Shown here in pieces: positions 1-64,000 of a DNA stretch of 64,000 nucleotides. Within the stretch, counting starts at the first letter, position 1, and each line of letters begins with the position of its first letter. The notes beneath the pieces were generated by a model. The model ran no database searches and was not told where the DNA came from. It saw nothing but the letters and a program-made list of their open reading frames with translations. Origin of the DNA: Mycobacterium botniense. GTDB lineage: Bacteria; Actinomycetota; Actinomycetes; Mycobacteriales; Mycobacteriaceae. Where the stretch lies: assembly GCF_010723305.1 (NCBI RefSeq), contig NZ_BLKW01000004.1:1860001-1924000 (forward strand), written 5' to 3'. Both the position numbers and the translations under genes were made by a program.

Positions 1-306
1 GCCGAAGATCTGCACCGGATCTCTACCGGTGGTCCACAGTTCGTGGTTGCCCGGCACCCAGATCAGCTTGGCGAACCGGCGGCGCAGCAAATCCAGTGAC
101 CAGCGGATGTCATCGATGCGTTCCCCGACGTCTCCGGCGACGATCAGCCAGTCGTCCGGTGATGAGGGCCGCAGCGACTCGGTGACTGGCTTGTTGCCGA
201 GGTGGCCGATGTGCAGGTCGGAAATCGCCCAGAGGGTCGGGGGTCCCGCGCCTGTTGCCACGCCTTCCCACCCTAGCCAGCCCGGTGGCACCGGTTCGTC
301 CCCCAT
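1..306 (-). CDS. Metallophosphoesterase, 5' part only
   Basis: The first 102 codons of a calcineurin-like metallophosphoesterase; the gene runs off the left edge. It starts at an ATG whose complement lies at 304-306. Seen directly are the metal-binding blocks of the family in order: SDLHIGH near residue 33, AGDVGE near 60 and GNHELW near 90. These ligate the two catalytic metals that hydrolyse phosphoester bonds. Established: mycobacteria carry such a gene (Rv2795c in M. tuberculosis) beside a DUF3558 lipoprotein, which also follows here but divergently. The C-terminal half, including the later histidine ligands, lies outside the window, so the substrate cannot be inferred. Confidence 0.85.
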   Translation of the reverse strand, partial: MGDEPVPPGWLGWEGVATGAGPPTLWAISDLHIGHLGNKPVTESLRPSSPDDWLIVAGDVGERIDDIRWSLDLLRRRFAKLIWVPGNHELWTTGRDPVQIFG

Positions 307-423
307 GCCCCCTCACCCGCCGCGGGGAGCCGACGCCACGAGAACAGGTTCTTGTTTCCGCTGTGGCGGCACGCGCGGCGCTTGTACACTCCCGGCATCG
401 GCTGGCGGAAAACAGGGGGTGCG

Positions 424-999
424 ATGCTCACCAGGGTGCGCCTGCTCATCACGCTGGGAGCGCTGGCCGCGGCGATCACCATGGGCTGGCCCAGCGCGCC
501 ACCCCGTGCCACCAGCGGGGCGGCCGTGGCGCTGCGATCGACCCCCGAACCGATGACCACGACCATGAAAAGCCCGATCGTGGCGACCACCAATCCGCGC
601 CCGTTCGACCCGTGCGAGGATATCCCGTTCGACGTGATCCAGCGCCTGGGCCTGTCGTTCACCCCTCCCGAGCACGAGGAAGGGCTGCGCTGCCACTACG
701 ACGCCGGCAACTACCAGCTGGCCGTGGAGGCCATCATCTGGCGTGGGTACGCGGAGACGCTGCCGCCCGACGCCGTCGAGACGACGATCAACGGCCACCG
801 CGCCGCCCAGTACTGGGTGCTCAAGCCGACCTACCACAACAGCTACTGGTACGTGTCGTGCATGGTGACGTTCAAAACCAGCTACGGGGTGATCCAGCAG
901 TCGCTGTTCTATTCGACGATCTACTCCAATCCCGATGTCGACTGCCCGTCGACCAACTTGCAGCGGGCACAGCAACTTTCCCCCTACTACGTTTTTTAG
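424..999 (+). CDS. DUF3558-type exported protein (LppV-like)
   Basis: A 191-residue protein starting at ATG 424 behind a purine-rich AGGGGG. Residues 1-28 form a hydrophobic signal or anchor segment (LLITLGALAAAITMG), but I see no cysteine in a convincing lipobox, unlike most family members. The mature part has the DUF3558 hallmark FDPCEDIPFDVIQRLGL near residue 61 and later conserved Cys and Tyr positions. The family consists of small mycobacterial cell-envelope lipoproteins without an assigned biochemical role. The gene is divergent from the upstream metallophosphoesterase. Its stop codon lies inside the first copy of a 12-bp tandem repeat. An in-frame ATG at 352 exists but would add a non-signal extension. 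Confidence 0.72.
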   Translation: MLTRVRLLITLGALAAAITMGWPSAPPRATSGAAVALRSTPEPMTTTMKSPIVATTNPRPFDPCEDIPFDVIQRLGLSFTPPEHEEGLRCHYDAGNYQLAVEAIIWRGYAETLPPDAVETTINGHRAAQYWVLKPTYHNSYWYVSCMVTFKTSYGVIQQSLFYSTIYSNPDVDCPSTNLQRAQQLSPYYVF

Positions 1000-1049
1000 C
1001 GGTTTTTTTAGCGGTTTTTTTAGCGGTTTTTTTAGCGGCCTCGTTAGCG
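991..1049. repeat. 12-bp tandem repeat, about four copies
   Basis: Three full copies of GTTTTTTTAGCG follow a first copy with one T fewer, and a degenerate copy follows (GCCTCGTTAGCG). The array begins inside the last codons of the DUF3558 gene and supplies its stop. Seven-T runs are unusual in this GC-rich DNA. It may be a variable-number repeat. On the minus strand the unit reads as an Ala-Lys-Lys-Thr repeat within an open frame (872-1120), probably by chance. Confidence 0.85.
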
Positions 1050-1220
1050 GGGTTGTCAGCAGCTCTTGTGGAGGTCTTTTGTCGGCCTTTTCGCCCGGTC
1101 TTTGCGCCCGGCATCGGCACAGCCCGGCGCAGTGGGGCGTACAGCGGCGGGGCCGCCTCCCACAGCCGTCTGCGCAGGGTCGGACGCTCAGGACCAGCAG
1201 CCGCCCCCTAATCTGAGCCG

Positions 1221-2912
1221 GTGACGACCACTTCCACCGGACCGCCGCGCGGGCTGCGCTGGCTCGCCAGGCGAGTCGGCAGCCGCGCACTCGGCCGAAT
1301 GCTGGGCCTGCCCCCGGCAACCACCGGGTACACGGTCCGCCGGGTTCGGGTGCCGATGCGCGACGGGATCGAGCTGCTGGCTGACCACTACGCTCCCACC
1401 AGTGCCGGCACACCCGGCGGAACCCTGCTGGTCCGCGGACCCTATGGACGCGGGTTTCCGTTTTCGGTGGTGTTCGCGGACCTCTACGCCGCCCACGGCT
1501 ATCACGTCGTGCTGCAGAGCGTGCGCGGGACCTTCGGCTCGGGCGGAGTATTCGAGCCGATGCGCAACGAAGCTGCCGACGGCGCCGACACCGTGGTGTG
1601 GCTACGCGAGCAACCGTGGTTCACCGGCCGCTTCGCCACCATCGGAATCTCGTATCTGGGGTTCACCCAGTGGGCGCTGCTCACCGATCCTCCGCCGGAG
1701 CTGGCGGCGGCGGTCATCACCGCCGGCCCACACGACTTCAGCCTCTCGTCATGGGGCACCGGCTCGTTCGCGGTCTCCGACTTCCTGGGCTGGAGTGATC
1801 TGATCGCCCACCAGGAAGACCCTGGACGACTCCGGGCCGCGATCCGCCAGCTGCGGGCCCCGCAGCAGGTGACACGCGCGGCGGGTGAGTTGCCGATGGG
1901 GGCGGCCGGCCGGGCGCTGCTCGGCACGGGTGCCCCCTGGTACGAATCGTGGCTGGAACATCCCGACCGCGACGACCCGTTCTGGGATCCGCTGAAGTTC
2001 GATGACGCGCTGGAGCGGGTGCAGGTTCCGGTCCTGCTGGTGGGCGGCTGGCAAGACCTGTTTATCAACCAGACGATCGAACAGTACCGCCGGCTGCGCG
2101 AGCGGGGGGTGGACGTGGCGCTCACGGTGGGGCCGTGGACCCACACGCAACTGCTCACCAAAGGGCTGAGCACCGTCACCCGGGAATCGCTGGACTGGCT
2201 GGACACCCATCTGCGCGGTGCGCCCGGGCCGCGGCGGCGCAGCCCGGTCCGTGTCTTCGTCACCGGCGCCGGGTGGGCTCACCTGCCCGATTGGCCCCCG
2301 GCAACGACTCAGTACGCGCTCTACCTGCACCCCGGCGGCGGCCTGGCCGAGACGCCGCCACCGGCCACCTCGCCGCCCGCGACATTCCGGTATGACCCCA
2401 CCGACCCGACACCGACCATCGGTGGTCCGCTGCTCTCCCCCGTCGGCGGTTACCGCAACGACACCCGCCTTGCCCGGCGCGACGACGTGCTCACCTTCAC
2501 CGGCGCGGTGCTCACCGACGATCTCGATGTGCGTGGCAACCCGGTCATCGAGCTGGCACATACCTCCGACAATCCTCATCTGGATGTGTTCGTGCGGGTG
2601 AGCCAGCTCGACGCCCGGGGCCGTTCGGTGAATGTCAGTGACGGCTACCGGCGGCTGGCCGAGCCGACAGATCGCATCCGTGTCCGGCTCGATGCCATCG
2701 CCCATCGGTTCACCGCGGGATCGCGTATCCGGGTTCTGGTCGCCGGGGGCTGCCATCCCCGCTACGCGCGCAACCTCGGCACCGGCGAGCCGATGGTGTC
2801 GGGGGTGCGGGTCCAACCAGTCACCCACGTGGTGCATTTCGGAGCCTCGCGGCTGCTGCTTCCGGTCGCGTCATCCGACGGCGTCGCGCACCCGGGCGGC
2901 GACCCGGCGTAG
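1221..2912 (+). CDS. CocE/NonD-family alpha/beta hydrolase
   Basis: A 563-residue member of the X-Pro dipeptidyl-peptidase S15/cocaine esterase family, starting at GTG 1221. The N-terminal alpha/beta-hydrolase domain carries the nucleophile elbow GISYLGF with Ser144. It is followed by the helical cap region and a C-terminal jelly-roll beta domain from about residue 340 (for example [15 protein letters not shown]). Family members hydrolyse esters, amides or acylated substrates using a Ser-Asp-His triad; the substrate here is unknown. No signal peptide is evident. The 3' end overlaps that of the convergent DUF1802 gene by 42 bp. The M. tuberculosis counterpart is probably Rv2800. Confidence 0.85.
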
Positions 2913-3470
2913 GGTCGCGTCGTCGTGCACCGGGGCGGCCAACCGGGCTGTCACCGGCAGCTGCACCCAGCTGGTGCAGCCGGCGTACTCGGGTGTGCGG
3001 GTCAGCGGCAGCGGCTCGACCAGCGGCACGGCCTGCACCACCAACACCGCCAGCCGATGCTTGGGCCGGAAGTCGAGCCGATCAGCGCGCACCGACTCGG
3101 CGGTCCAGATGTGCAGGTCCTCGATCGCCTCCAGGTTATCCGGACGGTTAACCGACACTGCGGCAACGACTTTCGCTGCAGCGCGCACAGTCACCTGCTC
3201 ACCGGTGCTGTCGGCGGCTGCGGCGGCGAGCAGGTCTCGGTGTTCTAGCCGGACCCGCTCGGCGTGGCTGTGGGCCACCGTGGGGAACAGCAGAAACTCC
3301 CGGGCCGCCACCTCGAAGCGCTTCTCACCGATGCCGCCCTTGCGCAGCAGCACCCACTGGCGCCCGTCCAGCAGCGCGCGCACCACCGCACTCCACTCCT
3401 TGAGCGCAGGGACCGTCGCAGGCTCGGCCGCTGAGGCCGCCGGCTCGCCTCTGCCCGGTCCGGTGCCCAT
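2871..3470 (-). CDS. DUF1802 family protein
   Basis: A 199-residue protein of unknown function. The start is placed at the ATG complementary to 3468-3470, because the recognisable domain begins shortly after ([20 protein letters not shown] near residue 23) and the upstream open frame has low-complexity content. Typical family features are the [14 protein letters not shown] block and [17 protein letters not shown], followed by a C-terminal part with [18 protein letters not shown]. The family is widespread in bacteria and often sits alone. It converges on the CocE-type hydrolase with a 42-bp 3' overlap. No catalytic motif is evident to me. It could take an upstream start, but nothing supports that. 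Confidence 0.7.
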
Positions 3471-3545
3471 ACCTTCGACGATAGGGGCCCGCCGGCTCCG
3501 CCGCCCGCGATCCCTGGGATTCCTGCGAATCACTTGCAGTCTTAG

Positions 3546-3561
3546 TGTGACGCAGATTACA
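3546..3561 (+). promoter_or_regulatory. CRP/FNR-type palindrome upstream of the PPE unit
   Basis: TGTGA-CGCAGA-TTACA matches the CRP-family pattern TGTGA-N6-TCACA with one mismatch in the second half. It lies 71 bp upstream of the 55-codon ORF. A nearly identical element sits upstream of the DUF1800 gene at 6387-6402, in flanking sequence that is also similar. Binding by a mycobacterial Crp or Cmr protein is inference. Confidence 0.5.
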
Positions 3562-3616
3562 GTCGTGCTGGACCGTCGGTTGACCGAATCCACAGCCACC
3601 CCCAGAGGCGAAAGCG

Positions 3617-3784
3617 ATGACGCCACCAGCGCTGGCGGACTCCGCACCCACACCACCACACACGATCACCGATCGCGCAAAGCCGGCTCACCCGCCCGGG
3701 AAACTCGATACGCCGAGCGCCCACCCTCCCGTCTACAGCGCGGCAGCGGCGCTGACGTCTGCGCACGGGTGGGAGGCACCGTGA
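3617..3784 (+). CDS. 55-codon ORF coupled to the PPE gene
   Basis: A 55-residue ORF with a ribosome binding site (AGAGGCGA) before ATG 3617. Its TGA stop overlaps the PPE GTG start in a GTGA junction, which suggests translational coupling. Its first residues, [10 protein letters not shown], align without gaps with the start of the DUF1800 protein further downstream (MTPPTLVDPA), including Asp19-Arg20 and Ala24-His25. The untranslated leaders are also alike. I read it as the 5' remnant of a duplicated DUF1800 gene, possibly kept as a leader ORF for the PPE gene. Whether the peptide has a function is unknown; the C-terminal half ([14 protein letters not shown]) matches nothing I recognise. Confidence 0.4.
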
Positions 3785-5529
3785 CCGCGCCGATCTGGAT
3801 GGCGTTTCCCCCGGAGGTGCATTCGACGCTGCTCTCCAGCGGCCCCGGGCCGGGGCCGCTGCTGGCGTCGGCTGCGGCCTGGAATTCACTCAGCGCCGAA
3901 TACGCCGGGGTCGCTGACGAGCTGACCGCGGTGTTGGGCGCGGTACAGGCCGGCGTCTGGGACGGTCCGACCGCTGCGGCGTACGTCGCCGCCAATGCGC
4001 CGTATCTGGCGTGGCTGATGCAGGCCAGCGCCAACAGTGCGGCCACGGCCAGCCAGCAAGAAACCGCGGCAGCCGCCTACACCAGCGCGCTGGCGGCCAT
4101 GCCGACACTGGTCGAACTGGCCGCCAACCACGCCACCCACGCGGTATTGGTGGCGACGAATTTCTTCGGCATCAACACCATCCCAATCGCGCTCAACGAG
4201 GCCGACTACGTGCGGATGTGGATACAGGCCGCCACCACGATGGGCACCTACCAGGCGATCGCCACCTCAGCGGTGGCCGCCACGCCGCAGACCAGCCCCG
4301 CGCCGCAGATCGTGAAATCCAACGCCACATCCGACCCGCCACAAGCCGCCACCAGCCCCGCAACGTCGGCCGTGGATTCGATATTCAACCTCTTGACGCA
4401 GCTGTCGACCAATCCGCTCTACACCGACTTCTACGACAACCTGCTGGGGCCGCTAGGCAATGTCGCACTTCAGGGAATCCCCCCTGGAGAATTTGCCTTC
4501 ATCGGCAACCCGTTCTTTTTCTTCAGCCCCGCGAACCTGGCGTATGCGGCGGTACCCATCGACCCGGGCACATTTGCCGCCTTGGTCTCTAGCTTGGTGT
4601 CGGGCACACTGGCCGGTTTACCCGAGGTGGTAGGGATAGCCGCGGCGACGGGTAATCCCGCAATTGTGGCGATCGTTTTGATATTCAACGCTATCGAATT
4701 CATTTCGTTTCTGGTCACGAATATCATCCAGTTGCTGCACTGGCTGCTCGACACAGCGACGTCGCTGATCCCGGCTGTTCTTCCCCTGCTGACCGCCGCT
4801 TTGGCCCCGGTCGCCGCCCCCGTGGGTGCGCTGAGCGGCGTCGCGGGCGTGGCGGGGCTGGCGGGGCTGGCCGGTCTGGCGCCGCCGGCTACGGTGCCCG
4901 TCACACCACCCGTCGCGGCGCTGGCTCCGGCGTTGAGCCCGGCCCCGACCCCAGCTCCCGCTCCGGCCCCCGCGCCAGCGCCCACCGCAACGCCCGCACC
5001 CCCCACGGCCGCGGGCCCACCGCCACCAGCGCCCGCCCCACCGCCCCCGGCCGCCGCAGGCATGCCGGGTTTCTCCTATGTGGTGGGAAGCCTTCCCGCC
5101 GAGGTTCGGGCGAGCGCCCGTGCCAAGGCTCGGGCGCCGACCCGCGATCAGGCCGAGATCCCGGCCGCCGCGGCCGCGGCGGCGGCTGGGCAGAAGGCGC
5201 GGGACCGCCGACGCCGGCGAGCGAAGGTCACAATGCTCGGTCGCGGCTATGAGTACATGGATGTGGAGCCAGAACCCGGCGCGTCGGCGGAAGACCGGGA
5301 CAACCAGCCCGGCGCGGCGCCGGTCTCGGATGGCGCTGCCGGATCGATTGGTTTCACCGGGACCACGCGCAAGCGGACCACCGCACACCCAGCGGGGCTG
5401 GCCGCTCTGGCCGACGACTCGGCCGGCGGCGGCTCGTGGGTGCCGATGATGCCGGCTACCTGGGAGCGCGACGCGGACCGGGAGTCCGCGCGGCTTCCCG
5501 ACCAGAAGGACTCGCAGAACGACACTTAA
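3781..5529 (+). CDS. PPE protein, PPW subfamily
   Basis: A 582-residue PPE protein starting at GTG 3781, with GGGAGGC upstream. The PPE domain covers about residues 1-180, with the Pro-Pro-Glu at [12 protein letters not shown] and a WxG-like stretch ([10 protein letters not shown]). A long Ala/Pro-rich linker follows around residues 380-430 ([15 protein letters not shown]). The C-terminus has the PPW signature: GFTGT near residue 523, then PMMPATW. Such proteins are usually exported by type VII secretion with a PE partner; no PE gene lies adjacent. The function is unknown, with host interaction or outer-membrane transport proposed for the family. The TAA stop overlaps an ATG in frame with the next gene. 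The 55-codon ORF and a CRP-type site lie upstream. Confidence 0.92.
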
Positions 5530-5720
5530 TGAAACTCATTGCGCATCAACCCAAGCGACCCTACTGGCGAGGCAGCATCATGAGCGGTGCGCGGCGGCCA
5601 TGCGTGCGTTGCCTTATTTGCTGCGACGATGTGGTGGCGGGATCCGCTGAGTATCAGGCTCGCCGCACGGCGAGTACGGTGTTATCTAAGCCGGCGCAAC
5701 GGCCGGGGAAGGGTTCCCCA

Positions 5721-6287
5721 ATGACCGATATCGACACCACCGCCCCCGCCATTGTCGAAACCGAAAGCGGTGGCCGCGAACAGCGTTGGGCGCTGCCCGC
5801 CGACGAGGCGAGCCTGCTCGAGCTGATCCACATCTGCTTCGACGAGTACTGGGACCAAATCTGGTTCGGGATCATCATGGAGGGCGCGGCCTGGGAAGTG
5901 GCGGCGCCCAATCCGCCCCGGCGGATCTCGATGCACGACGGCTACGCCACGGTCGACTTCGGCCGCTGGCATTTCCACCTGTGCATCGGCGAAAACCAGG
6001 GACGCGGCCGCGAACTCGGCCGGATCCGGAAATGCGCGCGAGCGGAGCTCTACCGTCGCCTCGCCAGCGACGGATTCCCCTGCTCATGGGGTGTGCGTCT
6101 TTACAACGGACGGGGCGAACAGATGATGACAGTGATGTTGCCGAACCCGTTTCTCACCAACCACCAGCAGATTCGCGACGAGCCGGCCTGGGGACAGCTG
6201 GAATTATGGGACAAGCTCCGGGCCCGGTATCTAGGGCTGAGTCCCGACCCATTCGATCGCGCCGGCAAGGGTTTTCGGCACAGCTAG
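5721..6287 (+). CDS. DUF7676-like conserved protein
   Basis: A 188-residue soluble protein starting at ATG 5721 after GGGAAGGG. It has a compact conserved core: FDEYWDQIWFGIIMEGAAWE, RISMHDGYATVDFGRWHFHL and an Arg-rich RRLASDGFPCSWGVRLYNG. This matches, from memory, the uncharacterised DUF7676 family; the assignment needs a search. The His and Asp density is compatible with metal or cofactor binding, but no known catalytic motif is visible. The open frame extends back to ATG 5529, which overlaps the PPE stop as TAATG; the extra 64 residues contain CVRCLICCDD. That longer start is possible but less likely. The gene sits between the PPE gene and the DUF1800 gene in the same direction. Confidence 0.65.
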   Translation: MTDIDTTAPAIVETESGGREQRWALPADEASLLELIHICFDEYWDQIWFGIIMEGAAWEVAAPNPPRRISMHDGYATVDFGRWHFHLCIGENQGRGRELGRIRKCARAELYRRLASDGFPCSWGVRLYNGRGEQMMTVMLPNPFLTNHQQIRDEPAWGQLELWDKLRARYLGLSPDPFDRAGKGFRHS

Positions 6288-6386
6288 GTGGCCGGCGGCG
6301 CAAAAACCAGGCCACCGGTGGCCGCCAGGGGCCCGGCGCTGCTTCATCCCCGCTCCCGGATTCCTGCAAACCACTTGCACGACTAG

Positions 6387-6402
6387 TGTGACGCACATTA
6401 CA
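6387..6402 (+). promoter_or_regulatory. CRP/FNR-type palindrome upstream of DUF1800
   Basis: TGTGA-CGCACA-TTACA, one mismatch from TGTGA-N6-TCACA, lies 85 bp upstream of the DUF1800 start. The block CTTGCANNNCTAGTGTGACG and the following ATTACAGTCGTG are shared with the PPE upstream region (3535-3567). The element is therefore duplicated, not a lone chance match. The bound regulator is inferred only. Confidence 0.5.
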
Positions 6403-6471
6403 GTCGTGGCTGAAACCAACGTCGGAGATTCAGGCACGACGACCCACGCCCATCCACACGAGGCGACAGCA

Positions 6472-7911
6472 ATGACGCCACCCACGCTGGTGGACCCGGC
6501 ACTTTCAGCATCACCCGCGACCAGCGACCGCGAGCAGATGGCGCACCTGCTGCGCCGGGCAGGTTTCGGCGCGACGGCCGACGAACTCGACTCCTATCTG
6601 GCGGCGGGTTACCAGGCCACCGTCGAAGCACTGGTGAACCCGCCCGAGGAAACGCCAACATACGGCTGCTACCCCGATCACGACCTGGTGGACCGGTACT
6701 TCACGGCCTCGGTGGGCCCACGCAGCCCCGAGTACGCGTGGCCGCAGTGGATGTGGCGGCTGCTCACCACCACCCGTCCGCTGCAGGAGAAGATGGCGCT
6801 GTTTTGGCACGGGCTGTTCGCCACCGGCGTCAAATACCCGCTGCCGTGCTCGGCCCAGCTCGAGCAGATCGAGATGTTCCGCCGGCGCGGCATGGGCGGC
6901 TTCGAAGAACTGCTGCGCAGCCTCTCCCGAGATCCGGCCATGCTGTTCTGGCTGGACAACCAGGCCAATCACAAGGACGCACCCAACGAGAACTACGCCC
7001 GGGAACTCCTGGAGCTATTCACGATGGGGGTGGGCAACTACACCGAGGCCGACGTCAAAGCGGCGGCGCGAGCGTTCACCGGCTGGGGGGTCATCCCGAT
7101 GATGCCGCAGTTCTTCCTGGGCACCTTCCCGGCCGCGTTCCGCTACGACGAGTCTGACCACGACGCCACCGACAAGACCTTCTTGGGCCATACCGGCCCC
7201 TTCAACGGCGACGACATCATCGCCATCATCGTCCAGCAGCCGGCGACCGCCCGGTTCCTGTGCGATCGGCTCTACCGCTTTTTCGTCGCCGACGAACCCG
7301 ATGAGTCGGGCCGCGCCGAAATCGCCCGGCTCAGCGCGGTGTTCCTGGACACCGGTGGTGATGTGCGCAGCCTGCTGCGAGCCGTCTTCACCTCCGATCA
7401 CTTCCGGTCCGAGCAGGTGCGCTACCGCAAGGTCAAAAGCCCCGTCGAGCTGATGGTCGGCACGGCCCGGCTCACCGGCCGCTGGCAGCTGCCCACCACC
7501 GATGTCGCCGAGCTTGCCCGCAACGCGCACTTCATGGGCCAGTCCCTGCTCAACCCGCCCTCTGTGGAGGGGTGGCATGAAGGTGAGGAGTGGATCGACA
7601 GCGCGGGGTTGATCGAGCGGATCAATTGCGCCAGCGCCGAGATCACCCACCCCGAAGCCCCGGGGGTTCAGCGCATCGTGGCCCGGGTCCGGGCATGGCT
7701 GGAAAACTGTGCCGACCAGACACCCGCCGCCTGGGTGGACGCGTGTCTGCAGGCAATGGGCTCGCTGAAAATCTCGCCAGAAACACGTCAGGTGTTAACC
7801 GAACACCTGGCCGACCCGCCGGCGCCCCGCGCCGGCGCCCACGCGGTTGAGCGCTACACGCTGGAGTTGCTGAGGGCAATTGTGTCGACCCCCGACTACC
7901 AGTACTGCTGA
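6472..7911 (+). CDS. DUF1800 family protein
   Basis: A 479-residue DUF1800 protein. ATG 6472 is preferred because it has GAGGCGA upstream and gives the N-terminus shared with the 55-codon ORF. Family blocks are clear: HLLRRAGFGATADELD near residue 23, FWHGLFATGV, NYARELLELFTMGVG near residue 180, AARAFTGWGV, and a C-terminal NPPSVEGWHEGEEW. The family is of unknown biochemical function and is very often paired with DUF1501, as here. No signal peptide is visible. It probably forms an operon with the DUF1501 and NHL genes. An in-frame ATG at 6388 overlaps the CRP-type site and is unlikely to be used. Confidence 0.85.
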   Translation: MTPPTLVDPALSASPATSDREQMAHLLRRAGFGATADELDSYLAAGYQATVEALVNPPEETPTYGCYPDHDLVDRYFTASVGPRSPEYAWPQWMWRLLTTTRPLQEKMALFWHGLFATGVKYPLPCSAQLEQIEMFRRRGMGGFEELLRSLSRDPAMLFWLDNQANHKDAPNENYARELLELFTMGVGNYTEADVKAAARAFTGWGVIPMMPQFFLGTFPAAFRYDESDHDATDKTFLGHTGPFNGDDIIAIIVQQPATARFLCDRLYRFFVADEPDESGRAEIARLSAVFLDTGGDVRSLLRAVFTSDHFRSEQVRYRKVKSPVELMVGTARLTGRWQLPTTDVAELARNAHFMGQSLLNPPSVEGWHEGEEWIDSAGLIERINCASAEITHPEAPGVQRIVARVRAWLENCADQTPAAWVDACLQAMGSLKISPETRQVLTEHLADPPAPRAGAHAVERYTLELLRAIVSTPDYQYC

Positions 7912-7969
7912 GACAGCTGGCCCACACCGAGCACCGAACCCGTCGACATCGCTAGCAAAGGTGACAGAG

Positions 7970-9133
7970 GTGACCACACCGGTGACTGCATCCCAAGAAC
8001 CGACCCGGCTGGTGGTTGTGCAGCTCACGGGCGGTAACGACTATCTGAACACGGTCGTTCCCTACGCCGACGGCCGCTACTACGACTTCCGGCCCCATGT
8101 CGCGCTCGGAGAGGACGCCGTGTTGCCCATCGATGAGCGGGTCGGCTTCAGTTCGGCCCTGGCGCCGATCGCGCGCCTCTACGAGCAGAAAAAGGTGGCG
8201 GTGGTGATGGGAATCGGCTACCCCAACCACAGCCGTTCGCACTTTCGGTCCATGGACATCTGGCACACCGCCGAACCGGACGAGGTGAAGCTGGAGGGGT
8301 GGTTGGCCAAGGTCGCCTCACTGCTCGACCCCCGGCACACCAACCCAGTACTGGCGGTGAACTTCGGGCGCGGCCTGCCCAGGGCCCTGTCCCTGCCAGG
8401 GGTCCCGGCAGCATCGGTGAGCAGCCTCGACAAGTACGGCCTGTTCCCCGATATCGGGCCCGGGGATAGCCGTGACCGCCTGTTGCGGGTGGTCCACGAC
8501 GCCTACTCTCGCCAGCCAAACCCCCAGACAGCGTGGGGGTCGCCTCGCTTGTTCAACACCGGCCGGTCCGCCCAGCAGGGCATCGCAATGCTCAACGCCG
8601 CCGCCGCGGCGTATCGCTCCCGCGTCGAGTACCCGCAGTTCAACCAGATCGCCACGGACCTGAAAGGCGTGGCCACGGTGATGGCGGGAAACCTGGGAAC
8701 CCGCATCTTCTACACCAGTTTCGGCAGCTTCGACACCCATACCGACGAGGTGGCGTCGCACGCTCGGCTCTGGGAGAAGGTCTCGGCAGCTCTCGAGGCG
8801 TTCTTCACCGACCTGGACAACCTGGGGCTGCGGCGCACCACACTGGTCCTGGTCTTCTCCGAGTTCGGTCGACGCATCGCCGAGAACAACATCGGGACCG
8901 ACCACGGCGCGGGCGGGGTGGCCTTCCTCATCGGCGACGAGGTGGCCGGTGGACTGTATGGCGAATACCCGAATCTGGCGCCGGAAGCGCAGGACGAGGG
9001 AGATGTGCGGCCCAGCACCGACTTTCGCGCCATGTATGCGTCAATCCTCGAGCAGTTCCTCGACGTGGACGCCCGAGACGTGCTGGGCACCAACACCCGC
9101 TTCGAGCAGCTTCCCCTTCGGGCGGCAGCATGA
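7970..9133 (+). CDS. DUF1501 family protein
   Basis: About 387 residues of the DUF1501 family, which has an alkaline phosphatase/sulfatase-like fold. Visible hallmarks are LVVVQLTGGNDYLNTVVPY at the start, YPNHSRSHFRSMDIWHTA, GSFDTHTDE and VFSEFGRRIAENN followed by TDHGAGG, which supply probable metal ligands. Most family members begin with a twin-arginine signal; here the domain starts almost at once, so a cytoplasmic location is inferred. The start is uncertain between GTG 7961 and GTG 7970; AAAGG favours 7970. The stop overlaps the NHL start as ATGA, so the two are probably cotranslated. The DUF1800 partner precedes it by about 60 bp. Confidence 0.82.
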   Translation: MTTPVTASQEPTRLVVVQLTGGNDYLNTVVPYADGRYYDFRPHVALGEDAVLPIDERVGFSSALAPIARLYEQKKVAVVMGIGYPNHSRSHFRSMDIWHTAEPDEVKLEGWLAKVASLLDPRHTNPVLAVNFGRGLPRALSLPGVPAASVSSLDKYGLFPDIGPGDSRDRLLRVVHDAYSRQPNPQTAWGSPRLFNTGRSAQQGIAMLNAAAAAYRSRVEYPQFNQIATDLKGVATVMAGNLGTRIFYTSFGSFDTHTDEVASHARLWEKVSAALEAFFTDLDNLGLRRTTLVLVFSEFGRRIAENNIGTDHGAGGVAFLIGDEVAGGLYGEYPNLAPEAQDEGDVRPSTDFRAMYASILEQFLDVDARDVLGTNTRFEQLPLRAAA

Positions 9134-10116
9134 GCACCGCCGGGCTTACCGGGGTTCGTGAGACGCGACCGCGCTGCCGCGCCATCGGCGTGGCCCGCAT
9201 GAGCGGACAGGGCTTCAGCCATCCGGTCGATGTGGCGCTCACAAACGACGACACGGTGTATGTGCTCAGCAGGTCCAGCGCCTGGAAGGACAAGAACCCG
9301 CGCATAACGGTGACATCGCTTGACGAGCGCAGCTTCGCTGAGATCGGAAGCTTCGGCACCGGGCCCGGCTGTTTCCTGGCGCCGACGGCTGTGGCCACCG
9401 ATCGCCATGGTCGAATCTATGTCGCCGACGAAGATTTGCACCGGATCTCGGTCTTCGATCCGGACGGAACCTGCGTCATGCACTGGGGAACCCGGGGGTC
9501 CGGCCCCGGCCAGCTGGACCGGCCCGCGGGACTCCGGGTCGACAACGACGGCTGCCTGTGGGTCGTCGACGCGCTCAACGCCCGGGTGCAGCGGTTCACG
9601 CCGGAGGGGACCCTGGTGTCGTGCTTCGGCTCCTTCGGCGCCGAACCCGGGCAGCTCAACATGCCCTGGGGTGTGGCGATCGGCCCCCGGGGTGACATCT
9701 GGGTTTCCGATTGGCGCAACAACCGGGTGCAGCGCTTCGGTCCCGACGGTGATGTGCGCGGGATCTACGGGCAGGGTCTGCTGAGTCGCCCCGCAGGTCT
9801 TGCGGTGGACGCAGCCGGAGGGCTGTCCGTGTCGGATTGGGGGCACGACTGCGTGCAGGTATTCGACGAGCAGGGCCGGCACCGGGGAACTTTAGCCGGT
9901 GACGCCACGCTTTCGCGGTGGGCACAGCAGTGGCTGGACATGTACCCGCAGGTGAACCAGCGACGGCAAGAAGCGAGCCGCTACGCCGAGGAACAACGCT
10001 TCTTCCGGCCGGTTGGTATGGTCATCGGACCGCAAGGGCAGCTGCTGGTGGCAGATTCGGGTCGCCATCGGGTCCAAATCTACGAGCCCCCCTGGACAGC
10101 CGGTGATCGGCTGTGA
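9130..10116 (+). CDS. NHL-repeat beta-propeller protein
   Basis: A 328-residue protein made of successive NHL-type repeats, readable as a six-bladed beta-propeller. Repeating units are GRIYVADEDLHRISVFDPDG, DGCLWVVDALNARVQRFTPE, GDIWVSDWRNNRVQRFGPDG and a final GQLLVADSGRHRVQIYEPP. Between the blades near residues 255-290 lies a charged insertion (QVNQRRQEASRYAEEQRFF). NHL propellers bind proteins, RNA or ligands, or act as lyases; no catalytic residues stand out. No signal peptide is seen. It overlaps the DUF1501 gene by ATGA and is last in the DUF1800-DUF1501-NHL unit. Confidence 0.85.
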   Translation: MSTAGLTGVRETRPRCRAIGVARMSGQGFSHPVDVALTNDDTVYVLSRSSAWKDKNPRITVTSLDERSFAEIGSFGTGPGCFLAPTAVATDRHGRIYVADEDLHRISVFDPDGTCVMHWGTRGSGPGQLDRPAGLRVDNDGCLWVVDALNARVQRFTPEGTLVSCFGSFGAEPGQLNMPWGVAIGPRGDIWVSDWRNNRVQRFGPDGDVRGIYGQGLLSRPAGLAVDAAGGLSVSDWGHDCVQVFDEQGRHRGTLAGDATLSRWAQQWLDMYPQVNQRRQEASRYAEEQRFFRPVGMVIGPQGQLLVADSGRHRVQIYEPPWTAGDRL

Positions 10117-10223
10117 CAGTGCCTGCGGCAGCGCGCCGGCAGCGGAGACTTCCGGTGCGGCCATTGTGTGAGCGTGATTGGCGGGTCGGACGCGGCTGGA
10201 TCGACACGTTCTAGCGTGATGAC

Positions 10224-10982
10224 ATGACCGACGACGACATTCTGCTGACCGACACCCGCGAGCGCGTGCGCACCTTGACGCTCAACCGGCCGCAGGCGCG
10301 CAATGCGCTGTCCGCGGCACTGCGTGACCGGGTTTTCGCCGCCCTCGCCGACGCCGAGGCCGATGACGCGGTCGATGTCATCATCCTCACCGGTACCGAT
10401 CCGGCGTTCTGCGCGGGACTGGACCTCAAGGAACTGGGCGCCCAATCGGCGCTACCGGACATCTCGCCGCGGTGGCCGTCGATGAGCAAGCCGGTGATCG
10501 GCGCGATCAACGGCGCCGCCGTCACGGGCGGGCTTGAGCTGGCGCTCTATTGCGACATCCTGATCGCCTCGGAGCAGGCACGATTCGCCGACACGCATGC
10601 GCGGGTGGGGCTGCTGCCCACCTGGGGGCTGAGCGTCCGGCTGCCGCAACGGGTGGGTGTGGGCCTGGCCCGGCGGATGAGCCTGACCGGCGACTACCTG
10701 TCCGCCGGCGAGGCGCTGCGGGCCGGCTTGGTCACCGAAGTGGTGCCGCACGAGAAGCTGCTGCCCGCCGCCCGCCGGCTGGCGGCATCTGTCGTCGGCA
10801 ACAACCAACACGCGGTGCGGGCGCTGCTGGCCTCCTATCACCGTATCGACGAGTGCCACACCAGCGCGGGGCTGTGGCTGGAGGCGGCCGCGGCCAGGCA
10901 GTGGATGCGCACCGCCAGCGGCGACGACATCGCCGCCAACCGCGAAGCCGTGCTGCAGCGCGGACGCACGCAGGTGCGTTGA
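10224..10982 (+). CDS. echA16: Enoyl-CoA hydratase/isomerase (EchA16-like)
   Basis: A 252-residue crotonase-fold protein. The CoA-binding and oxyanion-hole segments are clear: RPQARNALS near residue 25, DPAFCAGLDLKEL near 62 and INGAAVTGGLELALYCDIL near 96, with FADTHARVGLLPTWG after. The usual catalytic glutamate positions are partly kept (GGLE near 104). The likely role is hydration or isomerisation of an enoyl-CoA in lipid metabolism; the substrate is unknown. Position before the DHH/rbfA block suggests M. tuberculosis echA16 (Rv2831), so the symbol rests partly on context. It is followed by a gene-poor stretch. Confidence 0.8.
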   Translation: MTDDDILLTDTRERVRTLTLNRPQARNALSAALRDRVFAALADAEADDAVDVIILTGTDPAFCAGLDLKELGAQSALPDISPRWPSMSKPVIGAINGAAVTGGLELALYCDILIASEQARFADTHARVGLLPTWGLSVRLPQRVGVGLARRMSLTGDYLSAGEALRAGLVTEVVPHEKLLPAARRLAASVVGNNQHAVRALLASYHRIDECHTSAGLWLEAAAARQWMRTASGDDIAANREAVLQRGRTQVR

Positions 10983-11856
10983 TCGAATCGCGTCTTAATT
11001 ACGCGGTGCTCGCGAGGCCGGGCGGTCACCAGATTGGGGAAACAACGACCCTGGCGGGCGCTTGCGCTGCAGGCACCTACCGGAACCGAGGTGTTTTCGG
11101 TTCTGGCCGAACGTATCTGGTGGCCAGCTGCGGTATTCGTCATTGACACATCGTTTGATGAAACCCGCCTGCCGTTGCGAGTAGTGCGCTACCTGAATTC
11201 GTTTCGCCGCGGTCTGCTCCAGGAAGGTAACGACGGGTTAGGACCCTGCGACATTGCCCCTACCGGGCTTGGGTCGCATCTGACGGATGCCCGAAAACCT
11301 GGCACGCTTTGCCGACACCGAGCACCGGGCGGAGCCGATGACGCTTTTGTACTCCGGGGTCGATCTCCGTGAACCACCCGGGTATCTCGTTGTCATGCTC
11401 GCCGACACCGCACCTGCCGACTACTGTCACACGGGCAGCCGGTCACTGCCGCGAGGCTGACGCCGGTGCTGGTGCGAGCCCTCGTTCGTCGAGCCAAAAC
11501 TAAAGCAGCCCAACAGACGAACGGCAGTTCGTCGTTCCCGGGAACAGGTCGGCTCTGCGGATGCGCCGGGATATACGGTCGCGGTGGGCAGTGCACGCCA
11601 CGACGAGTTACTCAGATCGTGACAGATAACGCGCGGACCTGTGCTATCCCACCCCGAAAACGGGGAATCAACACCATATTCCCGCCCCGTTCGCACGGCT
11701 AAACGCCCTCATTGCTACGCGTTGCCCCCGTCAATAGCCGGCACGAAACGAGTAGTCGCTACCCGCGCATAGCGTGCAGGGCCGCCGATACGTTCCTGGC
11801 ACCCCCAAATGAGTTCAACCGGCCGCAAGGCCGTACGGCTAAGGAGGAACACTGAA
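10983..11856. other. Gene-poor 0.9-kb stretch
   Basis: No gene here is convincing. The longest candidates are a 112-codon plus frame (11034-11372) and a 57-codon ORF (11287-11460, beginning MPENLARFAD); neither has a clear ribosome binding site or recognisable motif. Composition is patchy and less GC-rich than in the flanks. In M. tuberculosis, as I recall, this side of echA16 leads into the ugp transport genes and dinF, which are absent here. Confidence 0.5.
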
Positions 11857-12162
11857 ATGCCGCGATTACCGTCCTCGACTCCGCTGTCGCTAGACGATGG
11901 TGTGGAGCCGACACCCGCAACGTCGCTCAGTGACGTTGATCAGCCGAGGCCAGCACCGGCTGTCATCACCGAACAACAGGTTCTGTTTGGCACCGCGGCG
12001 GCGGTGCGGGCGCCGTCGACTCGGTGGTGGAAGCGAATGACTCATGCCCTCGCCCCGCGTATCGTCGCCCCACCAGCGGCTGATTCACGGCGAAGGCATT
12101 ACCCGTCGTGCTTGGACTTCCTTGAAGATTCGCGCATGGCGCGCGAAATGTATCGGCTTTAA
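11857..12162 (+). CDS. Small hypothetical protein, 101 residues
   Basis: A 101-residue ORF with a very strong ribosome binding site (AAGGAGG, 10 bases before ATG 11857), which decides this start over the in-frame ATG at 11809. The N-terminal half is Pro/Ser/Thr-rich and probably disordered. The middle has ITEQQVLFGTAAAV and TRWWKRM, and the C-terminus an Arg-rich segment ending MAREMYRL. I know no family for it. Comparable short mycobacterial proteins with an xFGTAAA helix exist, but function is unassigned. It lies 124 bp upstream of the large LuxR-type regulator in the same direction and could be linked to it. Confidence 0.6.
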   Translation: MPRLPSSTPLSLDDGVEPTPATSLSDVDQPRPAPAVITEQQVLFGTAAAVRAPSTRWWKRMTHALAPRIVAPPAADSRRRHYPSCLDFLEDSRMAREMYRL

Positions 12163-12286
12163 CCCGAGTTGCCCCTCACAGCCTCTGCTCTTCAGACAGC
12201 ATCCCGAAAATCCGCTGCCGGCGGATTACCGTCGTCTTGACCGATATGGCCACCGAACCTGACGTGGCGACTTACACTCGGATTCC

Positions 12287-14887
12287 ATGGGCCGCCGTTG
12301 GCAGCTGCTCGAGCGTCCCCTGGAGCACGACAGGATTCGGTCTGCGCTGACCGGCGGTGACAGTTGCGGCGTCGTCTTATTCGGCGCCGCAGGTGTCGGT
12401 AAGACAACGCTGGCCCGTGCCGTGACGACCTCGCCGCGTTCCCAGGTGCGCTGGGCGGCCTGTACCGAATCCTCGCGCAGCATCCCGCTGGGCGCGTTCG
12501 CGCAATGGGTGAATCCGTCAGCGTCGCGCGACCCGATCACGCTTATCGCATCGGCACGCGAATCAATTCTCGCCGAGCGCGATACGGTCGTCAGCATCGA
12601 CGATGCGCACTTCTTAGACCAACTGTCCGCGACAATGCTGCACCAAATCGCGGTCGACCGGGCCGCCCGTATTCTGGCCACGGTCCGCAGCGGCGAGCCG
12701 GTTCCCGACGCTGTCACCTCGTTGTGGAAGGACGGCTACTTGCAGCGCCTGGAGCTGCAGCCGTTCACCAAAGAGCAGACGATCGCGCTTGTCGAACGAG
12801 TCCTCGGTGGGACGCTCGAGGGTCTCAGCGCTGATGTCATGTGGGAATCATCGGGCGGCAACCCGCTGTTCATCCGGCATATGGTCGAGGGGGCACTGGA
12901 TGCCGGAACCCTCGCCGAAATCGACGGGGTGTGGCAGCTGCGGGGACCCACCGTTGTTCCGTCCGGTTTGGCAGCGTTGTTGGAAAACCGTCTCGATCAC
13001 GCAGGCGCTGGAGTTGTGAACGCAATGAAGCTGTTGGCATTGTGCGAACCGCTCGAAATCGACACGCTCTGCGAACTGGCCGGTGAGGAGGCGATCGACA
13101 CGGCTGAGATGCACGGGTTGATCCGGGTTGGCCACGACGGCGCACATGTCAATGCACGGTTCAGCCATCCGCTCTTTGGCGATGTGGTTCGCCGCCGTAT
13201 CGGCACTGCGTCGGCGCGAAAACTCCGGGGCCGCCTCGTGCAGGTTCTGCGCGAGCGCGAACTTCACTCCGCCGCCGGCCGCATCCGCCTGGCGCAGCTT
13301 TGTGTCGACAGTGATCAGACCGTCGGCACGGATCTCCTTGTCGCCGCGGCCAAGGACGCGATGTTCCTGTCGAACCTTCCGCTGGGCGAACGGATCGCCC
13401 GCGCGGCATTTGAGCGCAGCGGTGGGGTGCAGGAAGCTGAGCTACTGTCGCGCGCACTGCTGTGGCAGGGTCATCCGGTGCAGGCTGATGAGATTCTCGC
13501 CCGGTTTGAACCCGCGGACCTTGACGAGTTGCAGCTCGTCCAGTGGGGCATTCCGCATCTGTCGATTCTGTTCTGGTCAATGGGCGATGTCGCACGGGCC
13601 AATCACGTCTTGGCGTTGTTGCGTCAACGTGTGCAACACCCGGCTTTGAAGCTTGTGGTAGAAGCCACCGGTTCGGCTATAGCGGTGCATGAGAATAGGG
13701 TTGCTGAAGGCATTGCCGAAGCTGAGCGTGTCTTAGCCGATGAGCACGCTCCGAAACAAGCGGTCGAATGGGCCGCTTTCGCCGCAGGTCTGGCTATGCC
13801 GGTCGCTGGCCGTGGTGCGGACTTTGAACCGATCGCCGCCCGGTGCCGTGCCGGGCAGAAGGCCACTGAGGGCATGATCCGGGTTATGGTGCGCTACTGC
13901 GACGTGCTCGCACTCACCTCTATCGGGGAGCTGGACCGGGCCGATAGGCGTGCAGCCGATTACGCTGAATTCTCTTCTCCTGGACAGCGTTTAGCGTGGG
14001 CTATTGCGAAAATCACGGCCGGCCTTGTGGCGGTCTACCGCGGCAAGTTTCCCGACGCCATCTCCGCACTCGAGCAGGCAGTTGCCGCGCAGGCTGCCGA
14101 AGTCTCCATGCCGTGGCGGCTGCCGGCAAGAACCCTGTTAGCGAAAGCTTATGCGGCTCTTGGCCGCACCGAAGAGGCGGAACGCGTGTTTACCGACGCA
14201 GCCGAACATACCGGACCGCACCTGGCGCTGCACGCCCCGCAGCTGACCATCGCCAAATCATGGCACGCCGCGGCCAAAGGTCTTCAAGGACGTGCCGTCG
14301 AATTAGCCAGAGCCGCTGCCGATAGCGCACACAACGCTGGCCAGTACGCCGTCGAAGCCGAGGCGTTGCACCACGCCGCACGGTTTGGCGATCGCACGGT
14401 CGTGAGTCAGCTCGCGGCGACGACCGCGCACGTTGGTGGACGACTGGTGGATCTTTATGCCCGCCACGCGGCCGCGGTGGCCGCCTGCGACGCTGCCGCG
14501 CTGGACGCTTTGAGTGTGGAATTCGAAGACGCCGGCGTAATCCTGTCGGCAGCTGACACCGCCGCACAGGCCGCAGCGTTGCATAACCGCGCCGGTGAGC
14601 AACGCAAAAATGCCGAGTTGTCAGCGCGGGCGCTACGACTGGCCGCACAATGCGGCGGAGCGACAACACCGGCGATCAGGTCCGCGGCACGACCTCTTCC
14701 GGTGACCTCCCGCGAGCGGGAGATCGCCGCACTGGTTGCGGAGGGATTGTCAAACCGGCAAATCGCGGATCGGCTGACCGTGTCGGTGCGAACTGTCGAG
14801 GGCCACATCTACCGCGCGTGCATCAAACTCGACGTATCCGATCGCGATGAACTCGCAAAGATCGTTTGCCGGGACATCAACACGTGA
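12287..14887 (+). CDS. Large ATP-binding LuxR-family (LAL) regulator
   Basis: An 866-residue STAND-type transcription regulator. The N-terminal AAA/NACHT-like ATPase has Walker A GAAGVGKT at residues 33-40 and a Walker B-like VVSIDDAHFLD near 105. A long helical, TPR-like middle region covers about 330-780. The C-terminal LuxR helix-turn-helix includes SREREIAALVAEGLSNRQIA near 805 and VSVRTVEGHIYRA. Such proteins use ATP binding and an unknown inducer to control DNA binding. Third codon positions read visibly less GC-rich than in the neighbouring housekeeping genes (13620-13740 is an example), which suggests acquisition. It sits where M. tuberculosis has other genes. The target is unknown; the adjacent 101-residue gene is one candidate. 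Confidence 0.88.
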   Translation: MGRRWQLLERPLEHDRIRSALTGGDSCGVVLFGAAGVGKTTLARAVTTSPRSQVRWAACTESSRSIPLGAFAQWVNPSASRDPITLIASARESILAERDTVVSIDDAHFLDQLSATMLHQIAVDRAARILATVRSGEPVPDAVTSLWKDGYLQRLELQPFTKEQTIALVERVLGGTLEGLSADVMWESSGGNPLFIRHMVEGALDAGTLAEIDGVWQLRGPTVVPSGLAALLENRLDHAGAGVVNAMKLLALCEPLEIDTLCELAGEEAIDTAEMHGLIRVGHDGAHVNARFSHPLFGDVVRRRIGTASARKLRGRLVQVLRERELHSAAGRIRLAQLCVDSDQTVGTDLLVAAAKDAMFLSNLPLGERIARAAFERSGGVQEAELLSRALLWQGHPVQADEILARFEPADLDELQLVQWGIPHLSILFWSMGDVARANHVLALLRQRVQHPALKLVVEATGSAIAVHENRVAEGIAEAERVLADEHAPKQAVEWAAFAAGLAMPVAGRGADFEPIAARCRAGQKATEGMIRVMVRYCDVLALTSIGELDRADRRAADYAEFSSPGQRLAWAIAKITAGLVAVYRGKFPDAISALEQAVAAQAAEVSMPWRLPARTLLAKAYAALGRTEEAERVFTDAAEHTGPHLALHAPQLTIAKSWHAAAKGLQGRAVELARAAADSAHNAGQYAVEAEALHHAARFGDRTVVSQLAATTAHVGGRLVDLYARHAAAVAACDAAALDALSVEFEDAGVILSAADTAAQAAALHNRAGEQRKNAELSARALRLAAQCGGATTPAIRSAARPLPVTSREREIAALVAEGLSNRQIADRLTVSVRTVEGHIYRACIKLDVSDRDELAKIVCRDINT

Positions 14888-14900
14888 CCGAGACCGTTCC

Positions 14901-14924
14901 CTCACCCCGCTGGTCTGGGGTGGG
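14901..14924 (+). terminator. Hairpin after the LAL regulator
   Basis: CTCACCCC pairs with GGGGTGGG across an 8-base loop (one G-T pair), starting 14 bases after the regulator stop. No U-tract follows, as is usual for candidate mycobacterial terminators. Its role is inferred from position. Confidence 0.4.
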
Positions 14925-15132
14925 ATAGTGAGCAGGACGAGGATCCCAACGTGCTCAACGCGCTCAGATTCATTCGAATCCGGTGAAAACATAAGGGCTG
15001 CAATCTCCGTCGGTATGGGATGTGGTCGCGGTGACGAAGGCGCACAGCGACGCCCAGCCGGCGCGGGGCAGCGGTTGACATGCCGGGACCGTCTCAGACA
15101 GCCGCGCGGTCGCCGCCGGTGCGGCCGTGGCG

Positions 15133-15411
15133 CTATTGCGCGCGGACCGCCGACACGGCTTTGACAAGGAGGTTCGACATGACCTGTTGGGGGTTGATTT
15201 GTGTGTCTGCGCTGCCCATGACCACGACGGATGTCTGACCGTTGAGCGCCGCCGTGAAGAGATAGTCGGGATCTCCCGCGGGGTTGGCGTTCAACTTCAC
15301 ACCGGTCGTCGTGACACCAGCGATGCGGGGGGCACCGCCCACGACGAGCAGACGCCGCGCCGTGAACCGCGTCAGCCCTGCCCCGGGCACCGGTCGGTTC
15401 AGTGCAGCCAC
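15133..15411 (-). pseudogene. C-terminal fragment of an exported/lipoprotein-like gene
   Basis: A 92-codon minus-strand frame whose last 60 residues read as real protein: GVKLNANPAGDPDYLFTAAL, NGQTSVVVMGSADTQ, then MSNLLVKAVSAVRAQ. This is the style of the C-terminal domain of small mycobacterial lipoproteins (LpqN/DUF5642 type), but the family is unconfirmed. No signal peptide or lipobox precedes it. The frame begins only 52 bp from the end of the DHH gene, so the N-terminal half appears lost. I read it as a remnant, possibly left when the echA16-to-DHH interval was rearranged. A short intact gene is the alternative. Confidence 0.45.
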
Positions 15412-15462
15412 ACCATCCGTCGACCTTCGGGCAGCGGTTCAGCCCCGGTTCGTCACTGTCGA

Positions 15463-16954
<1,492 letters not shown>

Positions 16955-17029
16955 CACGGACACTCCTAGCCTCATGGGCCATGTTCGCTTCGTTCCGCCG
17001 CGCCTCGCGGCCTTGGGTTCCCTCGGTCG

Positions 17030-19729
17030 TCAGGCCCGTTCTTTCTGGACCAGCTCGTACGTTTCGACGACGTCCCCTTCTTTGATATCGGAGTAGCCGA
17101 GTGTCAAACCGCACTCGTAGCCCTCACGGACTTCGGCGACATCATCCTTCTCCCGGCGCAGCGAGGCCACCGTGAGGTTGTCGGCGACCACGATGTTGTC
17201 CCGCAGCAGCCGGGCCTTGGCGTTGCGGCGCACCACTCCGGAGGTGACCAGACACCCGCCGATGACGCCGAACTTGCTGGACCGAAACAGCGCGCGAACC
17301 TCGGCGCGGCCCAGCTGAACCTCTTCGTACACCGGCTTGAGCAGGCCGCGCAGCGCCTTCTCGATCTCATCGATGGCCTGGTAGATCACCGAGTAGTAGC
17401 GGATCTCGACACCTTCGCGATTGGCCAGCTCGGTGGCTTTGCCCTCGGCGCGCACATTGAACCCGATAATGATCGCATCCGACGCCGACGCCAGATTGAC
17501 GTTGGTTTCGGTGATCGCACCGACCCCGCGGTCGATGACCCGCAACGCCACCTCGTCGTCGACCTGGATGCCCATCAGGGCCTCTTCCAGTGCCTCCACG
17601 GTCCCGGCGTTGTCACCTTTGAGGATCAGGTTCAGCTGGCTGGTTTCCTTCAGCGCCGAATCCAGATCTTCCAAGCTGATCCGCTTGCGGGCGCGAGCCG
17701 CCATCGCATTGCGCTTGCGCGCGCTCCGGCGGTCGGCGATCTGGCGGGCGATGCGGTCTTCGTCGACGACGAGGAAGTTGTCACCCGCGCCCGGCACCGA
17801 CGTGAATCCGATCACCTGAACCGGCCGCGACGGCAGCGCCGCCTCGACATCCGCACCGTGCTCGTCGACCATGCGGCGCACCCTGCCATAGGCATCGCCG
17901 GCGACCACCGAATCACCCACATGCAGCGTGCCGCGCTGCACCAGCACCGTGGCCACCGGACCGCGACCGCGGTCCAGTTGCGCCTCGATCACCACACCCT
18001 GGGCTTCCATATTAGGGTTGGCCCGCAGGTCAAGGGCCGCGTCAGCGGTCAGCAGCACCGCCTCAAGCAGCTGGTCGATGTTGGTGCCCTGCTTGGCGGA
18101 GATATCGACGAACATGGTGTCGCCGCCGAATTCCTCAGGCACCAAACCGTATTCGGTGAGCTGCCCACGAATCTTGGCCGGGTCGGCCCCTTCCTTGTCG
18201 ATCTTGTTGACCGCCACCACGATTGGCACGTCCGCAGCTTGCGCGTGGTTGATGGCCTCCACTGTCTGCGGCATCACGCCGTCATCGGCGGCCACCACCA
18301 GGATCGCGATGTCGGTAGCCTGCGCACCGCGGGCACGCATCGCGGTGAATGCCTCATGGCCCGGGGTGTCGATGAATGTGATGAGCCGCTCGGTGCCGTC
18401 ATGCTCGACAGCGACCTGGTAGGCGCCGATGTGCTGGGTGATACCGCCGGCCTCGGCCTCGCGGACATTGGTTTTGCGGATGGTGTCCAGCAGCCGGGTT
18501 TTCCCGTGGTCGACGTGGCCCATCACAGTCACCACCGGCGGGCGGACTTGCAGATCCTCCTCACCGCCCTCATCCTCGCCATAGGTCAGATCGAAGGACT
18601 CCAGCAGCTCGCGGTCCTCGTCTTCGGGGCTGACGACCTGCACGTTGTAGTTCATCTCGCTGCCCAGCAACTCAAGGGTCTCGTCACCCACCGACTGGGT
18701 CGCGGTGACCATCTCACCGAGGTTGAACAGCGCCTGCACCAGTGCGGCCGGATTAGCGTCGATCTTCTCCGCGAAATCCGCCAGTGACGCCCCGCGGGCC
18801 AGCCGGATGGTCTCACCGTTGCCGTGGGGAAGCCGCACACCGCCGACGACCGGGGCCTGCATCGAGTCGTATTCCTGGCGCTTCTGCCGCTTGGACTTGC
18901 GTCCACGTTTGGGTGCACCGCCGGGACGGCCGAACGCCCCAGCGGCCCCACCGCGCTGACCGGGACGACCGGCGGCGCCGGGACGGCCGCGGTAACCGAC
19001 ACCCGGCGGGGCGCCGACCCCGCCGCCGCGGTAGGTGCCGCCACCTCCTGCGGGACGCCCGCCGGCTGGAATACCGGGACGGCCCCCCGGCGCGGGTCGC
19101 GGCCCGCCCGGACGCGGCGGACGGGCTTGACCACCGGGAGCCCCGGGCCGGGGCGGCATACTGCCCGGGGAGATGCCCGGACGTGGCGCCCCGGGGCGGC
19201 CAACACCCGGCCGAGGTGCCTGCGGCCGCGGGATGGGCCGATCAATGGGCTGCGACGACGAGAACGGGTTGTTACCGACGCGCGGTGTGCGGATCCCGGG
19301 CTTCGGCGCCGGACTCGGACGGGGGCCGGGTGTGGCGCCGGACGGGGCCGCCGGATGGCTGGGCGGTGCGGCCGAGAGGCCTCCAGCGGTCGGCGCTGCA
19401 GGCGCCGCCGGCGATGTGGCCGGCCTGGATGCGGCAGGGGCGGATGGCGTGCGATCAGTGGTTTTGGCCGGAACCTCAGCCACACCTGTGTCCACGGGTG
19501 TGCTTGGCGCAGCGCCGGCCTCCCCGTTGCCGGACGCTTTGTCCACGGCCTTCTGCTCGGCCGCCTTACCGCCGCCAAACGATTCACGCAGCCGGCGCGC
19601 GACGGGTGCCTCCACCGTCGAGGACGCCGACTTGACGAATTCACCCTGCTCGCTTAGCCGGGCGAGAACTTCCTTGCTCGTAACACCGAGTTCCTTGGCC
19701 AACTCGTGTACGCGGGCCTTACCTGCCAC
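17030..19729 (-). CDS. infB: Translation initiation factor IF-2
   Basis: An 899-residue IF-2, the GTPase that positions fMet-tRNA on the 30S subunit. The IF2 N-terminal motif ([19 protein letters not shown]) begins at residue 7. Residues of roughly 85-280 are a Pro/Gly/Arg-rich low-complexity linker. The GTPase domain has the P-loop GHVDHGKT at residues 404-411, DTPGHEAF (G3) and NKIDK (G4). C-terminal beta-barrel and fMet-tRNA-binding domains follow, ending [13 protein letters not shown]. The start is GTG 19729 behind AGGAGATC. It is downstream of ylxR and upstream of rbfA in the standard nusA operon order. Confidence 0.96.
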
Positions 19730-19794
19730 TCGATCTCCTGTCCATGAGGCGACAGCGGTGGTGGGCCGCGCCTCGGTTTAGCTATGACGCATGG

Positions 19795-20157
19795 TCATCG
19801 GGACTTCACGGTGTGCTCATGTCCTTTGCTACCTATTCTGTTGGCCGGTGCGTCGAGCGAACTGACGTACTCGACTACCGCCGATGTGTCCGGTAAACCG
19901 GCGATACGCAGCGCTCGTGTGAAAGCTCGCCGCCGGATCGCCGACTTCGCACACTCCGGTACCGGATGCAGCCACGCACCCCGCCCCGGCAGGCTCCTCG
20001 CTGGATCAACGATCACGGCATATGCGCCGTTCCCGCTCGATACAGCCACCACGCGAAGCAGTCCGACGGCCAGCTCTCGCTTCCGGCACCCGACGCACGT
20101 GCGCACCGGTCCTCTGGTATGCCGACGCGTCGGGGTCGAAATCTCGCGCTGGGTCAC
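19795..20157 (-). CDS. YlxR-family RNA-binding protein
   Basis: A 120-residue YlxR (DUF448) protein. The two signature blocks are clear: GPVRTCVGCRKRELAVGLLR near residue 16 and LPGRGAWLHPVPECAKSAIR near 55. The homologue in Bacillus (RnpM) modulates RNase P; whether the mycobacterial protein does so is not shown. A stop codon two codons upstream of GTG 20157 forces that start. It lies between nusA and infB, as in most bacteria, though the gap to nusA is unusually wide (375 bp). Confidence 0.88.
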   Translation of the reverse strand: MTQREISTPTRRHTRGPVRTCVGCRKRELAVGLLRVVAVSSGNGAYAVIVDPARSLPGRGAWLHPVPECAKSAIRRRAFTRALRIAGLPDTSAVVEYVSSLDAPANRIGSKGHEHTVKSR

Positions 20158-20532
20158 GGCTTAGTCTACCTTCACCTCGCCGTGACTCAGAACCACCCGG
20201 CGATCGGGTCCGGCATCGGACAGGACCAGTGGCTCCGGCACGTGCCGCAGGGCGACAGCGCGTCACCGGTGCGCCGGCCGCACCCGCAGCAGCGGCAGGT
20301 CACGCGCGCGAGGATGTACGCCGGAGAACCGCTGCTTGACGGAACGGCAGACTGGCGGGATCTCAGCACGGTCGATTCCGCTGTGACCCAGCGGAACCCG
20401 CCCGCGTCGTCGCCGGAGAGATCTGCCTGGGTGTTGTTACCTGACACGGTGAGCTGCACGCGCCGGTGGCGTTGAGGTGACCGCAACCCCGGCCGATTCG
20501 CGGTGCCGGGTGGCCCTCACAGCACCGGAACG
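20158..20532 (-). other. Gap between nusA and ylxR with decayed coding look
   Basis: No intact gene is recognised. Two minus-strand frames read as protein-like pieces: RVQLTVSGNNTQADLSGDDA (within 20187-20486), and, in another frame after a stop, ALRHVPEPLVLSDAGPDRRV running to a TAA at 20161. They could be parts of one broken gene or chance. A CCGC-rich stretch with CRCCGCGRR lies between. A secondary promoter for ylxR-infB would also fit here, but I cannot point to one. Confidence 0.3.
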
Positions 20533-21576
20533 CTAATGGCCGTGGGCCACGCCGTGACTGGCATCCTGGTCGTGCTGGTCTGCCCCGGGTCCGGGCGAAT
20601 CGCCGCGAATGTCGATACGCCATCCGGTGAGCCGGGCGGCCAGCCGCGCGTTCTGGCCCTCCTTGCCGATAGCCAGCGACAGCTGGAAATCAGGCACCAC
20701 CACCCGAGCAGCCCGGGCCACGGGGTCGATGATCGTCACCGAGACGACCTTCGCCGGTGACAGCGCGTTGGCGACAAAGCGGGCGGGATCCTCGTCATAG
20801 TCGATGATGTCGATTTTCTCGCCGGACAGCTCGCTCATCACATTACGGACCCGCTGTCCCATGGGACCGATGCACGCACCTTTGGCATTCAAACCTGGCA
20901 CCCGTGACGCCACCGCGATCTTGGACCGGTGACCTGCTTCCCGGGCGACGGCGACGATTTCCACCGACCCGTCCGCGATCTCGGGGACTTCCAGCGAGAA
21001 CAGCTTGCGGACCAGGTTGGGGTGGGTACGCGACAACGTGATCAGCGGCTCTCGGGCACCGCGGCTCACACCCACCACATAGCAGCGCAACCGGTTGCCG
21101 TGTTCATAGCTCTCACCGGGAACCTGCTCGGCCACCGGAATGACGCCCTCGGACGGCTTGGTTTCGCTGCCGATCCTGACAACGACAAGACCACGGGCAT
21201 TGGCGCGGCTGTCACGTTGGATCACGCCCGCGACGATCTCTCCCTCCCGGGTGGAAAACTCGCCGTAGGTGCGCTCGTTTTCCGCGTCGCGGAATCGCTG
21301 CAACATCACCTGCCGTGCAGTGGTGGCCGCGATTCTGCCGAACCCTTCGGGAGTGTCGTCCCATTCGCTGATGACATTGCCGTCGGCGTCGGTCTCGCGG
21401 GCGATGACCCGGGCGACACCGGTTTTGCGGTCGATCTCGATACGCGCCTCGGCCTGGTGTCCTTCGGTGTGTCGGTAGGCGCTGAGCACCGCGGCCTTGA
21501 CGTCCTCGAGCAGCTCATCGAATGAAATGCCCCGATCCACAGCGATCGCGTGCAGCGCGGCCATGTCGATGTTCAT
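20533..21576 (-). CDS. nusA: Transcription termination/antitermination factor NusA
   Basis: A 347-residue NusA of the short actinobacterial type without C-terminal acidic repeats. It has the N-terminal RNA polymerase-binding domain ([20 protein letters not shown]), the S1 domain ([20 protein letters not shown]) and two KH domains ([19 protein letters not shown] and [19 protein letters not shown]). It binds nascent RNA and RNA polymerase to control pausing, termination and rRNA antitermination. The ATG overlaps the rimP stop as ATGA. The C-terminal tail is His/Asp-rich ([15 protein letters not shown]), which could bind metal or be neutral. Confidence 0.95.
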
Positions 21577-22100
21577 ATCCCGGCCTCCGTGCCCGCTGCC
21601 TGCCGCGCCAGCTCCAATTCTCGTGCGGCGGGCGGTGAAAACTCAACTTGCACAACGGCCTTGGTGATTGTGTCAAGCGGGATATGCCGAATCGTCCAGT
21701 CCCGGCCAGCTCGGACCACCAGCGCCACCGTGTCGCCCCGCGTCTCACCGACTCGGCCGCTCAGCTGTGATCCATCCGACAACGACAGTTCGACTTTGCG
21801 GCCACGGGCCCGGCGGAAGTGCTTCCCGGTCGTCAACGGCCGCTGCACACCCGGCGAGCTGACCTCGAGGATGTAATGCCGCCGGATGCTGCCCAGGCTG
21901 TCCAGCAACTCTGATGCAGAGCGCGACAACGCTGCGATGGTGTCCACGTCGAGCGCGGTGTCACCGTCGGCGATCACCGTAATCCGCGGTGGGCGAGCGC
22001 GGGTGTCGATGACGACCTCTTCGATGTCGTACCCGGCGCGCGCAAACTCCCCACCGAGTAGCTCGATCACCTGCGTTTGCGACGGTAGCCCGGTGGCCAC
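21573..22100 (-). CDS. rimP: Ribosome maturation factor RimP
   Basis: A 175-residue RimP needed for 30S subunit assembly. The family core is present: [19 protein letters not shown] near residue 10, [17 protein letters not shown], and the invariant [20 protein letters not shown] near 83. The start is GTG 22100, preceded by GAGGAGCT. The open frame upstream to 22193 is not supported. It is first in the rimP-nusA unit, with an ATGA overlap to nusA; the divergent Tat-lipoprotein gene begins about 200 bp away, so the operon promoter should lie between. Confidence 0.92.
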
Positions 22101-22296
22101 AGCGAGCTCCTCATCTTGAGTTGTCGGGTCAGCACAGTGTCGCCGGGAGGGCGGCGTCGGCGGCCTTGCGGTCCGCCTGAGCCGGCGTTCCACGCGAACC
22201 AGCTACCAACGATACGCCAGATTTAGCGATCGGCCGGTGTGGCGAACACCGGTGACCGCTTCATGGCGCTGCGCTCGCGATGGCAGGATGTGGCCT

Positions 22297-22812
22297 GTGT
22301 CAGGCACTATGCCCGCCGTCAGCCGGCGACGACTGCTCGCCGGGGGTGCCGCCCTCGCCCTGTGCGGCGTGGTCGCGCCCGCGTGTGGCTCACCGCCCCC
22401 ACCGCCTGCGGTCGACGACCTGCAATCGCAGTTGGAGCTGGCCCGCCACGACAGTGAGCTCGCCGCAGCAGTTGCCGCCGCCGAGTTGGCGCACACCGCT
22501 GCCGCCCTGAAAGAGGTCTCGGCGGAACGCGCACGACATGCCCAGGCGCTGGCCACTGAAATCGACCGCATCGCCGGACGCTCGACACATACCACCAAGG
22601 CTGCGACCAGCGCGACCACCACCACCACCACACCGGCCGCTCCCGCGCCGACGCTCTCCGATGTCGTCGACTCGCTGCGCACCTCCGCTGACAGCGCCAC
22701 TCGACTGGCGGCCACCCTGTCGGGTTACCGGGCCGGTTTGCTTGGCTCCATCGCCGCGGCATGCACCGCCGCGTACTCGGTGGCGCTGGCGCCCGGAGGG
22801 GTCAAGCCGTGA
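22297..22812 (+). CDS. Probable Tat-exported lipoprotein (Rv2843-like)
   Basis: About 171 residues. The N-terminus has a twin-arginine signal (SRRRLLAGGAALALCGVVAP) ending at AC, a plausible lipobox cysteine near residue 28. The rest is Ala-rich and helical, with a likely coiled coil (QLELARHDSELAAAVAAAEL) and a Thr-rich linker (TTTTTTPAAPAPT). The function is unknown. GTG 22297 is chosen for its AGGATG; ATG 22309 is the alternative and keeps the signal. The stop overlaps the next start as GTGA, so the lipoprotein and the DUF4439 protein are probably cotranslated and may act together. The pair is divergent from rimP, as in M. tuberculosis Rv2843-Rv2844. Confidence 0.72.
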   Translation: MSGTMPAVSRRRLLAGGAALALCGVVAPACGSPPPPPAVDDLQSQLELARHDSELAAAVAAAELAHTAAALKEVSAERARHAQALATEIDRIAGRSTHTTKAATSATTTTTTPAAPAPTLSDVVDSLRTSADSATRLAATLSGYRAGLLGSIAAACTAAYSVALAPGGVKP

Positions 22813-23312
22813 CCTCCCCGCAGTCCACCCCCAGCGCGCCGTCGTCGGGATCACGACGCCCGGGCGGGAGTGATAAGAGCGCTGCGGCCAACGCGGCCCT
22901 TCGTGACGCTTTGGCCACCGAACACGCCACTATCTACGGTTACGGCATCGTGTCCGCGCACGCCCAGCCGGGTGTCAACGACCTGGTCGCGACCGCGCTG
23001 GAGCAGCACCGCCAACGCCGCGACCACGTCATCGAGCTGCTGGCGGCCCGTTCGGTGCCGGCGCCGATCGCCGCGGCAGGCTACCAACTGCCGATACCGG
23101 TCAACACCGAGCGCGACGCGGCGCGGTTGGCTGTGCGGATGGAAAATGATTGCGCGGTGGCCTGGCGCGCGGTCATCGAACAGGCGCAGACACCCCCGGA
23201 CCGCGCATTCGGAGTGACCGCCCTGACGCAGAGCGCGGTTTTGGCCGCACGCTGGAACCAGGTGTTGGGGGCATGGCCGATCACCACTGCGTTTCCCGGC
23301 GGCAGTGAATGA
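22809..23312 (+). CDS. DUF4439 ferritin-like protein
   Basis: A 167-residue protein with the DUF4439 ferritin-like four-helix core: LRDALATEHATIYGYGIVSA near residue 34, HRQRRDHVIELLAAR, and YQLPIPVNTERDAARLAVRM. Glu and His at EHA and the later EQHRQRRDH and END positions resemble a ferritin-type metal site, but dimetal binding is not shown for this family. No signal peptide is present, so it may work on the cytoplasmic side. It overlaps the upstream Tat-lipoprotein gene by GTGA and converges on proS 61 bp away. Confidence 0.78.
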   Translation: MTSPQSTPSAPSSGSRRPGGSDKSAAANAALRDALATEHATIYGYGIVSAHAQPGVNDLVATALEQHRQRRDHVIELLAARSVPAPIAAAGYQLPIPVNTERDAARLAVRMENDCAVAWRAVIEQAQTPPDRAFGVTALTQSAVLAARWNQVLGAWPITTAFPGGSE

Positions 23313-23373
23313 GGGTGCAGATTCTGCGGGGCCGTCTTGGGTCGGGAAGTTATGCGGGCGACTCCGGGTCGAC

Positions 23374-25122
23374 CTAACCGGCGACCGCCGCTGCGATCTC
23401 GGGAGCCAGCGAGCCACCCACGGAAACCTCACGGGTCTGGCCGCTGAACCGGTTACGCAGCTCCACCACCCCGTCCGCCCAGCCGCGGCCCACCACCACG
23501 ATCCAGGGCACGCCCAGCAATTCGGCGTCGGTGAACTTCACACCCGGAGACGCCTGGCGGTCATCGAGCAGTACGTCGACACTGAGCCGGTCCAGGTTCC
23601 CGGCCAGCTCAGCGGCCCCGGCCCGAGCCTCAGCGTCTTTGTTGGCGATCACCAGATGCACGTCGAACGGCGCCACCGACGACGGCCAGCGCAGGCCCAG
23701 CTCATCATGGTGCTGTTCGGCGATGACGGCCACCAGCCGTGAGACCCCGATCCCGTAGGAGCCCATGGTCAGCCGCACCGGCTTGCCGTCCTCCCCCAGC
23801 ACGTCGGCGGCAAAGGCGTCGGTGTATTTGCGGCCGAGCTGGAAAATATGGCCGATCTCAATGCCGCGGGCCGAGATCAGCGGACCCGCGCCGTCCGGAG
23901 AAGGGTCACCGTCACGCACCTCCGCGGCCTCGATGGTGCCGTCGGCGCTGAAATCCCGGCCGGCCACTAGCCCCACCACATGCTGGCCGGGCGCGTCGGC
24001 TCCGGTGATCCAGCTGCTGCCCTCGACCACCCGTGGATCGACAAGGTAGCGAACGTTGTTTTCCCGCAATGACTTCGGACCGATATAGCCCTTCACCAGA
24101 AACGGGTACTTGGCGAAATCGTCGTCGCCGAGCAGCACATAATCGGCCGGGGCGAGCGCCACCGCCAGCCGCCGCTCGTCGATCTCGCGGTCGCCCGGCA
24201 GCCCGATGGCCAGCAATTCCCAGTCTCCACCGGGCTCACGGATCTTAAGCATGACGTTCTTGAGCGTGTCCGCAGCGGTGATGGTGCGGCCCAGGTCCAC
24301 ACTGTTGGCCCACTCCACCAGGCTGGCGATCGTCGGGGTATCGCCGGTGTCGTAGACCACCGGCTCGGGCAGGCCATCGATGGGCAGCGGTGCGGGACGT
24401 GCGGTGGTGACCGCCTCGACATTGGCCGCGTATCCAGACTCCCGGCACCGTACGAACGTGTCCTCGCCGACCGGACTCTCGGCCAAGAACTCCTCAGAAG
24501 CGCTGCCGCCCATCGCGCCGGAGACCGCGGACACGATGACATACCGCACCTGCAGCCGGTCGAAAATGCGTTGGTAGGCCTCCCGGTGTGCGTGGTAGGA
24601 GGCCGCGAGCCCGGCGTCGTCGATGTCGAAGGAGTAAGAGTCCTTCATCAAAAACTCCCGCACCCGCAGGATGCCGGCCCGTGGCCGCACTTCGTCACGG
24701 TACTTGTTCTGGATCTGGTAGAGCACCAACGGAAAGTCTTTGTAGGAGCTGTACTCCCCCTTGACCATGAGGGTGAACAACTCTTCGTGCGTGGGCCCGA
24801 GCAGGTAGTCGTTACCGCGGCGATCCTGCAGACGAAACACGCTCTCGCCGTATTCGGTCCAGCGGTTGGTCGCCTCGAACGGCGCCCGCGGTAGCAGCGC
24901 GGGCAATAAAATCTCCTGCCCACCAATAGCATTCATCTCCTCGCGGACGATCCGCTCGATCTTGCGCAGCACCCGCAACCCAAGCGGTAACCAGCTATAC
25001 AAGCCGGGCGCGACCGGACGGACATAGCCGGCGCGAATCAGCAGCTTGTGGCTCGGCACTTCGGCGTCGGCGGGGTCGTCGCGCAGTGTGCGCACGAACA
25101 GCTCGGACATCCGGGTGATCAC
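23374..25122 (-). CDS. proS: Prolyl-tRNA synthetase
   Basis: A 582-residue class II prolyl-tRNA synthetase of the bacterial type with an editing insertion. Motif 1 region [20 protein letters not shown], motif 2 [20 protein letters not shown], the INS editing domain (about 220-400, with [20 protein letters not shown] before it), and motif 3 [19 protein letters not shown] are all present, followed by the anticodon-binding domain. The start is GTG 25122 (MITRMSELF, as in M. tuberculosis); ATG 25110 and TTG 25131 are alternatives. It is separated from efpA by 143 bp, a GC-rich stretch with no gene. Confidence 0.95.
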
Positions 25123-25265
25123 AGCGGGCAAGCCTAATGACGAAAGCGGTGCACAGCGAAACCGGGCGCAGCGCTGTCGTGCATCTCACGGCAGAAGCCA
25201 CGGCTGTGGTTGGGGCCGAATCGCGGCCCCCGCTCCTGTGACGCGGCCGCGGCGGGCGCGCCGGC

Positions 25266-26846
25266 CTAAAGTTCTCCGGCGTCGAGGGCACCCTTGACTT
25301 CCTGCGCGTGAGCCACCTGCTCTGCGGTGTAGCCGATCAGCAACGCCACGCCACCGACAATGACCGCCACCCCGGCCACCCACAGCAGACCGTAGGTGTA
25401 ACCGTGGTCCAGGGCATGCAACTGAGCAGCATTCATGAACTTCACCGGCCCGTTGGTGCCGCCCAGATACAACGTCCGCGATGTGATCACGGCCTGGATG
25501 ACCGCCAGTACCACCGGTCCACCGAGGTTCTGCAGCATCAGCGCGATTGCCGAGGTGGGCCCGATCCGGTCGAACCCGACGCCCGCGATTGCCGACAACG
25601 CCAGGGGGACGATGATCATGCCGATACCGATACCGCCGACAACGACCGGCATGACCAGGTTCGGGAAATACGGGATTCCGGCGTTGAGCGTCGAACCATA
25701 GAGCATCGCGCCCAGCACCAGGATTCCACCGCCGATCACCACCACCCGCGGCGGAAACCACGACACCAGCTGTGACGAGGCGCCCAGACCGATGCCCATG
25801 GCGATGGCGAACGGGATGAAGCCGACACCGGCCCGCAGCGCGCTGTAACCCATGATGTCTTGCACATACAGCCCGATCAGCACGGTCAGGGTGAACATCA
25901 CGCCACCGGCCAGGAAGATCGCCGCAAAGGTCGCCAACCGGTTGCGGTCGAAGAACAAACTGAACGGCACGACGGGGTTCTCCGCGGTGCGCTCGATGAT
26001 GGCGAACGCCACAAAAGCGCCCAGGGCCACCATCCCCGAGCCGATCGTCGTCACCGACACCCAGCCTTTCTCCGGGCCCATCGAGACGGCAAAAACCGCG
26101 GCGGTGCACACCAGGGTGGCCAGCACCGCGCCGGTGGCGTCGAGTTTCATCCGCTCCCGCTGCGTTTCCCGCAGGGTAGTGCGCGACAGGGAGATCATCA
26201 GCAGCCCAATCGGCACGTTGACCATGAACGCCAGCCGCCACGAGACCTCGGTGAGCGCACCGCCGACCACCAAACCCATCACCGACCCGACGCCGGTCAT
26301 GGCACCGAACACCGCGGTCGCGGCGTTACGCGCCGGCCCCTTCGGGAACGTGGTCGCTACCAGTGCCAGACCGGTCGGCGAGGCGATCGCGGCGCCCACA
26401 CCCTGCAACAACCGGGCCAGCACCAGCGTGCCCGCATCCCAGGCGATACCGCACATCGCCGAGGCGATGGTGAACAGCGCCACACCGACGATGAAAGTGC
26501 GTTTGCGGCCGATGGTGTCACCGAGACGGCCGCCGAGCAGCATCAAACCGCCAAACGTCAGCACGTAGGCGGTGATCACCCAGCTCCGCCCGGCGTCAGA
26601 TAAGCCCAGGTCGTTTTGGATCTTAGGAAGCGCGACAATCGCGATGGTGCCGTCCATCGTCGCCATCAGCTGCATGCCGCCGATGGCGATGACCGCGGCG
26701 ACAAACCGGCGAGACGGCAGCCAAGTCGGGAAATACCTGCTCGTCCTGTCTAACGAGGTGGAGTCGACGGGCATTAGGGTTGCTCGTTCCGCGCGTGGTG
26801 TCGTCCAGTGAGGTACTACCCGCTCCCCATCGTTGAGAGCCGTCAT
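25266..26846 (-). CDS. efpA: EfpA, MFS efflux transporter (14-TM, DHA2 type)
   Basis: A 526-residue QacA/EfpA-type drug:H+ antiporter of the inner membrane. Fourteen hydrophobic segments are readable. Signature blocks are motif A GGRLGDTIGRKRTFIVG near residue 104, the antiporter motif C-like VMGLVVGGALTEVSWR, and QLMATMDGTIAIVALPKIQN in helix 1. EfpA is conserved in slow-growing mycobacteria, is induced by isoniazid, and has been linked to drug efflux and lipid transport. The start ATG 26846 has no ribosome binding site, and a promoter-like element ends 8 bases upstream, which suggests a leaderless transcript. It lies 33 bp after cysG in the same direction. Confidence 0.95.
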   Translation of the reverse strand: MTALNDGERVVPHWTTPRAERATLMPVDSTSLDRTSRYFPTWLPSRRFVAAVIAIGGMQLMATMDGTIAIVALPKIQNDLGLSDAGRSWVITAYVLTFGGLMLLGGRLGDTIGRKRTFIVGVALFTIASAMCGIAWDAGTLVLARLLQGVGAAIASPTGLALVATTFPKGPARNAATAVFGAMTGVGSVMGLVVGGALTEVSWRLAFMVNVPIGLLMISLSRTTLRETQRERMKLDATGAVLATLVCTAAVFAVSMGPEKGWVSVTTIGSGMVALGAFVAFAIIERTAENPVVPFSLFFDRNRLATFAAIFLAGGVMFTLTVLIGLYVQDIMGYSALRAGVGFIPFAIAMGIGLGASSQLVSWFPPRVVVIGGGILVLGAMLYGSTLNAGIPYFPNLVMPVVVGGIGIGMIIVPLALSAIAGVGFDRIGPTSAIALMLQNLGGPVVLAVIQAVITSRTLYLGGTNGPVKFMNAAQLHALDHGYTYGLLWVAGVAVIVGGVALLIGYTAEQVAHAQEVKGALDAGEL

Positions 26847-26854
26847 AGCGGGCT

Positions 26855-26883
26855 ACCTTACCGTACTCTTAAAAATCGTTTAA
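26855..26883 (-). promoter_or_regulatory. Candidate leaderless promoter of efpA
   Basis: Read on the minus strand: TTAAAC, 17 bases including a run of five T, then TAAGGT, which ends 8 bases before the efpA ATG. The spacing fits a SigA-type promoter whose start point is the first base of the gene. It overlaps the cysG stop codon. The AT-rich stretch stands out in this GC-rich DNA. Confidence 0.42.
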
Positions 26884-28076
26884 GCGCCAAAGGCCGCGAC
26901 CGCGCCGATCACGATGATCGCAGGAGGCCGGATACCTTCTGCGCGGATCTCTGCGGGCGCGTCGGCCAGGGTCGTCCGCAAAGTCCGCTGGGCGGCCGTC
27001 GTTCCGTGCTGGACCACGAGAACCGGCGTCTGCGCAGGTCGACCGCCTGCCAGCAGGACTTCAGCGAAAAGCTCGATGCGTTCAACCGCCATCAGCAAAA
27101 CGATGGTGCCCGACATGGCTGCGAGTGCGTCCCAATTCACTAACGATTCGGGGTGACCAGGCTCGACATGCCCGCTGACCACGACAAACTCATGACAAAC
27201 GGCCCGGTGGGTAACCGGGACGCCGGCCAGCGCCGGCACAGCTATGGCACTGGTCACACCGGGCACCACCGTGACCGGAATTCCGGCTTCGGCGCAGGCC
27301 TGAACCTCCTCGTAGCCGCGGGCGAACACGAACGGGTCACCACCTTTGAGCCGCACCACGAATTTGCCGGCTCTGGCCCGCTCGATCATCACCGCGTGAA
27401 TGGCGTCCTGCGCCATGGCCCGCCCGTAGGGGATCTTGGCCGCGTCGATCACCTCCACCTGCGGCGGCAGCTCGGCGAGCAGTTCGGCGGGCGCCAACCG
27501 GTCGGCGACCACGACGTCAGCCTGGGCGAGCAGCCGGCGCCCGCGCACGGTGATCAGTTCCGGATCGCCCGGCCCGCCGCCCACCAGGGCGACTCCGCCG
27601 GGTACGACGTCATCGCTGGCCGCGGTGATGATGCCCTGCTGCAAGGCCTCCCGGATAGCTGAGCGGATCGCCGCCGAGCGGCGGTGCTCACCTCCCGCGA
27701 GCACCCCCACCGACAGCCCCGCATAGGCGAACGACGCCGGGGTGACCGCGGTGCCCTCGACAGCCATGTCAGCGCGCACACAGAAAATCCGGCGCCGTTC
27801 GGCCTCGGCCACCACGGCAGCGTTCACCTCCGGGTCATCGGTGGCGGCGATCGCATACCAGGCGCCGTCGAGATCTCCGTCTCGATAAGCACGCAGCGAC
27901 AACGTAATCCGGTCCATCGCCTCGACAGCACGGGTGGCGGAGCGGGTGATCACGTGCACGTCCGCACCGCTGGCGATGAGCAGCGGCAGGCGGCGCTGCG
28001 CAACAGTGCCGCCGCCGACTACGACGACCTTCTTACCGGCGAGGCGCAAACCGACCAGATAGGGATTCTCAGTCAC
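26880..28076 (-). CDS. cysG: Siroheme synthase CysG-like (dehydrogenase + uroporphyrinogen methyltransferase)
   Basis: A 398-residue two-domain enzyme. Residues 1-150 form the precorrin-2 dehydrogenase/ferrochelatase part with a Rossmann motif VVVVGGGTVAQRRL near 17. From about 165 comes the SAM-dependent uroporphyrinogen III C-methyltransferase: VALVGGGPGDPELITVRG, VRLKGGDPFVFARGYEE, PGVTSAIAVPALAGVPVTHR. It makes precorrin-2 and siroheme, feeding B12 synthesis and sulfite/nitrite reductases; nirA begins at the right edge of this window. The start is GTG 28076, overlapping the cobB stop as GTGA. It is the last cob-type gene before efpA. Confidence 0.94.
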   Translation of the reverse strand: MTENPYLVGLRLAGKKVVVVGGGTVAQRRLPLLIASGADVHVITRSATRAVEAMDRITLSLRAYRDGDLDGAWYAIAATDDPEVNAAVVAEAERRRIFCVRADMAVEGTAVTPASFAYAGLSVGVLAGGEHRRSAAIRSAIREALQQGIITAASDDVVPGGVALVGGGPGDPELITVRGRRLLAQADVVVADRLAPAELLAELPPQVEVIDAAKIPYGRAMAQDAIHAVMIERARAGKFVVRLKGGDPFVFARGYEEVQACAEAGIPVTVVPGVTSAIAVPALAGVPVTHRAVCHEFVVVSGHVEPGHPESLVNWDALAAMSGTIVLLMAVERIELFAEVLLAGGRPAQTPVLVVQHGTTAAQRTLRTTLADAPAEIRAEGIRPPAIIVIGAVAAFGA

Positions 28077-29449
28077 CGGGTGAGTGTAGTGCGGGCGCGG
28101 GCGGCGTGTGCGACGAAGCGTGCCACCGCATGCGGTGTCGCCGCCGGGTGGGTGTGCAGATAGGACGCGTGGACGCCGGCCTCCACGGCGCCCTCGTGCG
28201 CAATGTCCGTACCGCCGCTCCGATACCTCCAAGCAGGCTGGTAACTGCCTGTGAATGTGACTGTGGTGCGGTGGAATTCGTGGCCGACCACACACTCTCC
28301 CGCGGCGTACAGCGGCGAATCGGCCACAGCGGCAGCTTCGCGATATCCCAAGGTGAGGTGCGGGGTGAACTGCGCCGATCCGGCCAGCACCCCGCACATC
28401 GGGTGACCGTCAAGGTCGGAGACCAGATAGGTCAGCCCGGCGCATTCGGCGTGTACCGGTCTGCCCGCTGCGGCCAGCATGTTGATCTGCCGGCGCGCAA
28501 TGTCGTTGGCGGACAGCTCAACGCAATACTGCTCGGGGAATCCGCCGGGTAGCAGCACCGCGTCGCAACCGGCGGGCAGCGGGTCGGCGAGCGGGTCGAA
28601 TTCGACCACGTCCGCGCCGGCGGCGCGTAACAGCTCGGCATGTTCCGGGTAGGCGAAGCTGAACGCCTTTCCGGCGGCCAACGCGACCATGGCCCGATTT
28701 CGGTTCTGGCCCACCGCAACCGCCGGATCCCACGGCGCGTCGGTGACACGGCTTGCGGCCGCCGCGGCCACAGCGGCCAGATCGACGTGGTGAGCGATCA
28801 GCGTGGTCATCGCCTCGACCGCCAAGCGGGCCCGCCGCCCATACTCCACCGCGGTGACTAGACCCAGATGCCTTGTGGGCACAGCTAGTTCATCGTTACG
28901 CGGAATCGCCCCCAGCACCGGTACACCGGCCTGCTCGCACGCCTGACGCAGCACCTGTTCGTGTCTGGCCGATCCGACCCGGTTGAGGATGACGCCGACC
29001 ACCCGGGTAGCGGGGTCGAACGTCGAAAACCCGTGCAGCAGTGCGGCGATGCTGTGACTTTGGCCGCGCGCGTCGATGACCAGCACCACCGGGGCCCCCA
29101 ACAAGGCGGCGACGTGCGCGGTGGACCCCACCGCCGGCAGCGCTGCGTCGGCACCGATGCGCCCGTCGAACAGGCCCATGACCCCCTCGACCACGGCGAT
29201 ATCCGCTCCGGCGGCGCCATGGGCGTACAGCGGGCCGATGAGCTGCTCGCCCACCAGCACGGGATCGAGGTTGCGGCCAGGCCGCGCGGCGGCCAGCGCG
29301 TGGTAGCCGGGATCGATGAAATCCGGTCCCACCTTGAACGGGGCGACCCGCTGGCCGGCGTGTCGCAGGGCACCGATCACACCGGTGGTGACGGTGGTCT
29401 TCCCGCTGCCCGACGCGGGGGCGGCCAGCACGATAGCCGGGGCGCTCAC
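28073..29449 (-). CDS. cobB: Cobyrinic acid a,c-diamide synthase
   Basis: A 458-residue ATP-dependent glutamine amidotransferase that amidates cobyrinic acid carboxylates a and c (CobB/CbiA). The N-terminal P-loop is ASGSGKTT at residues 12-19, followed by FKVGPDFIDPGYH and VEGVMGLFDG. The C-terminal class I amidotransferase has its nucleophile in HAECAGLTYLV and the later His in VVGHEFHRTT. The start is GTG 29449 (MSAPAIVLAAPA); the open frame upstream is not supported. A GTGA junction joins it to cysG. It belongs to the chelatase-cobO-cobB-cysG run. Confidence 0.94.
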   Translation of the reverse strand: MSAPAIVLAAPASGSGKTTVTTGVIGALRHAGQRVAPFKVGPDFIDPGYHALAAARPGRNLDPVLVGEQLIGPLYAHGAAGADIAVVEGVMGLFDGRIGADAALPAVGSTAHVAALLGAPVVLVIDARGQSHSIAALLHGFSTFDPATRVVGVILNRVGSARHEQVLRQACEQAGVPVLGAIPRNDELAVPTRHLGLVTAVEYGRRARLAVEAMTTLIAHHVDLAAVAAAAASRVTDAPWDPAVAVGQNRNRAMVALAAGKAFSFAYPEHAELLRAAGADVVEFDPLADPLPAGCDAVLLPGGFPEQYCVELSANDIARRQINMLAAAGRPVHAECAGLTYLVSDLDGHPMCGVLAGSAQFTPHLTLGYREAAAVADSPLYAAGECVVGHEFHRTTVTFTGSYQPAWRYRSGGTDIAHEGAVEAGVHASYLHTHPAATPHAVARFVAHAARARTTLTR

Positions 29450-29546
29450 GCGGCGCCCACCCGTCGCGAGCGTGCATAAAATGCCGCGCTGGGCGGCGTG
29501 TCGGTGTACCGACACGCACGCTCGGGGGGGATGACGGCGGGAATGC

Positions 29547-30161
29547 TCACCACTCGATACCCTTTTGACCCTTGCGCCCGGCGTCCATGGGGTGCTTGAT
29601 TTTGGCCATTTCGGTCACCAGGTCGGCGGCCTGGACCAGCGCCGGCGGAGCGTCGCGGCCGGTGATCACCACATGCTGGCGGCCAGGGCGGTTACGCAGC
29701 CTGGCGAGCACGTCGTCGACGTCGACCCAGCCCCACTTGAGCGGATAGGTGAACTCGTCGAGGACATAAAAGTCGTGCCGCTGCGCGGCGAGGCGACGCG
29801 CGATCTCGGCCCAGCCGTCGGCGGCGGCCGCGGCGTGGTCGTGCTCGTCACCACGCTTGCGCGACCACGACCAGCCGGCCCCCATCTTGTGCCATTCGAC
29901 TGGCCCGCCGACCCCGTGTTCGTCGTGGAGGCGCCCGAGGTGACGGAACACGGCCTCCTCACCGACCTTCCACTTGGCGCTTTTGACGAACTGGAACACG
30001 GCGATGTTCAGGCCGGCGTTCCAGGCCCGCAGCGCCATGCCGAACGCCGCCGTCGATTTGCCCTTACCCGCGCCGGTGTGCACCGCCAGCACCGGGGTGT
30101 TGCGGCGCGCCCGGGTGGTCATGCCGTCGTCAGGAACCTGAAGCGGGCGACCGTGCGGCAT
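29547..30161 (-). CDS. cobO: Cob(I)yrinic acid a,c-diamide adenosyltransferase
   Basis: A 204-residue CobO/BtuR-type adenosyltransferase that transfers the adenosyl group of ATP to cobalt(I) corrinoids. The P-loop GAGKGKST is at residues 30-37. Further family blocks are FQFVKSAKWKVGEEAVFR, DFYVLDEFTYPLKWGWVD and VVITGRDAPPALVQAADLVTE, with the C-terminal HPMDAGRKGQKGIEW. It lies 21 bp downstream of the chelatase gene and about 100 bp upstream of cobB, in the same direction. Confidence 0.94.
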   Translation of the reverse strand: MPHGRPLQVPDDGMTTRARRNTPVLAVHTGAGKGKSTAAFGMALRAWNAGLNIAVFQFVKSAKWKVGEEAVFRHLGRLHDEHGVGGPVEWHKMGAGWSWSRKRGDEHDHAAAAADGWAEIARRLAAQRHDFYVLDEFTYPLKWGWVDVDDVLARLRNRPGRQHVVITGRDAPPALVQAADLVTEMAKIKHPMDAGRKGQKGIEW

Positions 30162-30182
30162 GGACTATCACCTCCGGCGGGC

Positions 30183-32021
30183 TCAGGCCGCGCCGCGCAC
30201 GGCCCGGGTGAGGAAATCGGCGCGCAACTGCTCCAACCGCAGCGCCGGCGCGCCGAGCTGAGCGGCCAGCTGCTCAGCCAAACCCAATCGCACATAAGAC
30301 ATTTCGCAGTCGATGACCACTGCCGCCGCTCCCGCGGCGACCAACCGGGCGGCCGCGGACCGTGCGCGCCGCAGTGGGTCCGGCCCCGCCGTGGCCCGGC
30401 CGTCGGTGAGAACCACCACCAGCGGCCGGCGTGCCCGGTCACGCACCTTCTCCCGGACGACCAGTTGGCAGGCGGCCAGCAGACCCTCGGCGAGGGGGGT
30501 TTTGCCGCCGGTGTCAAAGCGCGCGAGCCGGCGTCCGGCGATATGAGCCGACGACGTGGGCGGCAGTAGCAGCTGGGCCCCGTGGTCACGGAAGGTGATC
30601 ACCGCCACTTTGTCGCGGCGCTGATAGGCGTCACGCAGCAGCGACAGGGCGGCGCCGCTGACCGCCGCCATGCGATCGCGGGCGGCCATCGAACCCGAGG
30701 CGTCGACAAGGAAGATGACCAGATTGCCTTCGCGGCCTTCGCGTATGGCTCGGTGCACGTCACCGGGCTGCAGCCGCAGCGGGCCCGGCCCCGCGGCATG
30801 CTGCGCAGCGGCCAGCACCGTGGCGAACAGATGCACACCATGACCGGCAACGCCGTCGTCGGTGGCCGCGATGACGGCACCGGAAACATTGCGGGCCCGC
30901 GACCGCCGTCCCGGCGCACCCGCCCCGACTCCGGGGACGCTCAGCGCCCGGGTGCGGTAGGTCGCCGAGGGCGGCGCGCTGGGTCTGGTGGGATGCGGGC
31001 CTGACGACGAATGGTGTCGTACCGGCGTGTCGTCCGTGCCGGCAGACTGCCCGCCGCCGGGTGGGTCGGGGTCGGGTTCGGGATCGCCGCCCGTACCGGA
31101 GCCACCGGCGTGCCGCAGCGCCGCATCCAGCTGGTCGCGGTCGATACCGGGGTCGTCGAACGGGTCGCGGCGGCGCCGATGCGGCAGCACCAGCTCAGCC
31201 GCCGCCCGGATGTCTTGCTCGTCGACCCTGCGGCAGCCGCGCCAGGCGGCGTGGGCGACGGCGGTGCGGGCCATCACCAGGTCGGCGCGCATGCCGTCGA
31301 CGTCGAACGCCGCGCACAGCGCCGCGATGCGGCGTAACTCGCTGTCGGGCAACATCACCTCGTCGACTAGCGCGCGGGCGTTGGCGATCCGGCGGGCCAG
31401 CTCCGCGTCAGCGTCGGCGTAGCGGGCCGCGAAGGTGTCCGGGTCGGCTTCGTAGGCCATCCGCCGCCGGATGACCTGCGCGCGCACCTCGATATCGCGC
31501 GATGCGCGCACGTCGACGGTGAGCCCGAACCGGTCGAGCAGCTGCGGACGTAGTTCGCCCTCTTCGGGATTCATGGTGCCAATCAGGACGAACCGGGCCT
31601 CGTGAGAATGCGAGATACCGTCGCGCTCGATGTGCACCCGTCCCATCGCGGCGGCGTCGAGCAGCAGGTCCACCAGGTGGTCGTGCAGCAAGTTGACCTC
31701 ATCGACGTAAAGCACGCCGCCGTGGGCGCGGGCCAGCAGCCCCGGCGAGAAGGCGTGCTCGCCGTCGCGCAGCACCCGTTGCAGGTCCAGTGAACCGATC
31801 ACACGGTCCTCGGTGGCTCCCAACGGCAACTCCACCAGGGCGGCGCCGCCGTCGGAGGCGGCTGACAACAACGCGGCCAGCCCCCGGACGGCCGTCGATT
31901 TGGCGGTGCCCTTCTCGCCGCGGATGAGCACCCCGCCGATTTCCGGGCGCACCGCACACAACAACAGCGCGAGCCGCAGCTGGTCGTGGCCGACAAGTGC
32001 GCTGAACGGGTAGGGCTTCAC
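30183..32021 (-). CDS. Mg/Co-chelatase subunit, fused ChlI-ChlD type
   Basis: A 612-residue protein joining an AAA+ ATPase (ChlI/BchI-like) and a von Willebrand A domain (ChlD/BchD-like). Seen are Walker [10 protein letters not shown] near residue 35, LYVDEVNLL (Walker B), [20 protein letters not shown] (sensor 1 region), an acidic Pro/Gly-rich linker near 320, and the MIDAS motif DASGS at 440-444. Mycobacteria make no chlorophyll, so the likely role is ATP-driven cobalt insertion together with CobN, which is not in this window. GTG 32021 overlaps the upstream GNAT stop as GTGA. The M. tuberculosis counterpart is Rv2850c. Confidence 0.9.
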
Positions 32022-32488
32022 GGCGGGGTCCCCACCGCGGAACCGGATCGCAGCATCGGCACGTGCGGAACACCGTTGTCGAGGAATTCGTCACCGTCCC
32101 GGGCGAACCCGTGCCGGGCGTACATGTCCGCGAGATAGTGTTGCGCGTCGACCCGGCACGGGTAATCGCCGACCTCGGCCAGCGCGGCGCGCAGCAGCCG
32201 AGTGGCGTGGCCCTGGCCGCGTGCGCTGTGCGTGGTGCACAGCCGGCCGATACGGAACACCTTCTCACCTCCGGCATGCTCCTCCATCAGCCGCAGCGTA
32301 CCGATCACCGCACCGTCGGGCGCTTCCAGCCAGAAATGCCGGGTTTCGGCGAGCAGGTCGTGCCCGTCCAGCTCCGGATACGGGCAAGCCGGCTCGACCA
32401 CGAAGACCTCGATCCGCAGCCGGAGCAGTTGGTACAGTGTCGGCGCGTCAAGGTCTTTCGCCCAGGCGCGACGGAGCGCGGCCGTCAC
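32018..32488 (-). CDS. GNAT-family N-acetyltransferase (ElaA-like)
   Basis: A 156-residue acetyltransferase resembling ElaA. The N-terminus [20 protein letters not shown] near residue 17 is typical of that subgroup. The acetyl-CoA-binding motif A is [20 protein letters not shown], with the R/QGxG/A loop as RGQGHA, followed by [19 protein letters not shown]. The substrate is unknown. Its GTG start overlaps the mqo stop and its TGA overlaps the chelatase GTG, so three genes are probably translated in tandem. The counterpart is Rv2851c. Confidence 0.88.
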
Positions 32489-34023
32489 GAGGCCCACCGC
32501 GCCGCCGCGGTCGGCTGTGCCGATGGGGAAACCCCCGCCTCCGCACCGGATTCCAGCCCCAACGCCTTGGTGCCCCATGACCACACCTGCTCGAACAATG
32601 CCGGCTCGCGGGACAGTTGGGTGCCCAGCGACGGGACCATCTCCGTGAGCGTGGGCAGCCACGAGGGATAGCGGTCGGCAAAACAGCGTTGCAGCACCTC
32701 GAGCATGGACGATACGGCGGTGGAGGCCCCCGGCGAGGCACCCAACACCCCGGCGATGCTGCCGTCGGCGGCGGCCAGCACCGTGGTGTCGAACTCGAGC
32801 ACCCCACTGCATTTGTTTTGCCGGATGACCTGGACACGCTGCCCCGCCGGCATCGTCTCCCAATCCGATGCCACCGCGCTCGGGGCGAACTCCCGCAGCG
32901 CGTTCACATATGCCGGTTTGGACAGCCGCAGCTGCCCGATCAGGTAACCGGCCAGTTTCCTTTCGCTAACGCCGGCACCGAGCACCGCGATCAGGTTGTC
33001 GGGCTTGATCGACCGCAGCAGGTCGGTGACATGACCCTGTCTGAGGAATTTCGGCGACCACCCGGCGAACGGGCCGAACAGCAACCAGGGTTGGCCGTTG
33101 ATGATCCGCAGGTCCAGGTGCGGCGCCGTCATCGCCGGAGCGCCCGCGGCGGGAAGACCGTACACCTTGGCCCGGTGCGCACGGGTGAGTGAAGGGCGGC
33201 GACTGCGCAGGAACTTGCCGGCCACCGGGAAACCGGCGAATCCCTTCACCTCGTCGATGCCGGACTTCTGCAGCAGCGGCAGCGCGGCCCCGCCGGCGCC
33301 GACGAAGACGAATCTGGCGATCAGTTTGCGATTCTCACCGGTGCGCCGGTTGCGGAGCCGCAGCGCCCAGCCACCGGGCTGACGTGACAGTCCCCGCACT
33401 TCATATCCGAAAAGCGCGGTCATGCCGCGACCGGTGCAGTAGCCGATGAGCTGTGTAGCCAGCGCACCGAAGTCGACGTCGGTCCCGTGTGGGGCCCACG
33501 TGAGCGCAATCGGCTCGGAGAAGTCGCGCCCGGCAGCCATGAACGGCAACCGGCGCGCGAATTCGTCAGCATCATCGATGAATTCGGTGTCGGCAAACAG
33601 TGGATTGGTTACCAGCGCCTGCCAGCGGCGGCGTAGATAGTCGACGCACCCGGCGCCGTGCACGAAGCCGACATGCGGGACCGGGTTGAGGAAGCTGCGT
33701 ACGTCGCTCACCATGCCGTTTTCGGCGGCGTATGCCCAGAACTGGCGGGTGACCTGGAACTGTTCGTTGACGTGTACGGCTTTGGCGATGTCGATGGCGC
33801 CGTCGCGCTGCGGCGTGTAGTACAACTCGCAGAGCGCCGAATGCCCGGTACCGGCGTTGTGCCACGGGTCGCTGCTCTCAGCGGCCACCGCGTCCAGCCG
33901 TTCCACCAGCGTGATCGACCAGTCCGGCTGCAGTCGGCACAGTAACGCGCCCAGCGTGGCGCTCATGATGCCCGCACCCACCAACACGACGTCAGTCTTC
34001 GCGGTTGTGACGAGGTCTGGCAC
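32485..34023 (-). CDS. mqo: Malate:quinone oxidoreductase
   Basis: A 512-residue FAD-dependent membrane-associated enzyme that oxidises malate to oxaloacetate and passes electrons to menaquinone. The N-terminal dinucleotide motif is [17 protein letters not shown], followed by the family block [20 protein letters not shown]. Further signatures are [50 protein letters not shown] and [19 protein letters not shown]. The start is GTG 34023. It is first in the run mqo-GNAT-chelatase. Upstream lies the decayed mtr gene on the other strand. Confidence 0.95.
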
Positions 34024-34135
34024 CGAAGTCCTTCTGGTTTCTGGGCTGTGCGACGTTCCCGACCCCTCAGGTTATCCCGGCCGCTGTGGACGCAAACGCG
34101 TGCCGGGCCATCAAACGGCGGCGCCGCGGGCCCCG

Positions 34136-34441
34136 CTGGTCGCCACCGACCACCGCGACGTCCCGTCCGCGGTGTTGACCGATCCGCCGATAACCACGGT
34201 AGGACTGACCGAAAACAGGGCTTTCGCACAGGGATTCGATGTATGCGTCGTTCAGCACCATAGCGACGTCGCCTACGGCTGGACGATGACGGACACCACC
34301 GGCATCGCTGATCCAGGCGATGAGCTTCGGGCTGACCGCCGCCGAGACAGCCCGCGGCGCGGATGAGACTCGCCCGGTCCGCCCGAGGTGGTCAAGACCG
34401 CGGTCCTGGAGCGGTACTGGGGCCCGCTCTATGCGGTTTAA
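34136..34441 (+). pseudogene. mtr: Remnant of mycothione reductase gene (mtr)
   Basis: Three short plus-strand pieces in different frames match successive parts of the mycothione reductase C-terminus as I recall it. First, about 34142-34306, TDHRDVPSAVLTDPPITTVG, then LTENRAFAQG and DVAYGWTMTDTTGIA. Second, 34311-34360, IQAMSFGLTAAETARG. Third, ending at TAA 34439-34441, PPEVVKTAVLERYW. About 30 codons between the first two pieces are missing, and the FAD and disulfide domains are gone. In M. tuberculosis intact mtr (Rv2855) sits at this place near mqo. The remnant cannot make a working enzyme. Its end overlaps the end of the Fur-family gene. Confidence 0.8.
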
Positions 34442-34935
34442 CGCTGCCGCGGTTGGATTCTGGGTTCCTGCCCCTCAGCCTGGCATTGCGGGCACAGCCC
34501 GTGCAACGTCAGGCCAGCCCGCTCGGACAGGCTGAAGGAACTGCCCGCCATCGCATGCTCCAACGCTGATGTCAGCTGTTGTGCGGGCACCTCGATGATC
34601 GAGCCGCATCGGGTGCATACCGCGTGATGGTGCGGGTCAGTGGCCAGCCCGTACGTGGTGACCCCGTTCTCCAGGGTCAACGCGTGCAGCACCCCCTGCT
34701 CGACCAGTGTCGTCACTGTCCGGTAAATCGTCGCCAGGTCCGGCGGCGGGGTCCCGGCGGGCAGGCACTCGCGCAGTCGCTGAGAGATCTCGGCCACCGA
34801 TAGGTGCCCGTTGACCGGCTCCAGTACCGCCAGCACCGCGATGCGGGAAGCCATCCGCCGCAGCCCATGGGCACGCAGGAACGCGCCGATCCGCTCGGTG
34901 ACGGCCGGATCGAGAGCCGACGGCTTCGTCGTCAC
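34438..34935 (-). CDS. Fur-family metal-dependent repressor (Nur-like by context)
   Basis: A 165-residue Fur-family regulator. The winged-helix DNA-binding domain occupies about residues 1-90 (RIAVLAVLEPVNGHLSVAEI, then LATIYRTVTTLVEQGVL). The dimer/metal domain has a His-rich loop and two CxxC pairs, DPHHHAVCTRCG near residue 100 and GLCPQCQ near 148, which bind structural zinc. It is divergent from the phosphodiesterase and nicT genes. A 6-5-6 inverted repeat resembling the nickel-regulator (Nur) box lies upstream of nicT, so nickel sensing is the best inference. Zur, PerR or Fur function cannot be excluded. It differs in location from M. tuberculosis FurA and FurB. Confidence 0.85.
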   Translation of the reverse strand: MTTKPSALDPAVTERIGAFLRAHGLRRMASRIAVLAVLEPVNGHLSVAEISQRLRECLPAGTPPPDLATIYRTVTTLVEQGVLHALTLENGVTTYGLATDPHHHAVCTRCGSIIEVPAQQLTSALEHAMAGSSFSLSERAGLTLHGLCPQCQAEGQEPRIQPRQR

Positions 34936-35005
34936 CCCTTCAGTGTCGCGCCCCTGTCCGGGATTGCCAACGCACCGCGGCGATTCTTATGAAAGGGATT
35001 TCTGT

Positions 35006-36139
35006 TTGGCTGCCAGACTGGCCTGCGTGGCCGGGTCAATCTGTGATGTGCTGCCGTCGGCGGCGGCGCTGCTCGGACACCCCGTCGCGGTGGATGCGCT
35101 CGGGTTGACCGAGAGCGTCGGTGCTGTCGCTCGGGTGGGTCTCCTGCTGGTCGACGGCATGGGCGCACATCTGCTGCCGCAGATGTGCGCCCATGCGCCC
35201 CTGCTGGCCTCGGTGATGGCCGGCGGTGCCGGACGACTGGACAACCTGGTCTGCACCTTCCCGTCGACGACACCGACCAGCTTGGTGTCGCTGGCCACCG
35301 GTACGTCAGCGGGCGAGCACGGCATCCTGGGCTTCACCGTCAAGCTCCCCGACACCGACCGGGTGTTGCATCACATCATGTGGCGTGACGACCCCCCGCC
35401 CGCCCAGTGGCAGCCGGTCCCGACATGGTTCGAACGGCTCACCGAGGCCGGGATCAGCGCCCGGGCGGTGTTGCCGGCGGCGTTCCTCGGCAGCGGCTTG
35501 ACCGAGGCCGCGTACCGCGGCGCGCGGCTGCGCCCCGCCGGCCCCCACACCGACTACGCCCAGCAGGTGCTCGACGAGCTCGACGCGGCGCCGGGACTGG
35601 TCTATGCCTATACCGCCGAACTGGACACCGCGGCGCATCTGTTCGGCATCGGGTCGCGGCAGTGGCAGCAAGCAGCCGCCCAGGTCGACGCGCTGGTGAC
35701 CCGCCTGGTGGAGGCATTGCCGCCGGACGCGGCGCTGCTGGTCACCGCCGACCACGGCGGTGTGAATGCCCAGACCCGCGTCGACCTTGACGCCGACCCG
35801 CGACTGACGTCGGGGGTCCGAGTGGTCGCCGGCGAACCGCGGGTGCGCTACCTGTACACCCGAGCCGGCGCAGCAGCCGATGTGCTGGCCACCTGGCGCG
35901 AGCTGCTCGGCAACCGCGCCGAGGTGTGCAGCCGCGAGCAGGCGGTGGCCGCCGGTGTGTTCGGGCCCGTGCACCCGCGCCACCTGAGCCGCATCGGCGA
36001 CGTCGTCGTCACCTGCACAGGCGACACGGTGGTGCTGGCCACCGGTCACGAGCCACCGCAAACTGCGCGCCTCGTCGGCTTCCACGGCGGGAGCACGCCG
36101 GCCGAGACGGAGATCCCGCTGATCACCTTCCGCGGGTAG
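35006..36139 (+). CDS. Type I phosphodiesterase/nucleotide pyrophosphatase-like protein
   Basis: About 377 residues of the alkaline phosphatase superfamily. Metal-site signatures are LLLVDGMGAHLLP near residue 44, TFPSTTPTSLVSLATGTSAG near 85 (Thr nucleophile region), ELDTAAHLFG near 203 and TADHGGVNAQ near 246. The C-terminus has GFHGGSTPAETEIPLITFRG. No signal peptide is present, so it is probably cytoplasmic; the substrate is unknown. TTG 35006 is chosen because GAAAGGGA lies 7 bases upstream; GTG 35027 is the alternative. It is divergent from the Fur-family gene by about 70 bp and precedes nicT, so metal control of this enzyme is conceivable. Confidence 0.8.
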   Translation: MAARLACVAGSICDVLPSAAALLGHPVAVDALGLTESVGAVARVGLLLVDGMGAHLLPQMCAHAPLLASVMAGGAGRLDNLVCTFPSTTPTSLVSLATGTSAGEHGILGFTVKLPDTDRVLHHIMWRDDPPPAQWQPVPTWFERLTEAGISARAVLPAAFLGSGLTEAAYRGARLRPAGPHTDYAQQVLDELDAAPGLVYAYTAELDTAAHLFGIGSRQWQQAAAQVDALVTRLVEALPPDAALLVTADHGGVNAQTRVDLDADPRLTSGVRVVAGEPRVRYLYTRAGAAADVLATWRELLGNRAEVCSREQAVAAGVFGPVHPRHLSRIGDVVVTCTGDTVVLATGHEPPQTARLVGFHGGSTPAETEIPLITFRG

Positions 36140-36147
36140 TTGTGCTT

Positions 36148-36164
36148 TTGCGAAATAGTCGCAA
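36148..36164 (+). promoter_or_regulatory. 6-5-6 inverted repeat, candidate Nur box upstream of nicT
   Basis: TTGCGA-AATAG-TCGCAA is a perfect inverted repeat 83 bp before the nicT ATG. A further TTGCG follows at 36170-36174. Its 6-5-6 layout and TTGC/GCAA ends match the published Streptomyces Nur box pattern (TTGCAA-N5-TTGCAA). A Fur-family gene lies 1.2 kb away. Binding is inferred. Confidence 0.6.
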
Positions 36165-36246
36165 TATCCTTGCGGAGCGCCGGCACCGAATGTGCCGGGT
36201 GGTTTAGCGTGTGTTCAGCCGATTTCCGGCGCTGAGGGGTAACGAG

Positions 36247-37362
36247 ATGCCCGGTACTGGCCACCGGCGGACGGGGCTGTGGTCGCGGCTGCGGCGCGCC
36301 CTGACTGCGGCGGAGTGGGCGCGTCTGGGATCGATGGCCGCAGTGATCGTGGCGCTGCACGTGATCGGCTGGGTCGCTCTGGTGTGCGTCGTCGCGCCCG
36401 CACACTTCAGCGTCGGCGGCACCACGTTCGGCCTGGGTGTCGGCGTTACGGGCTACACGCTGGGGCTGCGGCACGCAGTCGACGCCGACCATATCGCCGC
36501 GATCGACAACACCACCCGCAAACTGATGAACGACGGGCAGCGTCCGCTGGCGGTCGGCTTCTTTTTCTCGCTGGGCCACTCTTCGGTGGTATTCGGGCTG
36601 GCGGTGCTGCTGGCGGTGGGTTTGAAGACGATCGTCGGGCCGGTGGAAAACCAGTCCTCGCAACTGCACTACTACACCGGGCTGATCGGCGCCACCGTCT
36701 CAGGGGTGTTCCTTTATCTGATTGCCCTCATCAACGTTGCCATTCTGGCCGGTATTTTGGGCGTCTTCGTCCGGATGCGCCGCGGCGTTTACGACGAGGA
36801 CGAGTTGGAAGCGCAGTTGCACAAGCGGGGATTGCTCAACCGGATTCTCGGCCGCACCACCACATCGATCACCACCTCCTGGCACATGTATCCGGTCGGT
36901 GTCTTGTTCGGGCTGGGCTTCGACACCGCCACCGAGGTCGCGCTGCTGGCACTGGCGGGCACCGGTGCGGTGTCCGGCCTGCCCTGGTACGCCATCATGT
37001 GTCTGCCCGTGTTGTTCACCGCCGGCATGTGCCTGCTGGACACCATCGACGGGTCGTTCATGAACTTCGCCTACGGCTGGGCGTTTTCCAACCCGGTCCG
37101 CAAGGTCTACTACAACATCACCATCACCGGGTTGTCGGTCGCCGTCGCCATGGTGATCGGCACCGTCGAACTGCTCGGGCTGCTTGCCGGTCAGCTGGGC
37201 TGGACCGGCGGAATCTGGAACTGGATCGCCGGTATCGACCTCAACGCTATCGGCGTTGTCATCGTCGCGCTGTTCGCGCTGACCTGGGTTGTCGCGCTCC
37301 TGGTGTGGCGTTTCGCACACATCGAGGACAAGTGGCGCCTGCCGGCCCGCCGCGGTGCCTAA
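36247..37362 (+). CDS. nicT: Nickel/cobalt transporter of the NiCoT family
   Basis: A 371-residue inner-membrane permease with eight predicted helices. The family signature in helix 2 is RHAVDADHIAAIDNTTRK near residue 77 (the HX4DH metal-selectivity motif). Others are FFFSLGHSSVVFGLA near 112, LFGLGFDTATEVALL near 222 and GMCLLDTIDGSFMNFAYGWA near 260. It takes up Ni2+ or Co2+; selectivity cannot be read with confidence. The start is ATG 36247 behind GAGGGGT. A candidate Nur box lies upstream. Nickel would serve urease or hydrogenase and cobalt would serve the B12 genes nearby. The M. tuberculosis counterpart is Rv2856. Confidence 0.93.
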   Translation: MPGTGHRRTGLWSRLRRALTAAEWARLGSMAAVIVALHVIGWVALVCVVAPAHFSVGGTTFGLGVGVTGYTLGLRHAVDADHIAAIDNTTRKLMNDGQRPLAVGFFFSLGHSSVVFGLAVLLAVGLKTIVGPVENQSSQLHYYTGLIGATVSGVFLYLIALINVAILAGILGVFVRMRRGVYDEDELEAQLHKRGLLNRILGRTTTSITTSWHMYPVGVLFGLGFDTATEVALLALAGTGAVSGLPWYAIMCLPVLFTAGMCLLDTIDGSFMNFAYGWAFSNPVRKVYYNITITGLSVAVAMVIGTVELLGLLAGQLGWTGGIWNWIAGIDLNAIGVVIVALFALTWVVALLVWRFAHIEDKWRLPARRGA

Positions 37363-37454
37363 ATCGCGTGCACGAACGGTGCTTCCCTGTACGCAACATT
37401 CGAAATACCAACCGCATGAGCAGATTTCGCGGTTTGCACACCCGCCGTCAAGGT

Positions 37455-38894
37455 TCAGCTACAGTGAAACAACGCCATGAACCCGAAGTCCATGTGCAGC
37501 TGCTGGTGGCAGTGGAATAGCGACAACCCCGGCTGATCGGCAACGAAGTCGATCTCCATGACCTGGTAATCGCCAATCATGGCAACGTCTTTACGTACAC
37601 CCGCGGTCGGTGTTCCCGCGAAACGAGTGATTTCGAAGGTGTGCCGGTGCAGGTGAATCGAGTGAACGTCGTCGCTGGCGTTGCGTAGGCGTAAGCGGTA
37701 ACGCCCGCCCCGGTGCAGCTGGATCAGCGGCTGCTTTGATTGCATCGAGAAGCGTTGGCCATTGATGGTCCACACGTTGAAGCCGTTGTCGGCGGCGTTC
37801 TGTTTTTCGATGAGCAAATCGATCACGTAATCAGGAGCGGCAGGGGTGGCATCGGTGTGAGCGAACACTCGATAATCCCACCGGAACAACGGTGGCGGCA
37901 CCCAGAGGGGTTGTCCGCTGCGGCCGGCGTATTCGACGACGATCCCCATGCCGTGGCGGCGGGCTTCATCGGACAGGTCGCCCAGTATCCACACACCGGG
38001 CTGGTTCATTTCCACCAACGCCGAGATCCGTTCAGCTGTGCCGAGCCACAGCACAGGCACCGCAACGGGTTTGGGCACCGGATTACCGTCAAGTTCCACC
38101 ACGGTGAACATGTGCCCCGGCAGCGCCAGGCTGCGTTCCTCGGTGGCGCTGCCGTTGAGCACATGAAACAGCACACGCTCGCCGGTTTTGACCCTAATCG
38201 GATCACCCGCCCCGAGCATGCGGCCGTTGATGGTAAACGCGCGGTAGCTCACTTCGTAGCCCGGTGGGGTGCCGCGGCTCAGCGCTTGCGCCCTCGCCGT
38301 GTCGGCGAGGGCGCGCAACGCCGGGTCGTGGGCGCCGGCCAGGAAGTCGGCGTCCGTTTCTTGGCCGCGGGTCAGGCTGGGCTCGAACTCCTTGAGCGTC
38401 AGGAACACCTCCTGGTCGTAGGCTCCCGGATGGTGCCGGGGCTCGACGTAGACCGGCCCGACTTGGCCCGAGTATTGGCCCCCGGACAGGTCGCCGCCCG
38501 GGGTCAGATGGCTGTGGTAGAAGCGAAAACCCGCCGGTCCGGGCGTGAACGACAGTCGTCGCCTGCCATGGGCGGCAATGTAGGGGGTCCCCTCTTCGGC
38601 GGCGCCGTCCACCTCAGCGGCCAGCGTTTGTCCGTGCCAGTGCAGCTGTTCGGGGGTGTCAGTGTCGTTGTAGATGTCGACCACTGTCGGCTTGCCTTCG
38701 GTGAAGCGCAACAGCGGACCCGGAAATTGCCCGCCGTAGAGGGTGGTTGACACCGTGCGGCCCGGGGCCAACTCGACGTTCCCTGCGCCGATACGCACCG
38801 TGTAGTCGGCTTTGCCTTTTAGCCTCGGCGGCTGCGGTGGGCGAGCACACGACACTGCGCCGGCGACGGCGAGCACACCCAACCCCCGCACCAC
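37455..38894 (-). CDS. Multicopper oxidase, exported
   Basis: A 479-residue two- or three-cupredoxin-domain oxidase. Copper ligands are HWHG (His85, His87), FYHSHL (His127, His129), HSIHLHRH near 425 and HCHQQLH (461-467). At Cys+10, the axial type-1 position, Phe472 replaces the usual Met, so a high-potential site is expected. The N-terminus LGVLAVAGAVSC is a short signal with a possible lipobox. Three arginines and an Asp directly precede the first GTG start (38894) in frame, as in a Tat signal, yet no standard start codon lies upstream. Likely role: periplasmic oxidation of copper(I), other metals or phenols. It converges with nicT. Confidence 0.85.
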   Translation of the reverse strand: MVRGLGVLAVAGAVSCARPPQPPRLKGKADYTVRIGAGNVELAPGRTVSTTLYGGQFPGPLLRFTEGKPTVVDIYNDTDTPEQLHWHGQTLAAEVDGAAEEGTPYIAAHGRRRLSFTPGPAGFRFYHSHLTPGGDLSGGQYSGQVGPVYVEPRHHPGAYDQEVFLTLKEFEPSLTRGQETDADFLAGAHDPALRALADTARAQALSRGTPPGYEVSYRAFTINGRMLGAGDPIRVKTGERVLFHVLNGSATEERSLALPGHMFTVVELDGNPVPKPVAVPVLWLGTAERISALVEMNQPGVWILGDLSDEARRHGMGIVVEYAGRSGQPLWVPPPLFRWDYRVFAHTDATPAAPDYVIDLLIEKQNAADNGFNVWTINGQRFSMQSKQPLIQLHRGGRYRLRLRNASDDVHSIHLHRHTFEITRFAGTPTAGVRKDVAMIGDYQVMEIDFVADQPGLSLFHCHQQLHMDFGFMALFHCS

Positions 38895-39127
38895 ATCACG
38901 GCGCCTCAGATCCGTGCTGGCCTCCCTCCGGTTGACGGCGTCGCCGACCCGACCGAGAAGTCTATGCCCGACATCGCGGGGGGATACCGACGGTGGAAAC
39001 GGCCGAGCGCGCCAGCCTGGCGTTCATCGACACACCTCGTCTGCTCCGTTCGCCGGCTTGTGCGGGCGGCGGTTACCGCCGTCACGAGCCGGCTTTTGCT
39101 TTGCTTTCCGCTCTGCACGCGGCGTAA

Positions 39128-39847
39128 TCAAGTGACCATCCGTTGACCCGCATACCGCCGTGCAGCATCGACGACCGCGGCGAACAGCCGTGCATCCTCC
39201 AACGATTCCTCGGGATGCCACTGCACGGCGAGCACGAACTGATCGCCGGGCAGCTCGATTGCCTCGACCACGCCGTCGGCGTCCCACGCGCTGACCACCA
39301 GCCCCTCGCCGAGCTGCGCGATCGCCTGGTGGTGATAGCACTGCACCTGGGCTGACTCCCCGATCAGCGCGGCCAGCCGGGTGCCCGGAACCGTGCGCAC
39401 CCGCAGCGTGGCATACACAGCGTTGCCGGGCCGATGCCCCTCGTGGCCGATCAGGTCGGGCAGGTGTTGGTGCAAGGTGCCGCCGAACGCGACGTTGAGC
39501 ACCTGGGCGCCACGACAGATTCCCAGCACCGGCAGGCCCCGCTTGAGCGCCCCGTCGAGCAACGCGAATTCCCAGGTGTCGCGGTCACGGCCGGGATCGT
39601 CGGTGGCCGGGTGCGGGTGCTGGCCATAGCGGGCCGGGTCGATGTCCTTGCCTCCGGTGATCACCAGCGCATCCAGACGGTGCAGCACCTGCTCGATGGC
39701 ACCGGGGTCGGCCGGCTGCGGCGGCAGCAGCATCGCGATCCCGCCGACCAGGCTGACACCCGACAAGTAGGCGGCGGGAAGGAAACTGGCGCGCACATCC
39801 CAGATCCCGCTGTGCGCCTGGTCCAGATAGGTGGTCATACCCACCAC
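39128..39847 (-). CDS. Class I glutamine amidotransferase-like hydrolase (PuuD/peptidase C26 type)
   Basis: A 239-residue gamma-glutamyl hydrolase-like protein. The nucleophile Cys is in PVLGICRGAQVLNVAFGGTL near residue 108, and the catalytic His and Glu in LAVQWHPEESLEDARLF near 212. VITGGKDIDPARYG is the typical second strand region. Related enzymes cleave gamma-glutamyl-GABA in polyamine or nitrogen catabolism. GTG 39847 is used as start; residues just upstream in frame (SASSSKPV) resemble the homologue's N-terminus, but no start codon supports an extension. In M. tuberculosis the homologue (Rv2859c) precedes glnA4, which is absent here. Confidence 0.85.
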   Translation of the reverse strand: MVGMTTYLDQAHSGIWDVRASFLPAAYLSGVSLVGGIAMLLPPQPADPGAIEQVLHRLDALVITGGKDIDPARYGQHPHPATDDPGRDRDTWEFALLDGALKRGLPVLGICRGAQVLNVAFGGTLHQHLPDLIGHEGHRPGNAVYATLRVRTVPGTRLAALIGESAQVQCYHHQAIAQLGEGLVVSAWDADGVVEAIELPGDQFVLAVQWHPEESLEDARLFAAVVDAARRYAGQRMVT

Positions 39848-40049
39848 CGGTTTCGAACTCGAGGCGCTCAGATCATCCTCCCGATCGGTCGTGGGCGACG
39901 GCGCGCGCCTGCCCTTCGAACGGCGGACCCCTTAGATCTGCCGCGGCGAAATAGGGTCGGCCGCGAAGCCCGCGCGCCACACCGCCCGCGTGGCAGGCCG
40001 CGGCGGTGCCCGCTGGCGACACGGGCAACCAGGGGCACAACAGCGGGCA

Positions 40050-40604
40050 TCACCAAGTATGGGTGCGCAGCACGATCTCCGCGGTCAGTTGCGCGGTCGA
40101 CTGCTGGGCATTGCGGCGCCCGACGAGGTCGACTATCCGGTAGTCGGCGAGCACGTAGCGCTGGCTGGCGCGGGCCACCGCCCGCATGGCCGGGGCGCTC
40201 ACCAGTGCGGTGGTGTTGACCTCCACAGGTGGGCAGTGCTCGTCGCGGACGACACCGGCCAGGTCGGCCACCCGGGGATGTCCGCGGTCGATCGCCACCA
40301 AGCCAGTAAACCGGTCCAGCCTGGTCGCCGCCAGTTCCCAGGCCAGGTCACCACCGCTGCGGTCACCGACCACCACCGCCCAGCGGATGCCCAGCACGTC
40401 GAGAATGCCGACCACCGACTTGGGGGTCAGCCGGGGATCGAAGCCGATGACGACGGTCCGCAGCGACGCGTTGTGCAGGCGCTCGCAGACCACGTCATAC
40501 GCGGCAACCGGGCGCTGGGCGGCGCTGAGTATGGTGACGACGGAACCCTTCTCCGGACCGGTGATGCTGACGGGTACGGGAAACCCGTCGAGGGTCGTCA
40601 TCAT
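40050..40604 (-). CDS. Alpha/beta-hydrolase-fold protein
   Basis: A 184-residue protein with a short alpha/beta-hydrolase fold. The elbow-like motif is VVGDRSGGDLAWELAATRL near residue 100, with Ser in the nucleophile place, preceded by TVVIGFDPRLTPKSVVGILD. A later acid/His pair is not obvious, so catalysis is uncertain. The C-terminus (DYRIVDLVGRRNAQQSTAQL) is well conserved in mycobacteria by recollection. The start is ATG 40604 or 40601 (tandem ATGs) without a strong ribosome binding site. It lies between the amidotransferase-like gene and cobQ on the same strand, with gaps of about 200 and 160 bp. Confidence 0.65.
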   Translation of the reverse strand: MMTTLDGFPVPVSITGPEKGSVVTILSAAQRPVAAYDVVCERLHNASLRTVVIGFDPRLTPKSVVGILDVLGIRWAVVVGDRSGGDLAWELAATRLDRFTGLVAIDRGHPRVADLAGVVRDEHCPPVEVNTTALVSAPAMRAVARASQRYVLADYRIVDLVGRRNAQQSTAQLTAEIVLRTHTW

Positions 40605-40766
40605 CGTTGAAGGCACTCGCGCAAAGTTACTAGGCGGCTGGCGGGTGTGGGGGCTGTTTCGCCGGTCTCTCAGGCCGTTGTCAGCTATGCGCACCGCTCA
40701 TTGGCCGCGACGTAGTCGCCTGATCGCTGTAAGGCCTTGCCAAACCTCAAGAATCGGCGCCATAGC

Positions 40767-42293
40767 CTAGTAGTGCAGTTTGGCGACAATGAGCGGCCGT
40801 GGCGGGGGTCCGGTCTCAAGCACGTCGATAACCGCATCAATATCCACATGGGTAGCCAACAAGTCTGCTAACAGGCCCAACTGGGAGTCGCGGCGCGCGG
40901 CGACGTCGGTGTCGTCGGCTACCACGAAACCGTCGCGGCCCGCCGTATTTGCGGCCTCAGCCAACCACTGCCGGCGGAAAACGTCGTTGTCAAACAGGCC
41001 GTGCCAATGGGTTCCGAACACCCCGGCGTGCCGATAGCCCTGGGGGGATCCATTCACACCGAACCACTCGGCGGCCGCGCAGCGAGCCACTCGACCATGG
41101 TGGATCTCATAACCGGCGAGCGGAGCGGTCCAGCGGCGCAGCACTTTTCGAGACTCGAACACGATGTCTGCATCCAATAGCCCCAGGCCGTCAACTCGAC
41201 CCGAACGAGTCTCGACCGGATCATCGATGGAGCGACACAGCATTTGGAAGCCACCGCAGATACCCAGCACGACACCACCCGATTCGGCGTGCGCAACAAC
41301 AGCCCGGGCCAGACCGCGTTCGCGCAACCAGCCCAGGTCGGCGACCGTGGCCTTGCTGCCGGGCACCACGATCACGTCCACGTCAGTGAGGTCGCCCTGA
41401 TCGCTGACCCAGCGCACCAGCACCCCCGGTTCGCACGCCAGCGCCTCCACGTCGGTCGAGTTGGAAATCCGCGGCAGTCGCAGCGCCCCAACCCGTAACC
41501 ACTGGTGGCCGCGGGGTGGCTGCGGTGCACCCAACACGCGATGAGCCAGCACCGACACCGAGTCCTCGGCGTCGAGCCATAGCTCCTCGGTGTACGGCAG
41601 CACCCCGTAGGTGGGGCGGCCGGTCAACTCGGCCAGTTGCCGCAGCCCGGGTTTCAGCAGTGCGGGATCCCCGCGAAACTTGTTGACGATGAACCCGGCG
41701 ACGAGCGCTTGGTCTTGGGCGTCCAGCACCGCAACAGTGCCGAACAGGTGAGCCAAAAGGCCTCCGCGGTCGATGTCGCCGACCAGGATCACCGGCAGAT
41801 GCGCGGCCCGGGCTAACCCCATGTTGGCCAGATCGGTTGCTCGCAGGTTGATCTCGGCCGGTGAGCCAGCGCCCTCGCAGATTACCGCCTCGAATTCAGC
41901 ACGCAGATTTGATAATTCGTCGGCAACAACTTTGGCTAACTGGTGACGATGGGTCATGTAGTCTGCCGCTGTGACCGAATCACTGACCTGCCCACGGATC
42001 ACCAGCTGTGAGGTACCGTCACTGCCTGGTTTGAGCAGGATCGGGTTGAACCTGATGCTGGGTTCGAGTCCCGCCGCGCGTGCCTGCACCGCCTGAGCTC
42101 GGCCGATCTCGCCGCCCTCCACAGTGACCGCGGAATTGTTGGACATGTTCTGCGCTTTGAACGGCGCAACCCGTACTCCGTTGCGGGCCAGCAACCGGCA
42201 CAGGCCGGCAACGATCACGGACTTGCCGGCATCGGAACTGGTGCCCGCTACCAGCAACGCTCCTTTCACCTTGCCGCGTTGCGCGAACGCCAT
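40767..42293 (-). CDS. cobQ: Cobyric acid synthase
   Basis: A 508-residue glutamine-dependent amidotransferase that amidates positions b, d, e and g of adenosylcobyrinic acid diamide. N-terminal ATP-binding motif GTSSDAGKS near residue 17, then [15 protein letters not shown] and [14 protein letters not shown]. The C-terminal class I domain has the nucleophile in [16 protein letters not shown] near 350 and its His in [11 protein letters not shown]. The start is taken as ATG 42293, since homologues begin just before the P-loop; 42344 is possible. In M. tuberculosis cobQ1 is elsewhere and this interval holds glnA4, so the gene is relocated here, next to map. Confidence 0.92.
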
Positions 42294-42348
42294 AACCCCC
42301 ATGCGGTGTAACAGCACAGCGACGGCGCGCTTGAGCGAATGCAAAACG

Positions 42349-43206
42349 TCATGGCAGGGTTAGGATTTCGGCACCAGTTTCGGTGACCAGCAGCGTGTGC
42401 TCGAACTGTGCGCTCCACTTGCGGTCCTTGGTGACCACCGTCCACCCGTCGTCCCAGATTTCGTAGTCTAGGGCACCGAGGTTGATCATCGGCTCAATGG
42501 TTAACGTCATCCCCGGCTCAAGCACGGTTTGCACGGCCGGCTGATCGTAGTGCAGCACGACCAGGCCGTTGTGAAAAGTGGTACCGATGCCATGGCCGGT
42601 GAAATCACGAACCACGTTGTAGCCGAACCGGTTCGCGTAAGATTCGATGACGCGGCCGATGACCGACAGCGAACGGCCCGGTTTGACTGCGTTGATCGCG
42701 CGCATCAGGGCCTCGCGGGTGCGTTCGACGAGCAGCCGATGCTCTTCGGAGACATTGCCGGCCAGAAATGTCGCATTGGTGTCGCCATGCACCCCGTGGA
42801 TATAGGCGGTGACATCAATATTGACGATGTCGCCGTCCTCGATCACGGTCGAATCCGGGATGCCGTGACAGATCACCTCGTTCAGCGAGGTGCAGCACGA
42901 CTTCGGGTAGCCCTTGTAGCCCAGCGTCGACGGGTAGGCCCCGTGATCGACCATGTAGGCATGCGCGATCCGGTCCAGCTCGTCGGTTGTCACCCCCGGT
43001 GCGACGGCTTTGCCCGCCTCGGCCAGCGCTCCCGCCGCGATCCGCCCGGCGATGCGCATCTTGTCGATGACCTCGGGCGTCTGCACCCAGGGCTCGCTGC
43101 CCTCGCGCGCGGTCGGCTTACCCACGTACTCCGGACGCGGAATCCACTTCGGCACGGGCAGGGGCGGCGACAGCACGCCAGGCGACAGGGCAGCACGAAC
43201 AGGCAT
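42349..43206 (-). CDS. map: Methionine aminopeptidase, type I
   Basis: A 285-residue type 1 methionine aminopeptidase with the N-terminal extension typical of mycobacterial MapB ([12 protein letters not shown]). The five metal ligands are visible: the aspartates in [20 protein letters not shown], His in [12 protein letters not shown], and the glutamates in [10 protein letters not shown] and [12 protein letters not shown]. The catalytic His is in [10 protein letters not shown]. It removes N-terminal Met from nascent proteins. The start is ATG 43206. Its stop is 55 bp before the cobQ ATG used here. It matches Rv2861c by position. Confidence 0.93.
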
Positions 43207-43268
43207 GACGTCAGCTTAGTCACGCCTGCGTCAGCGATGACGCGGGAGAAGCGCCGAACGTCGCGCCG

Positions 43269-43847
43269 TTACCGGCGCCGGCGGAACCAGGATCGGCGGG
43301 GGCCCTTGATATCCACCGAACCACACACCACGCGTCCGGTCAGCACGACATGTGGCGCGCCTTCCGCAGGCGGACTTTTGCGCCGGTCGCGGGCGCTGCC
43401 GACATAGACTTCGACGTCGTCGATCGAGGCGCTGGCCCCGGCGGGCAAACGAATCTCCACCGAACCGAACTTCATGTCCAGCTCGATGACCACCACCGGC
43501 CCGGCGAAGCGGGCCCGCACCAGGTCGAGCTTGCAGGAGCCCAGCCGGCGCACCAGCGCCAGCCGGGTCGGCACGATCCATTCGCCGTGCCGCTTGAGCG
43601 AACCGGCCCACCCCCGCAGCTCCACCCGGTCGGCCGCGGAACTGACAATCGCCCCCGGTCGGGGCAGATCACCAACCAGGCTGTCCAGCTCACCGCGGGT
43701 GCGAGCGCAGGACACCTGCGACGCGCGCTCCTCGAACTCGTCGATATCGATCAAGCCAAGTGCGACGGCGCTATGTAATCGACGCAGTGTGCCATTGCGG
43801 TCGGCGTCTGAGACCCGGAGTTCCGCCAATTCGTCAGGCCGCGGCAT
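43269..43847 (-). CDS. DUF1707 domain protein
   Basis: A 192-residue protein. The N-terminal DUF1707 (SHOCT-like) domain reads LRVSDADRNGTLRRLHSAVA, then GLIDIDEFEERASQV and ARTRGELDSLVGDLP. The C-terminal part contains beta-rich blocks (VVVIELDMKFGSVEIRLPAG and VVCGSVDIKGPRRSWFRRRR) like those of LiaF/DUF2154-type stress sensors. No transmembrane helix is evident, and the function is unknown. The Arg-rich end could touch membrane or nucleic acid. It lies between map and the penicillin-binding lipoprotein, all on the minus strand. Confidence 0.8.
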   Translation of the reverse strand: MPRPDELAELRVSDADRNGTLRRLHSAVALGLIDIDEFEERASQVSCARTRGELDSLVGDLPRPGAIVSSAADRVELRGWAGSLKRHGEWIVPTRLALVRRLGSCKLDLVRARFAGPVVVIELDMKFGSVEIRLPAGASASIDDVEVYVGSARDRRKSPPAEGAPHVVLTGRVVCGSVDIKGPRRSWFRRRR

Positions 43848-43895
43848 AGCGGTATCAATCTACCGCCGCCGGGCATACGGGTTCCGGCCGGAAAA

Positions 43896-45713
43896 TCAGG
43901 TCAGATAGTCCGCCGGCAGCGAGTTGAACATCGCCTTGGTCATCCGCACCGCGGCCTCCGAGCTTCCCCCTCCGACGATCAACGCGGCGAAAGCCATGTC
44001 ACCGCGGTACCCGGCGAACCAGGAATGCGATCCACCCGCGAATTCGGCCTCACCGGTCTTACCGAATACCGCGCCGCAATCGGCGATGTCCTTGGCGGTG
44101 CCATTGGTCACCACCAGCCGCATCATCGGCCGCAGTGCATCGAGCATCTTCGGGCTGATCGGCGTGCTGTTGCCGACGACTGTGGTCGGCCGGCCCTCGA
44201 TCAGCCGCGGTAACGGGGTTTTGCCCGCGGCCACCGTGGCGGCCACCAACGCCATCCCGAACGGACTGGCCAACACCTTGCCCTGACCGAATCCGTCCTC
44301 GGTGCGCTCGGCCTGGTCGACTGTGGGCGGCACCGACCCGGTGACCGTGGGGATGCCATCGACCTCATAGTCGAGCCCGAGGCCGTACTGAGCGGCGGCC
44401 TGGGTCAAGCCCCGAGGTGGCATCCGGCTGGCCAGTTCGGCGAAGGTGGTGTTACACGAACTGGCGAAGGCGCGCGACATCGGCACCACACCCAGGTCGA
44501 ATCCGCCGTAGTTGGTAATGACCCGGTGCCCAATGCCGATTGTGCCGGGGCAGCCCAGCATGGTGTTGGGGGTCGCCATATCCCGCTCGACGACCGCCCC
44601 CACGGTAACCATCTTGAACGTCGACCCCGGCGGGTACAGGCCGGTGGTCGCGATCGGGCCGTCAGCGTCAGCGGCGCCGTTTTGGGCGATAGCAAGGATT
44701 TCCCCGGTCGACGGTTTGATCACCACGATCATTGCCTGACCGCGCTGGCCGTCCACCGCATGCTGGGCGGCATCTTGCACGGCCCGGTCCAAACTGATCG
44801 TGATCGACGGCGCTGGTGAGGGTGGAACCTCGTGCAGCACAGCGACATCCACGCCGTTTTGATTGACGCTGACCACCCGCCAGCCCGGTTGGCCATCGAG
44901 CTGGCCGATCACTGCTTTTTTCACCTCGCTGATGACGGCCGGCGCGAAGTGCTCGTCAGTCGGCAGCAGATCGGCCTGGGGGGTGATCAGCACACCGGGC
45001 AGGTTGCCGATCGCCGGGGCGATCCGGTTGTTGTCGTCGGCCCGCAGCGTGATCAGATCTAACGGCTGGGCCGACGAGCTGGCCTGTTCGGCGAGCCGCT
45101 GCGGGTCCAGCGTGTCGTCGAATGGTCGCAGTGCCTCGACCACCGCGCTGGCCGTCCTGATCAGGTACCCGCCGGCACGGCTGGCGTCGAGCGCGTAGTG
45201 GTAGCGATAGCCGGGCACCAACACGTCGGTACCACCGATTTCGTTCACCGACGCGCGCCGCGGAGGATCGGCCCGCAACGCGAACGTCTGGTGCTCTCCC
45301 AACCGGGGATGCAATCCGGTGGTGCTCCAGCGGACCTGCCAGCGCCCCTCGTTGCGGGCCATCTTCAGCTGGCCGTCGTACGTCCAGGTTCGGTTTTTGG
45401 GCAGATGCCACGTGTAGCGATAGGCCACGCTGCCGGTGTCGTCGGTGTACTTCACCCCGAGCACGTGTGCGTCCAGATGTGTGGCCTGCAGCCCAGCCCA
45501 GGCGGCATCGAGCGCTTCGCGGGCGGCGGGCGGGTCATCGGTGAGCTCGGCGCCTTGTGCGGTGTCCCCGGTGGCCAGCGCTGCGAAAAACCTTTCGGCC
45601 GCCCGCGCCGGACCCTCGGGACGCGCGGTGCACGACGTCACCGCGGCGGGGAGCGCTACCAGCAGGACAGTGACCACTGATACCAGTGTGGTTTTTGTTG
45701 CTGTTGTTGTCAT
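43896..45713 (-). CDS. Penicillin-binding lipoprotein (Rv2864c-like)
   Basis: A 605-residue class B penicillin-binding protein. The signal peptide ends in a lipobox (LPAAVTSC, Cys28). A MecA_N/NTF2-like domain (about 35-150) and the PBP dimer domain follow. The transpeptidase motifs are STFK with Ser364, SCN at 419-421 and KTG at 552-554. It crosslinks peptidoglycan outside the membrane and is expected to bind beta-lactams. The ATG at 45713 has no ribosome binding site, and a TAACAT ending 8 bases upstream suggests a leaderless transcript. The M. tuberculosis counterpart is Rv2864c. The neighbouring vapBC-type genes known there were not seen. Confidence 0.9.
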   Translation of the reverse strand: MTTTATKTTLVSVVTVLLVALPAAVTSCTARPEGPARAAERFFAALATGDTAQGAELTDDPPAAREALDAAWAGLQATHLDAHVLGVKYTDDTGSVAYRYTWHLPKNRTWTYDGQLKMARNEGRWQVRWSTTGLHPRLGEHQTFALRADPPRRASVNEIGGTDVLVPGYRYHYALDASRAGGYLIRTASAVVEALRPFDDTLDPQRLAEQASSSAQPLDLITLRADDNNRIAPAIGNLPGVLITPQADLLPTDEHFAPAVISEVKKAVIGQLDGQPGWRVVSVNQNGVDVAVLHEVPPSPAPSITISLDRAVQDAAQHAVDGQRGQAMIVVIKPSTGEILAIAQNGAADADGPIATTGLYPPGSTFKMVTVGAVVERDMATPNTMLGCPGTIGIGHRVITNYGGFDLGVVPMSRAFASSCNTTFAELASRMPPRGLTQAAAQYGLGLDYEVDGIPTVTGSVPPTVDQAERTEDGFGQGKVLASPFGMALVAATVAAGKTPLPRLIEGRPTTVVGNSTPISPKMLDALRPMMRLVVTNGTAKDIADCGAVFGKTGEAEFAGGSHSWFAGYRGDMAFAALIVGGGSSEAAVRMTKAMFNSLPADYLT

Positions 45714-45984
45714 TGAGGCTGATGTTAGGAAATTGTGATGGGGGACCGACGGAGGCGCACCGAAGGGGCGGGTCAGGCGCTGGTGGGGTCGGGTGGTGAG
45801 CACGGTGCCGCGATCGATGCCCGCCGGGGCGGACGCCGCCATCGACCGATGTCAGATTTGGTTTCCAGCGATTGATGCGCGATCCGCGGTCATGGTCGGC
45901 CGGTTCGTCGCCCTGGGTTATCGTCTCCCCGGCATCGGCCCGTAGGTGTCGTGAACCGTCATGCGGGCGCCGCACGCCCGGCGG

Positions 45985-46955
45985 TCAGATGCGCAGCAGG
46001 CGTTCGGCGTTGCCGTGGGCGATCTTCTCCCGGTCGCCGCCGGGCAGGGTGGTGCGTTCGAATCCGGCGACGGCTTCCCGCGACGATTCGTAGGGGTAGT
46101 CGACGGAGAACATCACCGCGTCGGCGCCGACTTCCAGTACGGCGCCGAGCATGACCGCGGGCGAGAATACGCCGCTGTTGGTGAAGACGACGTTGGTGCC
46201 AAGGTAGCCCGACGGGGGGTGACGCAGCGGCACGTTGGTTTCGATAAGGCGAGAACGGGAATCGAGCCGGCTGCGCTGAAACGGCAGGAACTCGCCCATA
46301 TGGCCCAAAATCAGCGTCGCGCCGGGGTGGCGGTCGAATAGCCCGCTGAACAGGATCCGCAGGGCATGACCGCCCGTTTCGGCGGCCCAACTCCACGTCG
46401 CCCCGTACAGTTCCGGATGCCCGTCGAGCACTCTCCAATGATCGACCGGCGGTGCGCCCGGGTGCAGATACAACGGCACGCCAAGGGATTCCAGTGCCGA
46501 CCAGATCTCGTCGTATTCGGGTGCATCAAGGTAGCGCCCGCCGGGCCCGTGCACACAATCGTTGACCAGCGCCCCGCACAACCCCAATTCGGTCACCGCG
46601 CGCTCCAGCTCAGCGGCCGCGGCCCCGGATCCTGCAACGGCAGAGCGGCGAAACCGCGGAACCTGTCGGGGTGCTCCGAAATCACTTGGGCTAAATAGTT
46701 ATTGGCGAAACAAGCGTTGTCGCGGGCCAACCCCGGTTCGATGTCGACCTGCAGACCGGGCACCGTCAGCGACAACACTTGGATGTCGATGCCGGCATCG
46801 TCCATCTCGGGCAGCCGGTATTCGGTGAAATCGGTGAGCCGAGGCAGAATCTGCTTGGCGCATTCGGGCTTGAACGCGAGCGGTAGCGCCGGCATGGGTT
46901 GCCGCTCGGCCAGCTCGGCGATGAAAAACGCTTCTTCGATTGCGATGTACCGCAT
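45985..46955 (-). pseudogene. Amidohydrolase-2 family gene broken by a frameshift
   Basis: One amidohydrolase/decarboxylase-like gene (gamma-resorcylate or 2,3-dihydroxybenzoate decarboxylase type) read in two frames. The first part starts at ATG 46955 behind GAGGAAG with MRYIAIEEAFF and runs to FRGFAALPLQDPGP. The second starts in the next frame with ELERAVTELGLCGALVND and has the metal-site blocks LYLHPGAPP, ILGHMGEFLPFQRSR and FSVDYPYESS. Adding one base in the C4 run at 46623-46626 restores a continuous protein of about 323 residues. It is either a recent pseudogene or a sequencing error in a homopolymer. The substrate is unknown. Confidence 0.75.
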
Positions 46956-47146
46956 CGGCGCTTCCTCACGACGGCTCCGGCGTCCACTCTTATCCCTCAC
47001 CGCCGGCCCGCGATGGACCCCATACCGCCCGCTGGGCAGTCGACGGCGCGCCATTCACGGGTCAGTATCGTCGGGCCTCAGGCGAGCCGCGCGGGCCGGC
47101 CGCATCGGCGATCACCCGGCCGCCCGTGGCGGCGGTCACGCACGCG

Positions 47147-47890
47147 TCAGGTTCCAAAACCTTGCGATGGAGCGACCACCGTCACCGGTGCCCCGGGACC
47201 TGCGCCGAGGCGGCTGGCGGCGAAATCCGCGCCCTGGCTGATCATGCTTCCGTCGTCGGCGTAGGTGTTGTGCGCAGCGAAATTAAGCCCATCGGAGCAG
47301 ACCGGATCCTCAGGAGCGCATACCTTGATGGTCTTGGCCTGAAAGCGGGGCCCGATAGCGACCGGCGGCTCACCGAGAAAATTCATGGCCCGGGCATTGG
47401 GCATCCCGAAAAGCACGACCGCGGCGACGTGGTCCGCCACTTCGGACTGCAGCGGTTTGGGAACGGTCGCCGGGTCGACCCCATCCGGTACCGCGGCCGA
47501 GGTGACGAAGCCCATCACCGCCGCACCCTGGGAGTAGCCTCCCAGCACCATTTTGGTCTGCGGGCAGCCCTGGGCCGTCGAGACGATGTGAGCGCCCGCG
47601 TCTCTGATACCGTCCAGGCCGGTATTCCACTGGTCGCTGGCGGGGTAGTTGACCGGATACACACTCAGCGACCTGTTGCCGACCCGCGAGCGCAAGGCAT
47701 CAACGAAGGCCTCGCCCGTGGGACCGACACCAGGTGGCTCACCGGTGCCACGGGCAAACACCACCTCGACGTCGGGGCAGCCCTGGGCCGACGCGGCTGG
47801 GAGGGCTGAGCCAGGGAGGGCTGACGCGCCGAGGCCCCACGCTGCAACAACCGCAGGGCCAAAGAACCGGACCATGTTACGTGCACTCAT
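47147..47890 (-). CDS. Secreted cutinase-family serine esterase
   Basis: About 247 residues. A signal peptide (FFGPAVVAAWGLGASALPG) ends near AASAQG. The mature enzyme has the cutinase blocks CPDVEVVFARGTGEPPGVG, the nucleophile in VLGGYSQGAAVMGF, and the Asp/His region with VCAPEDPVCSDGLN and AAHNTY; four cysteines can form the two usual disulfides. Mycobacterial cutinase-like proteins hydrolyse lipids and polysorbates and act outside the cell. Start choice among 47908, 47890 and 47875 is uncertain because none has a clear ribosome binding site. The following 197 bp to the next gene holds nothing recognisable. Confidence 0.85.
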   Translation of the reverse strand: MSARNMVRFFGPAVVAAWGLGASALPGSALPAASAQGCPDVEVVFARGTGEPPGVGPTGEAFVDALRSRVGNRSLSVYPVNYPASDQWNTGLDGIRDAGAHIVSTAQGCPQTKMVLGGYSQGAAVMGFVTSAAVPDGVDPATVPKPLQSEVADHVAAVVLFGMPNARAMNFLGEPPVAIGPRFQAKTIKVCAPEDPVCSDGLNFAAHNTYADDGSMISQGADFAASRLGAGPGAPVTVVAPSQGFGT

Positions 47891-48087
47891 GCCGCAGAAA
47901 ATGCCCATGCAGACGCTTTTTCAAACGACTATTTTCGGGCGCCCACCCTGGGCGGCGGTGGCATGCAGCGGGCGCATGTCGTTGTTTCTGCTTCGGTTCC
48001 AGAGTGTCCATAGCCGGAAACCTTATACAGCACAACGGCTACGAATCCAGCACCGCACGATTGAGCAGCCCACTAACGGCGTGCGCT

Positions 48088-48945
48088 TCAGTCCAGCAGC
48101 ACCGTCGCGAACGTGCCAACTTCGACGAATCCCACCCGGGCGTAGGCGGCGCGGGCGACGGTGTTGAAACTGTTCACATACAGGCTGGCGATACGCCCGG
48201 TACCCACAATGACCGCTGCCAGGGTCGCGGTGCCCGCGGTGCCCAGGCCTTGTCCGCGCCGCTCAGGATGCACCCAGACCCCCTGAATCTGGCCGACCGC
48301 CGGCGACTGCGAACCCACCTCGGCTTTGAACACCACCTCGCCGTGCTCGAAACGCGCCCAGGCGCGCCCGGCTGAGATCAGGCTGGCCACCCGGCGCCGG
48401 TAGCCGCGTCCGCCGTCACCCAGCCGCGGGTCCACCCCCACCTCGCTGATGAACATGTCCACGGCCGCCACTAGGTAAGCCTCCAGCTCGTCTGGCCGCA
48501 CCTGACGGACCCCGGGGTCGATCGCGCAGGCGGGCATGGAGCTCAGCGCCATCAGCGGTTGGTTCTCCCGCACGTCACGAGCCGGGCCCCAGACTGGTTC
48601 GAGCCGTCGCCACATCGGCAGGACCAGTTCGGCCCGGCCCACCAGCGACGAACACCGCCGCGACACGCGCATCGCTTCGTCGGCGAAGGCGGTCAAATCG
48701 GCAGGACCGCCCCGCAACGGGATCAGGTTGGCGCCGGCGTAGCAGAGTGATTCGTCAACGCCGCGGTACGTCCACAGTTCACCGCCAATCGAATTCGGAT
48801 CGGTGGTGCCGTGGTCGGCGATTCGTGCGGCCACCATGCACGACCCCACGGGGTCTTGGTCGAAAACACGGCACACCGCTGCGACATCACGCACCACAGA
48901 CACCCGTCGCTCGCCGACCAGGCGAAAGATGGGTGGAGCCGACAT
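48088..48945 (-). CDS. GNAT-family acetyltransferase (Rv2867c-like)
   Basis: A 285-residue protein with a C-terminal GNAT domain (DUF4081 family arrangement). Acetyl-CoA binding is marked by IQGVWVHPERRGQGLGTAGT near residue 219, then YVNSFNTVARAAYARVGFVE. The N-terminal half (RRVSVVRDVAAVCRVFDQDP) belongs to the family-specific domain. The substrate is not known; a membrane-associated peptide or protein is possible given its neighbours rip1 and ispG. It lies 40 bp downstream of ispG on the same strand, so cotranscription with dxr-rip1-ispG is likely. Confidence 0.88.
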   Translation of the reverse strand: MSAPPIFRLVGERRVSVVRDVAAVCRVFDQDPVGSCMVAARIADHGTTDPNSIGGELWTYRGVDESLCYAGANLIPLRGGPADLTAFADEAMRVSRRCSSLVGRAELVLPMWRRLEPVWGPARDVRENQPLMALSSMPACAIDPGVRQVRPDELEAYLVAAVDMFISEVGVDPRLGDGGRGYRRRVASLISAGRAWARFEHGEVVFKAEVGSQSPAVGQIQGVWVHPERRGQGLGTAGTATLAAVIVGTGRIASLYVNSFNTVARAAYARVGFVEVGTFATVLLD

Positions 48946-48985
48946 GGTGTGTCTTTCTGCGAGCTGACGGCCAGCCTCGGCTCTT

Positions 48986-50152
48986 TCAGCTTACGGTCCC
49001 TGCAGGCGAACCGCAGACACTTGGGTCCGGACCGTCCGTGCCCCGTTCGGCGGCCAGCCGCATCGCCTCCTCGATCAGCGTCTCGACGATCTGCGACTCC
49101 GGCACTGTTTTGACCACTTCGCCCCGAACAAAGATCTGGCCCTTGCCGTTGCCCGACGCGACCCCAAGGTCGGCCTCGCGCGCTTCGCCCGGACCGTTGA
49201 CGACACAGCCCATCACGGCCACCCGCAACGGCACCTCGAGCCCATCCAGCCCGGCGCTGACCTCATTAGCCAGGGTGTACACGTCGACCTGCGCGCGCCC
49301 GCACGACGGGCAGGACACGATCTCCAGCGAACGCGGCCGCAGGTTCAACGACTCCAGGATCTGGTTGCCGACCTTGACCTCCTCGACCGGTGGCGCCGAC
49401 AGCGACACCCGGATGGTGTCGCCGATACCCTGGGCCAGCAGTGCACCGAACGCGACCGCGGATTTGATGGTGCCCTGAAACGCCGGGCCTGCTTCGGTGA
49501 CCCCCAGGTGTAGTGGGTAGTCGCACTGGGCGGCCAGCAGCTCGTAGGCCCTCACCATGACGACCGGGTCGGTGTGTTTGACGCTGATCTTGATGTCGCC
49601 GAAACCATGTTCTTCGAACAGCGATGCCTCCCACAGCGCCGACTCCACCAGGGCTTCGGGGGTGGCCTTGCCGTATTTAGCCAGGATCCGTTTGTCCAGC
49701 GAGCCGGCGTTGACGCCGATGCGGATCGGGACGCCGGCCTCGCCGGCGGCCTTGGCGACGTCGGCGACCCGCCCGTCGAATTCCTTGATGTTGCCCGGGT
49801 TGACCCGCACTGCCGCGCAGCCGGCGTCGATGGCCGCGAAGATGTAGCGGGGCTGGAAGTGGATGTCGGCGATCACCGGGATCGGGCTGTGGCGGACAAT
49901 GTCGGCCAGCGCGTCGGCGTCCTCTTGGCGCGGGCAAGCCACCCGCACGATATCGCAGCCGGCGGCGGTCAGCTCGGCGATCTGCTGCAACGTCGCGTCG
50001 ACGTCGTGGGTTTTGGTCGTGCACATCGACTGCACCGAAATCGGATAGTCGCTGCCCACCCCGACGTCGCGCAGCATCAACTGGCGCGTCTTGCGCCGCG
50101 GCGCGAGGGTGGGCGCGGGCGATGCCGGCATTCCTAAGCCGACGCTCATCAT
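48986..50152 (-). CDS. ispG: 4-hydroxy-3-methylbut-2-en-1-yl diphosphate synthase
   Basis: A 388-residue IspG (GcpE), the penultimate enzyme of the MEP isoprenoid pathway, converting MEcPP to HMBPP with a [4Fe-4S] cluster. The TIM barrel begins with [19 protein letters not shown] and contains [13 protein letters not shown] and [17 protein letters not shown]. Cluster ligands are the two cysteines in [16 protein letters not shown] and the one in [11 protein letters not shown], with the distal Glu following. It begins at tandem ATGs (50152/50149) behind GGGGACG, 19 bp after rip1. It belongs to the same strand unit as dxr. Confidence 0.95.
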
Positions 50153-50171
50153 CGTCCCCTTTTCGGCTCGA

Positions 50172-51374
50172 CTACTGAAACAGCCTGATCGGGTTGACCA
50201 GGTCAGCGGTCACGGTCAACACCATGTAGCCGATCACCAGCACCAACACTACGTAGGTGGCGGGCATGAGTTTGAGGTAGTTCACCGGCGCCGCAGCGAC
50301 CATGCCGCGTGCTGAGCGCACTGTGTTGCGGATCTTTTCAAACACCGCGATGGCGATGTGACCGCCGTCGAAGGGCAGCAGCGGCAACAAGTTGAGGGCC
50401 GCCAGGATGAAGTTCAGCTGCGCCAAAAAGAACCAAAACGCCACCCACAGGCCGTGATCGACAGTGTCGCCGCCGATGATGGACGCGCCGACCACGCTGA
50501 TCGGCGTCTCCGGGTCGCGAGGTCCGCCGCCGATGGCGTGCACCAGCGCACCGACCTTGGTGGGAATGGCGGCCAGCGCCTTGCCCAGCTCCACACTCAA
50601 GTCGCCAGTGAAGACAAAGGTGGCCGGAACGGCGGAGAACACACCGTAGCGTGTGGGCGGGTAGGTCTTCGGCGCCACGCCGATCATCCCCACTCGCGAC
50701 GGCGTGGTGCTGCCGTCGATCCAGCGCTGAACGGGTGTGACATCCACCGACACCGTCATCCGGCTACCGTCGCGTTCGACGACGACCGGGGTGGGCCCGG
50801 TGTGCTTGCGGATCGCGGCGGCCATCTCGGCAAAGTTAGCCACCGGGGTGTCGCCGACTTTGACGATCACATCACCGGGGCGGATTCCCGCGGTCGCCGC
50901 CGGACCGGGGCCGGTACAGGATCTGAATTGACCCTTCGCAACTTCCGGTGCGACACAAGATGTTTCACCGATCACAGCGGCGGTGGGCGGGTGCAGGTTG
51001 GGCAGACCCCACAGCACTGCGATGGTGTAGACCAGCACCAGCCCGATAAGGAAGTTCATCCCGGGCCCGGCCAACAGCACTGCGGCACGTTTCCAGGTTG
51101 CTTGCCGGAACATGGCGCGGTCACGTTCATCGGGCGCGAGCTCTTCGACGGCGGTCATCCCGGCGATATCACAGAAGCCGCCCGCGGGAATCGCCTTGAC
51201 GCCGTATTCGGTTTCGCCGCGCCGCGTTGACCACAGCGTGGGGCCGAAACCGACGAAATAGCGGCGCACCTTCATGCCGGCGGCGCGGGCCACCCACATG
51301 TGGCCGCACTCGTGCAGCGCAACCGACACCAAGATGGCAAGGGCGAACAGCACAATGCCGAGCGCGAACATCAT
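50172..51374 (-). CDS. rip1: Intramembrane site-2 metalloprotease Rip1
   Basis: A 400-residue zinc metalloprotease of the inner membrane. The zinc motif HECGH is at residues 21-25 in the first helix, with the third ligand in [20 protein letters not shown] near 345. A PDZ domain lies near 120-200 ([19 protein letters not shown]). In M. tuberculosis Rip1 cleaves anti-sigma factors (SigK, SigL, SigM pathways) and shapes the cell envelope lipid response. Four transmembrane segments are readable. The ATG overlaps the dxr stop as ATGA. The order dxr-rip1-ispG is conserved in mycobacteria. Confidence 0.95.
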
Positions 51375-52555
51375 CGGGTGGGCATAACCTCCTGTGTGAC
51401 CGCGCGGCGCGCACGTTCGCGGGCCCAGCGCTGCGCGTCGAGTACGTCATCCACGGTAGCGGGCTCCGACGCCCAGTGGTCGGCGGCGTGCAGCACCTCG
51501 GCGATGGTGCGCACGATCGCCGGGAAACGGATCCGGCCGGCCAGAAACGCCGCGGCCGCCTCTTCGTTGGCCGCGTTGTACACCGCCGGCAAGCACCCAC
51601 CGGTCCGGCCGGCGTGCCGGGCGAGCTCTACCGCCGGGAACACCTCGGTGTCCAGCGGCTCGAACTCCCAGCGCGACGCGCTGGAAAAATCACAGGCCGC
51701 GGCCGCGCCGGGGATCCGCGCCGGCCAGCCCAGCGCCAAAGCGATCGGCAGCTTCATATCCGGCGGGCTGGCCTGCGCGATCGTCGAGCCATCGGCGAAG
51801 GTGACCATGGAATGCACAACCGACTGCGGGTGTACCACGACGTCGATCCGTTCGTAGGGAACCCCGAACAGCAGGTGAGTTTCGATCAGCTCGAGCCCCT
51901 TGTTGACCAGCGACGCCGAGTTCAGCGTGTTCATCGGGCCCATCGACCAGGTCGGATGGGCCCCGGCCTGGTCCGGGGTCACGTGCTCGAGTTCGGCGGC
52001 CGACCAGCCGCGGAACGGCCCGCCCGAGGCGGTGAGCACCAGCTTGGACACTTCATCGGCGGCGCCGGCCCGCAGGCATTGCGCCAGCGCGGAGTGCTCG
52101 GAGTCGACTGGCACGATCTGGCCGGGCCGCGCGGCCCGCAGCACCAGCGGACCTCCGGCAACCAGCGATTCCTTATTGGCGAGGGCCAGCCGTGCGCCGG
52201 ACGCCAACGCAACCAGTGTCGGGCGCAGGCCCCGCGCCCCCACCAGCGCGTTGAGGACGACGTCGGCCTGGACATCCTCGACCAGGCGGCTGACGGCATC
52301 GGGTCCGCGGTAGGTGACGTCACCGATCTTCTCGGCCGCGTGCTCGTTGACGACGGCGATAGTGGTCACCCCGGTCTCGGCACGCTGCCGGGCCAGCAGC
52401 TGCGGGTGCCCGCCACCCGCGGCCAGCCCCACCAGCTGAAAACGCTCCGGGTGGGCGGCGATGACCTCCAGCGCCTGGGTGCCGATCGAGCCGGTACTGC
52501 CCAGCACGAGCACACGCAAGCGGCGCTCGGCGTGCTCGCCAGCAGGCTGTGTCAT
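51371..52555 (-). CDS. dxr: 1-deoxy-D-xylulose 5-phosphate reductoisomerase
   Basis: A 394-residue Dxr, which makes MEP from DXP with NADPH and is the target of fosmidomycin. The NADPH motif is [17 protein letters not shown] near residue 16. The catalytic loop and metal ligands are in [37 protein letters not shown], and [20 protein letters not shown]. The start is ATG 52555 (MTQPAGEH); the open frame upstream overlaps the divergent DUF2631 promoter region. It is followed with ATGA overlap by rip1. Confidence 0.95.
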
Positions 52556-52658
52556 CCACTCATTGTGCCGCGCAGCGGCACCGATCTGGAGACCTGTGGT
52601 GTATGTCAGAATGTGGACATATCGCCGGTCCGGAGCGGCTCGAAGCGGAGGAATCACC

Positions 52659-52913
52659 GTGGCCAGTACTGAGGTGCAGCGTGACACCGGGGTCGACATC
52701 GCCGAGGTGCCCTCCGCCGAGTGGGGCTGGAGCCGGATCAATCACCGCACCTGGCATATCACCGGTTTTTTCATCGTCGTCTTTTTGCTGTGCCTGTTGC
52801 GGGGCAATCACGTCGGCCACGTCGAAGACGGGTACCTCATCGGGTTCGCCGCGCTAGCGCTCGCGATCCTCGTTCGCGACTTTTGGGGACGCCGGCGCGG
52901 CTGGATCCGATAA
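52659..52913 (+). CDS. DUF2631 small membrane protein
   Basis: An 84-residue protein starting at GTG 52659 behind GGAGGA. It begins [20 protein letters not shown], then [18 protein letters not shown], two predicted helices ([12 protein letters not shown] and [13 protein letters not shown]), and ends [10 protein letters not shown], which is the typical DUF2631 pattern. The function is unknown. It resembles M. tuberculosis Rv2876. It is divergent from dxr and converges with the DUF4097 gene 17 bp away. Confidence 0.82.
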
Positions 52914-52930
52914 CCTGACCCGCGGGGCCG

Positions 52931-53668
52931 TCAGGCTGCCCGGCCGATGGTGACGCTTCCGGAGCCCGTGCGCACCCGCACCGCCAGAGTGTGGTCATTA
53001 TGCTCGGAGCCCGCTGACCGCGGCACACGGTTGGTGACCACGCCGGTGCCGGTCATGATGTCGAGCTGAGCGGCGGTGCCTTCGGGTACGCCGATCTCCA
53101 CCTCACCGCTGCCGGTGCGCACCAGCACCGCGCCGCTGACCGCGCAGGCGATGGCGACCGAACCGGACGAGATCTCGGACCTGACCGTGCCGCACAGCCG
53201 CGAGAGCACAAGCGATCCGCTGGCGGCCTGAAACGTCAGCTCACCGTCGAGCACGCCGACGTCGACACCGCCTGACGCGGTGGCCGCCTGCAGCCGGCCG
53301 CTGACCGACTGCACCACCAGGTTGCCGCTGGTCGAGGCAAAGCGGATGTCGGCGAATCGGCCCTCGGCATGCAGGTCGGCGGAGGCCACGGCTGCCTGCA
53401 CGCGCGAGCGTGTGGGCAGCGCGATGTGAATATCGACCGCACCGGTGCGCCGACCGAGAAAGCCGCATTTCGCGGGCGCGACGGCCAATCTGCCGCTCGC
53501 GTAGGAGACCCACGCTTGTTCAGCGGACCGAACGTCGGTCCGGCGGGACGCGTCGCGCGGGCAGATCTCGACGACCGTGTCCGCCCGGTCGGTCGCGACG
53601 AGCCGGACCGAACCACCGCCGGCTTGGATGGTCGCCGTGATCGGCTGGGGAGTGGCGAAGATGGGCAT
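52931..53668 (-). CDS. DUF4097-type beta-helix protein
   Basis: A 245-residue protein built of repeated short beta strands: ASTSGNLVVQSVSGRLQAAT, ASGGVDVGVLDGELTFQAAS, EISSGSVAIACAVSGAVL and VRTGSGEVEIGVPEG. This is the DUF4097 family arrangement, a putative adhesin-like beta-solenoid. No signal peptide is present, so a cytoplasmic scaffold or sensor role is as likely as adhesion. The start is ATG 53668 behind GAAGGAGA, with the N-terminus MPIFATPQPITATIQAGGG. It follows the CcdA-like gene by about 120 bp on the same strand. Confidence 0.8.
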   Translation of the reverse strand: MPIFATPQPITATIQAGGGSVRLVATDRADTVVEICPRDASRRTDVRSAEQAWVSYASGRLAVAPAKCGFLGRRTGAVDIHIALPTRSRVQAAVASADLHAEGRFADIRFASTSGNLVVQSVSGRLQAATASGGVDVGVLDGELTFQAASGSLVLSRLCGTVRSEISSGSVAIACAVSGAVLVRTGSGEVEIGVPEGTAAQLDIMTGTGVVTNRVPRSAGSEHNDHTLAVRVRTGSGSVTIGRAA

Positions 53669-53790
53669 CGGAGTCTCCTTCGGCAGCGCACCGCGCTGGT
53701 GGCGTGGTGGGACCCCGGCCCGCGGCCGCGCAACCGGATCCCCACCGATCGGAGGCCAGCTTACGGCCTCTCCGGCAGCCGGCTGCCCAG

Positions 53791-54717
53791 TCAGCGGCGT
53801 TGGTCCGGTACCCGGCCCCGGTTCAGGCCCGGCGGTGAGCGCTGGACCCGCCGGCGCCGGCGGCCGGCAAGCGCCCCGAGCACCAGCACACCCAGCGCCG
53901 CCCCCCACGGCCATCCACCATGCTGGTGGACCCAGCCGGCCAGTGTTGCCTGGATGCGCTCAGCCGCGCTGATGACCACATCCGGAGAGTTCACGCGGGT
54001 ATCGGCCACCACCCGCACTTCGTAGACTCCGTAGTAGCCCACGTACAGTCCGACCAGTACCAGCAACGCCCCGCCGAGCCGGTTGACCAACGGCAATGCC
54101 TGCCGCAGCCGCCCGGCCAGTGCCGAGCTGGCGGACACCGCGGCGACCGCCAGCACACCGACCACCAGCGTGAGGCCGGCAACGTAAGACAGATAGACCG
54201 CGACGATGCCAAGCAGAGAGCCACCCCGGAAACCGGCCGCGGTGACCGCTAAGAATGGCGCGATCGTGCATGACAGGGAGGCGATCGCGTAACTGAGCCC
54301 GTAGCCATACATCGAGCCGAGCCGAGCCGTCGGGGCCCAAGTGCGTCGGGAAAACCTGAGGGTCAGTGCCGTCAGCTCCCGGCCGAGCAGCAGCCAAACC
54401 CCCAGGGCCACAAGCGCAATGCCGACCAAAACGGTCAGATACGGCAGATACCGCTGCACGGTCGCGGCCGCCGGTATGGTGAGGGCACCGAACACCCCGA
54501 ACACGGTCACGAACCCCAGCGCCATCCCCACAGTGGCCGCCAGCGCGCGGGCAAGAGCGGCCAGCCTGCCCGGCCCGGCGGCGTCCGCCCGATCTTCCCC
54601 GGCGCCCGCTCCGCGGACCACCAGCACCAGGTATGCGGGCAGCATGGCGAAACCGCACGGGTTCAGGGCGGCGACCAGCCCGGCAGCGAACGCCAACCCG
54701 ACCAGTCCGCGGTCCAC
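53791..54717 (-). CDS. CcdA/DsbD-type thiol-electron transporter
   Basis: A 308-residue inner-membrane protein with six to eight helices of the CcdA (DsbD gamma) family. The redox cysteines are in helix 1, LVAALNPCGFAMLPAYLVLV, and helix 4, YAIASLSCTIAPFLAVTAAG. It carries reducing equivalents across the membrane to an extracytoplasmic thioredoxin-like protein. That partner is directly upstream: the MPT53-like gene ends 7 bp before its GTG start (54717). The C-terminal tail is Arg-rich (AGRRRRRVQRSPPG). The pair corresponds to Rv2877c-Rv2878c. Confidence 0.88.
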   Translation of the reverse strand: MDRGLVGLAFAAGLVAALNPCGFAMLPAYLVLVVRGAGAGEDRADAAGPGRLAALARALAATVGMALGFVTVFGVFGALTIPAAATVQRYLPYLTVLVGIALVALGVWLLLGRELTALTLRFSRRTWAPTARLGSMYGYGLSYAIASLSCTIAPFLAVTAAGFRGGSLLGIVAVYLSYVAGLTLVVGVLAVAAVSASSALAGRLRQALPLVNRLGGALLVLVGLYVGYYGVYEVRVVADTRVNSPDVVISAAERIQATLAGWVHQHGGWPWGAALGVLVLGALAGRRRRRVQRSPPGLNRGRVPDQRR

Positions 54718-54724
54718 AACGGGT

Positions 54725-55234
54725 TCAGGCGGTAAGCGCGGCTACCCGGTCGGCCAGCTCCTGCTGCGGCATCGCGGTAGTGGGGTTGTTGACAAATGTC
54801 GATGATCCGTCGCGGCGATAAAACACATAAGCCGGCTGCCACGGCACGTTGTACCGGGCCCAGATCGCCCCATCGGCGTCATTGAGATTGGTGAAGTTCA
54901 GGTTGTACTTCGAGACGAAGTTCTGCATCGCCGCGAGATCGGAGCGGGCGGCGATCCCCACGAAGGTGACCGCCGGATTCGCGGCGGCCACCTGGCTGAC
55001 CCCCGGAGCCTCAGCGTTGCAGATCGGGCACCACGGCGTCCAGAACCACAGCACAGCCGGCTTACCCTGCAGACTTGCGCCGTTGAACGGCGCACCGGTG
55101 AGGGTCGTGCCGGTGAAATTCAGGCGGTCGTCGGTCGCCAGTGACCGCGGCGGGCTGCTCGCAGCGAACAGCAGCGCTGCGGTGAGCACAGCCGGGACGC
55201 CCATTTTGACCACAGAGAGCAGGCAGATTTTCAT
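54725..55234 (-). CDS. mpt53: Secreted thioredoxin-like protein (MPT53-like)
   Basis: A 169-residue DsbE/DsbA-like disulfide oxidoreductase. The signal peptide covers about residues 1-33 (VVKMGVPAVLTAALLFAASS). The active site is WCPIC in FWTPWCPICNAEAPGVSQV near residue 68, and the cis-proline region is PWQPAYVFY near 131. M. tuberculosis Mpt53 (Rv2878c) oxidises cysteines of exported proteins. The start is ATG 55234 with GAGGT upstream. It is cotranscribed with the CcdA-like gene, which probably sets its redox state. Confidence 0.9.
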   Translation of the reverse strand: MKICLLSVVKMGVPAVLTAALLFAASSPPRSLATDDRLNFTGTTLTGAPFNGASLQGKPAVLWFWTPWCPICNAEAPGVSQVAAANPAVTFVGIAARSDLAAMQNFVSKYNLNFTNLNDADGAIWARYNVPWQPAYVFYRRDGSSTFVNNPTTAMPQQELADRVAALTA

Positions 55235-55282
55235 CGGAACCTCTTTTGCTAGGCCTATGCCCAGAGTGACGCAATTCGCCGC

Positions 55283-56425
55283 CTAAAGCGATACCATTGG
55301 CACCAATCGGGTGCGCTGACGCCGGGAGGCGGTGTCGGCGGCCAATTGCCCGCAAGCGGCGCTGATCTCGCGTCCGCGGGTGTCGCGTACCGTGCACGGC
55401 ACCCCGTGAGCGCGGACCCGGCGGACAAACTCGCGCCGCACGGCTTTGGGGCTGGCCTTCCAATTGCTGCCCGGGGTGGGATTGAGCGGAATCACGTTGA
55501 CATGCGCTAACGGGCCGAGGACCCGACGCAACCGCTTGGCTAACAGCTCGGCTCGCCACGGTTGATCGTTGACATCGCGGATCAGCGCATATTCGACAGA
55601 GACGCGCCGACCGGTGGTGTCAGCGTAGTGGCGGGCGGCGTCCAACACGTCGCTGATGTTCCAGCGCGTGTTGGCCGGAACCAGGGTGTCACGCAGCTCG
55701 TCGTCGGGCGCGTGCAGCGACAGCGCCAACGTCAGCGCGAGCCGCTCGTCGGCGAGCTTGCGGATGGCTGGAGCCAAACCCACGGTCGATACCGTCACCG
55801 CGCGCGCCGAAACCCCGAAGCCGGCCGGTTCGGTGATGCGGCGCACGGCCGCCACCACTCTGGCGTAATTGGCCAGCGGCTCCCCCATGCCCATAAAAAC
55901 CACGTTGGACAACCGGTCCCCGAAATCATCGCGCAGCGTCGCCGCGGCGGCCCGCACCTGCTCAAGGATCTCGGCGGCCGACAGATTTCGGCTCAGGCCG
56001 GCCTGCCCGGTGGCGCAGAAGGGACACGCCATCCCACAACCCGCCTGCGAGGAGACGCACACCGTGGCGCGCTGCGGATAGCGCATCAGCACCGACTCGA
56101 CCATGGTGCCGTCAACCGCACGCCACAACGTCTTGCGGGTCTGGCCGGAATCACAGGCGACTTCCCGGACCGCGGTGAGCAAATTCGGGAACAGCGCCGC
56201 AGCAAGCCGATCACGAACCCCCGCCGGCAGGTCGGTCATCAGCCGCGGGTCGGCGATCAACCGACCGTAGTACTGATAGGCGAGTTGTTTGGCGCGGAAC
56301 GCGGGCAGACCCAGCTCCGCGACGGCCGATTCCCGGCCGGCCGCGTCCAGGTCGGCAAAATGCCGCGGCGGGACGCCGTCCAACCGTGTACGGTGTCGCG
56401 CCTCAAACCCCAGCTGTCGGACCAT
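55283..56425 (-). CDS. rlmN: Dual-specificity 23S rRNA/tRNA adenine C2-methyltransferase
   Basis: A 380-residue radical SAM enzyme that methylates A2503 of 23S rRNA and A37 of some tRNAs. The cluster motif is CGMACPFC near residue 128. The auxiliary GEPLANY block ([20 protein letters not shown]), [16 protein letters not shown] and [14 protein letters not shown] identify RlmN. The methyl-carrying Cys is in [20 protein letters not shown] near the C-terminus, close to the TVR motif. The start is ATG 56425. It lies 33 bp after cdsA on the same strand. Confidence 0.94.
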
Positions 56426-56458
56426 GACGTATCTAGTATCTGCCGTCCATGGCCCAGC

Positions 56459-57367
56459 TCAGGCCACCAGCGTCAAGACTATCCAGGCCGCCACTCCCGC
56501 CGGCAAAAACCCGTCGAACCGGTCTAGCACACCCCCGTGTCCGGGTAACAAGCTGCCCATGTCCTTGATCCCGAGATCCCGCTTGAACTGCGATTCCACC
56601 AGGTCGCCCAGGGTTGCGGTGATCACCAGCACCACGCCGAGCACGACACCCACCCATACCGGTTTGCCCGTCAGGTAAGTCACGCTGAGCGTGGTCGCGG
56701 TGATCCCAAACACCAAAGAACCCGCAAGACCCTCCCACGACTTTTTCGGGCTGATCGCCGGCACCATCGGGTGCTTACCGAACAGGACGCCCATCGCGTA
56801 GCCGCCGACATCGGAGCACACGACGCCCAACGCGAGGGAAAATGCCCTTCCGGCCCCGTCGGGGGGATAGATCAGCAACGCGGCGAAGGACGCGAAGAGC
56901 GGCACCCAGGCCGCGAGGAACACGGTCGCGGAGACGTCCCGGAGGTAGTTCGTCGGGCCGACGGTGTCGTCACCGCGTGCGGCACCGTGACCGTGGCGGC
57001 TCAGCAGCCGCCACATCATGCACACGAGGACGGTGCCCCCGAACCCGGCCAGCGCGCCGCCCGCCCGGAACGGCCAGGTCAGCCACACGGTGGCCTGACC
57101 ACCGAGCACGAGCGGAATCACGGGAATCACAAACCCGGCGGCACGCAACCGCCGCGTCACCTCGAGGGTGCCCAGTAAGACCCCGACAGCCACTACCGCA
57201 ATCCAGCCGTATGGCTTTGCGTAGAGCAGACTCGCGATAACAGCCCCACCCAAGAGCACCCCCACCGCAATCGCCACCGGCAGATTGCGGCCGGCTCGCG
57301 ATGCTTTCTTGATGCGCTGCGCCGGCTTTTTGGGCGGGACGCCTGCGCCGGTATCGGTGCCTGCCAC
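56459..57367 (-). CDS. cdsA: Phosphatidate cytidylyltransferase
   Basis: A 302-residue integral membrane enzyme making CDP-diacylglycerol from phosphatidate and CTP. About eight helices are visible. The diagnostic C-terminal signature is complete: ESQFKRDLGIKDMGSLLPGH then GGVLDRFDGF near residue 265, and SPKKSWEGLAGSLVFG precedes it. The start is GTG 57367 (VAGTDTGAG), as in homologues. It lies 22 bp downstream of frr, in the order pyrH-frr-cdsA-rlmN that is conserved in mycobacteria. Confidence 0.94.
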   Translation of the reverse strand: MAGTDTGAGVPPKKPAQRIKKASRAGRNLPVAIAVGVLLGGAVIASLLYAKPYGWIAVVAVGVLLGTLEVTRRLRAAGFVIPVIPLVLGGQATVWLTWPFRAGGALAGFGGTVLVCMMWRLLSRHGHGAARGDDTVGPTNYLRDVSATVFLAAWVPLFASFAALLIYPPDGAGRAFSLALGVVCSDVGGYAMGVLFGKHPMVPAISPKKSWEGLAGSLVFGITATTLSVTYLTGKPVWVGVVLGVVLVITATLGDLVESQFKRDLGIKDMGSLLPGHGGVLDRFDGFLPAGVAAWIVLTLVA

Positions 57368-57389
57368 GGACCTGATGTGCTGGACGGCC

Positions 57390-57947
57390 TTAGACCTCCA
57401 GCAGCTCGCCTTCTTTGTGTTTGACCAGTTCGTCGATCTGGGTGACGTACTGGTGGGTCGTCTTGTCCAGGTCTTTTTCCGCCCGGCCAACCTCGTCCTC
57501 ACCGGCCTCGCCGTCCCTGCGGATGCGGTGCAGTTCCTCCATCGCCTTGCGGCGGATGTTGCGCACCGACACCCGCGCTTCCTCACCTTTGTGTCTGGCC
57601 TGTTTGACCAGCTCACGGCGGCGTTCTTCGGTCAGCTGCGGGACGGCTACCCGGATGAGGGCGCCGTCATTGGTGGGATTGACCCCCAGGTCAGAGTTGC
57701 GGATGGCTTTTTCGATGGCACCCAGCTGCGCCGATTCGTACGGCTTGATGACGACCAGCCGCGGCTCGGGCACGTTGATGCTGGCCAGCTGGGTGATCGG
57801 GGTGGGCGCGCCGTAGTAGTCGATGGTGATCCGCGAGAACATGCCGGGATTGGCCCGACCGGTGCGGATAGTTGCCAGTTCGTCACGGGCCACCGCCACC
57901 GCCTTTTCCATTTTCTCCTCGGCGTCGAAGAGAGTCTCCTCAATCAT
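57390..57947 (-). CDS. frr: Ribosome recycling factor
   Basis: A 185-residue RRF that splits post-termination ribosomes with EF-G. Family landmarks are [20 protein letters not shown] at the start, [40 protein letters not shown], and the C-terminal helix [20 protein letters not shown]. The start is ATG 57947 behind GGAGGAG; an in-frame ATG at 57980 is not needed. It follows pyrH by 64 bp on the minus strand. Confidence 0.96.
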
Positions 57948-58011
57948 GGCGCCGCTCCTCCTCATCGCTGTGCTCTGCATCGTCGCCGACGCGGATCACG
58001 GCATTCTCCCT

Positions 58012-58797
58012 TCAGGTGGTGACCAGCGTTCCGATCTTCTCACCGGCGACCGCCCTGGCAATATTGCCGTCGGTCAACAGGTTGAACACCAGGATTGGCA
58101 TACCGTTGTCCATGCACAGGCTGAACGCGGTGGCGTCGGCCACTCGCAGACCACGGTCGATGACCTCACGATGGCTGATCACGCTGAGCAGTTCGGCGTC
58201 GGGATTTTGCCGCGGATCCTCGGCGAACACCCCGTCGACCGCTTTGGCCAGCAAAACCACTTCTGCGCCGATCTCCAGCGCCCGCTGCGCGGCCGTGGTG
58301 TCGGTGGAGAAGTACGGCAGCCCGATACCGGCCCCAAAGATGACCACCCGTCCTTTTTCGAGGTGTCGGCGCGCGCGCAAAGGAAGGTACGGTTCGGCCA
58401 CTTGGCCCATGGTGATGGCTGTCTGGACGCGGGTGACAATGCCTTCGCGCTCAAGGAAGTCTTGCAGCGCAAGACTGTTCATGACAGTGCCTAACATTCC
58501 CATATAGTCCGATCGGGCGCGCTCCATTCCGCGCTGCTCCAGCTGCGCACCGCGGAAGAAGTTGCCGCCGCCGATCACAACCGCCACCTGCACGCCGCTG
58601 CGCACCACTTCGGCGATCTGGCGGGCAACGAGTGACACCACATCCGGGTCAAGCCCCACCTGTCCGCCGCCGAACATTTCGCCGCCGAGTTTGAGCAACA
58701 CTCGCGAGTACTTGGGCCGGCTCGCCGGCTGGCCGGCGAGGCATCCGTCATCCGGCGGGAACGCTCGTCCCCCGTCGGGGCTGGTCGGCTCCGTCAT
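58012..58797 (-). CDS. pyrH: UMP kinase
   Basis: A 261-residue amino-acid-kinase-fold UMP kinase. The catalytic and nucleotide sites are [13 protein letters not shown] near residue 33, [20 protein letters not shown] near 71, [20 protein letters not shown] and [19 protein letters not shown]. The N-terminal 25 residues ([10 protein letters not shown]) are an extension common in mycobacteria. The start is ATG 58797. In most bacteria pyrH follows rpsB-tsf; here, as in M. tuberculosis, those genes are not directly upstream. The 278 bp before it hold nothing recognisable. Confidence 0.95.
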
Positions 58798-59075
58798 CAG
58801 ACTCCTCGCATGGCAGAACGCCCTCGGTGATCACCACCCAGGACGGCATGTTCCATCCTGCCTCATCGCCGCGCCGTCGCACGGGATGGGTCTGCTTTGC
58901 TCCACACGGCGGCTGCGCCCACCATGCTGCGCGGGAACTGCGCGGGAAGGTTGTGTGGGGGTTATGTCATCGGCGGGGCGGCGCGGTCGCGGTGCAGGCG
59001 ACTCGGTCGACGAAGCCCACGGCGATCGGCGCGCCCCCGGTGCGGCACAGCATCGTGACCGCGGACTGCCCGCGG

Positions 59076-59429
59076 TCACCGGCCCCGCAACGCCTGCTCG
59101 AAAGTGGGGTAGATGTCGAGGATACTGTCGAGCTTTGTCACTTCGATCGGCCGCACCACATGGGCGTCGCTGGCCACCAGCCGAACCGGCGTACCACTGG
59201 CCTTGCCTTTCTTGTGACAATCCAGTACCGCATTCATACCCGCGCTGCCGAAGAAGGTCACGGCCTGCAAGTCGATGATGATCAGCTGCGCCTGACCTGT
59301 CGCGGCAAGATCCAGCGCGGCCGTCAGATGGGAGCCGAGCTCACCGACGGTGCTGGAATCGATTTCACCCCGTGCCCGCACGACGGCGGCGTTGCCTTCC
59401 AGTTCGTGCCGGACCGTCAGCAATTCCAT
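59076..59429 (-). CDS. STAS-domain anti-sigma factor antagonist
   Basis: A 117-residue single STAS domain. It shows VVRARGEIDSSTVGELGSHL near residue 17, a buried strand AQLIIIDLQAVTFFGSAGM with Ser62 at the conserved phosphorylation position, and VRLVASDAHVVRPIEVTKL. Such proteins bind anti-sigma factors when dephosphorylated and so release a sigma factor. In mycobacteria the best-known system is SigF with RsbW/UsfX and RsfA/RsfB. The start is ATG 59429 behind AGGAGGA. Nearby genes with SigF-like promoter motifs fit that pathway, but no anti-sigma factor is in this window. Confidence 0.88.
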   Translation of the reverse strand: MELLTVRHELEGNAAVVRARGEIDSSTVGELGSHLTAALDLAATGQAQLIIIDLQAVTFFGSAGMNAVLDCHKKGKASGTPVRLVASDAHVVRPIEVTKLDSILDIYPTFEQALRGR

Positions 59430-60377
59430 CGCTCGTCCTCCTGGGGTTCCGCTGGGAGCCCTCTGCTTGACTGCACCAGCCACCTGGCGAGGGGCCGCAT
59501 TCGCGCCGCCGCCGATAGAGACGATCGAGCTTAACTCGCGCGGGCCGCGGATAGCCGATGAGTTTCCCTTCCACGACCCGTTGAGCGGGGCGGCGTGGGG
59601 GAACCGCCGCCGACGGTCGGCTGTGGTCGGCGCCGATCCGTTCCCGGATATCGGCGCGTGGTGAGCCCTACCCGGTCCCGTGTTCGCCCGGCACTGCGGC
59701 CAGCACCGGTGCGGTCTCACCAGAGCCCACCCGCGCGGGATGGACGTCCCGATGCCCACGCCACGGCCAGCACCGCGCCGAGCAGTGGCCCCGCGGCATC
59801 GGGGGATGCCTCAGGGGATGCATCATCGGTGGTGCGAGCGGTTACCGAGTGCATCCGACCGGGTGGGCGCCGAGATACCGACGACCGGGAGGCGATCCCC
59901 CTCGGGGCGACAACAGCTCAGGCCAGAACGACGGGGATTGACGAAATCCGTTTCGACATCACGTTTTATCGTGTGGACACTGCACCAGTGACGAACCCGT
60001 CATTCGGTGCCCGGCGGTGACGGCGCCGACCGTCGTCCGGCCGTGCGGGACGCTTGTCAGTCAACGTTGTCGTAGTCCCCTGTTGCCGGCCAGTTTTCGT
60101 TTTATCGCCAAGGCATTGGGCGGCGCGCCACGCACTGTGGTTCTCCCCGACACGCACCGATGCTGGCGAATGCCCGCCGGCGCGCGGTGTGGGACGGCGG
60201 CTCACGAATGCCTGCACGATAGCCGATGTTTGAGCACACGACACAAGGGGAATCCCGCCGGGCACGGCGCGGAGTTCTACGGGCCAAGCAGGCGGCTCGG
60301 CCACGCCGAGGAAGCGATCACGTTAATCGGTGCCGAGCCGAAAGCGCTCAGAGCACAGGCACCGACAAGGAGGGCTC
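59430..60377. other. 0.95-kb gap without a supported gene
   Basis: Several frames are open (the longest is 141 codons at 59595-60020), but all read as Arg/Pro/Ala-rich GC shadow without motifs, and none has a good ribosome binding site. The part from about 59930 is less GC-rich (GTTTTATCG occurs at about 59961 and 60102) and probably holds the promoter region of the csbD-like gene. Confidence 0.45.
60228..60251 (+). promoter_or_regulatory. Weak SigF-like element upstream of csbD-like gene
   Basis: GTTT, 15 bases, then GGGGA resembles the mycobacterial SigF promoter pattern (GTTT-N15-17-GGGTA) with one mismatch. It lies 127 bp upstream of the csbD-like ATG. Alone it would be dismissed; better matches lie near two other genes in this segment. 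Confidence 0.22.
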
Positions 60378-60620
60378 ATGGCCGAGCAGAAAAAGAGCGG
60401 ACCCGAAGAGGCTGTACACGGCGTCGTCGAGGACGTTAAGGGCAAAGCTAAAGAAGCGGTGGGAAATATCACCGGTAGAGACGACCTCGCGCGTGAGGGT
60501 AAAGCCCAGCAGGACAAGGCCCAAGCGCAGCGGGATGCCGCCAAGAAGGAGGCCGAAGCCGAATCGGCCCGCGCCGCCGCTGCTGCGTCGGAAATGCGCC
60601 AAAAGTTCGAGCAGCACTAG
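60378..60620 (+). CDS. CsbD-like stress protein
   Basis: An 80-residue, highly charged helical protein of the CsbD family. The core reads VHGVVEDVKGKAKEAVGNIT then GRDDLAREGKAQQDKAQAQR, followed by an Ala/Glu-rich helix (AAKKEAEAESARAAAAASEM). The start ATG 60378 has a strong AAGGAGGG. CsbD-like proteins are induced by general stress sigma factors in several bacteria; their biochemical role is unknown. A perfect hairpin follows 12 bases after the stop. The gene stands alone between two gaps. Confidence 0.88.
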   Translation: MAEQKKSGPEEAVHGVVEDVKGKAKEAVGNITGRDDLAREGKAQQDKAQAQRDAAKKEAEAESARAAAAASEMRQKFEQH

Positions 60621-60632
60621 CTTGCCGGAGAG

Positions 60633-60666
60633 AAGGGGCCCGGTCCGTCAACGGACCGGGCCCCTT
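60633..60666 (+). terminator. Perfect 16-bp hairpin after the csbD-like gene
   Basis: AAGGGGCCCGGTCCGT pairs perfectly with ACGGACCGGGCCCCTT around a CA loop, starting 13 bases after the stop. The stem is very stable. No U-tract follows (CGCCGTT), which is common for mycobacterial terminators. Confidence 0.75.
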
Positions 60667-61077
60667 CGCCGTTCAGCCCGCGGCGCGCCTTTTGTCACCG
60701 TGGTCGATGCACAAGTCGGTACAAAAGGCGTTGCAACAGTTGATATGAGAGCTTCAACGAACGATTGGATACTACGTTTTCACGAGTCGTGTCCGACTAC
60801 ATCGGATGATCGCGCGGCAGGCGGAGCAGCATCGGGAACGACTATGGAGCCCAGCGCTACGCACCACCGCCGGATCATGGCCGCACGGCCAGGACCACCC
60901 GGCCAGGGCACGGCCGCCCGGCTTTCCCGTTTCCAGCCCTGCCCGCAGCCGGTCCACAACCGCCTGGTCTACCGCATCCGTTGCCGGCGAAAACGACCTC
61001 CCCGCACCGCTAGTCGGCGCGGGGAGGTCAGCCACCTCGGCTGCTGGACACGTAGAGCCGGTGAGTGACCCGGACGA
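60667..61077. other. 0.4-kb gap without a supported gene
   Basis: Follows the csbD terminator and ends at the stop of the MPT63-like gene. Open frames here are shadow-like and lack ribosome binding sites. A less GC-rich patch at about 60700-60800 holds no motif I can name. Confidence 0.4.
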
Positions 61078-61551
61078 CTAGGTGGTCCAGATGAGGACGT
61101 CTTGGACCCCATCGTTGTAGACGACACCGTCCGGCGGTGCGCCGGTGACGTCAAAGTAGATCTTCCCGCTGCTCTGCTCCCCCTGGACCAGGGGCGCTGG
61201 ACTGATCCCATCGGGTGCCGGCACCGTGTCGATGACCCGATAGGTCTGACCGTTGGCCGCCCGGGCGTTGAAGTCGGAGATCAGCGGGGTGACGGTGCCG
61301 CCATCGGAGCGGGCTGTGACATCGGCCTGGTACAGTTTACCCGCCGGGGTATAGCCCGGCAGCACTGCAGTGCTGGGCTGGAGATGGCTCACTGTGTACG
61401 CCGTCACCATCGGACCGTCAAAGAGCTGTTCGGCGGTGCCGAACTTTTGGATAGCGGGCTGCGCCGCAGCTGTTGCGGCGGTGAAAACACCTGCGGCCGC
61501 AAGGGCAGCGGCTCCGGTCGCCGTTTTCACTGCCGTGGTGATACACCTCAC
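61078..61551 (-). CDS. MPT63-like secreted protein (DUF1942)
   Basis: A 157-residue exported protein. The signal peptide (TATGAAALAAAGVFTAATAA) ends near AAAQP. The mature part follows MPT63 closely: MVTAYTVSHLQPSTAVLPGY, LYQADVTARSDGGTVTPLIS, DFNARAANGQTYRVID, then SSGKIYFDVTGAPPDGVVYN and DVLIWTT. MPT63 has an immunoglobulin-like beta-sandwich and is an abundant culture-filtrate antigen of unknown function. The start is GTG 61551 behind AAAGGAG. A good SigF-like promoter lies 95 bp upstream. Confidence 0.88.
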   Translation of the reverse strand: MRCITTAVKTATGAAALAAAGVFTAATAAAQPAIQKFGTAEQLFDGPMVTAYTVSHLQPSTAVLPGYTPAGKLYQADVTARSDGGTVTPLISDFNARAANGQTYRVIDTVPAPDGISPAPLVQGEQSSGKIYFDVTGAPPDGVVYNDGVQDVLIWTT

Positions 61552-61645
61552 GCGCTTACTCCTTTCTCGGGTACGTCATGCGAGTGTGTCGTTGAAGCGC
61601 GAACTGCCCGTCAAGGTGGACACATCACTCGCACTTAATCGGCGG

Positions 61646-61671
61646 CTACCCTGCGATGCTGTTGTCAAAAC
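61646..61671 (-). promoter_or_regulatory. SigF-like promoter of the MPT63-like gene
   Basis: Read on the minus strand: GTTT, 16 bases, GGGTAG, which matches the mycobacterial SigF pattern GTTT-N15-17-GGGTA fully. It points at the MPT63-like gene, whose start is 95 bp downstream. The match is by eye. Confidence 0.48.
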
Positions 61672-61759
61672 ACCACCCGGCCCATGGCGCCGTAACCAGG
61701 CACTCCGGCGGATGAGCAGCGCTGCGGGTCTTTCCGGTACGGGAGCGAAAGGAGTAGTT

Positions 61760-61855
61760 GTGGCTTTGCCCTGGCCGGGCGATAGTGATAAGGCGATCTC
61801 ACACGTTCCGCAGACATCGCCGGCCGGGCGGCGTCTCATCCCCTTAACCAGGTAA
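61760..61855 (+). CDS. Possible 31-residue small protein
   Basis: A short ORF from GTG 61760 (VALPWPGDSDKA to RRLIPLTR) with an unusually strong AAAGGAG six bases upstream. There is no recognised family and no membrane segment. It lies 104 bp upstream of the PAS-ANTAR gene in the same direction and could be a leader ORF for it, or noise. Confidence 0.25.
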   Translation: MALPWPGDSDKAISHVPQTSPAGRRLIPLTR

Positions 61856-61958
61856 TGCGTAGCGAACGGGCAGCGGTTCTGGCCCGAGCGCGATTCGCTC
61901 GCGGATGGCGCCGGTCCGCACGTCGATGTGGCAACCGAGCAGGAAGGTGCTTGTGGTG

Positions 61959-62693
61959 ATGGCCGGAGACTCCGACGCTTCGCCCGGTCACGTTTCCGCG
62001 GCGCAACCCGTCAAACTAGCAGCCGGCCAACGGCCGGATCCCGATGACGAACTCCGTGATATCGACCTGGTCATCGGTCTGGGCGAACCACAGCGCGTGG
62101 GCCGGTTCCGATTTTTCCTCGACGGCCAGCGCTGGGAGTGGTCGGATGCAGTTGCCCGCATGCACGGCTACCAGCCGGGATCAGTGGTGCCCACCACCGA
62201 ATTGTTGCTGCACCACAAACATCCTGACGACCACCAGCAAGTCACAGCAGCTTTGGAAGGAGTCCTTCGAGGCGAGCCGTTCAGCAGCCGGCACCGCATC
62301 GTCGATGCGGCCGGGCATACCCGCTGGGTGGTCGTCGTCGGCGACCGGATGCTCGACGACAGTGGCGCGGTGATCGGCACGTCGGGGTTCTACGTCGACG
62401 TCACCGAGTCGCTCCAGTCCGACGTCAGCGCCGCGGTGTCTCAAGTCGCCGACTCGCGCGCCCGCATCGAACAAGCCAAGGGTGTGCTCATGGCGGCCTA
62501 CGGCATCAGCGCAGAGCGAGCGTTCGACATCCTGGTGTGGCGTTCACAGGAGACCAATATCAAGGTGCGTGAGCTTGCCGGCCGCTTCCTCAATGCAATC
62601 GGCGGCAACATGTCCGGTGACACAACCAGCCGTATCGATCACGCGCTACTCACCCTGGAAAAGCCGGCGACCGACAGTTCGCGGCACAGCTAA
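61959..62693 (+). CDS. PAS-ANTAR regulator
   Basis: A 244-residue signalling protein. A PAS domain (about residues 35-155) reads VGRFRFFLDGQRWEWSDAVA, ELLLHHKHPDDHQQV and SRHRIVDAAGHTRWVVVVGD. The C-terminal ANTAR RNA-binding domain is SRARIEQAKGVLMAAYGISA then ERAFDILVWRSQ and VRELAGRFLNAI. ANTAR proteins bind paired hexaloop hairpins in leader RNA and prevent termination; the PAS domain probably senses a ligand or redox signal. In-frame GTGs at 61953 and 61956 compete with ATG 61959 as start, all behind AGGAAGG. No target leader was found in the window. Confidence 0.88.
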   Translation: MAGDSDASPGHVSAAQPVKLAAGQRPDPDDELRDIDLVIGLGEPQRVGRFRFFLDGQRWEWSDAVARMHGYQPGSVVPTTELLLHHKHPDDHQQVTAALEGVLRGEPFSSRHRIVDAAGHTRWVVVVGDRMLDDSGAVIGTSGFYVDVTESLQSDVSAAVSQVADSRARIEQAKGVLMAAYGISAERAFDILVWRSQETNIKVRELAGRFLNAIGGNMSGDTTSRIDHALLTLEKPATDSSRHS

Positions 62694-63069
62694 CCCGTGG
62701 GGTCAGAGCTGCGGGCAACTGAGAGGGCCGACGGCCGGTCACCCGACGGCCCCACACCTTTGTTTCGGGCTTGCCCGCCAGCGCTCAGACCGGCAATGTC
62801 TGCACCGCAGGCAGATTGACCGCTCTGAGCGCAGCTGGGCTCAATGCTGATCCTTGTTGCGGGATTCCCGCCGATGCCACAATGGGCGCAACAGTGTCGC
62901 GACTTCCCCGGCGCTGGATGTTTCGACAACCGCAAATCGGGGTAAGGCTAGCTAACAGGATGCTGCGGCTCGTGACGGACCGCGAGCACGCAGACCTGAG
63001 TCCCGCCGCAGGTATACCGCCTTGTGAGGTGACGGCCTCGGCTACTGGGGCTAGTGGGAGGTTGCCACC
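62694..63069. other. 0.38-kb gap carrying a SigF-like promoter
   Basis: No gene is supported. The first part is ordinary GC-rich sequence. The second contains the SigF-like motif listed separately and GTAAGGCTAGCTAAC just after it. Confidence 0.4.
62920..62945 (+). promoter_or_regulatory. SigF-like promoter upstream of the 95-residue gene
   Basis: GTTT, 16 bases, GGGTAA matches the mycobacterial SigF pattern GTTT-N15-17-GGGTA. It lies 125 bp upstream of ATG 63070 and points towards it. Confidence 0.45.
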
Positions 63070-63357
63070 ATGGCAATGCCGTTGAACAGCGATTGCAGCG
63101 GCGCAGAGTTTCAGCCGAGAACGGTGCCGGCGCTGCTGCGGCTACTGGGAGTGAGTGACCGACCAGTGACCGAGCAGTGGCTTGCCATCAGCGAGTGGCT
63201 TGCCGAAAACACGCCCTCTGCTGAACTGCGATGTAGTTTGCGCGCCAACGGCTACGGGCCCATTCTGATCGGCAGAGGACCGTCAAAGCGAACCGTTGCC
63301 TCCGCCCTCCGGGCCGACCGTCCCCAGTCGAATCCGAAAGCAGGTGACGGGTCATAG
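63070..63357 (+). CDS. Hypothetical protein, 95 residues
   Basis: A 95-residue ORF starting at ATG 63070 behind GGGAGG; a second ATG is two codons on. The sequence is protein-like: VPALLRLLGVSDRPVTEQWL, AISEWLAENTPSAELRCSL, then YGPILIGRGPSKRTVASAL. It is small and soluble, with no membrane segment. I do not recognise a family. The SigF-like motif upstream is the only hint at regulation. Confidence 0.5.
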   Translation: MAMPLNSDCSGAEFQPRTVPALLRLLGVSDRPVTEQWLAISEWLAENTPSAELRCSLRANGYGPILIGRGPSKRTVASALRADRPQSNPKAGDGS

Positions 63358-63737
63358 GCGTTGCGGATGATCGGGACGGTGTGGTTGCGCCGTGCGGTGG
63401 TGGTTGCCCCGCCGGTTGACCGGAACCATCGAAACTGCGGCGCGGCTGCGCGACGGCGTCCCGCATCCGCTGCCCCGGGCGGGCCGATTACGTGCTGAGA
63501 CCCCCACAGCGGGGAGCCGCTGCAGACCCGCGAGCAGCGAAATCGCAGCGGACATCCAGTGAAATCACAGCCGCAGGGGGTGGCGCGTGGTAAAGCTGGA
63601 ATCATAACCGCATCGGCTCACGTTTCCGTGCGGTAGCGGCGAGCGGCACTGGGGTTGCATGACCGAGGTCCGCGCAAGGCCTCTGGACGGGGCGATTCGG
63701 TGCACGTATGACAAGCCAACTCAGCTAGGAGCAGGAC
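63358..63737. other. 0.38-kb gap before the nirA leader
   Basis: No gene is supported. A 67-codon plus frame (63659-63862) overlaps the leader ORF out of frame and lacks a ribosome binding site. This stretch should contain the promoter of the nirA transcript; I cannot assign one. Confidence 0.35.
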
Positions 63738-63779
63738 ATGACGACGTTTTCCGTCTGTGCTATGGAGTCACCCGTTTGA
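63738..63779 (+). CDS. 13-residue leader ORF upstream of nirA
   Basis: ATG 63738 follows a strong AGGAGCAGG and opens a 13-codon ORF, MTTFSVCAMESPV, 128 bp before nirA. It contains one Cys and two Met. Short cysteine-containing upstream ORFs that act as cysteine-responsive attenuators are known for mycobacterial sulfur genes, though those described have Cys runs. This one is a candidate only. Confidence 0.4.
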   Translation: MTTFSVCAMESPV

Positions 63780-63880
63780 GTGGTGCGGCTGTCAGCCAGG
63801 CTGTGCGCCCGTCTCGCGGTCTGGCCACCGGATTGTCGTCGCCGAGTAGAACCTGCCGGTGACCTGTGGGGTCCAGGACG

Positions 63881-63896
63881 CCTTCGCCGAGGAAGG
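63881..63896 (+). promoter_or_regulatory. Hairpin covering the nirA ribosome binding site
   Basis: CCTTC (63881-63885) can pair with GAAGG (63892-63896) around a 6-base loop, taking part of the GGAAGGAG ribosome binding site of nirA into the stem. Together with the leader ORF this could let translation of the leader control nirA. It is inferred from sequence only. Confidence 0.35.
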
Positions 63897-63907
63897 AGAA
63901 CGCGCAC

Positions 63908-64000
63908 ATGACCAAACCTGGTCCGGCTAAAGCTCGAAGTGAGGGGCAGTGGGCCCTGGGCGAGCGTACGCCGCTCAACCACAAAGAACAGCTGAAGCAG
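63908..64000 (+). CDS. nirA: Ferredoxin-dependent sulfite/nitrite reductase, 5' end only
   Basis: The first 31 codons, running off the right edge. The start ATG 63908 follows GGAAGGAG. The residues PAKARSEGQWALGERTPLNH closely match the N-terminus of mycobacterial NirA/SirA as I recall it (PAKARNEGQWALG), which reduces sulfite to sulfide with siroheme and a [4Fe-4S] cluster. The catalytic parts are outside the window. The upstream leader ORF and hairpin suggest sulfur-responsive control. CysG in this window supplies its siroheme. Confidence 0.78.
   Translation, partial: MTKPGPAKARSEGQWALGERTPLNHKEQLKQ

Follow-up and report, generated by a model that had tools for sequence, protein, structure and literature searches.

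A Fur-family regulator gene linked to nicT and a conserved Nur-type operator suggest a nickel regulon in slow-growing mycobacteria

INTRODUCTION

Which protein controls the nickel/cobalt permease gene nicT in those mycobacteria that carry a Fur-family gene beside it, and which metal does it sense? The nickel regulators named for M. tuberculosis in the sections cited here, NmtR and KmtR, are described as nickel-cobalt sensors and are of the ArsR kind (PMC10961391). NmtR is placed in a group tied to export, not uptake, in the cited part of another source (PMC7055735). In the portions of the Nur literature used here, the consensus operator of Nur is given as tTGCaa-N5-ttGCAA (PMC3919588), its nickel site consists of three histidines, and its targets in print are sodF, sodN and nikABCDE (PMC7055735). 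A survey of actinobacterial Fur proteins from 2008 has, in the part cited, two homologs each for two M. avium genomes (PMC2464607). Among titles and abstracts of the open-licence literature, we found no description of a FurN-like regulator or of a mycobacterial nickel-import co-repressor.

We analysed 64,000 nucleotides of the Mycobacterium botniense genome (the window), in which a Fur-family gene, a phosphodiesterase gene (PDE) and nicT lie in a row. The original prediction, made from the letters of this stretch, was that the Fur-family protein exerts Nur-type nickel regulation on nicT through a palindrome in front of it. Here we name the Fur-family ORF furN and its product FurN.

RESULTS AND DISCUSSION

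The furN-PDE-nicT locus

The features of the window are collected in Table 1. FurN scored 66.2 bits on PF01475 against a curated cut-off of 23.1, which makes it a member of the Fur superfamily, and the permease scored 593 bits on the NCBIfam equivalog NF052500 (cut-off 450), which identifies it as NicT. The structural part of the prediction was borne out: furN starts 1.2 kb upstream, its product has the histidine-rich and CxxC sites (H102-H104, C107/C110 and C148/C151), and a perfect 6-5-6 inverted repeat of the Nur layout lies 83 bp before the nicT ATG. A second, looser box 22 bp further on is also visible in several relatives with the PDE-type order, and a TANNNT sequence was read by eye at a comparable position in 8/8 PDE-type relatives and in the window itself.

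The GTG of furN lies 6 bp past the GACACT of its putative promoter, and the operator box is absent from the sequence of this promoter. Upstream of furN, the block TGGCAATCC...GACACTGAA was read by eye in the relatives listed. Autoregulation of furN through the box was considered and rejected, as the strict box occurred in the furN-PDE gap of 0/11 named loci with PDE beside furN. No cobalamin riboswitch was detected in the window at the gathering threshold. The genome is of 4.3 Mb, and its closest named relative, judged by furN alone, is M. celatum (95% identity over 150 residues).

Table 1. Positions of genes, operator boxes and putative promoter elements in the window
Feature	Position	Strand	Basis
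Operator TGCGA-ATCAC-TTGCA upstream of PPE gene	3524..3538	.	Pattern scan
Putative -10 (TACAGT) of PPE promoter	3558..3563	+	Promoter-pattern match; predicted
Leader ORF, 55 residues	3617..3784	+	Duplicated copy of DUF1800 gene start
PPE gene (PPE-PPW subfamily)	3781..5529	+	PF00823 209.6 bits, PF18878 51.9 bits
Operator TGCAA-ACCAC-TTGCA upstream of DUF1800 gene	6365..6379	.	Pattern scan
Putative -10 (TACAGT) of DUF1800 promoter	6399..6404	+	Promoter-pattern match; predicted
DUF1800 gene	6472..7911	+	PF08811 364.6 bits
DUF1501 gene, start uncertain	7880..9133	+	PF07394 88.1 bits
furN, Fur-family regulator, 165 aa	34438..34935	-	GTG start at 34935; PF01475
Putative leaderless furN promoter	34942..34970	-	TTGGCA (34965-34970), 17 bp, GACACT (34942-34947); predicted from sequence
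PDE, type I phosphodiesterase/nucleotide pyrophosphatase, start codon uncertain	35009..36139	+	PF01663 137 bits; between furN and nicT
Operator box 1, TTGCGA-AATAG-TCGCAA (TTGCGAAATAGTCGCAA)	36148..36164	.	Sequence; conserved in relatives
Degenerate second box TGCGG-AGCGC-CGGCA	36171..36185	.	22 bp after box 1
Putative -10 (TAGCGT) of nicT	36205..36210	+	Predicted
nicT, nickel/cobalt permease (NiCoT family)	36247..37362	+	NF052500, TIGR00802 393 bits, PF03824

furN in the genus

We searched 297 genomes of the genus, drawn from a larger group. A furN match at E <= 2.8e-41 was present in 94 of them (own genome included) at 57-99% identity; the next match, after a gap, was one at 44% (G142, 1.5e-23), and below it lay the general Fur background. 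Among the 63 named mycobacterial loci (L035-L097), nicT and furN are divergent with under 300 bp between them in 43 and with 0.9-1.0 kb in 5, PDE lies beside furN, as in the window, in 11, and neither nicT nor PDE accompanies furN in the stretch examined in the other 4. In the furN-less relative G026, mtr adjoins nicT and no Fur gene was found between them. In sum, furN is a conserved gene of mycobacteria that is linked to nicT; it appears to be found in many slow-growing mycobacteria and, as a regulator, to have been little studied.

Conservation of the box upstream of nicT

That the palindrome is a chance inverted repeat would be suggested by the frequency of such repeats, 55 perfect 6-5-6 examples being present in the window where a first-order Markov model expects 32.5; symmetry alone is therefore no evidence. 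The defined patterns were rarer. TTGCNA-N5-TNGCAA, the pattern proposed for scanning along with the original prediction, was seen once in the window with 0.0 expected, and TGCRA-N5-TYGCA four times with 0.225 expected (40 simulated windows). With two mismatches allowed, the operator pattern occurred 13 times in the window as against 15 expected and so showed no enrichment; nor was the strict pattern enriched in the own genome (17 sites, 14 for the reversed control). As we read these sequences, the significance of the nicT site lies in its conservation in relatives and not in genome-wide enrichment.

The box stands at the corresponding place in all eight relatives with the PDE-nicT order. We then took the loci L005-L097 that have nicT and at least 250 bp upstream of it, counting identical upstream sequences once. 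TGCRA-N5-TYGCA, an operator of the Nur form, was present in all 62 distinct nicT upstream regions of furN loci (own included), in 30 different 15-mers, so that the half-sites are maintained whereas the 5 bp between them differ. This conservation of position and half-sites contradicts a chance origin, which we regard as very improbable. The same pattern was found in 0/10 nicT upstream regions from furN-less genomes, a control that is weak for nicT itself because nine of these ten nicT matches are at 43-57% identity and only that of G026 (69%) is close. The outgroup contexts (L240-L247) had the strict box in 0/8.

In the divergent loci, the half-site nearest nicT is the likely -35 hexamer (TTGCAT) and is followed by TACAGT, as read by eye in the relatives listed. 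The promoter pattern TCCTGCRA-N5-TTGCA-N15-21-TACAGT was built from nicT and PPE/DUF1800 promoters already seen, which match it by construction; it gave 40 sites in 39/294 genomes (control 0), and all 39 genomes are furN-positive. Thirty-six of the 40 sites are beside furN and are therefore the nicT promoters already counted, and 4 are at PPE or DUF1800 genes. The tandem pattern TGCGA-N5-TYGCA-N7-8-TGC-N9-GCA matches in the own genome only at nicT and at a hydrogenase locus, both by construction, since it was built after these pairs had been seen. It was found in 8/294 genomes, all furN-positive (control 1). The 7 sites in other genomes comprise 3 at nicT, 2 at PPE genes, 1 inside a coding frame (G132) and 1 between unrelated genes (G017).

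ESX-3 was tried as a further target and dropped: a strict box precedes eccA3 in the own genome (L299:7334), and the loci of 30 relatives, compared within 400 bp with one mismatch allowed, had 0/30. A sequence resembling an IdeR site is retained further upstream in the own genome. The eccA3 box is treated as chance or lineage-specific.

[NiFe]-hydrogenase boxes and the metal sensed

Two boxes 23 bp apart lie between hypB and the [NiFe]-hydrogenase small-subunit gene of the own genome, about 257 kb from furN. The closest solved relative of this hydrogenase is 5AA5 (542 bits), which we take to be of the actinobacterial (group 1h) type. The furN-positive sets (40 and 30 genomes) and furN-negative sets (30 and 40) compared in this study were hand-picked, not random. 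A hydrogenase gene was present in 35/40 furN-positive as against 15/40 furN-negative genomes. For the 35 furN-positive genomes with a match, 30 loci were counted, and a strict box within 700 bp upstream of the hydrogenase was found in 21 of these, as against 0/15 furN-negative loci (Fisher p 4e-6, uncorrected for relatedness). In 4 of the 9 furN-positive loci that lack the strict box, a looser TGC-N9-GCA occupies the corresponding place; because this form also occurs within 700 bp before the hydrogenase in 5/15 furN-negative loci, loose sites alone count for nothing. Hydrogenase, hypAB, nicT and furN occur together in M. gastri (L061), and hydrogenase, hypAB, PDE and furN in M. celatum (L037) and M. 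kyorinense DSM 45166 (L035). The predicted regulon is thus wider than nicT, the single target originally proposed.

The hydrogenase boxes are followed, at a distance of about 50-150 bp, by a conserved TTGAC-type core promoter. Plain occlusion is therefore unlikely there, and activation by FurN would be as likely as repression.

Nickel is the metal that we favour, since the box is common to a nickel hydrogenase and a permease for nickel or cobalt. FurN could instead sense cobalt and govern the uptake of this metal for vitamin B12, with NicT carrying cobalt here. NiCoT permeases carry either metal, nickel or cobalt, and nicT lies in a cobalamin neighbourhood that includes a Mg-chelatase-like ORF and ORFs that are presumably cobO and cobQ. 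The presence of the same box at the hydrogenase, a nickel enzyme, speaks against cobalt, as does the absence of any recognised cobalamin gene beside the 17 strict sites of the own genome, which were inspected by eye and, for part of their ORFs, by family search. Moreover, a distant nicT in two furN-less genomes has an AdoCbl-riboswitch-like leader (44.1 and 40.5 bits, cut-off 50), and that of a third (L131) is similar by eye without giving a match. Such leaders suggest that certain cobalt transporters are under a different control, and on balance we consider a cobalt-sensing FurN unlikely.

The co-occurrence of box and furN bears on another question, namely whether a different regulator binds the box and furN is a passenger beside nicT whose product responds to zinc, iron or peroxide. 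By sequence alone, FurN scores higher against several Fur, PerR and Zur chains than against Nur (9IRE 54.9 bits, 3EYY 33.4), and the source names among the best 120 FurN homologs, otherwise Fur-family regulators or transcriptional repressors, include one PerR (P0110). However, box and furN co-occur across the genus, and do so also far from furN, as at the own hydrogenase; the hydrogenase boxes follow furN status; and the three other Fur-family matches of the own genome all lie away from furN. A passenger role for furN appears rather doubtful to us on these grounds.

Comparison of FurN with Nur and other metal sensors

The residues H44, H84, H102-H104, E115 and four cysteines are invariant in 120/120 FurN homologs. 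For the comparison with Nur, we took its nickel site to be H70/H72/H126 and its M-site H33/H86/H88/H90. At the nickel-site positions, H never occurs in the 120 FurN homologs: position 70 is A in 118, position 72 is T in 105 and position 126 is G in 120 (the remaining residues are T/G at position 70 and A/I at position 72), whereas H occupies all three positions in 120/120 of the closest Nur homologs. At the M-site, all 120 FurN homologs have H at positions 33, 88 and 90; position 86, which H102 adjoins, is mostly P (117) and otherwise A (3).

FurN thus shares with S. coelicolor Nur (SCO4180, PDB 3EYY) the Fur fold, the TTGCAA-N5-TTGCAA layout, two CxxC pairs, the M-site residues H33, H88 and H90 and, by our inference, the control of nickel uptake. 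It differs in lacking H70/H72/H126, in having mostly P for H86, in an HHH..C loop that is one residue shorter, and in its invariant H84, which corresponds to S69 of Nur. The targets also differ from those in print for Nur, the boxes being seen at nicT, [NiFe]-hydrogenase and PPE genes. In the tree, the FurN proteins group separately (95/93), and two distant relatives on long branches are sister to them (99/98). A grouping with only Streptomyces Nur was rejected (p-AU 0.010); one that also takes in the other actinobacterial Nur-like proteins was not (p-AU 0.228), in a tree with a poorly supported backbone and long branches.

With mycobacterial FurB/Zur (PDB 2O03), FurN shares the Fur family and, by prediction, a role in regulating metal uptake, but it belongs to a separate clade, MtFurB grouping with L001 and L232 at 100/100; moreover, FurB has no equivalent of H44. 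A protein 90% identical to FurB (L001) is encoded elsewhere in the own genome. NikR (NikR family) and NmtR/KmtR (ArsR family) share with FurN the link of regulation to nickel and belong to other protein families.

Of the predicted Nur-type regulation, the operator part stands, with the Nur layout at nicT and a box at the hydrogenase; identity with Nur is not supported, since the nickel-site histidines are absent and the clade with Streptomyces Nur alone is rejected. We therefore favour a FurN that works like Nur over one that is Nur. If this is true, a Nur-type operator would be read without the Nur nickel site, and within the Fur family the kind of operator need not go with the kind of metal site.

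A model for FurN action

From the shared boxes, we infer that FurN is the protein that binds them, that its metal is nickel and that the outcome at nicT is repression. FurN is probably a nickel-responsive repressor of nicT that acts through a Nur-type operator and governs a wider nickel regulon. The furN product would form a Fur-family dimer whose nickel-loaded form binds TGCRA-N5-TYGCA and blocks the nicT promoter. In divergent furN-nicT relatives, the box would overlap the likely -35 hexamer, and in the window's lineage the tandem boxes 22 bp apart would span the -35 and the sequence upstream of it. When nickel is short, FurN would let go and NicT would be made. FurN would also use the boxes that precede the [NiFe]-hydrogenase genes linked to hypAB and those that, in the window and in a small number of further genomes, precede PPE and DUF1800-DUF1501 genes. 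The genes and boxes, the conservation of the boxes and their co-occurrence with furN can be read directly from the genomes. The result gives a concrete operator, a candidate regulator and a target list for mycobacterial nickel control, and would tie nickel to the hydrogenase closest by sequence to 5AA5.

PPE and DUF1800-DUF1501 genes with boxes

The PPE box of the window lies in the promoter frame TCC-box-TACAGT, as at nicT of the divergent-type relatives, and the stop of the leader ORF overlaps the GTG of the PPE gene. An alignment of 227 positions shows 71% identity between the PPE promoter with its leader and the promoter and gene start of DUF1800; these two boxes come from one duplicated promoter and are thus not independent. 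As general targets, both genes were rejected. The DUF1800 gene was found in only 3/40 furN-positive genomes. In the PPE sample (20 loci from 19/30 genomes, single one-mismatch sites being taken as chance), 2 loci had a strict box, 2 more had pairs of one-mismatch boxes 23 bp apart, and 16/20 had neither a strict box nor such a pair. PPE control would therefore hold for few lineages.

Where boxes precede PPE genes, this regulation would hint at what certain PPE proteins transport. We offer, as a tentative picture, a nickel regulon of slow-growing mycobacteria under a Fur-family sensor with a metal site unlike that of Nur. In some lineages, PPE proteins (in places with PE, Esx, DUF1800 and DUF1501 partners) might provide a route specific for nickel through the mycomembrane, from which NicT is supplied, and the same sensor might match an actinobacterial-type hydrogenase to the nickel supply.

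The lineages concerned show several arrangements. G251 has one box before a PPE gene and another (L237:7916) before DUF7676-DUF1800-DUF1501; G083 has a box (L239:7689) before DUF1800; G191 has a strict box and a looser second box before a PPE gene; and the pairs of one-mismatch boxes before PPE are those of G083 and G148. G230 has furN and nicT in divergent order, and its tandem box is situated between PDE and a PPE gene with about 42% identity. Downstream of nicT and on the same strand, there are PE and PPE (PPE-SVP) genes in L050 and PPE genes in L038, L047, L042 and L040 (assigned by Pfam except in L040). In G148, nicT, DUF1501, DUF1800, PE, PPE, two Esx genes, PDE and furN are all found together.

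Duplicated DUF1800 promoter and the box before eccA3

The promoter and the start of the DUF1800 ORF are present in duplicate copies in the window, and one of these now precedes the PPE gene, whose start is overlapped by a short leader ORF arising from the duplication. A TGTGA-N6-TTACA motif, similar to a CRP site, was observed over the putative -10 of both the PPE and the DUF1800 promoters, and also occurs in another genome, G251.

Elsewhere in the M. botniense genome, a strict box (TGCRA-N5-TYGCA, the putative FurN operator) lies upstream of a gene that is presumably eccA3, of ESX-3, and a PPE gene sits between this box and an IdeR-like site. None of the 30 loci of relatives had a box before eccA3.

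Coordinates of the features
Feature	Position
DUF1800 promoter and ORF start, copy before PPE gene	window 3483-3695
DUF1800 promoter and ORF start, copy at the DUF1800 gene	window 6327-6550
TGTGA-N6-TTACA	window 3546-3561; window 6387-6402; G251:C23:122314-122356
Mycothione reductase fragment	window 34136-34388
Inverted repeat in PDE	window 35157-35196
Strict box before eccA3	L299:7334 (G000:C2:1426333)
FurN-relative ORF, G142	L248:4959-5492
Strict box, G142	L248:5586

Neighborhood of furN and its possible loss

Beside furN lies a mycothione reductase gene fragment, presumably mtr, in two pieces (67% and 52% identical); in many relatives furN is adjoined by a long mtr match. The locus is decayed in G115 (L130; genome of 3.3 Mb), with pieces of mtr, nicT, PDE and the furN start (44% over 36 residues). 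In the furN-less G026, nicT adjoins mtr and the box is absent at this locus (L122). A short stretch there shares 60% identity across 15 residues with the C-terminal end of FurN (E 0.45), a similarity that is no more than suggestive.

In G142, a strict box precedes the ORF of a FurN relative (44% identical) by 94 bp, and this ORF is divergent from a putative thiamine-diphosphate enzyme gene.

Within the PDE coding region we observed a perfect inverted repeat (18-bp arms, 4-bp loop), at which the protein sequence differs from the reading in relatives.
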